This document shows, one piece after another, positions 1-64,000 of a stretch of DNA of 64,000 nucleotides (positions are counted from its first letter, which is position 1; each line of letters starts with the position of its first letter). The translations under genes and the position numbers were made by a program. The stretch comes from Dietzia alimentaria 72 (GTDB taxonomy: Bacteria > Actinomycetota > Actinomycetes > Mycobacteriales > Mycobacteriaceae): positions 62,001 to 126,000 of the forward strand of contig NZ_AGFF01000023.1 of assembly GCF_000226215.1 (NCBI RefSeq), given 5' to 3'. Below the pieces are notes generated by a model that was not told the DNA's origin, ran no database searches, and saw only the letters and a program-made list of their open reading frames with translations.

Positions 1-509
1 GTGTTACCACCGTCACTACCGAGGCCCGCGAGCATGGTCTCGATCCGATCGACGGCGTCGCGCATATCGTCGAGTTCACGGCGTAGGTAGTCGCGCGTCA
101 CGGTCTCGCCGACGGATAGTCGGACGGACGCCAGCTCCCGTGCCAGGAACTCGGTATCGGCCTTGGTCTGCGTCGCACGTAGCCGGTCTTCCCTCACCGA
201 CGCCTTGTCACGATCCTCCTGCCGGTTCTGCGCGAGCAGGATCAGGGGGGCGGCGTAGGCCGCCTGGGTGGAGAACGCCAGATTGAGCAGGATGAACGGA
301 TAGGGGTCAAACCGGAGCGCGACCACGACCACGTTGATGATGATCCAGACGATCACCACGAGCGTCTGGATCACCAGGTACATGCCGGTGCCGAAGAACC
401 GCGCCACGGCCTCGCTGTACCGGCCCACCGCGTCGCGGTCGAAGCTGATGCGGGGCCGCCGAGAGGTGACAGGTGTCGACAGGGACGAACGGGGGGTGGA
501 TTCGTTCAC
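1..509 (-). CDS. DUF1003 family membrane protein (3' end outside window)
   Basis: The gene starts at GTG 509 and runs off the left edge, so about 169 residues are visible. Its GTG overlaps the TGA of the upstream MgtE-like gene (GTGA, 506-509), which implies translational coupling. After a short Ser/Arg/Pro-rich head come two hydrophobic segments at about residues 38-60 and 68-85, then a charged, coiled-coil-like tail (QNRQEDRDK, then RAT-QTKADTEFL). This is the DUF1003 layout. DUF1003 genes commonly sit beside MgtE-N/CBS genes in actinobacteria; the biochemical function is not known. Family call good; role unknown. Confidence 0.85.
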   Translation of the reverse strand, partial: MNESTPRSSLSTPVTSRRPRISFDRDAVGRYSEAVARFFGTGMYLVIQTLVVIVWIIINVVVVALRFDPYPFILLNLAFSTQAAYAAPLILLAQNRQEDRDKASVREDRLRATQTKADTEFLARELASVRLSVGETVTRDYLRRELDDMRDAVDRIETMLAGLGSDGGN

Positions 510-1819
510 GGGCGGGCCTCCCTGTCGTCGTGCAGGTCCATGTCGCGCCAGTCCTCGGGTAAGAGATGGTCGAGCAGGTCGTCGACCGCCACCGCTCCGA
601 GGAGGTGCCCCTCGTCGTCGACCACGGGGCCGCAGACGAGGTTGTAGGTGGCGAAGAACCTGGTGACAGCGTCCACCGAATCGGTGGGGCGAAGGGTGGA
701 CAGGCTGGTGTCCACGGTCTCGGCAACCATCATCGACGGCAGTTCCCGCAGCAGCGCCTGAATGTGCACACATCCCAGGTACTTCCCGGTCGGCGTAGCG
801 GTCGGGGATCGGACCACAAACACGAGGCTGGCCAGCGCGGGACTGAGGTCCGGATTCCGGCAGTGAGCCAGCGCCTCCGCCACGGTCGTCTGCGGAGAGA
901 GGATGATCGGCTCCGGCGTCATGAGACCGCCGGCGGTGTCCGCGTCGAAGGTGAGTAGTCGTCGGACGGGCGCGGAGTCCTCCGGATTCATCCGCTCCAG
1001 ATACGACTCCGCGTCCTTCTCCGGAAGTTCGCCCAGGAGGTCAGCGACGTCGTCGGGATCCATCGCTTCCAGGACATCCGTGGCTCGCTCGAGTTCCAAC
1101 CTGGTGACGATCTCGGTCTGTTCGTCGTGGGGCATCTCCTGGAGGATGTCTGCCAGTCGCTCGTCATCCAGGGTCCGGGCGACCTCGAGCCGTCGCACCT
1201 CGGGAAGTTCACGCAGGGCGTGTGCCACGTCAGCCGGGCGGAGATCTGCGTACTGTTCGACGAGGCTCTCCGCCCCGTGGTCGGGCGTTCCGATCGCGTC
1301 GTCGTCCAGTCCCCGGATGCGGACCCACGGTTGGATAGACACCGGCCCGCGACGACCGAGCGAGGAGCGGCCCCGACGGGACCGGACCGCCACCCTGGAG
1401 ACCAACCAATCACGCGACCGCTGCCGTTCGATCTCCACGTCGACCACCTGGTAACGGGCAGCTCTGTCGACGGGGCGGGGCGAGGACGGGCCCACGGCGT
1501 CGTGGTCGACTCCGATAATCGAGTCGACCAACGCGCCGAGGACCAGGTTCTCGCCGGGTCGCGATTGAAATCTGTGGAGGTTGATCGTGCCGGAGACGAG
1601 TGACACCGACCGTGGATCGATCGACGCCACTCGCAACATGGGCACGAAGATCCGACGTCGCGTGGGCATCTCAACCACAAGGCCGATGACCCTTGGTTGC
1701 TTGTGCTGGGACCGCATCGTCACCACGACATCTCGAATCCGTCCGATTTCATCCCCGTCAGGGCCGATCACGGGGAGTCCGGCTAGCCTGGCGACGAAGG
1801 CCTTGTTGAGGTTCGCCAT
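506..1819 (-). CDS. MgtE N-terminal/CBS domain protein with PRC-barrel-like head
   Basis: A 437-aa soluble protein resembling mycobacterial Rv1232c. The first ~110 residues are PRC-barrel-like (LAGLPVIGPDGDEIGRIRDV). The middle is an MgtE intracellular N-domain rich in short helices (ADILQEMPHDEQTEIV, ADLLGELPEKDAESYL), followed by paired CBS motifs in the C-terminal ~130 residues. The membrane channel of true MgtE is absent, so it is more likely a Mg2+/nucleotide-sensing partner than a transporter. ATG 1819 is preferred because TAGCCT (1827-1832) lies 7 nt upstream, as in leaderless genes; ATG 1837 is an alternative. It overlaps the DUF1003 gene by 4 nt. Confidence 0.85.
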   Translation of the reverse strand: MANLNKAFVARLAGLPVIGPDGDEIGRIRDVVVTMRSQHKQPRVIGLVVEMPTRRRIFVPMLRVASIDPRSVSLVSGTINLHRFQSRPGENLVLGALVDSIIGVDHDAVGPSSPRPVDRAARYQVVDVEIERQRSRDWLVSRVAVRSRRGRSSLGRRGPVSIQPWVRIRGLDDDAIGTPDHGAESLVEQYADLRPADVAHALRELPEVRRLEVARTLDDERLADILQEMPHDEQTEIVTRLELERATDVLEAMDPDDVADLLGELPEKDAESYLERMNPEDSAPVRRLLTFDADTAGGLMTPEPIILSPQTTVAEALAHCRNPDLSPALASLVFVVRSPTATPTGKYLGCVHIQALLRELPSMMVAETVDTSLSTLRPTDSVDAVTRFFATYNLVCGPVVDDEGHLLGAVAVDDLLDHLLPEDWRDMDLHDDREARP

Positions 1820-1826
1820 GCCGACC

Positions 1827-1832
1827 AGGCTA
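1827..1832 (-). promoter_or_regulatory. -10 element of the MgtE-N/CBS gene (leaderless)
   Basis: On the minus strand TAGCCT matches the actinobacterial TANNNT -10 and ends 7 nt before ATG 1819. Transcription would start at or next to the start codon, and no Shine-Dalgarno sequence is present. No clear -35 is seen. Confidence 0.45.
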
Positions 1833-1840
1833 GTCATCGA

Positions 1841-1857
1841 CGGGCGGTACCCGCCCG
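1841..1857. promoter_or_regulatory. 17-bp inverted repeat in a divergent promoter region
   Basis: Perfect 7-bp arms CGGGCGG / CCGCCCG around TAC, between the divergent MgtE-N/CBS and CoA-ester lyase genes. It is placed where an operator could affect both promoters; the binding factor is unknown. High GC makes chance repeats more likely. Confidence 0.35.
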
Positions 1858-1888
1858 CCGTACCGGACGTAAGGGAGTGCCACCACAG

Positions 1889-2902
1889 ATGAACCCCGCC
1901 CCCAGTGCGACGCCAGCGCCCTCCTCAGACGCCGCAGCCACCATCGCCGAACTCCGTGCGCGACCGCGTCGGACGGTGCTCGCGGTTCCTGGAAGCAGTG
2001 TCAAGATGATCGGCAAGGCGCGAGGACTGCCGGTGGACGAGGTGTTTCTTGATCTGGAGGACGCCGTGGCTGGTCCGGCCAAGGAGGAGGCGCGTGCCAA
2101 CGTCGTCGAGGCGTTGAACACCGGGGGATTCTCCGCACCGACGGTGGTGGTGCGTGTCAATGCGTGGGACACGGAACACACGGTTCGCGACGTCACGGAG
2201 GTGGTGGGCCGCGCCGGCTCGAAGCTGCACGCTCTCCTGCTGCCCAAGGTGCGCACGGCCGGGGAGGTGACCGCACTGGACCTGGTTCTCACGCAGGTCG
2301 AAAAGGCCGCGGGGCTGCCTGTGGGGTACATCGGAATCGAACCGCAGATCGAGGACGCGCTCGGGCTGACCAACATCAACGAGATCGCCGTCGCGAGCGC
2401 CCGGGTTCTGACACTGGTGTTCGGGCCCGCCGATTTCATGGCAGCGATCGGGATGCGCACGTTGACGGTGGGGGAGCAGCCCGAGGGGTACACGCCCGGC
2501 GACGCCTACCACCACGTCTTCATGTCGATCCTCGTGGCCGCACGGGCACACGGACTCCAGGCGATCGACGGCCCCTTTCTCAAGGTGCGCGATGAGGACG
2601 GGTTCCGCAGGGCTGCCGCGCGGACCGCGGCGTTGGGGTTCGACGGCAAGTGGGTGCTTCATCCGGCCCAGGTGGATGCGGGCAACGAGGTGTTCAGCCC
2701 CCGCCAGGACGAGTTCGACAAAGCTGAGGGCATTCTCGCCGCGTACGCGCATTCCACGTCTGTGGAGGGCGGCGCCCGAGGTGCGGTCATGTTCGGGGAC
2801 GAGATGCTCGATGAGGCCAGTCGTAAGATGGCCCTGGTCGTCTCCGCGCGCGGCCGCGCGGCAGGCATGACGGTCTCGGACCAGACCACCAGCACCGGGT
2901 AA
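1889..2902 (+). CDS. HpcH/HpaI aldolase family CoA ester lyase (CitE-like)
   Basis: A 337-aa CitE/malyl-CoA lyase-like TIM barrel. Near the N-terminus RRTVLAVPGSSVKMI and EVFLDLEDAVAG supply the acyl-CoA/metal-binding signature. IGIEPQIEDALGL and LVFGPADFMAAIG match the second metal-binding region, and a WVLHPAQVD motif follows. Such enzymes cleave or form malyl-, citramalyl- or related CoA thioesters with Mg2+; the substrate cannot be set from sequence. No citD/citF homologue is nearby, so it is not part of citrate lyase. ATG 1889 has AAGGGAG about 11 nt upstream; an in-frame GTG at 1877 overlaps that site and is less likely. It is divergent from the MgtE-like gene. Confidence 0.85.
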   Translation: MNPAPSATPAPSSDAAATIAELRARPRRTVLAVPGSSVKMIGKARGLPVDEVFLDLEDAVAGPAKEEARANVVEALNTGGFSAPTVVVRVNAWDTEHTVRDVTEVVGRAGSKLHALLLPKVRTAGEVTALDLVLTQVEKAAGLPVGYIGIEPQIEDALGLTNINEIAVASARVLTLVFGPADFMAAIGMRTLTVGEQPEGYTPGDAYHHVFMSILVAARAHGLQAIDGPFLKVRDEDGFRRAAARTAALGFDGKWVLHPAQVDAGNEVFSPRQDEFDKAEGILAAYAHSTSVEGGARGAVMFGDEMLDEASRKMALVVSARGRAAGMTVSDQTTSTG

Positions 2903-2923
2903 GACCCGAGAAGGACGTGCCCT

Positions 2924-3430
2924 ATGAGTTCTCCAGTGAATCCCTCGGCCACACGTGCACGATCCGGCAAGACGCCGGGCCTGCCGACCCCGCCCACTGG
3001 CTGGGTGGTCGGGTCGTACACCGACTACGCGCATGCGCAGGCCGCCGTAGACCACCTGGCCGACGAGGAGTTCCCGGTCCATGAGGTGACGATCGTCGGC
3101 GTGGATCTGATGCAGGTCGAGCGAGTGACTGGCCGACTGACGTGGCCCAAGGTCCTGTTAGGTGGGCTGGCCACGGGTGCCTGGCTCGGCCTGTTTGTAG
3201 GGCTGCTACTGGGGATCTTCACCGAGCCGATGTGGAGTGTCGTGCTCACGGGCCTGATCGGCGGGTCGGTATTCGGTGTCCTCTCCGCTTCGCTTTCCTA
3301 CGCCGCCACTCGCGGAAAGCGGGACTTCGCGTCCACGTCACAGTTGGTAGCCGGACGCTATGACGTGCTGTGCGAACCGGCGAACGCGGAGCGCGTCCGT
3401 GACGAGTTGGCGCGCCTGGGTCTCAAGTAA
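2924..3430 (+). CDS. general stress protein 17M-like (YflT) membrane protein
   Basis: A 168-aa protein resembling mycobacterial Rv1234. The N-terminal YflT-like fold reads GWVVGSYTDYAHAQAAVDHL and continues to VTIVGVDL. Two closely spaced glycine-rich hydrophobic helices (about residues 75-100 and 102-125) form a small membrane hairpin. A short conserved C-terminal strand (GRYDVLCEPANAERVRDEL) follows. It sits 21 nt after the lyase gene and its TAA overlaps the ATG of the next gene (TAATG). The family is linked to stress in Bacillus by name; molecular function is not known. Confidence 0.8.
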   Translation: MSSPVNPSATRARSGKTPGLPTPPTGWVVGSYTDYAHAQAAVDHLADEEFPVHEVTIVGVDLMQVERVTGRLTWPKVLLGGLATGAWLGLFVGLLLGIFTEPMWSVVLTGLIGGSVFGVLSASLSYAATRGKRDFASTSQLVAGRYDVLCEPANAERVRDELARLGLK

Positions 3431-4035
3431 TGCAGATCGGGGACTCCGGCGCTCAGTCGTCGGTCCTGGACGTGGTCCGGGATCATCTCATTGAGCATTT
3501 CGGACCGGACCCCCAGGAGGCTTCGGTGACGTTCCTGGGGGCGTCTCCGATCCGAATCCTTCGATTCGCGGACATCGAGTCCGGCATCGTGCGGTACGCC
3601 TCGCTCGGCTGTTCCGCGGATCCGATGGGGGATCCCTCCGCGCTGGTGCCTGACCCGACCGCCCCGCGTGCGGAGATCTGCCTCGTGCTGCGTGGCGGAG
3701 TGGATGGTCTCGTTCGAGCGCTCGCGGTGTTGGCGGCGGCACCCGCTGTCGAGGGCCTGATTCTTGCGGAGGGTGCACTGATCGACCTCGGCGAGCCCTT
3801 GTGGCCCGGGTCGGCGTTCACCGCGGTGGTGCTCCGCGCCCCGGAGATTCCTGATGTGGAGCTGCCGGGGGAGGCGGCACCCGTCCAGGTGTTCCGTGCT
3901 GTGCCGGTGACCCACACCGAGGCCGCGTGGGTGCGGATGAAGGGCGCCGCAGAGCTAGAGGAGGCGTGGGCCGAGGCGGGGATCGATGTGACCGATGCCG
4001 GCCGGTCCGCGGTGAACCCGGGGATGAATCGGTGA
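3430..4035 (+). CDS. suppressor-of-fused (SUFU) domain protein
   Basis: A 201-aa cytosolic protein with no signal peptide. The pattern of an N-terminal VLDVVRDHLIEHFG helix, a central ILRFADIESGIVRYASLG strand pair, EICLVLRGG and a late FTAVVLRAPEIP fits the bacterial SUFU-like domain. It starts at ATG 3430 overlapping the previous TAA by one base, so it is cotranslated with the YflT-like gene. Its TGA (4033-4035) abuts the corrected end of convergent corA. Bacterial SUFU proteins have no settled function; some occur as immunity proteins, but no toxin is visible here. Confidence 0.65.
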   Translation: MQIGDSGAQSSVLDVVRDHLIEHFGPDPQEASVTFLGASPIRILRFADIESGIVRYASLGCSADPMGDPSALVPDPTAPRAEICLVLRGGVDGLVRALAVLAAAPAVEGLILAEGALIDLGEPLWPGSAFTAVVLRAPEIPDVELPGEAAPVQVFRAVPVTHTEAAWVRMKGAAELEEAWAEAGIDVTDAGRSAVNPGMNR

Positions 4036-5126
4036 TCAGAGCCAGCGGTTCCTGCGGAACAGTAGAAAAGCCCGGTACACATCGCGATCATGACTCCGAG
4101 CACCACGTAATATCCGTACTGTGTACCGAGCTCGGGCATGTGCCTGAAGTTCATTCCGTAAATGCCGGCGATCATCGTTGGTACGGCCGCAATAGCAACC
4201 CATGCCGAGATTTTGCGCATGTCGGTGTTCTGTTGCACCCCGACGATGGTCATCGCTGCGCCCACGAGCGAAGTGCTTCGCTCGTCCAACGTTGCGACCT
4301 CCGCTGCCGCCAGGGCGTGATGGTCTTGAACGTCGCGGAAGTAGTGACGGATCTCAGGGGGGATCAGATCCAGGTGATCAAATGCCAGGCGTCGCAGGGG
4401 GAGGGTCAGTGGCCCGATGACGTGTTTAAGCTCGAGTAGTTCACGCTTGAAGACGTAGAGTTGTTCGATGTCGACCGCTGTAGGTGGTGCAAAGAGTGCC
4501 GACTCTAATTCGTCGAAGTCTGCTGTCAGTCCGTCGGTGGCCACCAGATAGTTGGCGACCACACGGTCAGCCATGGCGTGCATCACCACCGCCGGCCCTT
4601 GGGCGAGCAACTTCGGAGAGAGGTCGAAACCGGTTCGGATGTCGGCCAGTTCGGTTTGGTCACCGTGTCGGACGGTCACGACGAAATCCAGACCCAGGAC
4701 CACCATCACCTCGCCAGTGGGCACGATGTCACTGACCTGGGTGGCGGATTTGTGATCGATGTACTCTGCTGTCGACATGGTGAGCACAAGGGTGTCAGTG
4801 TAAGCCTCCAGCTTGGAACGCTGCTTATTTTGTGCGGCGTCCTCGATGATAAGTGCGTGCAGTCCCAGTTCTTGGGACAGTGTCTCCATGAAGTCGGGAT
4901 CCGGGGAGATGAGGTCGATCCAGACAAAACCGCGACCGATGCCGCGAACCCGGTGGATCGCTTCGTTGTAGGTCGCGTGATGGCGGTCGCGGACCCCGTC
5001 GATGTAGATAGCGCAGTCCACCATCGCTGCGTCGGCTGGCAGGGTCGATGTGCTTGGCACGGCCCGGCAGGATAACGGCTTGGCAGGTCCGGTGGACATC
5101 GGACGTCGTGGTGGGATCGCGGACAC
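4036..5126 (-). CDS. corA: CorA-family Mg2+/Co2+ transporter, apparent frameshift at C-terminus
   Basis: CorA mediates Mg2+/Co2+ uptake as a membrane pentamer. The large N-terminal cytoplasmic domain is followed by TM1 ending in the signature YGMNF, a periplasmic loop (MPELG) and TM2. GTG 5126 is preceded 4 nt upstream by AGGAAGGAGG. As written, the frame leaves the family pattern after MCTGLFY, loses its stop and reads on to about 3483 antisense to the SUFU gene. Restoring one base near 4056-4070 (for example in the A4 run at 4066-4069) gives the normal basic tail FRRNRWL and a TGA at 4036-4038, making 363 aa. Either a sequencing indel or a recent mutation. Confidence 0.88.
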
Positions 5127-5265
5127 GCAGCCTCCTTCCTCGTGATGCTTGACACTATCGGTCGAGCGGGACCTCGGGGTGATGACTAGCGAGTGGGGCT
5201 GGGAGACTGTCTCAAGAGATTTCCGCGTCAGCCGGCGCGGCCGGTGTGAGAAAGGGTGTGGTCGG

Positions 5266-6180
5266 GTGCAGCGGACAAGGGAGCGAATCGGTCGGGGCGC
5301 GATAGTGCTCGCGGGGGTCGCGACGATGGCATTGTCCGGATGCCAGGCACAGTCGTCGATCGTGCCGGCCGACCGCGACGAGCCGGTGGTCGTTGTGGAG
5401 ACCGCCTCGTTCGGTGAGGCTGAGATCGTGGGCCAGATCTACGCCAACGCGCTGTCCCGTGCGGGCTGGCGTGTGGAGCCGCGGACCCAGGCGGGTACCC
5501 AGCGAGAGGTGGTGGAGTCCGTCACGACGGGTGAATCCACCTTCACGGTCGGGTTCACCGGTGAGCTGCTCCGGACCTTCGATCCCGCATCGACCGCCGT
5601 CGAATCCGATGAGGTTTACGCGGCGATGATGGCAGCCCTCCCGGAAGGCGTTACCGCGGCCGACCAGGCGCCGGCGGAAGACGTTCCGGTGTACGTGGTC
5701 ACCCGTCACACCTCTGAGTCTCAGGGGCTCCGCACGATGTCGGACCTGGCGGGACGGTGCGGGGAGTTCGCGCTGGGCGCCCGACAGGAGGCGCTGGCGG
5801 ACGCCGAACTATCGGCTGCGATCGGTTCGACGTACTCGTGTGGATTCGGGCGTCGGGTGGCCATGGGGCCCAATCCCCGCGCTGTGTTCGAGGCCCTGCG
5901 GTCCGGCCAGATCGGGGTGGGCCTGACGCAGTCGGCCGACCCGATTCTGGCGCCTGATGACATGGTCGTGCTCGACGACGACAAGAACGCCGTCACCGCC
6001 CAGAACCTGGTGCCGGTGTTTCGCAAGGGCAGCCTGTCCGAGGACCAGCTCGCCCTGGTCAATCGAGTCAGCGGTGAGCTGACCTCCGAGGACGTGCGTG
6101 AACTCCTGCTGGGAGTGGAGTTCGGGACCGCGACCCCGGTGGGACTGGCGAACTTCTGGTTGGACAAGCACGACTACTGA
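5266..6180 (+). CDS. ABC transporter substrate-binding lipoprotein (glycine betaine/choline OsmF/ProX-like)
   Basis: A 304-aa lipoprotein. GTG 5266 is followed by a basic n-region, a hydrophobic stretch and the lipobox LSGC at about residues 21-24. The mature part is an OpuAC/OsmF-type fold: VVVETASFGEAEIVGQIYAN, then QAGTQREVV, a TYSCGF segment, and the typical late LTSEDVRELL. Such proteins bind quaternary amines for import. No permease or ATPase gene is adjacent, so it is an orphan component here. Earlier in-frame starts would precede the n-region with unrelated sequence. It is followed by a terminator shared with convergent kgd. Confidence 0.82.
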   Translation: MQRTRERIGRGAIVLAGVATMALSGCQAQSSIVPADRDEPVVVVETASFGEAEIVGQIYANALSRAGWRVEPRTQAGTQREVVESVTTGESTFTVGFTGELLRTFDPASTAVESDEVYAAMMAALPEGVTAADQAPAEDVPVYVVTRHTSESQGLRTMSDLAGRCGEFALGARQEALADAELSAAIGSTYSCGFGRRVAMGPNPRAVFEALRSGQIGVGLTQSADPILAPDDMVVLDDDKNAVTAQNLVPVFRKGSLSEDQLALVNRVSGELTSEDVRELLLGVEFGTATPVGLANFWLDKHDY

Positions 6181-6210
6181 CCATTCGCCGCGAACCCGGC
6201 ACACGCGAAA

Positions 6211-6239
6211 GAGCCCGTCCGCCGATGGCGGACGGGCTC
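6211..6239. terminator. bidirectional intrinsic terminator
   Basis: Perfect 13-bp stem GAGCCCGTCCGCC / GGCGGACGGGCTC with a 3-nt GAT loop between the convergent lipoprotein and kgd stops. The T-tract is weak (CTCTCCTC), common in GC-rich actinobacteria. Confidence 0.8.
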
Positions 6240-6252
6240 TCCTCGGTCATGC

Positions 6253-9200
6253 TTAGGCGAACGCTTCGTCCACCAGCGCCTTCTGTTCGACCGCGTGAAC
6301 CTTGCTCAGGCCAGTGGAGGTGGCGGCCATGGGGCGTCGCGAGACGCGCTTGAGGCGCGGGAAATCCTCGATGCGCTCGGGCAGCTCGAGCGCGAGGAAG
6401 CTCCAGGCGCCCTGGTTGGCCGGCTCCTCTTGCACCCACCGGACCTCGGAGAGATTCGGGTAGTGGTCAAGAGCCTCACGCATACGGCGGTGCGGGACCG
6501 GATGCAGCTGCTCGAGTCGAACGATCGCGATATCGTCGCGGCCGTCCTTCTCCTGACGGGCGGCGAGCTCGTAGTAGAGCTTGCCCGAGACGAGGAGCAT
6601 GGTCGTGACCTTGCCCGCGTCCTTGCTGTCGTCGTCAAAGGTCGGGTCGTCGAGCACCGATCGGAACTTGCCGGAGGTGAACTCCTCGAGCGGGCTGACG
6701 GCCTTCTTGTTGCGCAGCATCGACTTGGGCGTGAATACGATCTGCGGCCGCTTGATCCCGTCGGTGGCGTGACGGCGCATCAAGTGGAAGTAGTTCGCCG
6801 GTGTCGACGGTTGTGAGACGGTCATAGAGCCCTCCGCGCACAACTGGAGGAACCGCTCGATGCGCCCGGAGGTGTGGTCCGGACCCATTCCCTCATGGCC
6901 GTGGGGGAGCAGAAGAGTCACCGACGATTTCTGACCCCACTTGGCTTCACCGGAGGAGATGTACTCGTCGATGATGGTCTGGGCACCGTTGACGAAGTCG
7001 CCGAACTGCGCCTCCCACATCACCAGAGCCTCGGGGTCACCCACGGAGTATCCATACTCGAAGCCGAGGCCTGCGTATTCGGTGAGCGCCGAGTTCCATA
7101 CTTCGAACCGGCCCTCGGCGTCATCCAGATGTTGCAGCGGGGAGTAGATGTCAGAGGTGGTCTTGTCGACCACGACCGCGTGCCGCTGTGTGAAGGTACC
7201 GCGCTGGGAATCCTGTCCGGCCATGCGAACCGTCCGACCCTCGCGGACGAGGGACCCGATGGCCAAGAGTTCAGCGAAGGCCCAGTCGATATTGCCGTTG
7301 TACGCCATCTTCTGGCGTGCCTCGTAGACGGGCTTCACACGCGAGTGGATGTGGAAGTCCTCGGGCAGGTTCCCGAACGCGTCTCCGATCGAGTGGATGA
7401 CCGACTCGTCCACTGCTGTGACCAGACGCTTGGGCAGCGGCTGGTTGGGCAGGATCGACTCGGAGGCCTTGACAGGGTGCTTCTCGAGTTCGCGCACCTC
7501 GTTGAATACCCGCTCGAGCTGCCCCTGGAAGTCGCGGAGGGCGTTCTCCGCCTCCTTCTCGGTGATGTCGCCACGACCGACGAGATCCTCGGTGTAGGAC
7601 TGGCGGACGCTCTTCTTGCCGTCGATCACCTCGTACATCCGCGGCTGGGTCATCGAGGGGTCGTCAGCCTCGTTGTGACCGCGACGGCGGTAGCACACGA
7701 GGTCGATCACCACGTCCTTCTTGAACTGCTGTCGGAAATCCATCGCCAGACGTGCCACCCGGACGCAGGCTTCGGGATCGTCACCGTTGACGTGGAAGAT
7801 CGGCGCACCGACCATCTTTGCGACGTCCGTGCAGTACTGACTGGAACGGCCGGCCTCGGGGGCGGTGGTGAAGCCGATCTGGTTGTTGACCACGATGTGG
7901 ATCGTGCCACCGGTGCGGTATCCGTCGATGAGGGAGAGGTTGAGCGTCTCCGCCACCACACCCTGTCCGGCGAACGCGGCATCACCGTGGAGCATGAGCG
8001 GGACGATCGGGTACTCCGCCCTCCGCTCCGGATCCTCGATGAGGTCCTGTCGGGCGCGGACGATGCCCTCCAATACCGGGTCCACGGCCTCGAGGTGCGA
8101 CGGGTTGGCGGTGAGCGAGACCTTGATCTCGTTCTCGCCGAACATCTGGTACTGGATGCCCTCGGCCCCAAGGTGGTACTTCACGTCGCCCGAACCGTGT
8201 GCGGCCGAGGGGTCCATGTTGCCCTCGAACTCGGTGAAGATCTGACGGTAGGGCTTGCCGACGATGTTGGCCAGTACGTTGAGACGACCGCGGTGCGGCA
8301 TACCGATCACCACCTCGTCGAGCGCGAACTCTGCGGCCTCGTCGATTACGGCGTCCATCATCGGGATGACGGATTCAGCTCCCTCGAGGGAGAAGCGCTT
8401 CTGACCCACGTACTTGGTCTGCAGGAAGGTCTCGAACGCCTCGGCCGCGTTGACCTTGGAGAGGATGTACTTCTGCTCGGCGACGGTCGGCTTGTCGTCG
8501 ACTCCCTCGACGCGGTCCTGGATCCACTGACGCTGGTCGTTCTCGAGGATGTGGGTGTACTCGATACCGATCTTGCGGCAGTAGGCGGCGCGGAGCGCGG
8601 ACAGCACGTCCCGCAGGCGCATCCTGTCCTTGCCGACGAAGCCGCCAACGGAGTACTTGCGGTCGAGGTCCCAGAGAGTGAGTTCGTGGCTGTTGACATC
8701 GAGATCCGGATGGAACGTCCGGCGACGCTGGGCATGCATGCCATCCAGCGGATCGATGTCGGCCATGAGGTGACCACGATCGCGGTACGCTGCGATGAGT
8801 TCGAGGACGCGGGCATCTTTGTCCACACGAGGATCGGTGATGTCCTGACGCCAACGGACCGGCTCGTAGGGGATACCGAGGACCCCAAAGATCTCGTCGT
8901 AGAACTCGTCGGCGATGAGCAGCCTGTGGATTTCTCGCAGGAACTCGCCGGATTCGGCCCCCTGGATGATCCGGTGGTCGTACGTCGACGTGAGGGTGGT
9001 GATCTTGCCTATCGCGTTCTTGGCGAGCAGGTCCTCGCTAGCACCCTGGAACTCGGCGGGGTACTCCATGGCGCCGACCCCCAGGATGGCGCCCTGTCCG
9101 ACGGTTAGACGGGGGACCGAGTGCACCGTGCCGATGCCGCCCGGGTTGGTCAGCGAGACGGTCACGCCAGAGAAGTCGTCCATCGTCAGCTTGCCCTCGC

Positions 9201-10023
9201 GGGCACGCGCGACGATGTCCTCGTAGGAGTCTAGGAAGCCGCGAAAATCGAGCTTCTCGCAGTTCTTGATGGCGGCCACCACGAGGGTGCGGCCGCTCTT
9301 GGTCTTCATGTCGATCGCGAGCCCGAGGTTGATCCCGCTCGGGGTGACGGAGTGCGGCTTGCCGTCAACCTCCTCGTAATGGTTGTTCATGTTGGGGTAG
9401 GCCTTGATGGCCTGGACCATGGCGTAACCGATGAGGTGGGTAAACGAGATCTTGCCGCCGTGCGTGCGCTTGAGGTGGTTGTTGATGACGACTCGGTTGT
9501 CGATCATCAACTTGGCCGGCACGGCGCGGACCGAGGTCGCGGTAGGCAGGGAGAGCGACGCGTTCATATTCTTGACGATCGCGTTGGCGGCACCGCGCAG
9601 AACCTTGCTCTCCTCCTCTGCCGGGGGCGCATATTCGGGGCGTGAGGGGGTTTTGGGCCTGGGTGTGTCGGGTTTGTTGCGTGTCTCGGGAGTGCGGACC
9701 GGAGCGGGGACACCCTGGCCACGCGCCTTACGGCGTGGCGTGGCATCCGGGGCGGGCTTGGCTGCCACGTCCTTAGCGGTTGCTTCCGGCGTGACGTCGT
9801 CGACTGTCAATTCCGAGGCCTTCTTCCCGCTCTTCTGTGCCGGCCTGTCACCCGGGGAGGCGCCGTTCGTCGACGTTCTCCCGGAGGAAGAGGCGGCCTC
9901 CGGGTTCGCGTCGAAGAACTCGTGCCAGGACCGGTCGACCGAGGACGGGTCCTTGGCGAAGCGCTCGTACATCTCGTCTACGAGCCACTGGTTCTGTCCG
10001 AACTGTGAGACGTTGTTGCTCAC
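6253..10023 (-). CDS. kgd: multifunctional 2-oxoglutarate metabolism enzyme (E1o/E2-like, carboligase)
   Basis: A 1256-aa homologue of mycobacterial Kgd and corynebacterial OdhA. It is a fused 2-oxoglutarate dehydrogenase E1 with an E2-type acyltransferase domain and acts in the TCA cycle. Residues 5-40 form the [15 protein letters not shown] head, then a Pro/Lys/Ala linker to about 135. The acyltransferase domain follows, with [13 protein letters not shown] near 347-358. The ThDP-dependent E1 part carries [32 protein letters not shown] and [20 protein letters not shown] 10023 has AGAGAGG upstream and gives the usual MSNNVSQF-type start. It lies 132 nt downstream of the next gene on the same strand. 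Confidence 0.95.
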
Positions 10024-10155
10024 GATGCTGTGATGCCTCTCTTTTGCTGTGGTGGGTTTCACACGTCAATGGATCCAGGCTAGACCTTCTTCGGGTTTCG
10101 GGCCTTCCGATCTCACCTGACAGGGGGATGTCCCAGGCGGCCTACTCGCCTTCCA

Positions 10156-10836
10156 TCAGGGTGACCAGGTCCGTGGGGGCGCGCCGAAGGTCGCGTCTGC
10201 GGTGTCCACCACCGTCCGACCGAGCTTGCGGTTACCCCATCCGCCGACCGCGGCGCCAAGTCCTGCGGGGGCGAGTTTGCCCATGGCCAGGGATGCGCGC
10301 CTGACACCGAATTTGCGAACGAAGCGATGGAGCATCCGCTTGTTGATCTCCTTGAGCCCGGGGAGCCTCCGGGCCTGAAGGGCGAGGGGCCCGGATCCGC
10401 CGGAGCCGACCGCATTGGACAAGATGGCCGTACCGGACGCCCCGAGCATGACGGTCATGACGAGGAGTTCTTCGTGCTCACCCTCGTGGACGTCCACGCC
10501 ATGGACCTCGGCCACCGCCATCGTGTAAAAAGCGGCCAATTCGATGAAAACCAGAGACTCCGCGCCGATGGCGCCGAGCGCCATGAGGGTTCCGACCCCC
10601 GGGACGGCGGCGGTGGCACCGACGGTCGCACCAGAGGCCGTGACCAGCGCCAGGAAGTGGGCATCCAGTCGTTTTCGAATCTGTGCGGGGCTCTCGTCGG
10701 GATGGCTCCTGCGGAGTTTGCTCACGTACAGCTTCGCTACGCCGGTCTGACTGCGGATCGACCGGCGTAGGACGCCGGTGACCACGCCTGCGATCGGTCC
10801 GGAGGTGTCGACTTCGGCGGGGGCGCTGTCTGGCAC
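10156..10836 (-). CDS. conserved membrane-associated protein next to kgd (Rv1249c-like)
   Basis: A 226-aa protein with two or three Ala/Gly-rich hydrophobic stretches (about 72-100, then ELLVMTVMLGASGTAIL near 125). These are separated by LAAFYTMAVAEVHGVD and followed by a basic region (MLHRFVRKFGVRRASLAMG) and a glycine-rich GLGAAVGGWGNRKLG end. GTG 10836 is chosen for GAGGAG 7 nt upstream. A protein of this kind also lies beside kgd in M. tuberculosis. No catalytic motif is visible and the function is unknown. Confidence 0.7.
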   Translation of the reverse strand: MPDSAPAEVDTSGPIAGVVTGVLRRSIRSQTGVAKLYVSKLRRSHPDESPAQIRKRLDAHFLALVTASGATVGATAAVPGVGTLMALGAIGAESLVFIELAAFYTMAVAEVHGVDVHEGEHEELLVMTVMLGASGTAILSNAVGSGGSGPLALQARRLPGLKEINKRMLHRFVRKFGVRRASLAMGKLAPAGLGAAVGGWGNRKLGRTVVDTADATFGAPPRTWSP

Positions 10837-10918
10837 TGGGCACTCCTCGGGGTCGTGGCGGACATGGTCGCCGCCCGTGTTCGAATACCCACGATACGGA
10901 AGTTCGCGGGCGTCCGTC

Positions 10919-12253
10919 CTAGGGGAGAATCCTCTCGGTGTACTCGTTGCCAAAGGCCCTGCCGGGATCGAGCCGGTCTCGCACGGAAACGAAGTCATCA
11001 AAGTGCCGGACCAGAGACGACAGGTCGTCGGCGGTCCGCGTGTGCATTTTTCCCCAGTGGGGTCGACCATCGGCGGCCAGAAGGATCTGCTCGGCGAGCC
11101 GGAACAGTTCGGTGTGGTCCATACGGTGGTACTGATGCACGGCGATGTAGCAGACCTCCCGACCGAATGCGGTGGACATCCAGACGTCGTCGGCGGCGGC
11201 GAACCGCACCTCCATGGGAAACGGGGTCACCACGCCGGAGCGATCTATCGCGTCCCGGATATCGGCCAGGACCCCGGAGGCGGCGGCGATCGGGACCGCG
11301 TACTCCATCTCGCGAAAGCGCACGCGACGCGGCGAGGCGAACACCTTGTAACTGCGGTCGGTGTAGGTCCGTCCGGACAGCGCCTTGGAGGAGAAGCGGT
11401 TCAAGCCGGGGGTCAGGGCGGGCCTGCGGGTGGCGGCCCGGCACAGCGCATCGAACGCCTCGTTGGAGAGGAACTCATCGTTGAGGAGGCCCCGGACCCG
11501 GCCCACGGGGTGGAGATCGGCGTCCCCGGGAAGGCGGGTGTTGCGTTTGATGTTGATCGCGTCCGTGTGGGGGAACCAGTAAAACTCAGCATGGTCCGCT
11601 GAGCGGGCGAAGCCCTCGATGTCGGCCAAGACCGCGGACAGGGACCACGGTTGTTCCTCGGCTCGGAGGGCGAACGCGGGGACGCAACGGATGGTCATCT
11701 TGGTGATGATCCCCAGCGCGCCGACCCCCAGGCGTGCGGCTTCGAAGACCTCGGGGTGGGAGTCGCGGGAGCAAGAGAGCACCGTGCCGTCCGCGGTGAC
11801 GAGCTGAAGTCCCACGACAGTAGCCGGTAAGCCGGGAGCCTGGTGCCCGGTGCCATGTGTGCCGGTCGAGACGGCACCGGCCAGCGACTGCTCGTCGAAA
11901 TCTCCGAGGTTGGGCTGGGCTAGTCCGAGATCCCATAGCAGGGGCCCGAGGCGGTGCAACCGCGTACCGGCCCAGACGGTCACGTCTGCCCCGCAGACCC
12001 GCCCGTGGGTGTCTCGCGTCGGAACGATCGACTCGATGCCTGTGAGGTCGTCCAGCGAAACCATGACGCCGTCGGTCGCGGCTGCGGGGGTGAACGAGTG
12101 GCCGGCGCCGACGCATTTGATCTTGCGACCGCGGTCGACCGCGGTCGTGACGATGTCCGCCACTTCGGCGACTGTCGTCGGGGCGCAACGTTCGGTCGGT
12201 GTCGCCAGCACGTTGGCTGCCCAGTTCTGCCAGGAGGGCTGCGGGGTCGTCAT
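10919..12253 (-). CDS. FAD-linked oxidase, D-arabinono/L-gulono-1,4-lactone oxidase family
   Basis: A 444-aa flavoprotein. The N-terminal FAD-binding (VAO/PCMH) domain contains VGAGHSFTPAAATDG and the pyrophosphate-binding GAVSTGTHGTG. The C-terminal ALO domain includes EFYWFPHTD, the family HWGKMH motif and a FGNEYTERIL end. Relatives oxidise sugar-1,4-lactones. The VGAGHS motif has no His partner for covalent 8-alpha flavin in the usual VGxGHS sense beyond the His itself, so attachment is unresolved. ATG 12253 is favoured, with TAATGT 8 nt upstream; ATG 12265 in frame is possible. Divergent from tetR. Confidence 0.85.
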   Translation of the reverse strand: MTTPQPSWQNWAANVLATPTERCAPTTVAEVADIVTTAVDRGRKIKCVGAGHSFTPAAATDGVMVSLDDLTGIESIVPTRDTHGRVCGADVTVWAGTRLHRLGPLLWDLGLAQPNLGDFDEQSLAGAVSTGTHGTGHQAPGLPATVVGLQLVTADGTVLSCSRDSHPEVFEAARLGVGALGIITKMTIRCVPAFALRAEEQPWSLSAVLADIEGFARSADHAEFYWFPHTDAINIKRNTRLPGDADLHPVGRVRGLLNDEFLSNEAFDALCRAATRRPALTPGLNRFSSKALSGRTYTDRSYKVFASPRRVRFREMEYAVPIAAASGVLADIRDAIDRSGVVTPFPMEVRFAAADDVWMSTAFGREVCYIAVHQYHRMDHTELFRLAEQILLAADGRPHWGKMHTRTADDLSSLVRHFDDFVSVRDRLDPGRAFGNEYTERILP

Positions 12254-12384
12254 GGAGGTTGACATTACCCGCGGGGGGCGGTGCGTGAGGGGTCCTGGAC
12301 GATCGACCTGACACATTTCGACCGGCGCCCCATCTTCCCCGAAGACGTGCGACGTGAACGCTGTAAACCGGGGCCTCGGCGTCG

Positions 12385-12390
12385 TACGAT
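12385..12390 (+). promoter_or_regulatory. -10 element of the tetR-PLP-M20-MFS run (leaderless)
   Basis: TACGAT ends 6 nt before GTG 12397, with no ribosome binding site in between. It forms half of the 8-bp palindrome TCGTACGA (12383-12390), a possible part of an autoregulatory operator. Confidence 0.45.
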
Positions 12391-12396
12391 GGACCA

Positions 12397-13035
12397 GTGA
12401 CCAGACGACTTCCTGCCGACCAGCGCCGCGCCCAGTTGCTCCGGGCGGCTCTGGAGATCGCCGAACATGACGGATTGGGCGCCGTCACCGTGCGCGGGGT
12501 GGCCGAGCGGGCGGGCGTATCACTCGGCGTCGTCCATTACTGCTACACGGGTAAGGAAGAACTTCTCCGAGAGCTGATCGGCGCGGTGAACTCGGAGGTC
12601 CACCAGGCCGCCACGGCGTTCGTGAGCGTGGACTTCGACTCCGGAATCCGGGGCAAGGATGGCCTGCGACGTCGGTTGTACGAGGCCATCGACCTCATCT
12701 GGGCCGTCATCTCCGCGTCCCCGGACAGACAGTTGCTGACCTACGAGATCGTGTCGTACTCGTTGCGTACTCACGGTCTGCCGGAGGTGGGACTCGCCCG
12801 CGACCAGCAGGAGTCCAACGAGGCGATCGTGCGATCGGTACTAGAACGCACGGCGGAGTCCGCCGATGTGTACTGGAACATGGGGCTCGACGACATGGTC
12901 CGGGTGGTGCTGTCGGTGATCACAGGGATCGGGCTGAGGTGGCAGATCTACCGCGACGACGACGAGGCCAACATCCTCTTGCACCGTGCCGTCGACCTGG
13001 TGGTCGGAGACGCACGCCCGAAGAACAATGTCTGA
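12397..13035 (+). CDS. TetR family transcriptional regulator
   Basis: A 212-aa regulator. The N-terminal helix-turn-helix reads QLLRAALEIAEHDGLGAVTV, then GVAERAGVSLGVVHYCYTGKEELL (residues about 15-60). This is followed by a helical ligand-binding domain with a conserved late SVITGIGLRWQIY segment, resembling TetR_C subfamilies that sense small organic ligands. It starts at GTG 12397 behind a leaderless -10. Its last 8 nt overlap the ATG of the PLP enzyme gene. By position it likely represses itself, the downstream genes and the divergent oxidase. Confidence 0.9.
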   Translation: MTRRLPADQRRAQLLRAALEIAEHDGLGAVTVRGVAERAGVSLGVVHYCYTGKEELLRELIGAVNSEVHQAATAFVSVDFDSGIRGKDGLRRRLYEAIDLIWAVISASPDRQLLTYEIVSYSLRTHGLPEVGLARDQQESNEAIVRSVLERTAESADVYWNMGLDDMVRVVLSVITGIGLRWQIYRDDDEANILLHRAVDLVVGDARPKNNV

Positions 13036-14224
13036 GCGCGCAAGTGGGTCGACGCCCACCGTGGTGGACGCGCTGGATGCCGCCACCGCGGGAATCGACG
13101 CGCCGCTGGCAGCGCTTCACTTACCGAGTTTGAGAGCCAATCTCAACGACCTCCGGCGTCGTGCGTCCGGAACCAGGATTCGCATCGCGAGCAAGTCGGT
13201 GCGTTCACGGTTGGTGCTGGCCGAAGCGTTGGGATCAGATCTGCGTGGGGACGACGCGGTGCGCGGGATCATGGCATTTTCGCTGTCTGAGGCGTTGTGG
13301 CTCGTGGGCTCCGGGTGTAACGACGTCCTGATGGGATACCCGACGGTGGATCGCGCGGCCCTGGGAAAATTCGCCGCGGACCGCATGGCCCAGGACGCGG
13401 TGACGTTGATGGTGGACGACATTCGGCAGCTGGAGATCGCCCTCGACGCGGGAGTCAGCGGTGCACGTGTCTGCGTGGATGTGGATGCCTCACTGAAATT
13501 CGGTCCGGTTCATCTGGGGGTGCGGAGGTCGCCTCTCCGGAACGCAGACGATGTGGCGCCGCTCGTCCACCGGGCCACGGAACTCAGGTTCCGGGTGGTC
13601 GGTGCGATGTTCTACGAGGCCCAGGTCGCCGGTGTGCCGGACGATGTTCGCGGCATCGGACTGGTCAAGCGACTCTCGATGCGTCGGCTCCTAGGGGTGC
13701 GCGAGGCGGTCGCGGCGACCATCGAGGAAATTACTGGACGGCGCCCGGAGATAATCAACTCGGGCGGGTCGGGATCGATCGCCGAGAGCGCTGCGGACCC
13801 GGTGGTCACCGAGGTCACCGCCGGCTCGGGCCTCTACGTTCCCGGCTTGTTCGACAACTATCGCTCGTTCACGCCCAGGCCGTCGTTGTTCTTCGCGCTG
13901 CCGGCGGTCCGGACCCCTGCCCGCGGGCTCACCACACTCCTCTACGGCGGTTACGTGGCCTCCGGCGTGCCGGGGCCCGATCGCCTGCCCGTGCCCGCGC
14001 GACCAGCCGGGTTGCGATATCTGGGACGAGAGGGCGCGGGCGAGGTCCAGACTCCCGTGCGCGGCCAGGTCGCTATAGGGGACCGGGCGTGGTGGCGGCA
14101 CGCCAAGGCCGGGGAGCTGTGCGAGCGGTTCGACACAATCCACGTGGTGGACGAGACTCCAGATGGGCCCGCGATCGTCGATCGATGGCCCACCTACCGC
14201 GGTGAAGGGAAGTGTTTTGGATGA
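13028..14224 (+). CDS. PLP-dependent alanine racemase / D-threonine aldolase fold enzyme (amino acid deaminase/aldolase)
   Basis: A 398-aa fold-type III PLP enzyme. The lysine expected to bind PLP lies in RIASKSVRS (about residue 58). Further motifs are DVLMGYPTVD, CVDVDASLKFGPVHLG and the phosphate-binding NSGGSGS region. The C-terminal D-Ser/D-Thr dehydratase-like domain contains GQVAIGDRAWWRHAKAGE, with a histidine in the usual metal-site area. Family members act on D-amino acids; true substrate unknown. ATG 13028 overlaps tetR by 8 nt and the stop overlaps the next ATG (ATGA), so tetR, this gene, M20 and MFS form one translationally coupled unit. Confidence 0.82.
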   Translation: MSERASGSTPTVVDALDAATAGIDAPLAALHLPSLRANLNDLRRRASGTRIRIASKSVRSRLVLAEALGSDLRGDDAVRGIMAFSLSEALWLVGSGCNDVLMGYPTVDRAALGKFAADRMAQDAVTLMVDDIRQLEIALDAGVSGARVCVDVDASLKFGPVHLGVRRSPLRNADDVAPLVHRATELRFRVVGAMFYEAQVAGVPDDVRGIGLVKRLSMRRLLGVREAVAATIEEITGRRPEIINSGGSGSIAESAADPVVTEVTAGSGLYVPGLFDNYRSFTPRPSLFFALPAVRTPARGLTTLLYGGYVASGVPGPDRLPVPARPAGLRYLGREGAGEVQTPVRGQVAIGDRAWWRHAKAGELCERFDTIHVVDETPDGPAIVDRWPTYRGEGKCFG

Positions 14225-15555
14225 CCGACGCCCAGACGATGTCCGATCAGGCGCGCGAGAAGCTGCATGCGGAAGCCGTCTCGATCACGGCTGACCTGGT
14301 ATCCATCGACTCGACCAACACCGGGGACCCCGCCACGATCGGCGATGGCGAGACCCGGGTGTGCCGAAGGATCGCCGAGTATCTGGATGACGTCGGCATC
14401 CCCAGCGAGCTCGTCGAGTCCGTGCCCGGACGCGGCAGTCTCTTCGCGCGAGTCGAAGGCTCGGACCCGGACGCCGGTGGTCTCATCGTGCACGGGCACG
14501 TCGACGTGGTTCCGGCGATGGCGGAGGACTGGACAGTCCCGCCGTTTGCGGGGGAGATCCGCGACGGCTGGCTCTACGGGCGTGGAACCGTGGATATGAA
14601 AAATATGATCGGGATGATGCTGGCGGTGGTCCGTCATTTCCGACGCGAGGGAATCGTCCCCCGCAGGCCGTTGCTGCTCGCGTTCTTCGCCGACGAAGAG
14701 GCCGCCGGAATCATGGGCGCTAAGTGGGTCGTCCGCGAGCGCCCCGAACTTTTTGCCGGGATGACCCATGCGCTCAGTGAGGTCGGCGGCTGGTCGGTGC
14801 CTGTGGCGGGTCGTCGTCTCTATCCCATCGCCGTCGCGGAGAAGGGCGTCGCGTGGGCAAGCGTGACAGCTCACGGCACTGCCGCGCATGCGTCGCGACC
14901 CACCGTCGACAACGCGGTCGCCGCGATCGCTGGAGCGGTCCACCGAGTGGCCTCGATCAACTTCCCGGTGGCGCCGACCGAGGCCAACACTTCGCTCGCA
15001 GCTGCGGTCGGACAGATTACGGGTGGGGGAGGCGACGTCGCCGATCTGCCCGCGAATCTGGACGTTCTGGGTCATTTCGGCCCCCTCGTGGAGGCGTCGC
15101 TCTCGCACACGGCTTCCCCGACCATGCTGGCCGCCGGATACAAGACCAACGTGATCCCCACCGAGGCGCACGCGGAAATCGACTGCCGTGTCCTGCCCGG
15201 CGGTGAGGACACTTTTCGGGCGGAGATCGAGGCCGAGCTCGGTCCAGATGTCTCGGTTGACTGGATCTGGGAGCCGCCCATCGCCGCCCCCGCCGATGAC
15301 CCGCTTGTCGACGTGATCCGCGAGACAGTGATCGGCTCTGATCCCGACGCGCTGGTGGTGCCGTACCTGTTGCCGGCGAGTACGGACAACAAGCACCTGG
15401 CCAGGCTGGGAATCGAAGGCTACGGTTTCGTCCCGCTCCGTGTACCCGACGACTTCGATGTCTTCGGGCATTTCCATGCGGTGGACGAGCGCGTCCCGGT
15501 GGACGCACTCCACTTCGGGGCGGACGTCTTGTCCCGCGTGCTCCGATCGGCGTGA
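14221..15555 (+). CDS. M20 family metallohydrolase (dipeptidase/deacylase-like)
   Basis: A 444-aa di-zinc M20 hydrolase. The metal and catalytic motifs are in order: GHVDVVPA (first His and Asp), GRGTVDMKN (bridging Asp), ADEEAAG (catalytic Glu and metal Glu), then the lid domain starting at SVTAHGTAAHASRPTVDNA. The late FGHFHAVDER supplies the last His. The family cleaves amide bonds of peptides or N-acyl amino acids; specificity unknown. ATG 14221 overlaps the previous TGA (ATGA). Its own TGA overlaps the MFS GTG (GTGA). Confidence 0.9.
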   Translation: MTDAQTMSDQAREKLHAEAVSITADLVSIDSTNTGDPATIGDGETRVCRRIAEYLDDVGIPSELVESVPGRGSLFARVEGSDPDAGGLIVHGHVDVVPAMAEDWTVPPFAGEIRDGWLYGRGTVDMKNMIGMMLAVVRHFRREGIVPRRPLLLAFFADEEAAGIMGAKWVVRERPELFAGMTHALSEVGGWSVPVAGRRLYPIAVAEKGVAWASVTAHGTAAHASRPTVDNAVAAIAGAVHRVASINFPVAPTEANTSLAAAVGQITGGGGDVADLPANLDVLGHFGPLVEASLSHTASPTMLAAGYKTNVIPTEAHAEIDCRVLPGGEDTFRAEIEAELGPDVSVDWIWEPPIAAPADDPLVDVIRETVIGSDPDALVVPYLLPASTDNKHLARLGIEGYGFVPLRVPDDFDVFGHFHAVDERVPVDALHFGADVLSRVLRSA

Positions 15556-16790
15556 CAGGACCCAGCACCGGCGGTCAGCGTTCCGCCCCGCGTACCCGGC
15601 TGCCCGCTGACGTCTGGGTTCTCGTTGCCGCGGCGTTCGCGGTGGCGATCGGCTACGGCCTCGTGGCTCCGGTTCTCCCTCAGTTCGCCCGCGGTTTCGA
15701 CGTCTCCGTCACCGCCGCTTCGGTGGTGGTGAGCGCGTTCGCGTTCTTCCGGCTCGTGTTTGCACCCACCGGCGGGTTCCTCGTGGACCGGCTGGGCGAG
15801 CGCAAGGTGTACATGACCGGGCTGCTCATCGTCGCGGTCTCCACCCTCGCCACAGGTCTCGCGCAGTCGTACTGGCAACTCCTGGTGTTCCGCGGCCTGG
15901 GAGGGCTCGGTTCCACGATGTTCACTATCTCGGCGATGGCATTACTCACCCGGCTTTCACCGCCGGGTGCACGGGGGCGGATCATGGGCCTCTACGCCAC
16001 CGCGTTCCTGATCGGAAACATCGGCGGACCCGTGCTTGGCGGATTGCTTGCCGAGTTCGGGATGCGCGTCCCGTTCTTCGTGTACTCGGGTTCGCTGCTG
16101 GTCGCCACGGCTGTCGTCGCGGTGTTCCTACGCGGGGGACGGCGCCGATTAGCCGACGATGAGACGCCGGAGCAGGAACCACTCCCGGTCAAAGAGGCAC
16201 TGCGGGATGCCCGGTATCGCGCTGCGCTGGTGTCGAGTTTCGTCAACGGTTGGGCGTCGTTCGGCGTTCGGGTAGCGATCGTGCCGCTGTTCGCGGCGGC
16301 GAACTTCGACGCCGGGCCCGGCATCGCGGGGACGGCGCTGGCATCGTTCGCGGTGGGAACTGCGTCCGTGATCACGGTAGCGGGTTGGCTGTCGGACCAC
16401 TACGGCCGACGTCCGCTCGTGATCGGCGGTCTGTTGATCTCGGGCGGATCGACTTTCGTCATGGGATGGTGCGACACGGTGCCGCTGCTCGTGGCCGCCT
16501 CTGTCGTCGCCGGGATCGGCGCCGGGATTCTCAATCCGTCCCAACAGGCCTCGGTCGCGGACGTGATCGGCTCGGACCGGGGTGGCGGAAAAGTACTGGC
16601 CACATTCCAGATGGCCAGTGACTCCGGAGCCATCCTGGGCCCGGTCGTGGTGGGTCTCGTGGTGGACGCGTTGGGATATCGAACAGGTTTTGCCGTCTCC
16701 GGCGCGCTACTTCTGACGGCGGTGGTCCCGTGGTTGTTCGCCCGCGAGACGAGAGAAACCACGGACAGGGCTGTCACAGTGGGGGAGTGA
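15552..16790 (+). CDS. major facilitator superfamily transporter
   Basis: A 412-aa transporter with 12 predicted hydrophobic helices. TM1 begins VWVLVAAAFAVAIGYGLVAP. The inter-helix loop 2-3 motif is GFLVDRLGERKV, and its second-half counterpart is GWLSDHYGRRPLV. A basic/acidic cytoplasmic loop (RRLADDETPEQEPLPV) separates the halves. This resembles drug/metabolite exporters of the DHA1 group. Coupling to the M20 and PLP genes suggests it moves their substrate or product. Confidence 0.9.
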   Translation: MTGPSTGGQRSAPRTRLPADVWVLVAAAFAVAIGYGLVAPVLPQFARGFDVSVTAASVVVSAFAFFRLVFAPTGGFLVDRLGERKVYMTGLLIVAVSTLATGLAQSYWQLLVFRGLGGLGSTMFTISAMALLTRLSPPGARGRIMGLYATAFLIGNIGGPVLGGLLAEFGMRVPFFVYSGSLLVATAVVAVFLRGGRRRLADDETPEQEPLPVKEALRDARYRAALVSSFVNGWASFGVRVAIVPLFAAANFDAGPGIAGTALASFAVGTASVITVAGWLSDHYGRRPLVIGGLLISGGSTFVMGWCDTVPLLVAASVVAGIGAGILNPSQQASVADVIGSDRGGGKVLATFQMASDSGAILGPVVVGLVVDALGYRTGFAVSGALLLTAVVPWLFARETRETTDRAVTVGE

Positions 16791-16844
16791 CCTGCGTCGT
16801 CGTCTCGCTTATCAGGTAGTCAACGTCGTAACATGTATGACCTA

Positions 16845-18839
16845 ATGAACAATAACGACGAGGACCGTACCGCCACCGCCGGCGACGAGGTCAACAGCGA
16901 CGCCAGCGAACCACAGATCACCCCGACCTCCACCGATGAATCCGTTGACGAGGCCCCGGAACCTACCTTTGCCGACATGGGGTTGGCCCCCGCCGTCGCC
17001 CAGGCGGTCAAGGACGTCGGGTATGAGGTCCCCTCAGCCATCCAGGCTGCCACGATCCCGCTGGTCCTCGAGGGTCGTGATGTAGTGGGATTAGCGCAGA
17101 CGGGAACAGGAAAGACGGCGGCGTTCGCGCTGCCGATTCTCTCGCTGATAGATCCCGCGGTGAAGAGCCCGCAGGCTCTGGTCCTGGCCCCGACACGGGA
17201 GCTCGCACTCCAGGTCGCCGAGGCCTGCGTCACCTATTCGGCGAACATGCCCCAGGTGAACGTCCTTCCGATCTACGGTGGGCAGGCCTACGGCATCCAG
17301 CTGTCGGGCCTCCGTCGTGGCGCGCAGATCATCGTCGGCACCCCCGGACGTGTCATCGATCACCTCAAGAAGGGCACGCTCGATCTGTCGGGGCTGCGCC
17401 ATCTGGTCCTCGACGAGGCGGACGAGATGCTCGCGATGGGCTTCCAGGAGGACGTGGAGCGGATCCTGTCCGACACCCCAGAAACCACGCAGGTGGCGCT
17501 CTTCTCGGCCACGATGCCCGCCGCGATTCGTCGAATCTCGCAGAAATACCTCACGAATCCCGCCGAGGTCAAGGTTGCGTCCAAGACCTCCACCGCACCG
17601 ACCATCCAGCAGCGGTACGTCTTGGTGAATCATCGGGACAAGCTGGACGCGCTGACACGGATCTTCGAGGTCGAGGACTTCGAGGCCATGATCATGTTCG
17701 TTCGCACCAAGTCGGCCACGGAGGAGCTTGCCGAGCGGCTCCGTGCGCGCGGCTTCTCCGCGGCCCCGATCAACGGCGACATCCCGCAGAACCTGCGCGA
17801 GCGGACGATTGAGGCACTGAAGGATGGTCGCACCGACATCCTCGTGGCCACGGACGTTGCCGCACGCGGCCTGGATGTCCCCAGAATCAGCCACGTCGTC
17901 AACTACGACATTCCGCATGACACCGAGTCCTACATCCACCGGATCGGCCGGACTGGTCGCGCCGGCCGGAGCGGGCAGGCTCTGCTTTTCGTGACCCCAC
18001 GTGAGCGTCGGATGCTCTCGCAGATCGAGCGAGCCACCCGTCAGCCGCTCACCGAGATTCAATTGCCGAGCGTGGACGACGTCAACGAGATGCGAATGGC
18101 GAAGTTCTCGCACTCGATCACGGAAAGTCTTAACGATCCAAACATCGCGCTCTTCCGCCGTCTCGTGGAGGATTATGCCTCCGAGCATTCGGTGTCGATG
18201 GCCGACATCGCGGCCGCAGTGGCTACGCAGTCCCGCAACTCTGACGACTTCCTGATGCGCGAGCCCGAGCGGCCGGCGCGTCGGGAGCGGCAGGACGACC
18301 GCCGGGACGACCGTCGAGATCGCCCCGGGCGTGACTTCTCGGACGGGCCGCGTTCGTCGCGTTCCGGAAAAGACATGGCGCAGTATCGGATCGCGGTCGG
18401 TAAGCGGAACAACGTCAAGCCCGGCTCCATCATGGGCGCCTTGGCTAACGAGGCTGGCCTGAGTGGCGGCGACATCGGTCGGATCTCCATCCGTTTCGAT
18501 CACTCGGTGGTCGAGCTGCCGGCTGGCCTGCCGAAGGACCAGTTGGATTCGATGAAGGGGATCAAGGTCGGCGGGACCGAGATCGATATCCGTCCCGATT
18601 CCGGCCCTCCGACGGGTCGCCCGTCATCGTTCCGCGATGACCGCGGCGGTAAGCCCCGTGGTGGAGGTGGACACCGTCGCGACGACCGCGGAGAGCGTTC
18701 CGGGGACCGTCGTGAGGGTCGACGAGATGACCGCGGCGGAGGGTTCCGCCGAGGCGACGACGACCGTCGCGGCGGCAGCGGGAGCGGGGGCGGGGGCGGT
18801 TTTCGCGGCCGGTCCGGCGGCGGCCAGGACCGCTACTGA
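16845..18839 (+). CDS. deaD: DEAD-box RNA helicase (DeaD/CsdA-like)
   Basis: A 664-aa ATP-dependent RNA helicase for structured RNA and ribosome assembly. Motifs in order: acidic head to about 40, SAIQAATIPL (Q motif), AQTGTGKT (about 84), LDEADEM (about 189), SATMP (about 220), and YIHRIGRTGRAGRSGQ (about 365). A DbpA-like RNA-binding domain (KRNNVKPGSIMGAL, near 520) and an Arg/Gly/Asp-rich tail follow. It equals mycobacterial Rv1253 in type. ATG 16845 is preferred because TAACAT (16829-16834) overlaps the alternative ATG at 16833. Its stop lies 2 nt from the convergent HNH gene. Confidence 0.93.
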   Translation: MNNNDEDRTATAGDEVNSDASEPQITPTSTDESVDEAPEPTFADMGLAPAVAQAVKDVGYEVPSAIQAATIPLVLEGRDVVGLAQTGTGKTAAFALPILSLIDPAVKSPQALVLAPTRELALQVAEACVTYSANMPQVNVLPIYGGQAYGIQLSGLRRGAQIIVGTPGRVIDHLKKGTLDLSGLRHLVLDEADEMLAMGFQEDVERILSDTPETTQVALFSATMPAAIRRISQKYLTNPAEVKVASKTSTAPTIQQRYVLVNHRDKLDALTRIFEVEDFEAMIMFVRTKSATEELAERLRARGFSAAPINGDIPQNLRERTIEALKDGRTDILVATDVAARGLDVPRISHVVNYDIPHDTESYIHRIGRTGRAGRSGQALLFVTPRERRMLSQIERATRQPLTEIQLPSVDDVNEMRMAKFSHSITESLNDPNIALFRRLVEDYASEHSVSMADIAAAVATQSRNSDDFLMREPERPARRERQDDRRDDRRDRPGRDFSDGPRSSRSGKDMAQYRIAVGKRNNVKPGSIMGALANEAGLSGGDIGRISIRFDHSVVELPAGLPKDQLDSMKGIKVGGTEIDIRPDSGPPTGRPSSFRDDRGGKPRGGGGHRRDDRGERSGDRREGRRDDRGGGFRRGDDDRRGGSGSGGGGGFRGRSGGGQDRY

Positions 18840-18841
18840 GA

Positions 18842-19603
18842 TCAGTCGCCGACGGGACATCGACTAACCGCCTTCGCGAGGACTTGATGATCGGCGTTCG
18901 TCACGGGTAGTCCGTAGGCGATTGCGGCCGTGAGGTATCGGGCCGCGTAGAAGCAGTGTCGTGCGACATCCGGGGGCATCCAGTCCTCGGGTGTCGCATC
19001 GCCTTTTGCAGAGTTGACCGACCCGATCACCGCGAGCAGATTGCGGTCCACGTCATTGGCGAATGCCGCTCTTCTCTCGGGTCGCCATCTCCATGCACCC
19101 AGATCCCAGGCCGCAGCCAGGGGATAGATGTGATCAACATGGATACCGCGCACCCCGGTGACACCTGCGTCAACCAATCTCCCGGTGTACGGGTCGACCA
19201 GTATCCCTGTGGACACCTCACACCCGGCCGCGGAGCGATCCATCTCACCGATCAGATCTCTGGCCAATACGTCGTGGCGGGTCGAGCACCCGTTTCCCGC
19301 CCCGGGGGCACCGGTCGAGTCGCTCCACGCTGGTCCGAAGACGCACGCGGACGTCCCCGAACAGTCCCGCTCGTATCCGGGCATCGCTACCCGGGAGGGA
19401 ACAATGACGACCCGGCCCAAGAGGGCGGCAACGAGGTTCCGGCTCGGACTCCCGGGTGCCGACGATCTCGTTTGGCCCAGCCACGTCACCGCCCCGATGG
19501 CACAGATGGCCACCATCGTCAGCGTGAGAGCGCGTGCCGGGATCGGCGGCACGACCCGTCCCCGCCGGGGTGCGGCGAATCGTGGAAGTCGGTTGCGGGC
19601 CAC
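18842..19603 (-). CDS. membrane-anchored or secreted HNH-type nuclease (DUF1524/GmrSD C-terminal-like)
   Basis: A 253-aa protein. A basic head (RLPRFAAPRRGR) precedes one hydrophobic segment (LTLTMVAICAIGAVTWLG, about residues 25-45), so it is exported or anchored. The C-terminal nuclease motif is HVDHIYPLAAAWDLGA, followed by NDVDRNLLAVIGSVNSAKGD and a DWMPPD end, the His-Asn-His arrangement of the DUF1524 clan. Four cysteines near 85-115 and one near 225 could form disulfides outside the cell. GTG 19603 is preferred because GATACT (19610-19615) lies 6 nt upstream; longer reading would add unrelated Arg-rich sequence. Confidence 0.78.
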   Translation of the reverse strand: MARNRLPRFAAPRRGRVVPPIPARALTLTMVAICAIGAVTWLGQTRSSAPGSPSRNLVAALLGRVVIVPSRVAMPGYERDCSGTSACVFGPAWSDSTGAPGAGNGCSTRHDVLARDLIGEMDRSAAGCEVSTGILVDPYTGRLVDAGVTGVRGIHVDHIYPLAAAWDLGAWRWRPERRAAFANDVDRNLLAVIGSVNSAKGDATPEDWMPPDVARHCFYAARYLTAAIAYGLPVTNADHQVLAKAVSRCPVGD

Positions 19604-19737
19604 GGCTCGAGTATCGCCGCGAGCTGCGCCGGAAACTTTCGGACCGGCGAACTCGGACGTCGACCTGTGGAGTGCCGGGGTCCTGTGGATAGAGCCGGTG
19701 TGAACTTGATGTCGGACGCGCGTGCTTACATGTGTTC

Positions 19738-22662
19738 GTGACCCAAGCAGCCGAACCGCGCCTGCACGCTGTGTGGCAATCCGGGGTCGTGGGTCTGTGG
19801 TGTGAGGCGGGACTGCGGAAGCCCTCGTCGGTGGCGCCAGCGGCCAGTGTCTCCGCAGTGGGCCGGGCTGGTGCACCTGATCAGGTCGTCGACTTCCTGG
19901 ACGCGTATGCACTCACACACAGGATCAGCGTCCGTGTCCCCGTCGAGGGGCGCGTCCGCCCCGCCACCGTGCCGGGAATACGGATCGCCATCGACGCCGC
20001 GGTGGACCTCTGTGGCCTCATCGATCAGGGGCTGGACACGGATCGGGATACGGACGACTACTGGATCGGTCCGGGACTGCGGGCGTTCGCCGCGCTATCC
20101 GAAGGGGTCGCTGCATTCGTGCGCGCCGGGCACGTCATCCCGGCACTCGTCCGCGCTGACGGTGGGTGGAGTTCGTCGTGGACACTGGCCGCTTCACCGG
20201 CCATCTCGGCGTGGACGGCTGAGAGTCTTCCGCGATGCCACGGACTGGTCGGAAGCCGCGAGGAACTGGACCGCCTGCTGTCGGCGCTCACCGACATACA
20301 CGCACGCATGGCTCTGGCACCCCTGGCCGGGGACCGTCGCAGTGAGTTGGGGTCGGCGTTGATTACCGGTGGAGACATGGCCTCGGCGGGACACGCGTTG
20401 GTTGAGGCCATCGACGAGTTCGGTCGAGCCGCGGCCGCCCGCGACGTGGAAGTCGTGTTCCGAATCGTTGAGCCGTCCGGCGACGACCCCGAAGATGACG
20501 GCAGCGGACCGGAGCACTTGACCCCGCCGGGCGGTGATGAGTCGTCGGGCGAGGTGGTCCTGTGGCGTCTGGAGGTCCTCGTGCGGACGGGTGCCGACTC
20601 ACTGCGCCCGTTCACCGAGCTTCCTGACAAGACGATCGTGGAGGGCCCCGTCCGCGATGTGGTGGACCGGGCGGTGAGGTCGTGGCCGCCTCTCGGGCGC
20701 GCTAAGCAGACCTCGCAGGGGCCAGACCTGCTTCTGCCGACCGACCTGGTGGTCGACCTCGTCGACGAGGGTGTGGAGGCCCTGCGGGGTCGTGGCGTCG
20801 AGGTGCTGCTGCCCCGGGCGTGGACGAGGGTCCGGACCGCGGTGCGTGTGGTGGTCAAGGAGCCGGGTACGGAGGACGTGGACTCGGGCCGACGTCTGGG
20901 CCTGGATCAATTGGCGGACGTGGACTGGGAGATGGTCGTCGACGACACCCCGCTGGATGCCGCGGAAATCCAGATGTTGCTCGACGCAGCCTCGGATCTA
21001 GTCAAGCTCCGGGGGCAGTGGGTCCGGGCTGACCCCGGTGCACTCCGCCGGGCCGCGAGGTTTCTCTCGTCTCGCCGAGGGGGCAGGGTCACCGCCCCGG
21101 CGTTCGTCGGCGCCTTGATGTCCGAGGAGGGCGAGGGTGTGGAGATCGAGGCGCCCACCACGATGGACTGGGTTCCCTCGTCGTCGTCGACCCCGGTCGA
21201 TCTCCCGGACTGGTTTCGGGCCTCTTTACGCCCGTATCAAAACGAGGGCCTCCGGTGGCTCACGTCGCTCGCCCGCGCAGGTACCGGAGCGGTTCTCGCC
21301 GACGACATGGGGCTGGGCAAGACGATGCAGGTCCTGGCGCTGACGGCCTCGGAGCACGGGGACAGGAGGGGTCCGACGCTAGTCGTAGCACCGCTCACGC
21401 TGCTTTCCACCTGGGCGCGGGAGGCCGCGACATTCGCCCCAGAGCTGCACGTGGAGGTCCATCACGGAGCGACCCGTGAGCGGGGTCGGGGCGCTGTCGA
21501 GCGGATGGCCCGAGCAGACCTCGTGCTGACTTCGTACGGCACGGCCACCAGGGACGCCGAGTTACTCGGAGACGTCCCTTGGCGTCGTCTGGTCGCAGAC
21601 GAGGCGCAGACCGTCAAGAATCCCGCGACGGCGGTTTCGCGCGCCATTTCATCGATCCCGGCCGAGCATCGCGTTGCGCTGACCGGAACCCCGGTCGAGA
21701 ACAGACTGGACGAACTCCGGGCCGTCCTGGACTTCTCCAACCCCGGAATGCTCGGGTCGGCCAGCACGTTCCGTGCACGGTTCGCCGTTCCTATCGAGTC
21801 GCATAGGGATGAGGCAGCGGCGTCACGGCTACGAGCCCTGGCAGCACCGTTCGTCCTCCGCCGACTCAAATCAGACCCCCGCGTGGCCGCCGATCTGCCC
21901 ACAAAGCAGCACATCAGGGTCGATGCACCGTTGACGCGCGAACAAGCGACCCTCTACCAGGCAGTGGTGGAGGACATGATGGAGCAGGTCAAAGAGTCTG
22001 AGGGAACGGCCCGCAAGGGTGCGATCCTGTCCGGACTCACAGCGCTGAAGCAGGTGTGCAACCACCCGTCGCACTACCTTGGTGACGGTTCGGCGCTGCT
22101 GCGCGGTGGACGGCACCGGTCAGGCAAACTCGCCGCACTGGACGAGGTGCTCGGCGAGATCCTAGATGCCGGTGAGAAGGTGCTCCTGTTCACCCAGTAT
22201 CGGGCGTTCGGAGACCTCCTGTTGCCGATGCTCGAGCGTCGTGCGGCCACAGCAGTGCCGTTTCTCCACGGAGGCGTTACGGCCGCCGGCCGCGCGGAGA
22301 TGGTCGAGAGGTTCCAGGCGTCAGACGGGCCCCCGGTGATGCTCGCGTCGCTGCGTGCGGGAGGCACCGGGCTGACGTTGACGGAGGCCAACCACGTCGT
22401 TCACCTCGACCGGTGGTGGAACCCGGCGGTGGAGAACCAGGCCACCGACCGTGTCCACCGCATCGGTCAGAAGCGGGTCGTGCAGGTCCGCACCATGGTC
22501 GCGCCGGGGACCGTGGAGGACCGCATCGACGAACTCCTCGAAGCTAAGCGGGACCTCGCGGAACTCACACTTGGACCACTCGCGGGTGCGCTGACCGATC
22601 TCGACGACGAGGGCCTCCGCGCGTTGGTGGCTCTCACCGAGGAGGGGCGGAACGACGAATGA
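19738..22662 (+). CDS. SNF2 family helicase (HelZ-like)
   Basis: A 974-aa SWI2/SNF2 ATPase. The first ~480 residues are the bacterial SNF2-associated accessory region. The ATPase core begins LRPYQNEGLRWLTSLARAG, with Walker A ADDMGLGKTMQ near 520, motif II VADEAQTVKN near 620 (DEAQ), ALTGTPVENRLDE (motif III), and the late RWWNPAVENQATDRVHRIGQ near 890. Resembles M. tuberculosis HelZ (Rv2101). Such enzymes translocate on DNA and may remodel bound proteins. GTG 19738 is chosen because TTACAT lies 6 nt upstream. The stop overlaps the SWIM gene ATG by 4 nt. Confidence 0.92.
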   Translation: MTQAAEPRLHAVWQSGVVGLWCEAGLRKPSSVAPAASVSAVGRAGAPDQVVDFLDAYALTHRISVRVPVEGRVRPATVPGIRIAIDAAVDLCGLIDQGLDTDRDTDDYWIGPGLRAFAALSEGVAAFVRAGHVIPALVRADGGWSSSWTLAASPAISAWTAESLPRCHGLVGSREELDRLLSALTDIHARMALAPLAGDRRSELGSALITGGDMASAGHALVEAIDEFGRAAAARDVEVVFRIVEPSGDDPEDDGSGPEHLTPPGGDESSGEVVLWRLEVLVRTGADSLRPFTELPDKTIVEGPVRDVVDRAVRSWPPLGRAKQTSQGPDLLLPTDLVVDLVDEGVEALRGRGVEVLLPRAWTRVRTAVRVVVKEPGTEDVDSGRRLGLDQLADVDWEMVVDDTPLDAAEIQMLLDAASDLVKLRGQWVRADPGALRRAARFLSSRRGGRVTAPAFVGALMSEEGEGVEIEAPTTMDWVPSSSSTPVDLPDWFRASLRPYQNEGLRWLTSLARAGTGAVLADDMGLGKTMQVLALTASEHGDRRGPTLVVAPLTLLSTWAREAATFAPELHVEVHHGATRERGRGAVERMARADLVLTSYGTATRDAELLGDVPWRRLVADEAQTVKNPATAVSRAISSIPAEHRVALTGTPVENRLDELRAVLDFSNPGMLGSASTFRARFAVPIESHRDEAAASRLRALAAPFVLRRLKSDPRVAADLPTKQHIRVDAPLTREQATLYQAVVEDMMEQVKESEGTARKGAILSGLTALKQVCNHPSHYLGDGSALLRGGRHRSGKLAALDEVLGEILDAGEKVLLFTQYRAFGDLLLPMLERRAATAVPFLHGGVTAAGRAEMVERFQASDGPPVMLASLRAGGTGLTLTEANHVVHLDRWWNPAVENQATDRVHRIGQKRVVQVRTMVAPGTVEDRIDELLEAKRDLAELTLGPLAGALTDLDDEGLRALVALTEEGRNDE

Positions 22663-23417
22663 GCGGTGGTAACGGAATTCCGGCCAAGGCCCGAGCCGGC
22701 CAGTTCGGTACTCACATGTGGAGCAGACGCTGGGCTTCCGACATCGAGGCCGGTGTCTCCCGCGGTGAGATCCACCTCGCCCGGCAGGACGCGCGGAAAG
22801 GCAAGGTCCTCTCGCTGGATCACGCAGGTCGCAGCGTCCTTCTGGACGTGCGCGGCAGCAGGCCCGAGCCGTTCACGGTGGAGTTCCGGTTCGAACCGCT
22901 CGATGAGACGGATTCGGACGCCTTGCGCTCGGCTCTGCGGGCCGAGGAGGGGGGCGTGCTCGGAGCACTATCGGGGAGGTTCTCCGACACGGTCGGTTTC
23001 CTGCTCATTCCGGCGGTCAACGGCGCCACGTCCTTCTCCTGTCGCTGCCCGGTTCAGCCCGGGCCATGCCGTCACGTCCTGGCGGCCGCGTACATCATGG
23101 TCGAGTGGTGGGATTCTGCGCCTGAGGTGATGTTCGCGCTGCGCGGCCTACGTCCCGACAGCCTCGGCGCGGTGCTCCGTGGAGCGGGCGAGGATGGTAG
23201 CGAGATCTCCTTCGACGCCGAGGAAGCACTGTGGGGAGTCAGTCCCGTCCTACCTCAGATCCCAACACCAGACCCCGCAGGACTCGAGGACCTCCTAGAC
23301 GCGCCGGTCACCAGGAGACTGGCCGCCGCGGCTACGCGGGATCCGCTGGAGCAGTTGCGGGTGGTGGCCGACCTGGAGGATTTTCTCGAGGCCTTCACCC
23401 GGTACCGGCCACGGTGA
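22659..23417 (+). CDS. SWIM zinc finger protein (SNF2 partner, Rv2102-like)
   Basis: A 252-aa protein whose SWIM motif CRCPVQPGPCRHV (about residues 128-140; CxCx6CxH) is intact. The N-terminal FGTHMWSRRWASDIEAG is typical of proteins encoded beside bacterial SNF2 helicases. ATGA overlap with the helicase gene indicates coupled synthesis and probably a complex. SWIM domains bind DNA or protein; the precise job of this pair in bacteria is not settled. Confidence 0.88.
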   Translation: MSGGNGIPAKARAGQFGTHMWSRRWASDIEAGVSRGEIHLARQDARKGKVLSLDHAGRSVLLDVRGSRPEPFTVEFRFEPLDETDSDALRSALRAEEGGVLGALSGRFSDTVGFLLIPAVNGATSFSCRCPVQPGPCRHVLAAAYIMVEWWDSAPEVMFALRGLRPDSLGAVLRGAGEDGSEISFDAEEALWGVSPVLPQIPTPDPAGLEDLLDAPVTRRLAAAATRDPLEQLRVVADLEDFLEAFTRYRPR

Positions 23418-23466
23418 ACAAGACACCCGTGGCCCTGTTGTCGGACCTGCGACCTACGATGCGGGC

Positions 23467-24654
23467 ATGACCAACCCCGGGGAAGGCGAACCGATCCGAT
23501 TCCTTCACACTGCCGACTGGCAGCTGGGCATGACCCGGCGATTTCTGGGTGCCGACTCGCAGGCCGTCTACACGGCGGACCGCCTCGCTGCGGTTGCCGC
23601 GCTCGGCGACCTGGCAACCCGCCACGAGGCGCGGTTCGTGGTGGTTGCCGGCGACGCGTTCGAAGACAACGCGGTGCCGCGTTCGGTCGTTCTGCGCGCG
23701 GTGGAGGCACTGGCACAGTTCCCGGTCCCGGTCCTGATCCTGCCGGGAAACCATGACCCGCTCGACGTGTCCTCGGTGTTCCGCTGCAGGGACTTCGCTC
23801 CGGCCCTCAAGGGAGGTGCCGTTGTCGTCCTCGACGGCCCGGACCCGATCGAGATTGCCCCGGGTGTCGAGGTGGTGGGGGTGCCGTGGACCTCCAAGCG
23901 TCCGGATCCCTCACGTCTGCCGGCGCTGCTCGACTCGCTCGAGCCCGCGGAAGGGGTGCGGATTCTGATCGCTCACGGCGGAACCGACGAGATCTACGGC
24001 GGACTCGCACCGTCGGTGGAAGCGATCGCCGTCTCCGTTCTCGAAGCGGCGATCGACGCGGGGCACCTCGACTACGTGGCCCTTGGCGACAGGCACTCGG
24101 TCACCCGGGTGGGGGCCGGTGACCGGATCTGGTTCTCCGGCAGTCCTGAGACCACGGACTTCGACGACGTGGAGAAGGACTCCGGGCAGGCACTGCTGGT
24201 GGAACTCGGCAGGCGGATCGGTGACGGTGACCGAGGTGAATGCCACGTGACACCTCTGCGAACGGGGCGGTGGTCCTTCCGCGCCGTCGATGCGCAGATC
24301 GACACCGATGCTGACCTGGACACGCTGGCCGAAAAGATCGAGGCGGTGGAGGACAAGTCGCGCACGGTGCTGAAGTTGGGACTGACCGGCACCGTGGGTG
24401 TCTCTCTCCGGGCACGAATCGACGACCTTCTCGAACGATGGAAGGCACTGTTCGCCTCCGCCTACCTCAGGCAGTCCCGGACCCACCTGGTGGTGCGCGC
24501 GGACGATTCCGACCTCACGGATCTCGTAGACGGGTACGCCGGCCGGGCGGTAGCGGATCTGGTCCGGATCGCAGCCGGCGGTGGGGATACGGGCGACGAC
24601 GCCGGCAACGCGCTCAGCCTCCTGTACCGACTGGTAGACGGGAACTCGCGATGA
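23467..24654 (+). CDS. SbcD/Mre11-like DNA nuclease subunit (Rv1277/YhaO-like)
   Basis: A 395-aa metallophosphoesterase. The dimetal motifs are HTADWQLGM (near 16), VVAGDAFEDN (near 62), LPGNHDPLD (near 95), IAHGGTDEI (near 163) and VALGDRHSV (near 203). In classical SbcD the last motif is GHIH-like; here the Asp-Arg-His version departs from it, as in YhaO-type proteins. It starts 49 nt after the SWIM gene and ends in ATGA overlap with the SbcC-like gene, so the two subunits are made together. Expected role: DNA-end processing with the ATPase partner. Confidence 0.88.
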   Translation: MTNPGEGEPIRFLHTADWQLGMTRRFLGADSQAVYTADRLAAVAALGDLATRHEARFVVVAGDAFEDNAVPRSVVLRAVEALAQFPVPVLILPGNHDPLDVSSVFRCRDFAPALKGGAVVVLDGPDPIEIAPGVEVVGVPWTSKRPDPSRLPALLDSLEPAEGVRILIAHGGTDEIYGGLAPSVEAIAVSVLEAAIDAGHLDYVALGDRHSVTRVGAGDRIWFSGSPETTDFDDVEKDSGQALLVELGRRIGDGDRGECHVTPLRTGRWSFRAVDAQIDTDADLDTLAEKIEAVEDKSRTVLKLGLTGTVGVSLRARIDDLLERWKALFASAYLRQSRTHLVVRADDSDLTDLVDGYAGRAVADLVRIAAGGGDTGDDAGNALSLLYRLVDGNSR

Positions 24655-27299
24655 TTCTGCACAGACTGATGATCGAGGACTTCCGCGGTGTCGTTCGTGA
24701 AGAAGTGGAGGTTCCCGCCCTGGGAGTCCTGGTGATCGAGGGGCCCAACGAATCCGGCAAGACCAGCCTCATGGATTCGCTGGAGATGCTGCTGGAGCAT
24801 AAGGCCTCCTCGGGACGAGCGGAGATCAAGGCCGCGAGTCCCGTGGGACGGGATGTACCCGTGGTGGTGGAGGCCGAGTTCACCATCGACGGCGAGCGGA
24901 TGAGCTACCGGAAGGAATTCGTCCGTGGGAAGCGCACCTCACTGGAATTTCTGAGCTCTGCCCGGCCCGCGCTGTCCGGAGATGATGCGCACGAGTACGT
25001 TCGTGAACTTCTCGACCGCAGAGTCGACCGTTCGTTGTGGAAGGCGCTGCGGATCGCTCAGGATGAGCCGATCGGTCAAGTCGACGCCGCGAAGGGGATG
25101 GATTCGCTTCGCCGCGCCCTCGACGCCGCGGCCGGAGGTGAGGATCCCACGGGAGACGACTCTCTGATCGAACGCGTCACTGAAGAACGAAATCGATACC
25201 TTACGGCGAAGAAGGGCGAACCGACAGGAGACCTGGCGCGCTCACAGGTCTGGGTTACTGAAGCCGCGACCCAGCTCGCTGCCGCGCGGGCGAGGCATGC
25301 GGAACTCGATGCCGCGGTGGAGGATCATGCGGCCCAGGCATCAGTTCATGAGGCCCGTCGGGTGTCCCTCGCGGCGATTGAGGCAGAGGTTGCGCGTCTG
25401 GAGGAGGCCGGTCGCGCGGCGGCAGAATTGAGCAGAGCGTGCACTGCCGCTGAGTCGGAGGTCGACCGTGCCGTGGCGACCCACGACGCCCGCCAGCGCG
25501 AGCATCGCGAGCGGGAGGGGCTGGTCGAGAGTGCGCGGCGAGAAGAAGCGAAGGAGGCCGAGCTCCGTGCTGCCGCGGCGACGGCCTCAGAACGCCTTTC
25601 ACCCGCAGAAGCCAGAGCCCGCACGACACGGTCGGCGTTGGAGGAGGCAGAGGAGCGTGTGACCCGGGCGCGTCGTCGGCTGGATGCGGTCAGGGCATCG
25701 CAAGAGCGAGCACGGCGACGTGCGGACCTGGCGACCCTTGAGACACGCCTACAGACGCTGCGCAAGGTAGGTGACGAACTCGATAAAAAGGAGGCTGCAC
25801 TCCTCGACGTGAAAGTCCCCGACGATGCGGTGGACAGGCTCCGCGCAGCGGAGGAAGCACTTCGTGAGGCGGTGATCCGAAGCAGTGCCAGTGCGCCCCG
25901 GGTGGAACTGTCGGGTGAGGGCTCTGTCCGAGTCGGCGGCGAGGATGTAGACGTCGGTGAGCACTGGAGCAGGGATATTGTCGAGGACACCGTTTTCGAG
26001 ATGGGGACCGTCTCGTTGACCGTCGTGCCCGCCGGCGACACCGATGCCGTACGCCGGGAGGAACAGGCGGCCCGGGCCCACTTCGCTTCGTTGATGGAGA
26101 CGCTCGGGGTCGAGTCGCTGGCGGAGGCAGACCAGCGGGCCCGCCGAACCGAGGGGCTGCGAGCCGAGATCGACGCTCTGAGACGGCGCCGTGGGGACCT
26201 CCTCGCAGGGGACACCACTGAAGATCTCATCAACCGCAGGGATCTACTCGCGGCGGAGGAGCAGGACGATCCGTCTGCGCCGGAAGAGTCAATTGATGAA
26301 GACGTTGACGAGGACTCGGTCGGATCGGATGATCCGGAAGCCGCGGACCCGGTAGCCGAAACCGCATCAGCCGAGCAGGAACTCGCACGCTGTCGCGCTG
26401 AGGACCGATCGGCCACAGCGGAGGTAGGGGCACTTCGGACGGAGCTTGCTACGCGTCTCGCGTTGGCGGACGAGGCGGCAGCCCGCCTGCAGGAGTGCAG
26501 GCACACCCTGGAAACCGCGCGGGGGATTACGCCCGACTCAGAGCTGGCCGAAGCGGAATCCCAGGCCCAGGCGCTCGCTGAAACGACTCGAGAGGAAGCG
26601 CGCGTTGCCAGAGGGGACCTGGATGCGGCACTGGCCGTCGCACCCCGAGAGCTGCTCGACAACGCCCGGGCCTCGCTCACTGCATTGGTCGTGGAAGAGC
26701 GCGAGTCGGCGGAGGCGGTCGCGGCAGCGCTCGGGCGGGTCAACGCGATCGGAGATCAGGGCCGTTTCGACGAGGTGTCGGTAGCCGAGCGTGAACTTGA
26801 GATGGCGGAACGGGAGAACACCACGTTGTGGCGACGTGCCCGAGCGGCGGATCTACTGCATCGCACCCTCGTGGCCAGGCGCTCCGAAGCCCTGAAGGCC
26901 TATCAGGCGCCCTTCCATCAAGCCGTCGTGGAACTCGGTTCGCTGGTGTACGGCCGCGACTTCGACGTTCGGCTTGGCGAGGACCTCACTATTCTGTCCC
27001 GAAGGACCGGCGACGTGACCGTCGACTATGAGTCCCTTTCGGGAGGGGCCAGGGAGCAGCTGGCAGTAATAGTTCGGATCGCGTGCGCCCGCCTTGTGGG
27101 GGAGGGCGGTGTACCGGTGTTCCTCGACGACACGATGGGCTACACCGACCCCACACGTCGGATGACGATGGGTGCGGTGATCGCGGCTGCCGCCGCCACG
27201 TCGCAGGTGATTGTGCTCACCTGTGACCGTGCGCGGTTCGCCGGTATCGGCGGTGCGCGAACTCATGTCATGGGCAGATCAGGCCAGTCGGCGAAGTGA
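24651..27299 (+). CDS. SbcC/YhaN-like SMC-type ATPase lacking a zinc hook (Rv1278-like)
   Basis: An 882-aa ABC-type ATPase. Walker A GPNESGKTSLMDS lies near residue 28. Long Ala/Glu/Arg coiled coils flank an acidic middle segment (DEDVDEDSVGSDDPEAADP near 550). The signature SLSGGAREQLA is near 793 and Walker B VPVFLDDTMGYTD near 823. No CxxC zinc hook is present in the coiled coil, unlike classical Rad50/SbcC; this is the RecF-like YhaN arrangement. ATG 24651 overlaps the nuclease TGA and places the P-loop at the usual distance from the start. Partner of the upstream nuclease. Confidence 0.88.
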   Translation: MILHRLMIEDFRGVVREEVEVPALGVLVIEGPNESGKTSLMDSLEMLLEHKASSGRAEIKAASPVGRDVPVVVEAEFTIDGERMSYRKEFVRGKRTSLEFLSSARPALSGDDAHEYVRELLDRRVDRSLWKALRIAQDEPIGQVDAAKGMDSLRRALDAAAGGEDPTGDDSLIERVTEERNRYLTAKKGEPTGDLARSQVWVTEAATQLAAARARHAELDAAVEDHAAQASVHEARRVSLAAIEAEVARLEEAGRAAAELSRACTAAESEVDRAVATHDARQREHREREGLVESARREEAKEAELRAAAATASERLSPAEARARTTRSALEEAEERVTRARRRLDAVRASQERARRRADLATLETRLQTLRKVGDELDKKEAALLDVKVPDDAVDRLRAAEEALREAVIRSSASAPRVELSGEGSVRVGGEDVDVGEHWSRDIVEDTVFEMGTVSLTVVPAGDTDAVRREEQAARAHFASLMETLGVESLAEADQRARRTEGLRAEIDALRRRRGDLLAGDTTEDLINRRDLLAAEEQDDPSAPEESIDEDVDEDSVGSDDPEAADPVAETASAEQELARCRAEDRSATAEVGALRTELATRLALADEAAARLQECRHTLETARGITPDSELAEAESQAQALAETTREEARVARGDLDAALAVAPRELLDNARASLTALVVEERESAEAVAAALGRVNAIGDQGRFDEVSVAERELEMAERENTTLWRRARAADLLHRTLVARRSEALKAYQAPFHQAVVELGSLVYGRDFDVRLGEDLTILSRRTGDVTVDYESLSGGAREQLAVIVRIACARLVGEGGVPVFLDDTMGYTDPTRRMTMGAVIAAAAATSQVIVLTCDRARFAGIGGARTHVMGRSGQSAK

Positions 27300-27365
27300 G
27301 TCCGACAGCGAATCTGCCCTTCGGGATTATTGGTGGCTGACGGCGGTGGTGGACAGTGAACGTGT

Positions 27366-27371
27366 TGTAAT
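27366..27371 (+). promoter_or_regulatory. -10 element of marR (leaderless)
   Basis: TGTAAT differs from TATAAT at one position and ends 6 nt before ATG 27378. The gene has its own promoter despite following the SbcC-like gene closely. Confidence 0.45.
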
Positions 27372-27377
27372 AGAAGC

Positions 27378-27857
27378 ATGACGGAAACTCGCTGGTTGAC
27401 TGAGGCAGAGCAGCGCATGTGGCGCCGGTACCGGGACGTTAATCAGCTCCTCGATCTCGCCGTGGAGCGTCAACTCCAGCGTGATGCGTCACTCTCCCAG
27501 TCGGATTACGCGGTCCTGGTGAGCCTGAGTGAGGCCCAGGGGCGCGGGCTGCGAGCTCGCGAACTCGGCGCGGCTCTTGGCTGGGACCGCAGTCGGGTTT
27601 CCCACCAGGTCCGTCGCATGGAGGGTCGCGGTCTGGTGGTCAAGGGCGAGTGCGCCGAGGACGGGCGCGGGACCATCGTGACGCTCACTCCGGAGGGGGC
27701 CAAAGCAATCGCGAGGGTCGCACCGTTGCACGTCGAGAAGGTCAGGGAGTTATTCATCGACATCCTCACAGAGGACGAGGTGGCCGTGCTGACCGACATT
27801 TACGAGAGAATCGTGGCACGGATCGACTCCGTCGACGGGATCACCCTGCCGGGTTGA
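27378..27857 (+). CDS. MarR family transcriptional regulator
   Basis: A 159-aa winged-helix protein. The recognition region reads LRARELGAALGWDRSRVSHQ and the wing is GLVVKGECAEDGRGTIVTLT. The N-terminal helices (WRRYRDVNQLLDLAVERQL) and C-terminal EDEVAVLTDIYERIVARI form the dimer interface. It begins 78 nt after the SbcC-like gene with its own -10. An intrinsic terminator follows. Ligand and targets unknown. Confidence 0.92.
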   Translation: MTETRWLTEAEQRMWRRYRDVNQLLDLAVERQLQRDASLSQSDYAVLVSLSEAQGRGLRARELGAALGWDRSRVSHQVRRMEGRGLVVKGECAEDGRGTIVTLTPEGAKAIARVAPLHVEKVRELFIDILTEDEVAVLTDIYERIVARIDSVDGITLPG

Positions 27858-27880
27858 ACGCAGACACCGATGAGATAAAA

Positions 27881-27912
27881 GAAGGGCCCGGGCTTTTCAG
27901 CCCGGGCCCTTC
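27881..27912. terminator. bidirectional intrinsic terminator between marR and tRNA-Arg
   Basis: Perfect 14-bp stem GAAGGGCCCGGGCT / AGCCCGGGCCCTTC with loop TTTC, followed by TTTAATTT on the plus strand and a T run (from GATAAAA) on the minus strand. It serves both marR and the convergent tRNA. Confidence 0.92.
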
Positions 27913-27925
27913 TTTAATTTCTTCG

Positions 27926-27998
27926 TGCCCCCGAAGGGAATCGAACCCCTGACCTTTGGTACCGGAAACCAACGCTCTATCCCCTGAGCTACGAGGGC
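27926..27998 (-). tRNA. tRNA-Arg (anticodon CCG)
   Basis: 73 nt. The acceptor arms GCCCTCG / CGGGGGC pair with one G-T wobble and discriminator A. The D-arm is GCTC...GAGC. The anticodon stem TTGGT / ACCAA encloses the loop TTCCGGT with anticodon CCG, reading CGG. The T-arm is AGGGG TTCGATT CCCTT. CCA is not encoded. A tRNA-Arg also precedes argS in M. tuberculosis. Confidence 0.95.
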
Positions 27999-28175
27999 GG
28001 GATACCGACCCTCACGGGTCGGAGACCGATGAAACGGTGTCCACGGGTGGCTCACCTCTCGAACGGCGAAACCGATCGTAGCACCGGGCGGAGGGGGCGA
28101 CCTCATCGGCCCTGATGGAGCGGGCGGCACCCCGACTCTCAAGGCGTCCGATTCCGCTGTCCACGTGCCGACATC

Positions 28176-28181
28176 TAGGAT
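28176..28181 (+). promoter_or_regulatory. -10 element of the argS-thrB operon
   Basis: TAGGAT ends 8 nt before GTG 28190 and no Shine-Dalgarno intervenes, so argS is probably leaderless. It lies in the 191-nt divergent gap with tRNA-Arg. Confidence 0.45.
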
Positions 28182-28189
28182 ACGAAGAC

Positions 28190-29842
28190 GTGACTCCCGC
28201 CGACCTCGCCGCACTCATCCGCGCCGCACTCGTCCACGTTCTGACCGAACGTGGAGCCGACGCCTCGGTCGTTCCGGACTCGGTGACCGTGGAGAGGCCC
28301 CGCAACCCGGAACATGGTGACTACGCGACCAACATCGCGTTGCAACTGGCCAAGAGGGTGGGGGCGGCCCCCCGTGATCTCGCGCAGGAACTCGCCGACG
28401 CCCTCGTTGCCGATCCGGGCGTCGAGGCCGCAGAGATCGCGGGTCCGGGCTTCCTCAACATCCGACTCGATTCCGGCGCCCAGGGCTCGCTCGTCTCCAC
28501 GGTCCTGGAAATGGGCGAGGCATACGGCGTCGGTGATGCCATGGCGGGACGCAGGGTCAACCTGGAGTTCGTTTCCGCCAACCCCACCGGGCCCATCCAT
28601 CTCGGCGGAACTCGCTGGGCGGCCGTCGGCGACGCCCTGGGGCGCGTCCTGGAGGCTTCGGGTGCCGAGGTCACTCGCGAGTACTACTTCAACGACCACG
28701 GTGCCCAGATCGACCGGTTCAGCCGGTCGCTCTTCGCGGCCGCTCGAGGCGAGGCCACCCCGGAGGACGGCTACGCCGGTGCCTACATTGAGGACATCGC
28801 CGCCCAGGTCGTGGCCGCTCACCCCGACGTGCTCGACAAGCCGGAGGCGGAGGCCCTCGAGACCTTCCGCGCGACCGGGGTGGATCTGATGTTCACCCAC
28901 ATCAAGGAGTCCCTCGCGGAGTTCGGCACCGTCTTCGACGTCTACACCCACGAGAATTCGATGTTCACCTCCGGCGCGGTGGACCGTGCGATTGACACCC
29001 TCAAAGGCAACGGCACCCTCTACGAATTCGAGGGGGCGTGGTGGCTGCGCTCGACCGACTTCGGTGATGACAAGGACCGCGTGGTCCTTAAGTCTGACGG
29101 GAACGCGGCTTATATCGCCGGCGACATCGCATACTTCCTCGACAAGCGTGAGCGAGGGTTCGACCTGTGCATCTACATGCTGGGGGCGGATCATCACGGT
29201 TACATCGCCCGGCTCAAGGCCGCTGCCGAAGCGCTGGGTAACGACCCCGCGGCCATCGAGGTACTCATCGGTCAGATGGTCAGCCTCGTCCGGGACGGCG
29301 CACCGGTCAAGATGAGCAAACGGGCGGGCACCGTCATCACGCTCGATGACCTCGTAGACGCTATCGGCGTGGACGCGGCCCGCTACGCACTGATTCGCTC
29401 GTCCGTGGATCAGACCATGGACATCGACCTGCAGTTGTGGACGTCAGCCACCAACGACAACCCTGTCTTCTACGTGCAATACGCCCACGCCCGTCTGTCG
29501 TCCCTGGCGCGGAACGCCGCGGATCTGGGAGTCACCACGGAAGCGGCGGACCTGTCACTTCTGGTTGAGGACCGAGAGGGTGCGCTCATTCGAACGATCG
29601 GGGAGTTTCCCCGGGTGGTCGCCAGTGCTGCGGACCTGCGGGAACCGCATCGCGTTGCCCGGTACCTCGAAGAGCTTGCCGCCGCCTACCACCGGTTCTA
29701 CGACACCTGTCGCGTCCTGCCCATGGGCGACGAGGAACCGGGTCCGCTTCATGCCGCCCGGCTCGCGCTGAGCTCGGCCACCCGCCAGACCCTCGGTAAC
29801 GGACTCCGCCTGATCGGCGTGAGCGCACCGGAGAAGATGTGA
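28190..29842 (+). CDS. argS: arginyl-tRNA synthetase
   Basis: A 550-aa class I synthetase that charges tRNA-Arg. The N-terminal Add1 domain is followed by the HIGH-type motif HLGGTRWA near 137, the KMSK motif VKMSKRAGT near 373, and the DALR anticodon-binding domain ([14 protein letters not shown] onward). GTG 28190 gives the usual family length; further upstream the frame is Arg/Pro-rich and non-homologous. First gene of an operon in which every junction overlaps by four bases; its stop overlaps lysA as GTGA. The tRNA-Arg gene upstream is a thematic neighbour. Confidence 0.95.
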
Positions 29843-31257
29843 GCGCGCACCCGGCCGGGGCACGGCACGAGTTCCCGCATGCCCCGGGCATAGCGGAGCG
29901 TCCCTTGAGCCCTGAGGAGCTCATGGCTCTGGACAGCAAGGTTTGGCCACGCGGCGCGGCGCGGGGTGACGACGGCGTTGTCGAGTTCGCCGGCGTGCCC
30001 GCCGACGAGTTAGCCGCGGAATTCGGCACACCCCTGTTCGTGATCGACGAGGACGATTTCCGCTCGCGCTGCCGCGAGATGGCCGAGGCTTTCGGTGGGG
30101 CCGAGAGGGTCCACTATGCGTCCAAGGCATTTCTGTGCACAGAAACCGCACGGTGGGTAGCCCAAGAGGGGCTGAGCCTGGACGTGGCCTCGGGCGGAGA
30201 ACTCGCGATCGCGCTGAGGGCGGACTTCCCCACGGACCGGATCACGATGCACGGCAACAACAAGTCGGCCGACGAGCTGCGGCTGGCCGTCCGGAGCGGT
30301 GTGGCCCACGTGGTGATCGACGCGATGTCGGAGATCGACCTCCTCGACCGGATTGCCGGCGAGGAGGGCGTGATTCAGGACGTGTTCGTCCGTGTCACGG
30401 TGGGCGTCGAAGCCCACACCCACGAGTTCATCGCCACTGCGCACGAGGACCAGAAGTTCGGGTTTTCCCTGTCCGGAGGTGCCGCTATGGAGGCCGTGCG
30501 TGCGGTCTTCGGCGCGAAGAACATCCGATTGACGGGCCTGCACAGCCATATCGGATCGCAGATCTTCGATATCGACGGATTTGAGCTCGCCGCCCGACGC
30601 GTCATCGGACTCCTCCGCGAGATAGTTGACGAGTTCGGTGCGGAGCGCACCGCGCAGTTGGACTATCTGGATCTCGGCGGAGGCCTGGGGATCAGCTATG
30701 TCCCCTCGGATGACCCGCCGCCGGTGGCCGAGCTCGCCGAGTCTCTCAAGAATATCGTCGAAACGTTCGCCGCCGAGGCCGGACTCGTCACACCGACGCT
30801 CGTCGTGGAGCCGGGTCGTGCGATCGCGGGACCGGGAACAGTCACCGTGTACGAGGTCGGCGTGATCAAAGACGTCGACCTCCCCGGGGACGAGAGTCGC
30901 CGGTACATCAGCGTGGACGGCGGGATGAGTGACAACATCCGCACGGCGCTGTATGACGCGGAGTACGACGCCAGGCTGGTGGGGCGTCGCTCTGAAGCGG
31001 AACCAGTGGTCTCGCGTCTGGTGGGTAAGCACTGCGAGAGCGGTGACGTGGTGGTCCGCGACCTCTGGATGCCCGATGACCTGATTTCCGGTGACCTAGT
31101 GGCCGTCGCCGCGACCGGGGCCTACTGCTATTCGATGTCGAGTCGCTACAACCTCATCGGCCGGCCCGCTGTCGTCGTCGTACGAGACGGCCGGGCACGG
31201 TTGGTGCTGCGACGTGAGACCCTAGACGATCTGACGAGCCTGGAGGTGGGACAGTGA
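29839..31257 (+). CDS. lysA: diaminopimelate decarboxylase
   Basis: A 472-aa fold-type III PLP enzyme for the last step of lysine synthesis, meso-DAP to lysine. The PLP lysine is in [10 protein letters not shown] (about residue 94). Further motifs are [35 protein letters not shown] (phosphate and ornithine-like site) and [16 protein letters not shown] near the C-terminus. GTG 29839 overlaps the argS TGA. The order argS-lysA-hom-thrC-thrB is the standard one in this order of bacteria. Confidence 0.95.
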
Positions 31258-32606
31258 GCGATTCGACTGAGTCGGACGTGCGACCCGTGGGGGTGGCAGT
31301 TCTCGGAATGGGCACCGTGGGCACCGAGGTCATCCGCTACATGACCGAGAATGCCGACGCGTTGGCCGCCCGCATCGGCGCGCCGCTTGTCCTGCGGGGA
31401 GTCGCGGTACGCGACCTTAGCCGTGACCGGGGGCTCGACAGCGATCTACTCACCGCGGATCCGGCCGCATTGGTATCGCGTGACGACGTGGACATCGTGG
31501 TGGAGCTCATGGGCGGCATCGATGTGCCGCGCCCGCTCCTGCTGGACGCGCTCGGACACGGAAAGGCCGTGGTCACCGCCAACAAGGCGCTCCTGGCCGA
31601 ATACACCGATGAACTGGCGGAGGCGGCGGATTCCTCCGGCACCGATCTCTACTTCGAGGCGGCCGTGGCCGGCGCGATCCCTGTCATCGGCCCGCTGCGA
31701 CGCTCGATGGCCGGCGACCAGGTTGAGCGGGTCCTGGGGATCGTCAACGGCACCACGAATTACATCCTGTCGGAGATGGGAAGCACGGGTGCCGATTACT
31801 CGGAGACTCTTGCCGAGGCCTCCCGCCTGGGATACGCGGAGGCGGACCCCACCGCCGATGTCGAGGGATATGACGCGGCCGCCAAGGCCGCAATCCTCGC
31901 GTCCATCGCCTTTCACAGTCGCGTGACCGCAGGCGATGTGTACCGGGAGGGGATCTCGCGGATCTCGCCTGACGACTTCGAGTCGGCTCGCGACATGGAC
32001 TGCACCATCAAGCTTCTCGCGATCTGCGAGAAGCTCCGGCGCGCGGACGGCACCGACGCGGTGTCCGCCCGTGTCTACCCGGCGTTACTGCCTAATACTC
32101 ACCCGCTGGCGACAGTCAACGGCGCGTTCAACGCGGTTGTGGTCGAGGCCGAGGCCGCGGGTCGTCTGATGTTCTACGGCCAGGGCGCCGGGGGAGCGCC
32201 GACCGCGTCCGCGGTGCTGGGCGACATGGTGGCGGCGGCCCGCAACAAGGTTGGTGCCGGACGTGCGCCGGGGGAGTCGACGTACGCGGATCTGCCGGTG
32301 GCGTCGATGGGCGAGGTGTCCACGCGCTACCACGTGCGCATGCGCGTGGCGGACAAGCCCGGCGTCCTTTCCCTGGTGGCCGCCGAGTTCTCGAATCACG
32401 GCGTGTCGATCGCACAAGTGCGTCAGACCGAGGTCGAGATCCCCGAGTCCGCGGGCGAGGACGTCGATCCCAGCGCCGAACTGACCGTATTGACCCACCG
32501 GGCATCCGAGCGAGCGCTAGCTGACACGGTGGCTGCGCTATCCGATCAGGATGCGGTCACGGCCATCACCAGCGTCATCCGACTCGAGGGAGTGGACACA
32601 GAATGA
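31254..32606 (+). CDS. hom: homoserine dehydrogenase
   Basis: A 450-aa enzyme that reduces aspartate semialdehyde to homoserine. The N-terminal nucleotide-binding motif is [13 protein letters not shown]. The catalytic region includes [34 protein letters not shown] and NGTTNYIL, then [21 protein letters not shown]-terminal ACT domain ([20 protein letters not shown], near 365) suggests feedback control, threonine being the usual effector in actinobacteria. GTGA overlap with lysA and ATGA overlap with thrC. Confidence 0.95.
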
Positions 32607-33685
32607 GCAGGAACCACAAGCCCGTGCACAGCCGTTGGCCAGGTCTCATCGAGGCCTACCGCGACCGGCTACCCATCGGGGACGACTGGCAGGCCGTCAC
32701 ACTGTACGAGGGCGGTACGCCGCTCATGCGTGCGACGCACCTGTCCGAGGTCACCGGATGCGAGGTCTACCTGAAGGTTGAGGGTCTGAACCCGACTGGT
32801 TCGTTCAAGGACCGTGGTATGACGATGGCGGTCACTGACGCCCGGGCGCGTGGCCAGAAGGCCGTACTGTGCGCGTCGACCGGGAACACCTCCGCCTCGG
32901 CCGCTGCCTACGCCACCCGTGCGGGCATGGGCTGCGCTGTGCTCATCCCGCAGGGCAAGATCGCGGCGGGGAAGCTCGCGCAGGCGGTCATGCACGGCGC
33001 GACTATCATCCAGGTCAACGGGAACTTCGACGACTGCCTGGAGCTCGCACGCAAGACCACGTCCACCTATTCCGAGATCGGGCTCGTGAACTCGGTCAAC
33101 CCGGTCCGCATCGAGGGACAGAAGACCGCGGCGTTCGAGATCGTCGACGTGCTGGGTCGGGCCCCGGATCTGCACTTCCTCCCAGTCGGTAACGCGGGCA
33201 ACATCACCGCGTATTGGAGGGGTTACTCGGAGTATCACGCGGATGGTGTCATCTCTGCTCGGCCTCGGATGATGGGCGTGCAGGCCGCGGGATCGGCCCC
33301 GCTCGTCGACGGTGCTCCGGTCAAGAATCCGGAGACCATCGCTACAGCTATCCGGATCGGTGCCCCGGCGTCGTGGGACGGCGCCGTCACGGCTCGTGAC
33401 GAATCGGAAGGTACGTTCCGCAAGCGCACCGACGCGCAGATCCTCGAGGCTTACCGCATGGTCGCCGCCAAGGACGGCGTCTACGTCGAACCGGCGTCAG
33501 CGGCCTCCATAGCCGGACTTCTCGATGCTCACGCGAACGGGGAACTCGAAGCCGGGCAGACCATCGTGTGCACCGTTACCGGTAACGGTCTCAAAGACCC
33601 GGACACCGCCCTCCTGGGAATGCCGGAGGTTGAGCCGATCCCCGTGGATCCCACGGCCGTCGCCAGCGCGCTCGGTCTGGAATGA
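32603..33685 (+). CDS. thrC: threonine synthase
   Basis: A 360-aa fold-type II PLP enzyme that converts O-phosphohomoserine to threonine. The PLP lysine is in [11 protein letters not shown] (about residue 70). The phosphate loop is [16 protein letters not shown], followed by [11 protein letters not shown] near the end. The length matches the short actinobacterial form. Start ATGA-coupled to hom and stop ATGA-coupled to thrB. Confidence 0.95.
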
Positions 33686-34644
33686 GCGACAAGAGCGGCT
33701 CCGGCCCCGAGGTCTTCGGCAGTTCGGGGGGCCGCATCCTTCCTGTCGGGCGCACGGTCACCGTGGAGGTGCCTGCGTCCAGTGCGAACCTGGGTCCGGG
33801 TTTCGACGCGCTCGGCGTGGGCTTGGGCTTGCACGACATCATCAGCGTGACCACCATTGACTCCGGTCTGGAGCTCGACGTGGAAGGCGAGGGGGCCGGC
33901 GAGGTTCCCGCGGACGCTTCGCATCTGGTGGCCAAAGCGGTCGAAGCAGGACTACGTGCCGGGGGTATGGGTGCGCCGGGCGTCAGGATCTCGTGTCGCA
34001 ACGCTATTCCGCACTCGCGTGGTCTGGGCTCGTCGGCGTCTGCTGCGGTCGGGGGGCTGGTCGCAGCGAACGGTCTCATGGGCGGCGCGTTGACGGACGA
34101 GCATCTGGTACAGCTGTCGAGTGAGTTCGAGGGCCACCCGGATAACGCGGCGGCGAGTGTGCTGGGTGGCGTCGTGGTCTCGTGGACCGAGCGATCGGCC
34201 ACAGCCGTCACGTACCGGGCGGTACGGATGGAGGTGGACCCGTCGATCGTCGCGACCGTACTGGTCCCGGCGGAGACGTCGTCTACCGCGCGGACCCGTG
34301 GGCTGTTACCGGCGACGGTCCCGCACGAGGACGCGGCGTTCAACGCCAGTCGCGCCGCACTGATGTCGGTCGCTCTGGCATCGCATCCGGAGTTCCTGCT
34401 GGCCGCGACGGAAGACCGGCTGCACCAGTCGTACCGGGCACCCGCGTTGGTCGCCACCACCGAGTGGGTCGGGCGGCTGCGGGACCGGGGCCTCGCGGCG
34501 ACGGTGTCCGGTGCCGGTCCCACCGTCCTGGTCCTGGGTACTTCGGCCTTGCCGGCCGACCTGCGGACGCAAGCAGAGGAGCAGGGCTGGCGGGTGCTGG
34601 ACCTGGAGATCGCGGACGGCGCCCGGGTTGTGTCCGAGAACTAG
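33682..34644 (+). CDS. thrB: homoserine kinase
   Basis: A 320-aa GHMP kinase making O-phosphohomoserine, the thrC substrate. N-terminal [20 protein letters not shown] and the ATP-binding loop [18 protein letters not shown] are intact, as is the third GHMP motif [15 protein letters not shown]. Last gene of the operon. Its TAG lies within a CTAG that also provides the stop of the convergent acyl-CoA synthetase gene, so the two coding regions overlap by 4 nt with no terminator. Confidence 0.95.
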
Positions 34645-36311
34645 CCGTCAGCGGTACGGTGCTGTGATCCCGGCAGGATCGTGGTGATGTCGTACTCTCC
34701 CGCCGCGTGCCGGGCGCGGATCTCTATCTTGTCGAACTTGCCCACCGTGGTGCGGGGGATGTCTTTGACGAAGGCCCAGTGGTCGGGTCGCTTCCACATC
34801 TCGACTTGGCCCTCGAGGCGCTCCCAGAGCGAGCGTGCGGCGGTGTTGACGCCGGGCTTGAGGTTGATCAGCACGAGTGGCCGGTTGCCCCACCGATTGT
34901 CGGGAACGCCGATCACTGCCGCCTCGCTCACGCGATCGTCGTGAACGATGGCGTGTTCGAGCTCAATAGTCGAGATTAGTTCGCCGCCGGAGGCGATGAT
35001 GTCGTCGACTCTGTCGACCACGTTGAGATACCCGCGGGGGGAGATGGTGGCCATGTCCCCGGTTCGTAGCCACCCGTCGACAAACCGTTCGGAGGACTGG
35101 TCGGAGATGTACCGGGCGGTCACCCACGGGCCACGGAGCTGGAGTTCCCCGACCGACCAGCCGTCGTTGGGTTGAATACGGTCGCCGTCGACGACCCGGG
35201 CCTGGACTCCAGCGGGGAAGCGGCCCTGCCCGAGGAGTTGAGAACGTCGGTGGGTCGCGGAGGAATGCGGGTCGGGGCGAGCAAACGAGACGATGGGACT
35301 GGACTCGGTGAGTCCGTACGCCTGGACGATCGTGACGTCGTGTCGCTCGACGAACGCGTCGAAAAGTGCCTCGGGTACAGGGGAGCCGCTCACGACGATC
35401 TCGGCGAGATGGCTGATCGGTTGGGGATGGGACTCCAGCCGGGACAGGAGCTGTTGGAGAGCTGCGGGCGTGGTGGTGAGCTTGTTGGGCCGGTGGGTGC
35501 CCAGGAGTTCAGCCAGGTGGCGCCCGCGGTCGGAGTCCCGGCCGGGGTCAAAACTGGCGGTGATGAGGTCTGCACCCGACATGAACGCCGCGAAGGGCAA
35601 TCCCCACGACATCACGTGGTACATCGGGATGGTTGTGAGCACGGTGTCGCCACTCCGTAATGACGCGCTCTCCGCCGCGCACATCTGCATGGAGTGGAGC
35701 CAGATGGAACGGTGGGTGTAGACCACGCCTTTGGACGTGCCCGTGGTTCCGGACGTGTAGGCGATGGCGGCGGCCATGTGCTCGTCGAGGTGGGGCCACG
35801 GGTAGTTCGTGGGCTGGCCGTCGAGGAGCGTCTCCAGGGCATGGACCTCGACGGGGGCGTCGTCCGTGACAGTCGGGGCGAGGGCGTCGACGACGACGAG
35901 GTGGCGCAGGGTCTCGACGTCCGCAGCCACGGAGAGTGCGGCAGGGAGGACCTCCGGATCGACCAGGACCACGGAGACCGAGTTCTCGCGGAGCACCGAG
36001 ACCATGAAAGACGCTGGGCGAAGGATGTTCACGGGTAGTGCCACCGCACCCATCGATGGGACGGCCAGCATCGCCTCGACAGTCTCGGGACGACTGCCGG
36101 CGAGGATGCCCACCACGTCGCCGGGCCGGATTCCCAGTTCGGCGAGTGCGTGAGCCGTCGCAGCTGCCCTTGCTGCTATCACTTCAAACCGGACTGTCCG
36201 TGACTCGCCCAGAGCATTGAAGCCGGTCACCGTCGAACTGCCGTGCCGTTGGGCAGCGTGATCGAGGATCGCGGAAACGAGCAGCGGCGTGTCCAGCATC
36301 GTTCCGAACAC
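34641..36311 (-). CDS. AMP-dependent acyl-CoA synthetase (FadD-like)
   Basis: A 556-aa ANL-superfamily ligase. The AMP-binding P-loop is [20 protein letters not shown] (near 190). A second motif is [11 protein letters not shown], then [21 protein letters not shown] (A8 hinge). The catalytic Lys region near the end is [13 protein letters not shown]. It activates carboxylic acids, probably medium- or long-chain fatty acids, with ATP and CoA. GTG 36311 is preceded by GAGGAGGG about 8 nt upstream; ATG 36299 is an alternative. Divergent from the rho leader and convergent with thrB. Confidence 0.88.
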
Positions 36312-36745
36312 GAGCGGCTCCCTCCTCGCATGGATCCAGATGAGCTGTAGGTTACCGCCCGATCATCGGTTGGCGGACGCCCGGTGGAGACTCGCCACGG
36401 GAAGTGCACGGATTCGGTGCGTGGGTAGTATGCTTGACGCAGCCACGGACGCCCGGTCGTCCCCGCACCCTGATCACTCCCACGCGACGCCCCCGATACT
36501 GGGTTGGTTCCGCTAGGACAGTTCTCGGTGGGAGCGGTTGATACGGCGAGTGGTGAACAGGGACTCCCGCACGGTGGGCACTCTCCCCTCACGTGGGTCC
36601 CCCTCAAACGAAGTATCCGCATTCGGCCAATTCGCCGATGCGGGAGGCCTCAGCGGCCACCCGGGACGCCAAGTCCGCTTCCCGGACACCTGCTCGATGC
36701 GAGGCGGTCACGACCGCCCCGGTACCGAGCCCAGAAAGGATCCCC
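36312..36745 (+). promoter_or_regulatory. rho leader region (434 nt without a convincing gene)
   Basis: This is the longest gene-free stretch in the window. A -10 candidate TAGTAT at 36426-36431 would give a leader of about 310 nt. A hairpin GGCGGT-CACG-ACCGCC (36703-36718) sits just before the rho ribosome binding site (AGAAAGGA). A weak frame starting at TTG 36504 ends in a TGA overlapping the rho GTG as GTGA. Long leaders controlling rho are known in other bacteria; which element acts here is inference. Confidence 0.55.
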
Positions 36746-38814
<2,069 letters not shown>

Positions 38815-38818
<4 letters not shown>

Positions 38819-39900
38819 GCGATCCAGTAGGGAGGGCGTCGTCCTCGATCGACGACGTTCTCTCCGAGTACGGCGGTCTCGAGGCGCAACTGTCGGACCC
38901 GACGTTGCACGAGGACGCGGCCGCAGCACGCCGTGTTGGCAAGAGGTTCGCCGAGCTCACCCCGGTGGTGCAGTGCCACCGGGCCTTGGTGTCGACACGT
39001 GACGACGCCGACGCCGCGCGGGAACTGGCCGACGACGACTCCTCGTTCACAGCCGAGGCCGAGCGGTTGGATGGCGAGGCTTCGGTTCTGGAGTCCCGGT
39101 TGGCGGATCTCCTCGCGCCGCGGGATCCGCACGACGCAGACGACGTGCTCATGGAGATCAAATCCGGTGAGGGCGGCGAGGAGTCCGCCCTCTTCGCCGC
39201 CGATCTGGCCCGCATGTACACCCGATATGCGGAGAAGCAGGGCTGGACCGTCCAGGTACTGGGCATGACCGAATCCGATCTCGGTGGCATCAAGGACGCG
39301 TCCTACTCGATCCGCGCCCGGCAGCCGTCGAGAGACGGCGTGTGGTCACGGATGAAGTTCGAGGGCGGGGTCCATCGCGTCCAGCGTGTCCCTGTGACGG
39401 AATCCCAGGGACGGGTCCACACCTCGGCCGCTGGCGTGCTCGTGTTCCCGGAGCCCGAGGACGTCGGCCCCGTGGAGATCGACGAATCTGATCTACGGAT
39501 TGACGTCTACCGTTCCTCCGGCAAGGGCGGTCAGGGGGTCAACACCACCGACTCGGCCGTGCGCATCACGCACCTGCCCACCGGCACCGTGGTCACGTGT
39601 CAGAACGAACGTAGCCAGCTGCAGAACAAGCAACGCGCGCTCGAGGTCCTGGCGGCACGTCTCCAGGCGGCGGCCGAGGAAGCCGCCAGCGCAGAGGCCT
39701 CGGAGGGGCGGGCCACGCAGGTCCGCACCGTCGACCGCAGCGAGCGGATCCGGACCTACAACTTTCCCGAGAACCGGATCGCCGACCACCGCGTGGGCTT
39801 CAAGGCGCACAACCTCGACTCGGTACTCGACGGCGACATGGACGCGGTTCTCGACGCCCTTGCGGTCGAGGACCGTCGTCGTCGCATGGAAGAGGCCTAG
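38815..39900 (+). CDS. prfA: peptide chain release factor 1
   Basis: A 361-aa class I release factor recognising UAA and UAG. The codon-recognition tripeptide is PVT within [16 protein letters not shown]. The catalytic GGQ is in [17 protein letters not shown] (about residue 239), whose Gln is the substrate of the PrmC methylase encoded next. The end [16 protein letters not shown] is typical. GTG start overlaps the rho TGA. Confidence 0.95.
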
Positions 39901-39904
39901 GACC

Positions 39905-40831
39905 GTGGTGCCCGGCCCTGTCGGTGTGGCCGGCGCCGTGCGGTCGGCGGCCCAGACCCTCAGCGACGCCGGTATCGACTCCGCAGACGTCGAGGCCCGA
40001 CTCATCTGCGCCCACGTCCTGGGTGTAGATCGGTCGAGGCTGATGCTGACCGACGACCTCGACGCCGATGCTGCCGCACGCGTCGACGAGCTCGTCGCGG
40101 CCCGTGCCCGCGATCGCACACCACTGCAATACCTGCTCGGTCGCGCTGTCTCCGGTCGTCTCGACCTGCTCGTGGGGCCGGGGGTGTTCATCCCGCGCCC
40201 CGAGACCGAACTGCTGGTCGAATGGACGCTCAAGGCGCTGCCCGCCCCGGGTGTCGGGCCGCCACCGGTCGTGGTGGATCTCTGCGCGGGAAGCGGCACG
40301 ATCGCGCTGGAGATCGCCCACGCCAGACCCGACGCACAGGTTCATGCGGTGGAGTTCCACGACGCGGCCCTCGGGTGGCTCCGACGGAACGCCGTCGAAC
40401 GCGAGGAAGCGGGAGATACGCCCGTGGTCATCCATCGCGGCGACGCTACGGATCCGGATGTCCTTTCGCACCTGCGGGGTCGGGTGACGGCGGTGGTGTC
40501 CAACCCGCCATACATTCCCGTCACCGATGACCTGCCCGCCGACGTCCTCGCGCATGAGCCACCGACCGCGCTGTTCGGGGGCAGTGACGGCCTCGTCGTC
40601 GTCATTCCTCTCGTCGACGTCGCGGCCGGACTGCTCGCCCCGGGCGGACACTTCGCCGTGGAGCACGACGACACGACCGGCACCGACGTTGCGGCGGTGG
40701 TCTCCGCGCAGGGCGGCTTCGGTACCGTGGAGCAGCACACCGACCTCGCCGACCGCCCGCGGTTCGTCACCGCTACCCGCCTCGTCGACGACGAGGTCGA
40801 CACCAGAGTCCAGAAGGGGATCGCCCGGTGA
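39905..40831 (+). CDS. prmC: peptide chain release factor N(5)-glutamine methyltransferase
   Basis: A 308-aa SAM-dependent enzyme that methylates the GGQ glutamine of release factors. An N-terminal helical domain (LICAHVLGVDRSRLMLTDDL) is followed by FIPRPETELLVEW, the SAM motif VVDLCAGSGTIALE and the catalytic VVSNPPYIPV. GTG 39905 lies 4 nt after prfA; a second GTG at 39908 is equally possible. Stop overlaps the next gene as GTGA. Pairing with prfA fits its substrate. Confidence 0.93.
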   Translation: MVPGPVGVAGAVRSAAQTLSDAGIDSADVEARLICAHVLGVDRSRLMLTDDLDADAAARVDELVAARARDRTPLQYLLGRAVSGRLDLLVGPGVFIPRPETELLVEWTLKALPAPGVGPPPVVVDLCAGSGTIALEIAHARPDAQVHAVEFHDAALGWLRRNAVEREEAGDTPVVIHRGDATDPDVLSHLRGRVTAVVSNPPYIPVTDDLPADVLAHEPPTALFGGSDGLVVVIPLVDVAAGLLAPGGHFAVEHDDTTGTDVAAVVSAQGGFGTVEQHTDLADRPRFVTATRLVDDEVDTRVQKGIAR

Positions 40832-41481
40832 CCATCACCTACGACTGCACCGAGGAGACCGGCCGGGAGGTCGGCCTCAGTTCAGCGGCGGGCGCACTGC
40901 GCGCCGGCCGGCTTGTCGTGACCCCCACCGACACGCTCTACGGTATCGCCGCGGACGCCTTCGACCCAGATGCGGTCAACCTGCTTCTGTCGGCCAAGCG
41001 GCGCGGTCCCGACATGCCGGTGCCGGTCCTGGTGGGCTCCTGGGAGACCATCGACGGTCTCGTGGTGAGCACGCCCGCCCCGGCCCGCGACCTCATCCGC
41101 GCCTTCTGGCCCGGCGGACTCAGCCTGATCGTCCACCAGGCACCGTCGCTGAACTGGAACCTGGGGCACACCCAGGGGACGGTCATGCTGCGGATGCCGC
41201 TGCACCCCGTTGCCCTCGAGTTGCTGCGCGAGGTCGGACCGCTCGCGGTCTCCAGTGCCAATGTTTCGGGTCAGCCGCCGGCGACCACCGCCACCCAGGC
41301 ACGTGAGCAGCTCGGTGACTCGGTAGCCGTCTACCTCGACGGGGGCCCCTGCTCGATCGGCCAGCCCTCCACGATCGTCGACCTCACCGGCTCCGCACCG
41401 CGAATCGTCCGCGAGGGAGCGGTGACCACCGAGCGCGTGGGCGGGGTCCTCGGCATCGACCCCGCGGCCCTTCGAGGCTGA
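40828..41481 (+). CDS. L-threonylcarbamoyladenylate synthase (Sua5/YciO/YrdC)
   Basis: A 217-aa YrdC-fold enzyme that makes threonylcarbamoyl-AMP for the t6A37 modification of ANN-decoding tRNAs. The N-terminal VVTPTDTLYGIAADAFDPDA and LLSAKRRGPDMPVPVLV are the ATP/threonine-site motifs. SSANVSGQPPATTATQA follows. The end SAPRIVREGAVTTERV is standard. The extra Sua5 C-terminal domain is absent, so it is the short TsaC-like form. GTGA overlap with prmC. Confidence 0.92.
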   Translation: MTITYDCTEETGREVGLSSAAGALRAGRLVVTPTDTLYGIAADAFDPDAVNLLLSAKRRGPDMPVPVLVGSWETIDGLVVSTPAPARDLIRAFWPGGLSLIVHQAPSLNWNLGHTQGTVMLRMPLHPVALELLREVGPLAVSSANVSGQPPATTATQAREQLGDSVAVYLDGGPCSIGQPSTIVDLTGSAPRIVREGAVTTERVGGVLGIDPAALRG

Positions 41482-41484
41482 TCC

Positions 41485-42645
41485 GTGGGCATCGGGATCC
41501 CGTTCCGGGAGCTCCTGCTCATCGGACTGACCGCCGGCCTCGTCACTTTTGTCGTTACCGGGATGGTCCGAGGGGTGGCGCCGACGATCGGCGGCCTGGC
41601 GTACCCACGTGAGCGCGACGTACACCTCGTCCCGACTCCGCGACTAGGCGGCGTGGGCATCTTCACGGGGATGCTGGTCGCGATCTATCTCGCCGCGCAG
41701 CTCCCTGCCCTGAACAGGGCTTTTCCGCCCTTCGCCCCGGATGTCGAGGCCACCATCCTCGCGGGCGGCGTCATCGTGTTGGTGGGTATCGTCGACGACA
41801 TCCTCGGGCTGGGGGCGGTGACCAAACTCGCCGGTCAGGCAGCCGCGGCAGGAGTCCTGGTGGCCATGGGGGTTTCGTGGACCCTTGTCTACCTGCCGTT
41901 CGGCGACGGCAACATCCTCGTTCTGGACCAACTCCAGGCCGGGTTGCTCACCGTCGTGTTCACCCTGACGATCGTCAACGCGATGAACTTCGTCGACGGG
42001 TTGGACGGGCTCGCGGCCGGACTCGGGACGATCGCGGCCCTCGCGATCTGCCTGTTCTCCGTGGGCATCATGCTCGACCAGGGCGGGACCGTCGGCGCTT
42101 ACCCGCCAGCGCTGGTCACCGCGGTTCTCGCGGGAGCTCTACTGGGCTTCCTGCCGCACAACTTCCAGCCCGCCCGCATCTTCATGGGCGACTCCGGATC
42201 GATGCTGATAGGGCTCGTCCTGGCCGCGGCCTCCACCAGTGCCTCGGGAAAGATCTCGCAGAGTCTGTACGGGCCGCAGGAGATGATCGTCCTGCTTTCA
42301 CCCATGATCGTGGTGGCCGCCGCGATGTTCGTTCCGATGCTCGATCTGGTGATGGCTGTCGTCCGCCGCGTGGGAGCCGGGCGTAGTCCGTTCGCGCCCG
42401 ACAAAATGCATCTTCATCACCGGCTGCTGGCGTTGGGGCACTCCCATCGCCGGGTGGCCCTGGTCATCTACGCCTGGGTCTCGCTGATCGCTTTTGGTGC
42501 GGTCGGCGCCACGATGCTGCCGACCGAGGTGATCGTCCCGCTCGTCGGCGCCGGCTTGATCTCCGTCCTCACCGCCACGCTTGTTCCGCGTCTGCGTAGC
42601 TCGCGTAGTGAGGACCAATCCGGGGGAGCGGACAGCCACCGCTAG
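41485..42645 (+). CDS. wecA: undecaprenyl/decaprenyl-phosphate GlcNAc-1-phosphate transferase (WecA/Rfe)
   Basis: A 386-aa polytopic membrane enzyme with about 11 hydrophobic segments. It transfers GlcNAc-1-phosphate to the lipid carrier and starts arabinogalactan linker synthesis in mycolic-acid bacteria. Conserved motifs: VGIVDDILGLGAVTKL (Mg2+-binding Asp pair), NAMNFVDGLDGLAAG, FMGDSGSMLIG and the His-rich KMHLHHRLLALGH loop. GTG 41485 is 3 nt after the previous gene. The last codon overlaps the -10 box of the atp operon promoter. Confidence 0.92.
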   Translation: MGIGIPFRELLLIGLTAGLVTFVVTGMVRGVAPTIGGLAYPRERDVHLVPTPRLGGVGIFTGMLVAIYLAAQLPALNRAFPPFAPDVEATILAGGVIVLVGIVDDILGLGAVTKLAGQAAAAGVLVAMGVSWTLVYLPFGDGNILVLDQLQAGLLTVVFTLTIVNAMNFVDGLDGLAAGLGTIAALAICLFSVGIMLDQGGTVGAYPPALVTAVLAGALLGFLPHNFQPARIFMGDSGSMLIGLVLAAASTSASGKISQSLYGPQEMIVLLSPMIVVAAAMFVPMLDLVMAVVRRVGAGRSPFAPDKMHLHHRLLALGHSHRRVALVIYAWVSLIAFGAVGATMLPTEVIVPLVGAGLISVLTATLVPRLRSSRSEDQSGGADSHR

Positions 42646-42648
42646 GCT
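42643..42648 (+). promoter_or_regulatory. -10 element of the atpI-like gene, overlapping the wecA stop codon
   Basis: TAGGCT begins with the wecA TAG and ends 7 nt before ATG 42656, with no ribosome binding site, so atpI is probably leaderless from an internal promoter. Confidence 0.5.
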
Positions 42649-42655
42649 GCACCAC

Positions 42656-43096
42656 ATGACCGACACCCCCGCGGGATCCGAACACCAGCCCGTCGAGAGC
42701 GCGCACACCGCAGGCCTGCGGCGGGCGGTGGCCCTGGGCGCCGGTGCACTGACCGTCCTCCTGGTGCTCAGCGCCATATTGTGGTGGGCCGTTGATGGTA
42801 TGCCCGGCCTGTGGGGCGCTCTGCTCGGTGCCGCCGTCGGTGGGATGTTCGTCCTCGTGACCGCGGTCGTCGTGATCGCTACCGCCAGGACCTCGCCGCA
42901 GGTGACCGGAGCCGTCCTTCTTGGGACCTGGCTGCTCAAGCTCATCGTGGCTATCGGCATCGTCGCGGTGCTCAAACCGCTCGACTTCTACTCGAAGCCC
43001 GCTTTCGCGGTGACGATCGTCGTCGCGATGGTGGTGGTTCTCGCCTCGGAGACCGTCGCGGTGCTGCGGAACAAAGCCCCGTACGTCGATGCCTAA
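42656..43096 (+). CDS. atpI: AtpI-like small membrane protein of the ATP synthase locus (Rv1303-like)
   Basis: A 146-aa protein with four hydrophobic segments: GALTVLLVLSAILWWAV, ALLGAAVGGMFVLVTAVVV, AVLLGTWLLKLIVAIGIVAV and FAVTIVVAMVVVLASETVAV. It matches the position and topology of the AtpI-like gene found before atpB in mycobacteria. AtpI-type proteins help c-ring assembly or Mg2+ supply in other bacteria; not shown here. ATG 42656 is favoured over earlier in-frame codons inside wecA. Confidence 0.82.
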   Translation: MTDTPAGSEHQPVESAHTAGLRRAVALGAGALTVLLVLSAILWWAVDGMPGLWGALLGAAVGGMFVLVTAVVVIATARTSPQVTGAVLLGTWLLKLIVAIGIVAVLKPLDFYSKPAFAVTIVVAMVVVLASETVAVLRNKAPYVDA

Positions 43097-43204
43097 GCAG
43101 GAGCCTCTTCGTCGTTCCCGAGGGGTCACGGCGAGGTTTCGTCCAGGTCTGGATGCGATAACAACGCATGGTGCCCCCCTTAGGCTGGTGCGGCGGTCCT
43201 TTGT

Positions 43205-43210
43205 TACGAT
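43205..43210 (+). promoter_or_regulatory. -10 candidate in front of the small ORF and atpB
   Basis: TACGAT in TTGTTACGAT lies 7 nt before the Shine-Dalgarno GGAGGAG (43218-43224) of the 39-codon ORF. Transcription would begin near 43216-43218, so the message would start almost at the ribosome binding site. No good -35 is visible. Confidence 0.4.
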
Positions 43211-43231
43211 GTCCTGCGGAGGAGATACGGG

Positions 43232-43351
43232 ATGAGCCGGCTCTACGCGCCGCTGACAACCCCGGGCCTTCACGGGTTCCGCAGGTCGGAACGAAACACT
43301 GGACATGACCACCGTCTCCGCAGGCGGCCCGAACAGGGGAGAGAACGCTGA
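43232..43351 (+). CDS. 39-aa basic small ORF coupled to atpB (previously unannotated candidate)
   Basis: ATG 43232 follows GGAGGAG with a 7-nt spacer, one of the strongest ribosome binding sites in the window. The peptide has 39 residues, is very basic (runs such as LRRRP and FRRSERN) and has no membrane segment or cysteine. Its TGA (43349-43351) overlaps the CTG (43348-43350) that opens the atpB frame, forming CTGA like the ATGA/GTGA junctions elsewhere here. The likely role is to deliver ribosomes to a poor start codon; the peptide itself may be inert. It lies in the 251-nt gap between atpI and atpB. Coding potential cannot be proved by eye. Confidence 0.5.
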   Translation: MSRLYAPLTTPGLHGFRRSERNTGHDHRLRRRPEQGRER

Positions 43352-44142
43352 GCACCTCACTGCTGGCATTCAAGGGCGAATTTCACTCGCCGTCGCTGCA
43401 CGACTTCTTCCCGCCGGCAGTACTTTTCGAGGGCACGCCCTTCGCGCTCGACCGGCTGATGATCATCAGACTGATCGCGGCTGCGGTCGTCGCAGTCTTG
43501 TTCTACCTGGCGATGCGTAAGGCGGCAGTGGTCCCGCGCGGGTTGCAGAACGTTGGGGAAATTGCTCTCGACTTCGTCAAGAACAACATCTCCGACGAGA
43601 TCATCGGGAAGAAGGACGGAGACCGGTTCCTTCCGGTCATCGCGACCATCTTCTTCCTTACGCTGTTCATGAACCTGCCCGCGGTCATTCCGGGATTCAA
43701 CATCTCGCCGAACGCCCGGATCGGAATGCCGCTTGTCATGGCGGCCATCGCGTACGTGGTCTTCATCTACGCCGGGGCCAAGAAGTACGGCTTTTTCTCC
43801 TTCGTGGGTAAGTCCGTCGTGGTGCCGAACCTTCCGCCGGCACTCCACCTGCTCGTCGTGCCGATCGAATTCGTCTCGACCTTCATCCTGCGACCGGCGA
43901 CGCTGACCATTCGTCTCATGGCCAACATGTTGGCCGGGCACATCATGATCGTCCTGCTGTTCTCCGCGACGAACTTCTTCTTCTGGCAGTTCAACGGGTG
44001 GACCGCGGTCAGCCTTGTGACCATCATCGTGTCGGTGGCGTTCACATTCTTCGAACTGCTGGTGATCTTCCTGCAGGCGTACATCTTTGCGCTGCTCACC
44101 GCGGTGTACATCGATCTGTCACTGCACGCCGACAGTCACTAA
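43348..44142 (+). CDS. atpB: ATP synthase F0 subunit a, probable CTG start
   Basis: A 264-aa membrane subunit a, which forms the proton half-channels. The essential Arg is in LTIRLMANMLAGH. The conserved N-terminal FKGEFHSP and HDFFPP segments lie upstream of the first ATG (43459). Reading back, the frame has no ATG, GTG or TTG before the in-frame TGA at 43306-43308. CTG 43348 has GGGGAG 6 nt upstream and overlaps the stop of a small ORF. Starting at 43459 would drop 37 conserved residues before TM1. Sequence resembles Corynebacterium/Rhodococcus rather than Mycobacterium AtpB. Confidence 0.9.
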   Translation: MSTSLLAFKGEFHSPSLHDFFPPAVLFEGTPFALDRLMIIRLIAAAVVAVLFYLAMRKAAVVPRGLQNVGEIALDFVKNNISDEIIGKKDGDRFLPVIATIFFLTLFMNLPAVIPGFNISPNARIGMPLVMAAIAYVVFIYAGAKKYGFFSFVGKSVVVPNLPPALHLLVVPIEFVSTFILRPATLTIRLMANMLAGHIMIVLLFSATNFFFWQFNGWTAVSLVTIIVSVAFTFFELLVIFLQAYIFALLTAVYIDLSLHADSH

Positions 44143-44147
44143 GAGAC

Positions 44148-44171
44148 TTCCGACGCCTGAGAGCGTCGGGA
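44148..44171 (+). promoter_or_regulatory. intercistronic hairpin between atpB and atpE
   Basis: TTCCGACGC / GCGTCGGGA pair over 9 positions (one G-T) around the loop CTGAGA. There is no T-tract and the operon continues, so it is more likely an mRNA processing or stability element than a terminator. Confidence 0.55.
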
Positions 44172-44223
44172 TACCCAGACCACACCGACGACCGCGTGCG
44201 GACATCCCGCACCGGCCATCTGA

Positions 44224-44490
<267 letters not shown>

Positions 44491-44517
44491 TAGCCGGCTG
44501 GAGCCAAGGTCAACGAC

Positions 44518-45087
44518 ATGAATCCGATCCACATCCTCGCCCAGGAGGCTGAGCAACTCCCGCTGGAGGAGACGCCAAACGTCCTCTCGCCGGCGCTGTA
44601 CGACCTCGTCTGGTCGCTGATCCCCTTTGTAATCGTCCTGTTCGTGTTCTGGAAGTTCGTTCTCCCGATGTTCAAGCGGGTCCTGGACGAGCGCAGCCAG
44701 CGCATCGAGGGTGGCATCGAGAAGGCGGAGGCAGCGCAGGCCGAGGCGAAGGCGGCGCTGGACAAATACAACGCGCAGCTCGCCGAGGCGCGTGGGGAAG
44801 CAGCAAAGATCCGTGACGACGCCCGTGCTCAGGGGCAGCAGATCCTCGCGGACATGAAGACCGAGGCACAGGCCGAGAGCGACCGAATCGTCGCAGCAGG
44901 CCAGCAGCAGCTCGCCGCCCAGCGTCAGCAGATCGTCACCGAACTGCGTGGCGATCTCGGACGGCAGTCGGTGGAGCTCGCAGAGCGTCTCATGGGCGAG
45001 CAGCTTTCTGATCCTGTTCGCCGCTCGGGCACCATCGACCGTTTCCTCGCCGACCTTGACAAGGTCGCCGGGGCGGGCCAGAAGTAA
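44518..45087 (+). CDS. atpF: ATP synthase F0 subunit b
   Basis: A 189-aa stator subunit. One N-terminal membrane helix ([21 protein letters not shown], about residues 32-52) is followed by a long charged coiled coil ([20 protein letters not shown]) to the end. It lies 27 nt after atpE and 14 nt before atpH. As in Corynebacterium, b is a stand-alone protein and no second b-like segment is fused to delta. Confidence 0.94.
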
Positions 45088-45101
45088 GGAGAAAGCAGAC
45101 T

Positions 45102-45920
45102 ATGCACGCAGCAAGCCGTGATGCCCTCGAGCACTCCCGGTCGGTCCTGCAGTCCTCGCTCTCCGAGAACCCTGCAGGGGGCGCCACCGGCGCCAAGGTC
45201 GGAGCCGACCTCTTCCAGGTAGTGGACGTTTTGGAGGGTGACCGTTCCCTTCGCGTCGCTGTCGCGGATTCGTCGGCGCCGGTGGAGGCTCGCGAGGACC
45301 TCGTCCGATCGGTCTTCGGTTGGAAGATCGATGAGTCGAGCCTCGCGATCGTGCTTGCTGCGGTCGCTCTGACCTGGTCCTCTCCGCGAGATCTCCGTGA
45401 GGGACTCGTCACGCTCGGCCGTGAGGCTCTCCTGATCTCGGCCCGCGAGCAGGGCCAGTTGGGCGCAGTCGAGGACGAACTGTTCCGATTGGGTCGCATC
45501 GTCGCGAGCGACGCGGGATTCGAGCAGGCGCTGTCTGACCGCTCGACCTCCGCGGACTCCAAGCGGGCGCTGCTCGGTCAGGTCCTCTACGGCAAGGTGA
45601 CAGCAGTTACCGAAACCCTCGCGAGCCAGACCATCGCCCGCCCGAGCGGGATGCCGGCCGATGATCTCGACGGGTTGTCCCGGCAGGCCGCCGAACTCCA
45701 GGGACAGTCGGTTGCGGTGGTCACCAGCGCCAGCGAGCTGAGCGCCGAACAGCAGAGTGCTCTCGAAGAGAAGCTCGCCTCGATCTACGGACGTGAGATG
45801 ACCGTGCACGTGCAGATCGACCCGGAAATTCTCGGTGGAATGGTGATTCGCGTCGGCGACGAGATCATCGACGGTTCCGTCGCGGGTCGGCTTGCGGCGG
45901 TACGACGAGCGCTTCCCTAG
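45102..45920 (+). CDS. atpH: ATP synthase F1 subunit delta (unfused form)
   Basis: A 272-aa OSCP/delta subunit joining the stator to F1. The N-terminal helical domain contains [19 protein letters not shown], and the C-terminal conserved region is [21 protein letters not shown]. In M. tuberculosis the atpH product carries an extra N-terminal b-like domain (b-delta fusion, about 446 aa); here only delta is present. ATG 45102 has AGGAGA upstream. Confidence 0.94.
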
Positions 45921-46008
45921 GCGTCTACCCGACGAGCAGCGGTCGCACTCGGTCGATGCTCACCTGATTACACATATCCAGACCACACTTAGTGAGAGCA
46001 GGAATGAC

Positions 46009-47649
46009 ATGGCGGAGCTGACTATCTCCTCCGACGAGATCCGTAGTGCGATTGCGAATTACACGTCGACGGTCTCCAACGAGGCGTCGCGCGAGGAAGT
46101 CGGAATCGTCACCGACACCGGCGACGGTATCGCCCACATCAGCGGACTCCCGTCCGCGATGGCCAACGAACTCCTCGAGTTCCCGGGCGGCGTTCTCGGC
46201 GTCGCTCTGAACCTTGAGGACCGCGAGATCGGCGCGGTGATTCTCGGTAACTTCAACGAGATCGCGCAGGGGCAGGAGGTGCGACGCACCGGCAACGTTC
46301 TGTCCGTTCCCGTCGGTGACGGCTTCCTCGGACGCGTCGTCAATCCGCTCGGTCAGCCCATCGATGGTCTCGGTGAGATCGAGTCGACCGAAACCCGCGC
46401 ACTCGAGCTGCAGGCCCCGTCCGTGCTGGAGCGTCAGCCGGTCGAGGAGCCAATGCAGACGGGCATCAAGGCGATTGACGCCATGACGCCCATCGGGCGA
46501 GGACAGCGTCAGCTGATCATCGGCGACCGTAAGACCGGTAAAACCGCCGTCTGCATCGATGCGATCCTCAACCAGAAGGCCAACTGGGAGTCCGGCGACA
46601 AGACCAAGCAGCTTCGCTGCATCTACGTCGCCATCGGCCAGAAGGGCTCCACCATCGCGGGTGTCAAGACCACCCTCGAGGAGAACGGTGCGATGGAGTA
46701 CACCACCATCGTGGCGGCTCCGGCTTCCGACTCCGCCGGCTTCAAGTGGCTCGCGCCATTCACGGGCTCGGCCATCGGTCAGCACTGGATGTACGACGGT
46801 GGCCACGTCCTGGTCGTGTTCGACGACCTCTCCAAGCAGGCCGATGCGTACCGCGCCATCTCGCTGCTGCTCCGTCGTCCGCCGGGCCGTGAGGCATACC
46901 CCGGCGACGTTTTCTACCTGCATTCCCGTCTGCTCGAGCGGTGCGCCAAGCTCTCCGATGAGATGGGCGGCGGCTCGCTGACGGGGCTACCCATCATCGA
47001 GACGAAGGCCAACGACGTTTCCGCCTTCATCCCGACGAACGTCATCTCGATCACCGATGGTCAGGTCTTCCTCGAGTCGGACCTTTTCAACCGCGGTGTG
47101 CGTCCGGCCGTCAACGTCGGTATTTCCGTCTCTCGAGTCGGTGGCGCCGCACAGACCAAGGGCATGAAGAAGGTCTCCGGTTCGCTCCGTCTGGATCTGG
47201 CCGCGTACCGCGACCTGGAGTCGTTCGCGACCTTCGCCTCCGACCTCGACGCAGCCTCCAAGGCCCAGCTTGAGCGGGGTCAGCGACTCGTCGAGATTCT
47301 CAAGCAGGATCAGAACTCCCCGGTCGCCGTTGAGGATCAGATCGTGTCGATCTACCTCGCCGGTGAGGGCTTCTACGACAGCGTCCCGGTCGACGATGTC
47401 CGCCGTTTCGAGAACGAGCTGCTGGAGACCCTGCGCCATTCGGCGTCGGACGTCTTCCAGCAGATCGACGGCGGCGCCGCACTGTCCGACGAGTCCAAGC
47501 AGGCCCTTGAAGCCAAGACCAACGAATTCAAGGAAGGCTTCGTCGCCTCCGACGGGTCACGGGTGGTCAATGAGCCCGAGGCCGAGGCACTGTCGGAGGA
47601 CGAGATCGATCGCGAGACCCTCAAGGTCACCAAGAAGAAGAAGGCCTGA
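46009..47649 (+). CDS. atpA: ATP synthase F1 subunit alpha
   Basis: A 546-aa nucleotide-binding subunit. P-loop [11 protein letters not shown] near residue 172; [13 protein letters not shown] and the catalytic Arg region [17 protein letters not shown] are intact. The C-terminus ends in an extra charged tail ([17 protein letters not shown]), like the mycobacterial alpha extension that restrains ATP hydrolysis; that role here is inferred. ATG 46009 is preferred over in-frame upstream codons within the atpH end. Gap to atpH 88 nt. Confidence 0.96.
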
Positions 47650-47703
47650 GGCCAGCGATGACAGCCATCCGATTCGAGGCCGAGAGGAGAGTGATCCACC
47701 ACC

Positions 47704-48696
47704 ATGGCGAACATGCGTGAACTTCGTGATCGCATCAAGTCGGTCAACTCGACCAAGAAGATCACCAAGGCCCAGGAGCTGATCGCGACCTCGCAGATCT
47801 CCAAGGCGCAGGCCCGTGTCGCGGAGGCCAAGCCCTTCGCGGACCAGATCACCGAGATCCTCACCGATCTCGCGAGTGCTTCGTCGCTCAAGCACCGGAT
47901 GCTCAACGAGCCGGAGGACCCCAAGCGGTCCGCCGTCCTCGTGGTGACATCCGACCGTGGCATGTGTGGTGGGTACAACCACAACGTGCTCAAAGAGGCC
48001 GCCGAGCTCATCGCCTATCTCGAAGAGGTCGGCCGTGAGGTCGACATCTATGTGATGGGCAACAAGGGGATCGTGTACTACACGTTCCGCGAAATCGAAC
48101 TCGCCGGAGCATGGCACGGGCACTCACAGAAGCCTGATTACCAGGAGGCGCGCCCCGCGTTCCAACTTCTATCGGCAGCGTTCAGAGCTGGCGGCGGCGC
48201 GACTTTCGACGCGTCAGAGTTCCTTGAGAATGAGGACGGGGATACCACACGTAAAGGCGTCGACGAGGTCCACATCGTCTACACGCAGTTCGTTTCGATG
48301 CTCACGCAAACCCCGCGTGCACGTCGACTGGCCCCGATCGAGACCGAGGTCGAGATCGAGGAGCTGGACCTGAGCGGCGGCCTGATGAAGGACGATCAGG
48401 AGGCCGTGTCCGAGTTCAAGCCGGAGGTCAGCTTCGAGCCCGACGCGGACACCCTGCTCGACAACATTCTCCCCAGGTACATGTCGACCCGCGCCTTCGC
48501 CTCGCTTCTCGAGTCGGCGGCATCGGAGTCGGCGGCGCGACGGACCGCCATGAAGTCGGCGACCGATAACGCCACCGAGCTCGTGGAGGGCCTCAGCCGA
48601 GAGGCGAATCAGGCTCGCCAGGCACAGATCACCCAGGAAATCAGCGAGATTGTCGGTGGCGCCGGTGCGCTCGCCGCTAGCGCAGGAAGTGACTAA
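47704..48696 (+). CDS. atpG: ATP synthase F1 subunit gamma
   Basis: A 330-aa rotor subunit. The N-terminal helix MANMRELRDRIKSVNSTKKI and the C-terminal ARRTAMKSATDNATELVEGL are the coiled-coil ends. The middle Rossmann-like part has the MCGGYN motif. An acidic insertion (EIEELDLSGGLMKDDQEAVS, about residue 217) makes it longer than the E. coli protein. AGGAGAG about 16 nt upstream. Spacing to atpD 3 nt. Confidence 0.95.
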   Translation: MANMRELRDRIKSVNSTKKITKAQELIATSQISKAQARVAEAKPFADQITEILTDLASASSLKHRMLNEPEDPKRSAVLVVTSDRGMCGGYNHNVLKEAAELIAYLEEVGREVDIYVMGNKGIVYYTFREIELAGAWHGHSQKPDYQEARPAFQLLSAAFRAGGGATFDASEFLENEDGDTTRKGVDEVHIVYTQFVSMLTQTPRARRLAPIETEVEIEELDLSGGLMKDDQEAVSEFKPEVSFEPDADTLLDNILPRYMSTRAFASLLESAASESAARRTAMKSATDNATELVEGLSREANQARQAQITQEISEIVGGAGALAASAGSD

Positions 48697-50148
<1,452 letters not shown>

Positions 50149-50157
50149 CAGTAGATC

Positions 50158-50529
50158 ATGGCTGAGATCGAAGTCGAGTTCGTTACGGTCGAGCGCCGTT
50201 TCTGGTCCGGGACCGCCACGATGGTCGTTGCTAAGACCACCGAGGGCGAGATCGGTATCCAGGCCGGGCACGAACCGCTGCTCGGCGAGCTGGACACCGG
50301 TGGCACCGTGACCGTCTACACGGACGAGGGCAAGAAGGTCGCGGCCGTGCAGGGCGGATTCCTCTCGGTGACCGCCAACAAGGTCAGTATCCTCGGTGAG
50401 TCGGCAGAGTGGTCGGATACCATCGACCGCGCCGCAGCCGAGCGGGCACTGACCGAGGCGGGCGACGACGCCGCTGCTTCGGCGGCTGCTCGTGGTCGAC
50501 TGCTTGCCGTCGACAAGGCCGGCGCCTAG
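50158..50529 (+). CDS. atpC: ATP synthase F1 subunit epsilon
   Basis: A 123-aa subunit with the N-terminal beta-sandwich ([20 protein letters not shown], then GHEPLLGEL) and a short C-terminal helix. It is shorter than the E. coli protein, as usual in mycobacteria and corynebacteria. Last of the canonical atp genes; AGGTGACAGTAG lies upstream of ATG 50158. Confidence 0.94.
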
Positions 50530-50585
50530 CACTATCGGTCCCGACCGTCACCCACGGCCGCGACCATCGGAAGGGGTTGAGCAGA

Positions 50586-51035
50586 TTGACGATTGCCATC
50601 GAGTTCATTCTCGGTGCGATCGTCGTGCTCATCCTCGCCCCGGTGGCCGCGGCCGTTGTGTATCGCCTGTTCATCGTCCGGCGCGACTCCACGTCTGTTC
50701 TCTTTCGTCGATCAGGCGAGCGGTCCTGGGGTTACGGGGCGATTCGTTACTCGGACACCGAGCTGGCCTTCTACCGTCTGGTCAGCATCAGGTTCACCGC
50801 GGATACCCGCCTGGATAGACGCTCCCTGATCCTCGGTCCCCAGCGACAACCCACCGGGGACGAACTCGACGTTGCGGAGGAGGGGGAATCGATCGTGAGC
50901 TTCTCGGGACATGATCGGCGGGATCGTACCGTGGAAAGCGAACTCTGCCTGGGACCGTCCGAGCTGACCGGGCTCCGCTCCTGGATCGAGGCTTGCTCCG
51001 TGGAGCAGGTCCGCCCGCCTCGTCGGCGCCGTTGA
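50586..51035 (+). CDS. DUF2550 family membrane protein
   Basis: A 149-aa protein resembling mycobacterial Rv1312, which also follows atpC. One N-terminal membrane helix (IEFILGAIVVLILAPVAAAVVYRLF) is followed by a small cytosolic domain (GYGAIRYSDTELAFYRLVSI; DRRSLILG). TTG 50586 is chosen, with AAGGGG upstream; earlier in-frame codons fall inside atpC. Conserved link with the ATP synthase operon; function unknown. Confidence 0.82.
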   Translation: MTIAIEFILGAIVVLILAPVAAAVVYRLFIVRRDSTSVLFRRSGERSWGYGAIRYSDTELAFYRLVSIRFTADTRLDRRSLILGPQRQPTGDELDVAEEGESIVSFSGHDRRDRTVESELCLGPSELTGLRSWIEACSVEQVRPPRRRR

Positions 51036-51073
51036 CCACCGTCCAGCCCAGCTGAACTCTCAGGAGGAATTCG

Positions 51074-51754
51074 TTGCGACTCGTCGTAGCCACGTGCCAG
51101 GTCGACTATGTAGGTCGCCTCACGGCGCACCTTCCGATGGCACCGCGACTCCTCCTGGTCAAGGCTGACGGCTCGGTTAGTGTCCACGCCGACGACCGGG
51201 CATACAAGCCGCTCAACTGGATGACGCCGCCCTGTTCGCTCACGGAAACGGAGCATCCCGACAATTCCTACCATCTCCTCTGGGTGGTCGAGAACAAGGC
51301 CGGCGAGCAGCTACGGATCACTATTACGGAAATTCATCAGGAGTCCGAGCATGAACTCGGCGTTGACCCGGGCCTAGTCAAGGACGGCGTCGAGGCTCAC
51401 CTCCAGGAACTTCTCGCCGAGCACATCGAGACCCTGGGTCACGGGTACAGTTTGGTTCGCCGTGAGTACATGACTGCGATCGGCCCGGTCGATATCCTCG
51501 GTCGGGATGCCGACGGTGTGAGCGTGGCGGTGGAGATCAAGCGTCGGGGCGAGATCGATGGTGTTGAGCAGCTGACCCGATACCTGGAGCTGCTCAACCG
51601 CGACCCGCTGCTTTCTCCGGTGAAGGGCGTGTTCGCCGCCCAGGTGATCAAGCCTCAGGCTCGTACTCTCGCCGAGGACAGAGGAATTCGCTGTGTGACA
51701 CTGGACTACGACTCCCTGCGCGGTATCGAGTCGACCGACCTGCGTCTTTTCTGA
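51074..51754 (+). CDS. nucS: mismatch-specific endonuclease NucS/EndoMS
   Basis: A 226-aa endonuclease that gives actinobacteria lacking MutS/MutL a mismatch repair route. The N-terminal domain includes [12 protein letters not shown] and [18 protein letters not shown]. The catalytic RecB-like core has [32 protein letters not shown] and the downstream [23 protein letters not shown] 51074 follows AGGAGG with a 6-nt spacer, so the rare start is well supported. 38 nt after the DUF2550 gene. Confidence 0.95.
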
Positions 51755-51771
51755 GGCCGGGTCGGTCATCG

Positions 51772-52074
51772 ATGCCTAGACGTCACCGCCGTGCAAACGA
51801 CGAGCGGCCCCTACCCCGACGGGACGGGCTCGGGGGCCGCGGGTTCGAGTCCGGGCCCGCGGGTGACCCCGACCGTTACCACGTGCGGAGAATTCCGGGT
51901 TCGCGGGCGTCGAAGGACTACCGCTGCCCGGGGTGCGACCACGTTGTGAAGTCCGGAACCGCTCACGTGGCGGCGTGGCCGGATCGCCCGGGGGGCGACA
52001 GCGAGCGCCGGCATTGGCACGACGGCTGCTGGTCCGCGCGCGCCCGCAGGGGGATCACTCGCCGCTGGAGCTGA
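51772..52074 (+). CDS. small zinc-ribbon-like conserved protein
   Basis: A 100-aa basic protein. The first half is Arg/Gly-rich and probably disordered. The conserved part is DYRCPGCDHVVKSGTAHV followed by RRHWHDGCWSARARR. The CxxC pair with His and Cys further on suggests a zinc site. A related protein sits next to nucS in several actinobacteria. Its last 20 nt overlap the end of the convergent coiled-coil gene. Function unknown. Confidence 0.7.
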   Translation: MPRRHRRANDERPLPRRDGLGGRGFESGPAGDPDRYHVRRIPGSRASKDYRCPGCDHVVKSGTAHVAAWPDRPGGDSERRHWHDGCWSARARRGITRRWS

Positions 52075-52930
52075 GGTCCGGCTGCGGAGGCATCTGGTCA
52101 TCATTTGCGACCCGGCCGGGGATCGGCTCGAGCCGTGCACGGATCGACGCCAGTTCGCCGAGCACGCGCTCTCTCATCATGAGGAGTTCGGCGGTATACG
52201 ACCTCGCTGTTGCGATCATCCGCTCGGCTTCCGCGCGAGATTCATGCTCGCGGAGGCTGGCGTCCGCCTCTGCCTCGGCGCGGATCGTCTCAGCTGCTTT
52301 CAGCGCAGCAGAATTGCGGGACTCGATCTCGCGCAGAGACTCGGCCCTGCGGAGATTGGTTGCCAGGCGGTGGTCCTCGTCGATCTGTGCCCTCTTTTGG
52401 GCGGCCTCGTAATCGAGTAGCTCTGACTCGCGGCGGGCGGCGAGAGCAATCTCGTCGGCACGGGAGCGGGCCGCCGCGATCACCGCCGAGTGCTCCCTGC
52501 GGATTGCGTCGGCCCGTGCCCGCGCATCAGCGAGGGCCGAGGTCGCGGCCTCGCGGGTCCGCCACGCCTCCTCGTCCGCCTCGGCCCGGATCCTGTCCGC
52601 GGTGACGAGCGCGGCGTCTCTGATCGATTCTGCTTCCGCGGTCGCCAGCGAGAGCATGGTCGACAGACGATCCGACATCTGGCCACTGGTGACCGGGGCT
52701 CTACCCAGTTCGGCGACGCGAGATTCGAGCACGGCCACCCTGGCCCGCTCCTGCGCGGCCTCCTCAGAGGCACGCTCAGCGCGCTCTACGGCGGCTTCGC
52801 GGTCCGCACGGAGCAGCTCGGATTCGGCTTCGAGCCTGGCCACCATTTCGGTGACCTGCTCGCGGTCGAAGCCCCGACGCACTACCGCGAAGAGATCGGC
52901 GCTGGTCACGGGCGTGTGCATGCTCGACAT
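52055..52930 (-). CDS. coiled-coil protein, DivIVA-like N-terminus
   Basis: A 291-aa protein, almost entirely heptad-rich Ala/Glu/Arg coiled coil with no membrane segment. Residues about 10-30 (SADLFAVVRRGFDREQVTEM) resemble the short DivIVA-type head of actinobacterial polar-growth and cell-envelope proteins, so a scaffold role is plausible but unproven. ATG 52930 has TAGGGT (52937-52942) 6 nt upstream, a leaderless layout. The end overlaps the zinc-ribbon gene by 20 nt on the opposite strand. Confidence 0.7.
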   Translation of the reverse strand: MSSMHTPVTSADLFAVVRRGFDREQVTEMVARLEAESELLRADREAAVERAERASEEAAQERARVAVLESRVAELGRAPVTSGQMSDRLSTMLSLATAEAESIRDAALVTADRIRAEADEEAWRTREAATSALADARARADAIRREHSAVIAAARSRADEIALAARRESELLDYEAAQKRAQIDEDHRLATNLRRAESLREIESRNSAALKAAETIRAEAEADASLREHESRAEAERMIATARSYTAELLMMRERVLGELASIRARLEPIPGRVANDDQMPPQPDLSSSGE

Positions 52931-52981
52931 GCCCCCACCCTAGCGTCGGGGTGGAGGCCCGCGCCCGCCGTGAGTGCTGGC

Positions 52982-53452
52982 CTAGTGCGAGTCCGCGGCG
53001 GGCTCAACCAGTTCGAGCAGGACCCCGCCCGCGTCTTTGGGATGGATGAAATTGATTCGTGACCCCGCCGTCCCCGACTTGGGGGTGGGGTAGAGCAGGC
53101 GCACACCGCGTCCAGTCAGGTGAGCGGAGATAGCTTCGATATCGCTGACTCGGACGGCCATCTGCTGGATGCCAGGCCCGCTGCGATCCAGGTATTTCGC
53201 GATGGTCGACGACTCGTCGAGGGGCGCAAGCACCTGCAGCAGAGCGCTGCCCTCGGGACGGCCAGGGGAGCCGAGCATGGCCTCACGGACGCCCTGCTCC
53301 TCGTTGACCTCCTCGTGGAGGTTCTCCATACCGAGGTTTTCGCGGTACCACGCCACCGCGGCGTCGAAATCGGGCACAGCCACTCCTACGTGGTCGATCG
53401 CCACGACGAGGTCGGAGGGCAGCAGGGGCTGGTCGACTGGGGTACTGGTCAT
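52982..53452 (-). CDS. methylmalonyl-CoA epimerase
   Basis: A 156-aa VOC-fold enzyme that interconverts (R)- and (S)-methylmalonyl-CoA in propionate metabolism. Metal ligands and motifs: [20 protein letters not shown] (His), [11 protein letters not shown], a central [13 protein letters not shown], and the late [19 protein letters not shown] (Glu). ATG 53452 has TAGCGT 7 nt upstream. Divergent from the thiolase gene, as in mycobacteria (Rv1322A/Rv1323). Confidence 0.92.
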
Positions 53453-53459
53453 GCCTCTC

Positions 53460-53465
53460 ACGCTA
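53460..53465 (-). promoter_or_regulatory. -10 element of the epimerase gene (leaderless)
   Basis: On the minus strand TAGCGT ends 7 nt before ATG 53452. No ribosome binding site lies between. Confidence 0.45.
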
Positions 53466-53527
53466 GTCGGTGGGTCGAGACGGTAGTTTGGCGAGCACAA
53501 CTATTCCCCTCCAATGGAAGGTGTCTC

Positions 53528-54727
53528 ATGACCGCCGACCCCACCCGCACCGTCATCGTCGCCGGCGCCCGCACCCCGTTCGGGCGCCTCCAGGGGGGCC
53601 TGTCCTCGCTGTCCGCGGCCGAATTGGGTGGTATCGCTATCCGCGGTGCCCTCGAGCGCGGCGGCGTTCCCGCGGAGGCCGTCGACCAGGTGATCATGGG
53701 ACAGGTGCTCTCTGCCGGGACGGGACAGATGCCCGCGCGTCAGGCCTCGATCGCTGCCGGCCTGCCCAAAAAGATCGATGCGCTGAGCATCAACAAGATG
53801 TGCCTGTCCGGTCTCACCGCCATCGCCCTCGCGGACCAGGCGATCCGGTCGGGTTACTCCGATGTCGTGGTGGCAGGTGGCCAGGAGTCAATGTCTCAGG
53901 CCCCGCACCTACTGCCTAAGAGTCGCAGCGGCTACAAGTACGGCTCCATCGAAGTGCTTGACCATATGGCGTACGACGGTCTGCACGACGTGCCGACCGA
54001 CCAGCCGATGGGGGCCCTCACCGAGACCCGTAACGCGGAACTCGGAATCACCCGCGAGGCACAGGACGAATTCGCCGCTACGTCGCATCAGCGTGCCGCC
54101 ACCGCGTGGAGCGAGGGCAAGTTCGCCGACGAAGTGATCCCCGTGACGGTCAAGGGCCGTAAGGGCGACACGGTTGTGGACTCTGACGAGGGGGTGCGCG
54201 CCGACTCGACGCCCGAGTCGATGTCCAAGCTGCGCCCGGCCTTCGCCAAGGACGGCACGATCACCGCCGGGTCGTCGTCGCAGATCTCCGACGGCGCCTC
54301 GGCCGTCATCGTGACGAGCGCTGCGCGCGCCGAGGCCGAGGGGTGGCCGGTGCTGGCGGAGATCGTCGGTTACGGCACCGTGGCCGGCCCGGACTCGACC
54401 CTGCAGCACCAGCCGGCCGACGCTGTGCTCGACGCTTGCCGTCGCGCGGACGTCTCGGTGGACGAGATCGACCTGTTCGAGATCAACGAGGCCTTCGCCT
54501 CCGTGGGCCTGCACGCGACGAAGGCTCTCGGAGTTGATCCGGCGAAGGTGAACGTCAACGGTGGCGCCATCGCTGTGGGGCACCCGATCGGTGTGTCAGG
54601 TAACCGCGTCGTGCTGACCCTGGCTCTCGAGCTCGCCCGCCGTGGTGGCGGACTCGGTGCGGCTTCGCTGTGCGGTGGTGGAGGCCAGGGTGACGCCCTG
54701 ATCATCCGGGTGCCCGCGGCCGGCTGA
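53528..54727 (+). CDS. acetyl-CoA acetyltransferase (thiolase, FadA4-like)
   Basis: A 399-aa thiolase for condensation or cleavage of acetoacetyl-CoA. The nucleophilic Cys is in [11 protein letters not shown] (about residue 93). The second site includes [29 protein letters not shown], and the C-terminal catalytic Cys in [18 protein letters not shown] 53528 has GGAAGG 7 nt upstream and gives the usual family length; longer reading runs antisense through the epimerase gene. Confidence 0.94.
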
Positions 54728-54762
54728 CACCCTCGCGGTCTCGTCATGGCAGGATCGAGGTC

Positions 54763-55710
54763 GTGACGAGACCAGGTAACCGACCCCCGTCCGCCTCCGA
54801 GCAGCAGCTCGCGGCGTCGCTCGCCGGCGCCGTCGACCTCTCGGGATTGAAGCAGCGGGCCGAGACCCGCAGGGACGCGACCGCGCCCGGTCGCACCCCG
54901 GGATCAGCCGGCGCGGCGGGTGAGCCCGGCGCCGTCGCGACTCACGTCGAGGTGGACGAGGCCTCTTTCGAGCAGGAGGTCCTCGTCCGCTCGACTCAGG
55001 TGCCGGTGATCGTCGAGCTCATGTCCCGACGTGCGCCCACCCAGATGACGGGCCTGCTCACGGCCATGGCGGAGTTGGCGGCAGGGCAGTGGGTCCATGC
55101 GGTTGTGGACGTGGACGCCTCGCCGAACATCGCGCAGGCGTTCCAGGCACGGGCCGTGCCGACGGTGATCGCGGTGGCGGGTGGTCGCCCGCTCGCGGAT
55201 TTCGAGGGCGAACAGCCGGAGGAGGCCCTGCAGCAGTGGCTGACCGCAGTCCTGCAGGCTACCGAGGGCAAGCTCAGCGGCCCCGCGCCGCAGGGGGAGG
55301 TGACGGAACCGGAGGAGGTCACGGACCCCGAGCGTGATGCGGCCGAAGAGGCCCTGTCGGAGGGCGACCTGCCGACTGCGGAGGAACTCTTCACGGCGCT
55401 CGTCGAGTCCAGACCGGAGGATCACTCCCTGCTGGAGGCCCTACGCTACGTCCAGGCGGGTCGTCGGGTCTCCGATGACTCCGATGCCGGCGAGGGCACC
55501 GTCGCGGCCGCACTGCGTGGAGCCGACCGGGTTCTGGTGGCCGGCGAGTATGAGACCGCGTTCTCAGTCCTCGTGGACGCGATCCGGATCAGTTCCGGGG
55601 ACGATCGGGCAGCACTTCGAACACGCCTGCTGGAGCTGCTCGAGGTGCTCCCGGGGGATGATCCGCGCGTTCTCGCGGCCCGCCGGAACCTGGCCAACGC
55701 CCTGTACTAG
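54763..55710 (+). CDS. YbbN-like thioredoxin-fold protein without CxxC (Rv1324-like)
   Basis: A 315-aa protein. A disordered Arg/Gly/Ala head (about 55 residues) is followed by a thioredoxin fold ([41 protein letters not shown]). In place of WCxxC it has SRRAPTQ, so it is not a redox enzyme. A C-terminal helical repeat ([20 protein letters not shown]) resembles the TPR-like YbbN/CnoX chaperone-linker region. GTG 54763. Its TAG lies in a CTAG shared with the convergent glgB stop (4-nt overlap). Confidence 0.85.
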
Positions 55711-57983
55711 CGGCCGCTGGGGCCAGAGCGCGTGTGACGAAACCAGACGGTCGCACGCGGCCCCACGGTGATGTCCGCCGAGTGCGGGCGTCCGTGGTGG
55801 GGGACCTCCCGCGTGTGCACACCGCCGAGGTTTCCCGCCCCCGATCCTTCGTAGGCGGAGGCGTCCGTGTTGAGGATTTCCTCCCAGTATCCGGCCTCGG
55901 GCAGGCCGATGCGGTAGTGCTCCAGTGCGATGCCGGAGAAGTTGGCCACGCACGCGACAGTGTTGCCGGCGTGGTCGGTGCGTAGGAAGGACAGGGCGCC
56001 CCGCGCCGAGTCATTCGCGTCGATCCACGAGAAGCCGGACGGATCGTCGTCCAGCGTCCACAGGCCCGGGTTCTCCGCGTAGCGAGCGTTGAGGTCGGAG
56101 ACGCATGCCAGGATGCCCTGGTGGTATTCGCCTTCCCAGCCCTCGAGGTCGGACCAGGCGACGCCCCGGTCGGCGTCCCACTCGGTGGTCTGGCCGAATT
56201 CCAGTCCCTGGAACAGCAGTTTCTTTCCCGGGTGGGCCCACATGTAGGCGTAGAGGCCCCGTATTCCGGCAGCGCGGTCCCAGGACGTGCCGGGCATCCG
56301 CTCCCACATCGACCCCTTGCCGTGCACCACCTCGTCGTGGCTGAGCGGCAAGATGAACCGTTCGCTCCACGCGTACATCAGTGAGAAGGTGATCTCTCCG
56401 TGATGGTGCCCGCGGTGCACGGGGTCGAGCCCGATGTAACGGAGGGTGTCGTTCATCCAGCCCATGTTCCACTTCATCGAGAATCCGAGGCCGCCCGTCG
56501 AGGTGGGTGCGGTGACGCCGCCCCAGGAGGTGGACTCCTCCGCCATCGTGAGGAAGCCCGGGTGGCGTGCCTGAACGGTGGCGTTGACCTCCTGCAGAAG
56601 CGAGATGGCCTCAAGGTTCTCCCGTCCGCCGTGCACGTTGGGCTCCCACTGGCCGTCCTCGCGTGAGTAGTCGAGGTAGAGCATGGAGGCCACGGCGTCC
56701 ACGCGTAGACCATCGACGTGGAATTCCTCGGCCCAGTACAGGGCGTTGGCCACCAGGAAGTTGCGTACCTCGTTGCGGCCGAAGTCGAATACGTAGGTGC
56801 CCCAGTCGAGCTGTTCACCGCGGCGCGGATCGGCGTGCTCGTAGAGGGGGGTGCCGTCGAACCGGCCGAGGGACCATTCGTCCTTGGGGAAGTGCGCGGG
56901 CACCCAGTCCACCAGGACGCCGATCCCGTGCGAGTGGAGGTGGTCGACCAGATAGCGCATATCGTCGGGCGAACCGAATCGACTGGTGGGCGCGAAATAC
57001 GAGGAGACCTGATATCCCCAGGACCCGCCGAAGGGGTGCTCGGCGACGGGCATCAACTCCACGTGGGTGAACCCGGACTCCAGGACGTGCTCGGCCAGTT
57101 GGTGCGCGAACTCCCGGTAACCGAGTCCGGGCCGCCAGGAGCCGACGTGCACTTCGAGGACCGTCATGGGGGACCGCGAGTGGTCGCGGGCAGCGCGGGC
57201 GGAGACCCAGTCGTCGTCGTCCCACTCGTATCGGGCGGTGAACACCCGCGAGCCGGTAGCCGGGGGCACCTCGGTGGCCGCGGCCATGGGGTCGGCGTGG
57301 TCGACGGTGCGGCCGTCGGCGCCGCGGATACAGTACTTGTAGACGGCGCCGTCCTCCACTCCGGGGACGAACAGTTCCCACACGCCGGACGAGCCGATCG
57401 TGCGCATGGGTAGCGCCACAGGGTTCCACGCGCAGAAGTCGCCGATCACGCTGACGCCGCGGGCGTTGGGAGCCCACACCGCGAACGAGGTACCGGTGAC
57501 CGGGCCGCCGGGGGTGTCGTACGTGCGTACATGGGCGCCGAGGACGGTCCAGAGCCGCTCGTGGCGGCCCTCGCCGATCAGGTGCAGATCGACCTCGCCG
57601 AGCGTGGGCAGGAAACGGTAGCCATCGGCGACAGTCCGGGTGTGACCGTCGGAATACGTGACGCGGTAGCGCAGGTCCGGTAGATCGGTACCGGCCGGAT
57701 CGCTGTGCGGGAGGGCGGCCTGGAACATCCCTTCACCGATCGGCTCCATGGGTACGGTACCGGCGGCCAGAACCACCTCCACACCGATCGCACCGGGCTG
57801 CATGGTGCGCACCACGAAGCCGCCTGCATCCGGGTGCACGCCGTAAACCGAATGGGGATCGTGGTGGGTGCCCGACCGGAGCCGGTCGAGGACCCCGAGT
57901 GGAAGTGGCGTGGGGGATGGGATCGACGACGACGAGGTGTTCGACTGCCGCCCGTCAGCGCTCTTCACGGGATGCTCTGACAC
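55707..57983 (-). CDS. glgB: 1,4-alpha-glucan branching enzyme
   Basis: A 758-aa GH13 enzyme adding alpha-1,6 branches to glycogen/alpha-glucan. An extra N-terminal beta domain and CBM48 ([20 protein letters not shown]) are followed by the barrel: [37 protein letters not shown] (nucleophile Asp), [12 protein letters not shown] (acid Glu) and [16 protein letters not shown] 57983 has GAGG about 8 nt upstream. It lies 16 nt after glgE and extends the linear glucan GlgE makes. Confidence 0.95.
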
Positions 57984-57999
57984 GGTGCGTACCTCGTCT

Positions 58000-60018
58000 T
58001 CAGTCAACGATGTGCTTGCGATAGGACAATTCGACCCTACGTGCTTCGTCACAGGGCGGGATCGACACGATGTGGGCCACCGCGCTCCAGGGCTCAAGCC
58101 GGACGTAGTTGCTCACGCCCCAGTGGAATTCGCCTCCGGTGACCTCATCCCGAACGCTGAACCGGGCGTCGTCGCGGTAACCGAGAGACGCCATGTCCAG
58201 GGTCAGGGTGCCTTCCTGGGCCCCGTAGGGATCGAGCGAGACGACGGTCAGCACGCAGTCACCGGTGGCCGGGTCCAGCTTGGAATAGGCGATGATCTGG
58301 TCGTTGTCCACCTGGTGGAAACGCAGGGTGCGCAACTGCTGTAGCGCGGGGTGCTCGCGGCGGATCCGGTTGAGGGTGCGCAGCCATGGGGCGAGTGACT
58401 GCCCGGCAGCCTCCGCCGCCGCGAAGTCGCGGGGCCGGAGCTCGTACTTCTCTGAATCGAGGTACTCCTCACTGCCGTCCGCGACGGGTTGCCACTCGTA
58501 GAGCTCAAAGCCGGAGTACACGCCCCAGGCCGGCGACATCGTGGCCGCGAGCGCGGACCGGATGGCGAACATCGCGGGCCCGCCGCGCTGCAGAGACTCG
58601 TGGAGGATGTCGGGGGTGTTGGTGAACATGTTGGGCCGTGCTTCGTCCACGTGGTTGAGCAGCTGCTCGCAGAACTCAACCAGCTCGGCCTTGGTCGTCT
58701 TCCAGGTGAAGTAGGTGTACGACTGCGAGAAGCCACGCTTGGCCAGGCCGAACATCCTTGCCGGGCGGGTGAACGCTTCGGCCAGGAACAACACGTCCGG
58801 CTCGGTCTGCTTGACCTCGGTGATGAGCCGATGCCAGAAATCGCCCGGCTTGGTGTGCGGATTGTCCACGCGGAAGATCCGCACGCCGAGAGCGGTCCAC
58901 ACGCGCACCACCCGCAGCACCTCCGCGTAGATGCCCTCGGGGTCGAGATCGAAGTTGACCGGGTAGATGTCCTGGTATTTCTTGGGCGGGTTCTCGGCGT
59001 AGGCGATGTGACCGTCGGGGAGCATCGTGAACCACTCCGGATGCTCGGCCGCCCACGGGTGGTCCGGGGCGCACTGCAGTGCCAGATCCAATGCGATCTC
59101 CACGCCCTGCCTCCCCGCGTAATCCACCAGGTCTCGGAAGTCCTCGACGGTTCCCAGTGCGGGATGCACGGCGTCGTGGCCGCCCTCGTCTGAGCCGATG
59201 GCCCACGGCGAGCCGACGTCGTCCGGCTCCGGGGTGAGCGAATTGTTGCGGCCCTTGCGGTTGATCCGGCCGATGGGGTGGATCGGCGGGAGGTAGACCA
59301 CGTCGAAGCCCATGTCCGCGGCGTGGTCGACATACGCCTTGGACGTCCGGAAGGTTCCGTGGACGGGCTGACCGAGGTCGTCCCGTCCGCCGGTGGAACG
59401 GGGGAAGAATTCGTACCAGGAGCTGAACTGTGCCTCGCGGCGGTCCACCCAGACGCGGTGCGTCGGCCCCAGTGTGACCAGATCGCGGACCGGGTCGGCG
59501 GCCATGGCGTCGGCCACCGCACCCGACAGTGCCGCAGTGGTTCGGGTGACGGCGTCGCCCGAACCCCGGAGATCCGCGGCGGCCCCGGTCAGCAGAACGG
59601 CGCGTCCGGAGTTACCGGCCGTGGTGGCGCGCGCGATCGCGCGGTCGATCACCCTCGCTCCGACCTCGAATTCGTTGCCCAGCACGTCGGCATCCTGACC
59701 GGCGTCCATCTTCGCGACGATCCCACTGCGCCAGGTGGCGAACGGATCGGACCACGCCTCCACCCGGAACGACCACATCCCGGCCACGTTGGTCGGCAGC
59801 AGCGCATGAACGGTGTCGGGCTCGGCGCCCGCCGTCATGGTGATGCGCGACGAGCCACCACCGGGTCTGCGGACCACCAGGCTCGCCGACAGTGCGTCGT
59901 GCCCCTCCCTCCATACGGTCGCCGAGACGGGGAGGATCTCGCCCACGACGGACTTGGAGGGAAACCTCCCGCAGGAGACCAGGGGGCGGACCTCATCGAT
60001 GGCCAGACGGTCGTTCAC
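58000..60018 (-). CDS. glgE: alpha-1,4-glucan:maltose-1-phosphate maltosyltransferase
   Basis: A 672-aa GH13_3 enzyme that elongates alpha-1,4-glucan from maltose-1-phosphate. An N-terminal beta domain ([20 protein letters not shown]) precedes the barrel: [49 protein letters not shown] (nucleophile Asp) and [13 protein letters not shown] (acid Glu). GTG start 60018. Upstream of glgB in one operon, as in M. tuberculosis Rv1327c-Rv1326c. No treS, pep2 or glgP gene is in the window. Confidence 0.96.
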
Positions 60019-60165
60019 GTCGGTGCTCCTCTCGGCTGCGGATCGACCGCGGTGGGCGGTGTCGCACCCATGACGCTAGCGAAGCCGGGGGGTTCAGGCA
60101 GGGGTGTCACCTCCGGTTCACCCGCCGGGGCCGTGTTCCTCGCGGCCCAGATCCCCGATACGGGG

Positions 60166-60171
60166 TTAGAT
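60166..60171 (+). promoter_or_regulatory. -10 element of the ABC-Nudix-methyltransferase run
   Basis: TTAGAT ends 7 nt before GTG 60179, a leaderless layout. The ATG at 60170 lies inside this hexamer and is therefore disfavoured. Confidence 0.45.
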
Positions 60172-60178
60172 GGGCGAC

Positions 60179-61012
60179 GTGAGCACCCTGATCGACAGCG
60201 ACCCCGACCTCGTCCTCGACCTCCGTGACGTCTCGCTCCGGCGCGACGGCCGCGTCCTCGTCGGACCCCTCACCTGGCAGGTGGAGTTGGACGAGAGGTG
60301 GGTGGTACTGGGACCCAATGGCGCGGGCAAGACGTCGCTGCTGCGGATCGCCTCAGCGCTCGAGTATCCGAGCACGGGCACCGCCGTGATCCTGGGCGAG
60401 CAGCTCGGCCGGACCGATGTCACCGAGCTGCGCAGTCGCGTGGGCCTGTCCTCGGTGGCCGTGGCCGGTCGCATCCCTGGAGACGAGGTGGCGCAGGACC
60501 TGGTGGTCTCGGCCGGGTACTCGGTGCTCGGTCGGTGGCGCGAAAAGTATGACCAGCAGGACTTTGACCGCGCCGCGGATATCCTCGAATCGATCGGTGC
60601 CGAGCACCTGGCCGAGCGGACCTGGGGCACTCTGTCCGAGGGCGAGCGCAAGCGCGTCTTGATCGCCCGCGCCATGATGACCGACCCGGAGCTGCTCCTA
60701 CTGGACGAGCCCGGTGCGGGCCTGGATCTGGGCGGGCGAGAGGACCTGGTGGCGCGCCTCGGCGATATGGCCATGGACCCCGATGCCCCGGCCACCGTCC
60801 TGGTGACCCACCACGTGGAGGAGATCCCCCCGGGGTTCACCCACGCGATGCTGCTCGCGGAGGGAGGGGTCACGGCTATGGGCCTGATCGATGACGTGAT
60901 CACCTCGGAGCACCTCAGCAGCGCGTTTTCCCAGGCAATCGCGGTGGACTCGATCGACGGGCGCTACTTCGCACGGCGTGCGCGACGCCTGGGTCGCCAC
61001 CGACGGGCATGA
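60179..61012 (+). CDS. ABC transporter ATP-binding protein (YlmA-like, no permease adjacent)
   Basis: A 277-aa ABC ATPase. Walker A LGPNGAGKTSLLRIA is near residue 42, the signature LSEGERKRVLIARA near 155, Walker B LLLLDEPGAGLDLGG near 175, and the switch His in VLVTHHVEEIPPGF near 210. No membrane domain is fused and no permease follows; the next genes are a Nudix hydrolase and a methyltransferase, so transport may not be its role. ATGA overlap with the Nudix gene. Confidence 0.88.
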   Translation: MSTLIDSDPDLVLDLRDVSLRRDGRVLVGPLTWQVELDERWVVLGPNGAGKTSLLRIASALEYPSTGTAVILGEQLGRTDVTELRSRVGLSSVAVAGRIPGDEVAQDLVVSAGYSVLGRWREKYDQQDFDRAADILESIGAEHLAERTWGTLSEGERKRVLIARAMMTDPELLLLDEPGAGLDLGGREDLVARLGDMAMDPDAPATVLVTHHVEEIPPGFTHAMLLAEGGVTAMGLIDDVITSEHLSSAFSQAIAVDSIDGRYFARRARRLGRHRRA

Positions 61013-61764
61013 CCGCCCGCGCTCCCGATCCTCGTTCCGTGCCGTTGCGTGAGGCCGCGACGGTCGCGCTGATCCGAGACGCGGCCGTGGGCGGGGGTGT
61101 CGAGGTGTTTCTCCAGCACCGCGTATCCACGATGCAGTTCGCCGCCGGGATGTCGGTGTTCCCCGGCGGCGGCGTGGAGCCCCGCGACTATCTCGGATCG
61201 CGCCCGTGGCGGGGGCCGGAGCCGGGGTGGTGGGCCGAGAGTTTCTCTGTGGACCCGGACCGCGCCGCCGCCGCGGTCCGGGGCGTGGCGCGCGAGTTGT
61301 TCGAAGAGACCGGCGTGCTTCTAGCCGAACCCGAGGCAGGGATGCGCAGCGGGCCGGACTCCGCTCCCGGCGCGACGCGCGCAGACCTGCCAGGCCCTGA
61401 CGAACGCCTGACCCTCGACGCGGGGGAGGGCGATCTCGACACATTGCTCGCCGCGCACGGTCTGATTCTTTCGGCGGACCTGCTGCGTCCCTGGGACCGT
61501 TGGACCACCCCCGTCGGGCCACCACGGCGCTATGACACCCTATTTTTCGTGGCACGGCTACCCGAGGGGGCCGACCCCGATGGCGGGACCACCGAGGCCC
61601 GCGCGACCGAGTGGATTCGTGCCGATGACGCCGCCCAGGCCGGGACTCTGGGCCGGTTGGGCATGCTGCGACCCACCCTGAACGTGCTCGCCGACCTCGC
61701 GGTGGCCGCCGATGTGGACGAGGTGCTGAACACCCCGCGGGTGATCGCCCCCGGCGGGAACTAG
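61009..61764 (+). CDS. Nudix hydrolase (NUDT19-like, split Nudix box)
   Basis: A 251-aa pyrophosphohydrolase. The N-terminal EAATVALIRDAAVGGGVEVF and FPGGGVEPRDY give the first part of the fold. The catalytic helix RGVARELFEETGVLL (about residues 93-107) matches the REUxEExGU core, but about 35 residues separate it from the GGG element, longer than in a standard Nudix box. This layout occurs in CoA/NUDT7-19-like proteins. Substrate unknown. ATGA overlap with the ABC gene; 10 nt before the methyltransferase. Confidence 0.85.
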   Translation: MTARAPDPRSVPLREAATVALIRDAAVGGGVEVFLQHRVSTMQFAAGMSVFPGGGVEPRDYLGSRPWRGPEPGWWAESFSVDPDRAAAAVRGVARELFEETGVLLAEPEAGMRSGPDSAPGATRADLPGPDERLTLDAGEGDLDTLLAAHGLILSADLLRPWDRWTTPVGPPRRYDTLFFVARLPEGADPDGGTTEARATEWIRADDAAQAGTLGRLGMLRPTLNVLADLAVAADVDEVLNTPRVIAPGGN

Positions 61765-61774
61765 CCTTGCCACG

Positions 61775-62995
61775 ATGACACCAGAGGACCTGGACTACCT
61801 GTGCACCGACGCCGGCGCGGACCTGCTCGCACTGGCCGGCGACCTGGATTTCTCGCGTGCCCGGGTGGTGGCCTCGACCGCGGCGGTCCGTGACGCCGAC
61901 CCTGTCCACGCGGCCGCTGTGATCGACGTGGTGACAGCCCGCGCCCGCGCCCGCGGTCGGATCCGGGGTGCCGAGGACATGCTGCTCACCGACGAGGCCG
62001 TGCAGCAGGCCACGGCGTGGCCGGTGGCGGCGCTACGAGCGCGTCGGCTGGCGGGCAGAAACGTCCACGATGTGACCTGCTCCGTCGGCGCCGAGATCAA
62101 CGAGCTCGTTCGTACCGCCGACCGGGTAATCGGCTCCGACCTCGACCCGTTGCGCGCCCGCATGGCCGCGCACAACGTCGCCGGCGCGGTGGTGTGCGTG
62201 GCGGACGCGCTCGCGCCCCCCAGTCGCGACACGGTCCTCGTGGCTGACCCCGCCCGCCGGGCTGGGGGCAGACGCATCCACGATCCCTCGCAGCTCAGTC
62301 CACCGCTGCCCGATCTCCTGGAGGTGGCCGGCGGCCGAGATCACGTGATCAAGTGCGCCCCGGGCCTGGACACCTCCACCCTCGCCCACACCGGAGAGGT
62401 GGAACTGGTCTCACTCGATGGGTCGGTGCGCGAGGCCTGCCTCTGGTCACAGGGACTGTCGGGCGGTATCCGGCGTAGGGCCACCGTCGTGCGTACCGCG
62501 ACTGAAGGCGCCCCCGGCCCGTGGGCCGAGCCGCGGTTCGTCACCGACGGCCTCGCGGTCTACGTGGAGGAGGTAACGGATCAGCTCGACGACGACGTGG
62601 ACGCCCACCCCGAGCCCGAGCAGTTCATCGTGGACCCCGACGGCGCGGTGGTCCGGGCGGGCCTGGTCCGTCACTGGGCCCGTCGCCACGGGCTCCGTCA
62701 GCTCGACCCGAGGATCGCGCACCTGACGGGCGCACAGATCCCCGCCGGTTACTCCGGCTTCGAGGTGCTCGAGCGGTGCCGGCTCGACCGCAAAGAACTC
62801 CGTCGCGTCCTGCGCGCGCGGGAGTGCGGCTCGCTGGAGATCCTGGTCCGCGGTGTCGACGTGGACCCGGACGTCCTCCGTCGCTCCCTGGCGCTGAAGG
62901 GATCGGTACCTCTGGCATTGGTGGTCACCCGCATCGACCGGTCGGCCGTCGTTTTTGTCTGCGGACCCCGCACGGCGCGTTACTCGAACACGTAG
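61775..62995 (+). CDS. class I SAM-dependent methyltransferase, THUMP-like C-terminus
   Basis: A 406-aa protein. The N-terminal helices are followed by SAM motif I DVTCSVGAEINELVRTADRV and motif II IGSDLDPLRARMAAHNV. The motif IV-like VLVADPARRAGGRRIHD (DPARR) resembles RNA or small-molecule methyltransferases. The C-terminal ~80 residues (GSLEILVRGVDVDPDVLRRS) are a THUMP-like domain of the type placed after this fold in actinobacteria. RNA target likely but not shown. The last 16 nt overlap the convergent beta-propeller gene. Confidence 0.82.
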   Translation: MTPEDLDYLCTDAGADLLALAGDLDFSRARVVASTAAVRDADPVHAAAVIDVVTARARARGRIRGAEDMLLTDEAVQQATAWPVAALRARRLAGRNVHDVTCSVGAEINELVRTADRVIGSDLDPLRARMAAHNVAGAVVCVADALAPPSRDTVLVADPARRAGGRRIHDPSQLSPPLPDLLEVAGGRDHVIKCAPGLDTSTLAHTGEVELVSLDGSVREACLWSQGLSGGIRRRATVVRTATEGAPGPWAEPRFVTDGLAVYVEEVTDQLDDDVDAHPEPEQFIVDPDGAVVRAGLVRHWARRHGLRQLDPRIAHLTGAQIPAGYSGFEVLERCRLDRKELRRVLRARECGSLEILVRGVDVDPDVLRRSLALKGSVPLALVVTRIDRSAVVFVCGPRTARYSNT

Positions 62996-64000
62996 AGCGC
63001 ACCCGCCGACGTGGTGAGTGCGATCCGGCCGTCCGAATCTACGCTCAGGCCCGAGACTGGGCCCGTCGCGGCAGGCACCTCGATCCGGTGCAGGGTGCTG
63101 CCGTCGGAGCCGTTGAGCACGTGTACCGCGATCCCCGGTCGGCCCTCACCTCCTCCGGTACTACGCACGGCCACGAGCACCCGCCCGTCGTCGGTAGCCG
63201 CGGGGTTGGTGAGCTGCTGCAGATCATCCCGGCGCCAGAGTTCCCGGCCTGATCCGTCCTCGGAGCGTACGGCTACCACGGGGGCGGGGCCGGCGTCGTC
63301 GTCGTGGTCGTCGTCGGGTCCTCTCCATACGGTTGTCGTACGACCACCGGTTACGAGGGTGCCGTCGGGGAGCAGCGCCGGTGCGGCATCGGGGCGGTAA
63401 CCGATCGGCGCCGACCACAAGAGTGCACCGTCGGCGGTCGAAAATGCCGTGAGCGCACCGTCGCTCGAATGCACATACACCTCGGCGCGGTCGTTCGACA
63501 GGACCACCGGCGCACCCAGCCGCCCCCCGGGCAACGGCGCGCGCCACAGGACCTCAAGGCTCGCCGTCTCGTCGGAAACGAAGTTCACGGCCACCAGTTC
63601 GGGCTCGTCGGCGCCCGGCGTCCACGAGGTGAGGTAGGCGAGGGCGCCGTCGGTGTCCACGGCCGCCGGACCGGGGGCCGGGCATCCGCGCTCGCCGGTC
63701 GCACACCACGGCAACCCGTACGTGGTGTCGCCCGTCGGGAAGTCCCCGGCGATCCGCAGTTCAGGTGTCACCTTCAGTCCGGTCTGCGTGTTGATCACCC
63801 GTGCGTCACCTTTGTGGGAGACCAGCAACAGATGCCGGTTGTCGAGCAACGTCACAGTGGTGGGCACCCCACGTGTCTCCGAATGCCAGCGGTTCTCCCC
63901 CTCCGCCGCCACGGCGCCAACCCCGTCGTACAGGGGGACAAACAGCGACCCGCGCCCGTCCACGGTGGCGGTGATGCGAGGTCCGTCCGTTGGCATGCGC
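62980..64000 (-). CDS. PQQ/BamB-like beta-propeller protein (5' end may lie outside window)
   Basis: About 338 residues are visible. Blade-like repeats recur: DGALTAFSTADGALLWSAPI, LLPDGTLVTGGRTTTVWRGP, AVRSEDGSGRELWRRDDLQ, and SVDSDGRIALTTSAGALYVF at the end. This is the PQQ/BamB-type propeller, often extracytoplasmic. Two cysteines (CATGERGC) could pair. An ATG at 63996 opens the visible frame, but only 4 nt remain upstream and no signal peptide is seen, so the gene probably begins outside. No function is assigned. Confidence 0.75.
   Translation of the reverse strand, partial: RMPTDGPRITATVDGRGSLFVPLYDGVGAVAAEGENRWHSETRGVPTTVTLLDNRHLLLVSHKGDARVINTQTGLKVTPELRIAGDFPTGDTTYGLPWCATGERGCPAPGPAAVDTDGALAYLTSWTPGADEPELVAVNFVSDETASLEVLWRAPLPGGRLGAPVVLSNDRAEVYVHSSDGALTAFSTADGALLWSAPIGYRPDAAPALLPDGTLVTGGRTTTVWRGPDDDHDDDAGPAPVVAVRSEDGSGRELWRRDDLQQLTNPAATDDGRVLVAVRSTGGGEGRPGIAVHVLNGSDGSTLHRIEVPAATGPVSGLSVDSDGRIALTTSAGALYVFE

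Follow-up and report, generated by a model that had tools for sequence, protein, structure and literature searches.

The stretch analyzed here (the window) comprises 64,000 nucleotides of the Dietzia alimentaria 72 genome, in which atpB, coding for ATP synthase subunit a, follows atpI. The atpB frame gives the only PF00119 match in the whole genome (E 1.7e-55). Direct reading finds the frame closed by a TGA at 43306-43308 and then open as far as the TAA at 44140-44142, and it contains, as the earlier note had described, no ATG, GTG or TTG from 43309 until the ATG at 43459, so that the first canonical start lies 37 codons 3' of the CTG at 43348. The sequence agrees equally with two further descriptions in that note: a GGGGAG stands 6 nt upstream of the CTG, and a frame of 39 codons runs from ATG 43232 to a TGA (43349-43351) that shares the tetramer CTGA with the CTG. 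This ATG is preceded by GGAGGAG (43218-43224) at a gap of 7 nt and, further 5', by the hexamer TACGAT, which by eye is common to three related loci (L003, L005 and L006) and reads TACGGT in a fourth (L007); a search found no sigma-70-type site. Between atpI and atpB there is also a terminator-like hairpin (43183-43198) followed by CTTTGTTACG (one found versus 0.1 expected from shuffles). The best PDB match to AtpB (E 1.1e-20) begins at query residue 40, and the same search found no close chain for the N terminus. The features of the locus are collected in Table 1.

Table 1. Features of the atpB start region and gene in the window
Feature	Position	Strand	Basis
atpB, coding for ATP synthase subunit a; 264 codons counted from the CTG, then the stop	43348..44142	+	direct reading; PF00119 match
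CTG start codon of atpB (strongly supported)	43348..43350	+	144/148 distinct contexts; 214 versus 0 in 401 genomes, strict context
Shine-Dalgarno-like GGGGAG, 6 nt before CTG	43336..43341	+	conservation in 144 CTG contexts
Possible small hairpin CCC-GAACA-GGG, overlapping part of the Shine-Dalgarno sequence	43328..43338	+	82.5% of cells paired, no compensatory change
P3 stem CCGTC/GGCGG, 5 pairs including one G-U	43312..43327	+	homologous to covarying stem of leader core; by eye
Divergent RF02916 (atpB RNA) match, below gathering	43277..43361	+	28.8 bits versus 37.4; E 2.5e-4 / 1.1e-4
TACGAT, candidate -10 hexamer of putative atp promoter	43205..43210	+	relatives compared by eye
39-codon ORF of the earlier note, judged a chance frame	43232..43351	+	ATG at that position in window only

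The start region was compared across atpB from 22 of 23 Dietzia genomes (the 23rd, 78% complete, gave no atpB match), 80 loci from named records, mostly Dietzia and Corynebacterium, that were retrieved with AtpB peptide patterns (of which one was N-terminal), 30 loci (L104 to L133) fetched by RF02916 score, and further loci added family-wide. A locus was called near-type if its AtpB was at least 50% identical. CTG occurs at the homologous place in all 103 of the loci L001 to L103, which include repeats of the same genomes, and it lies 6 to 7 nt after the scored Shine-Dalgarno (SD) pentamer in 144/148 distinct near-type contexts; because 22 of these 148 contexts come from the loci fetched by RF02916 score, the sampling favors CUG. 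The two sets free of bias from RF02916 or peptide-pattern sampling give CTG after an SD sequence in 22/22 Dietzia genomes with an atpB match and CTG in 56 of the 59 near-type family genomes read, the latter drawn from 63 near-type genomes among 101 sampled (G113, G099, G086 and G061 were not fetched). Near-type AtpB was present in 17 of the 31 genera sampled, and each of the 17 has at least one genome with CTG. A contig labeled as a Dehalococcoidia MAG (L026) carries a Dietzia-like atpB locus with 88% identity to the window and is perhaps misbinned.

One of the four remaining contexts is a parsing error (L062, scored as TTG, reads CTG), and the other three are real losses: L170 has ACG at the CTG position, while L184 and L185 have no CTG and an ATG a few codons downstream fits. 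With three genomes having lost it, the CTG is not strictly indispensable. Across the 144 CTG contexts, the SD columns at -11, -10, -8 and -7 are invariant (G, G, A and G, respectively). The strict pattern GGRAGAGANCG-CTG-AGCGT was found in 214/401 family genomes; with the C of the codon replaced by A, G or T (giving ATG, GTG or TTG), this context was found in none of the 401. One substitution of that C suffices for a canonical start. The 214 matches were not individually confirmed at atpB, and the pattern misses a canonical start in a changed context; the count also underestimates CTG, since the window itself fails the pattern owing to different bases after the second codon (AGCACC). Neutral tree length, estimated from 47 fourfold atpB sites in 144 tips, comes to about 52 substitutions per site (saturated and therefore approximate). 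The start is thus a conserved non-canonical one, a rare codon kept over a long divergence despite one-step canonical alternatives, with three losses. Taken together, the alignments show conservation of the CTG, the SD sequence and the distance between them among near-type atpB genes of the family, and covariation in a stem just upstream.

Outside the family, the usual start codon is GTG. Of 25 loci from the order's other families, 19 have GTG with an SD sequence, 4 of these offering a CTG candidate as well; 2 have only TTG, 1 has only ATG, 3 are unassigned, and CTG was never the sole candidate. Four of these loci (L222, L228, L229 and L233) read GTG AGC at the homologous place. On a parsimony argument, GTG probably gave way to CTG in the common near-type ancestor. 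As controls, start codons of other genes of the operon were searched within 6 codons, giving ATG for atpE in 87/87 and for atpF in 83/88 (5 unassigned); atpH gave 58 ATG and 6 GTG (n = 64). A wider atpF control, covering 15 codons either side, had given 54 ATG, 9 CTG, 5 TTG and 2 GTG (n = 70) and was redone within 6 codons because the CTG and TTG examples printed sat 15 codons inside the gene. Since other genes of the operon also keep their start codons, constancy alone is no proof of a special role. Constant starts are not rare in the atp operon, and it is the identity of the codon kept, CTG, that is unusual. A far type of AtpB (about 30% identity) is the sole type in 14 of the 31 sampled genera. 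In most of the 11 far-type loci read (L187 to L197), an ATG start follows, by eye, shortly after a different coding stretch. Genus g8 has both types across its species, and genome G084 has one of each.

A conserved triplet might still belong to an untranslated leader, with translation beginning at a downstream canonical codon, which would be ATG 43459 in the window and, in numerous relatives, a TTG 5 codons beyond the CTG or an ATG 7 codons beyond it. Such codons do occur, the first canonical one being 5 codons past the CTG in 77/148 contexts and 7 past in 18, and the Rfam consensus extends past the CUG as though the stretch were leader. However, these starts would stretch the SD spacing to about 21 or 27 nt, a start at ATG 43459 would cost the window AtpB 37 codons, and 24/144 contexts, the window among them, have no canonical start in frame upstream nor within 15 codons downstream. 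The pattern of substitution also argues against a downstream start. Between the window and four relatives, codons 2 to 36 differ mostly by synonymous change (11 to 14 synonymous versus 2 to 9 replacement differences), unlike the 13 codons upstream of the CTG (0 to 1 synonymous, 2 to 7 replacement). Summed over pairs within Dietzia clade B, codons 2 to 36 show 478 synonymous and 411 replacement differences, and the upstream pseudo-codons show 75 and 205, respectively. The wobble columns of codons 2 to 5 (columns 5, 8, 11 and 14) vary, the CTG is fixed and the SD sequence is mostly fixed. These counts show variation of the coding type setting in directly after the CTG. We therefore regard a start at ATG 43459 in the window as very improbable, and hold the corresponding TTG or ATG start in relatives to be just as hard to sustain. 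Initiation at CTG 43348 rather than ATG 43459, as the earlier note had proposed, is borne out by the near-invariance of the CTG and its SD sequence in relatives (144/148 contexts), and the CTG as the start of atpB is strongly supported.

The same comparison is unfavorable to the 39-codon ORF, which the earlier note had thought to feed atpB by termination-reinitiation, or else to encode a new microprotein of 39 amino acids. What speaks for such a role is the window ATG with GGAGGAG 7 nt upstream, the CTGA overlap, and starts at least 10 codons long with an SD-like tetramer in 30/144 contexts under a loose criterion, including Dietzia maris. These starts, however, sit at different places, scattered from 11 to 236 codons, and in 39/144 contexts the open frame lacks any start. 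The ATG itself was found in the window and in no relative. In D. maris L003, whose AtpB is 98% identical, the frame is open and the ATG absent, with a TTG at 50 codons bearing the SD-like tetramer and a GTG at 60. The earlier note had named a broken small frame beside an intact atpB as grounds for refutation, and this is the situation in the close relatives L004, L005, L006 and L007, whose small frame meets a stop codon between 4 and 14 codons ahead of the CTGA. The overlap is accounted for by the CTG and its neighbor: TGA follows in 144/144 CTG contexts because the second atpB codon begins with A. With the frame unconserved, coupling is refuted as a conserved device and the proposed microprotein fares no better; we judge the ORF to be a chance frame with, most probably, no part in the start of atpB, and consider it extremely unlikely that reinitiation from it sets AtpB output or that its peptide is a functional product. 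Entry into atpB by frameshifting from an upstream frame was likewise discarded, since no such frame shows conservation.

The leader itself is of a known kind, and the earlier note missed that the region is related to the known RF02916 family ("atpB RNA", Cis-reg), a motif whose source is reportedly a 2017 paper. The window match is located immediately 5' of atpB in the same orientation and, like RF02916, has the 3' core CGGCCCGAACA-GGGAGAGAACGCUGAGC and a P3-type stem; unlike members of that family, it scores below gathering. Corynebacterium loci score 103 to 128 bits (5/5 scanned), and among 5 Dietzia loci scanned, L007 alone passes (37.8), with L002, L003, L006 and L008 below gathering. RF02916 was matched at E <= 0.01 in 240/401 family genomes (203 over the cut-off), spanning 17 of 31 genera; five genomes (G026, G032, G314, G354 and G362) have two matches each rather than one. 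The RF02916 consensus ends ...GGGAGAGAACGCUGAGCGUUACAAC, running over the CUG and the first codons; as the start of atpB is argued to be at the CUG, we assign the last 14 nt of this consensus to codons 1 to 4 and a portion of codon 5.

A core model (R1) built from 54 loci gives the window, itself a member, 44.4 bits. Of 249 genomes of the order, R1 matched 12, 11 inside the family and 1 outside, not at atpB; the latter (L209, in G465) was rejected, as its locus has no AtpB match. Dietzia clade B has weak core matches (31 to 39 bits), and at E <= 0.01 none of its 16 genomes was matched by RF02916. Genus g4 (L142 and L173) keeps the CTG (CTG ATC AGC), and the leader core was not found there. The weak core of clade B and the lack of a core match in g4 show that CTG and leader do not strictly go together. 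L176 and L178 carry two tandem copies of a box, GTCCGATCG(A/C)ACC, 5' of the P3 stem.

The P3 stem before the SD sequence covaries in relatives, with changes on both sides in 6/8 pairs; the window P3 was placed by eye because the model misaligns the window row. The alignment used for covariation (A2) was fitted to the P3 stem and retains two spurious rows, L209 and an additional match in L177. In it the covariation score of the whole tested structure was reached by 0/500 shuffles and the number of double-change cells also exceeds all 500, whereas 286/500 shuffles have at least as many doubly changed pairs. The hairpin over the SD sequence is conserved and lacks covariation, and the thermodynamic fold of the window leader alone was no better than that of shuffles (z +1.26). 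Corynebacterium has an upstream hairpin P1 with a long-range helix (GUGCGA.GGA/UCC.UCGCAC). This helix forms 9 to 10 of 10 pairs in 79 of the 83 leaders holding the 3' strand motif, compared with 2/83 for shuffled strands; across these 83 leaders, most strands are identical and compensatory changes are few. The window does not display this helix as such and has, by eye, a possible counterpart of only 3 to 4 pairs. A candidate Dietzia pseudoknot, also by eye, fits L006 (UGUGC/GCACA) and L007 but not L004 or L005, and fits the window weakly.

Structure around the codon raises the alternative that the CTG is kept for its RNA or DNA context and not for codon weakness. The elements in question would be a start hairpin (AACGC-UGA-GCGUU) and an inverted repeat (AACGCT-G-AGCGTT) that might be a site for a protein or ribosome factor. 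The hairpin pairs are present in 77.1% of cells. A two-sided change, from G-C to A-U, is seen at one pair in 13 rows, and two further pairs show two-sided changes in 1 and 2 rows. Yet the 13 rows all belong to Dietzia clade B and therefore represent one event, the outer pairs fail in the window (GAACGCTGAGCACC), and genus g4 (ACTGATC) breaks a pair and nevertheless retains the CTG. Conservation for the sake of context is a serious but unlikely reading.

We return to initiation at a weak codon. Ribosomes would start atpB at CUG 43348, 6 nt past the GGGGAG, in what would be the 3'-terminal part of an RF02916-related leader RNA. The CUG may be deliberately inefficient, leaving the output of subunit a dependent on the SD sequence and the leader. 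ATP synthase contains one subunit a to about ten of subunit c, and a weak start would keep subunit a low relative to c and could be gated by the leader. A change to AUG, GUG or UUG would thus be selected against because the CUG holds subunit a low relative to c. The low-output role of the CUG and regulation by the leader are what we infer from conservation of the sequence. As an account of the window, with a CUG start at the 3' end of a leader RNA, a deliberately weak codon limiting subunit a, and an uninvolved 39-codon ORF, we consider this probable. More tentatively, and with slightly less than even confidence, we hypothesize that 17 of the 31 sampled genera keep the CUG because a weak, leader-dependent start gates subunit a, and that the motif is an initiation device that includes its own start codon.

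Rare starts of this sort have a precedent in infC, which begins at AUU and whose product, IF3, regulates its own synthesis. As in infC, a rare non-canonical start is conserved in an essential gene, plausibly for the control of initiation; unlike infC, atpB has CUG rather than AUU, its product is not an initiation factor, and a feedback loop is known for infC alone. The ilvB-II leader of Corynebacterium, which is described as having a uORF with conserved start and stop (PMC10272879), resembles the present case as an RNA motif upstream of a metabolic operon and differs from it in that no conserved uORF is found at atpB. For the atp operon of Corynebacterium glutamicum, transcription from upstream of atpB and control by SigH and pH are reported (PMC3917460). 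An RNA-seq study of Corynebacterium allowed CTG when correcting 20 gene starts, and its main text does not contain "atpB" (PMC3890552). Among the matches listed from the open-access literature, no paper states that atpB starts at CTG, and the open-access search found no translational study of atpB. Nor do those matches describe the retention of the CTG across 17 genera, the presence of the motif core in Dietzia and further genera, or an interpretation of the motif as an initiation region; the source paper of the motif lies outside that search.

If this reading is right, atpB is likely mis-started in Corynebacterium, Dietzia and many relatives wherever CTG is disallowed as a start, and RF02916 would be the initiation region itself rather than a free-standing leader. 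A core bioenergetic gene would then have kept a CUG start over deep divergence, and selection for a weak start, whether for subunit stoichiometry or for control, would become testable, with C. glutamicum as a tractable host.
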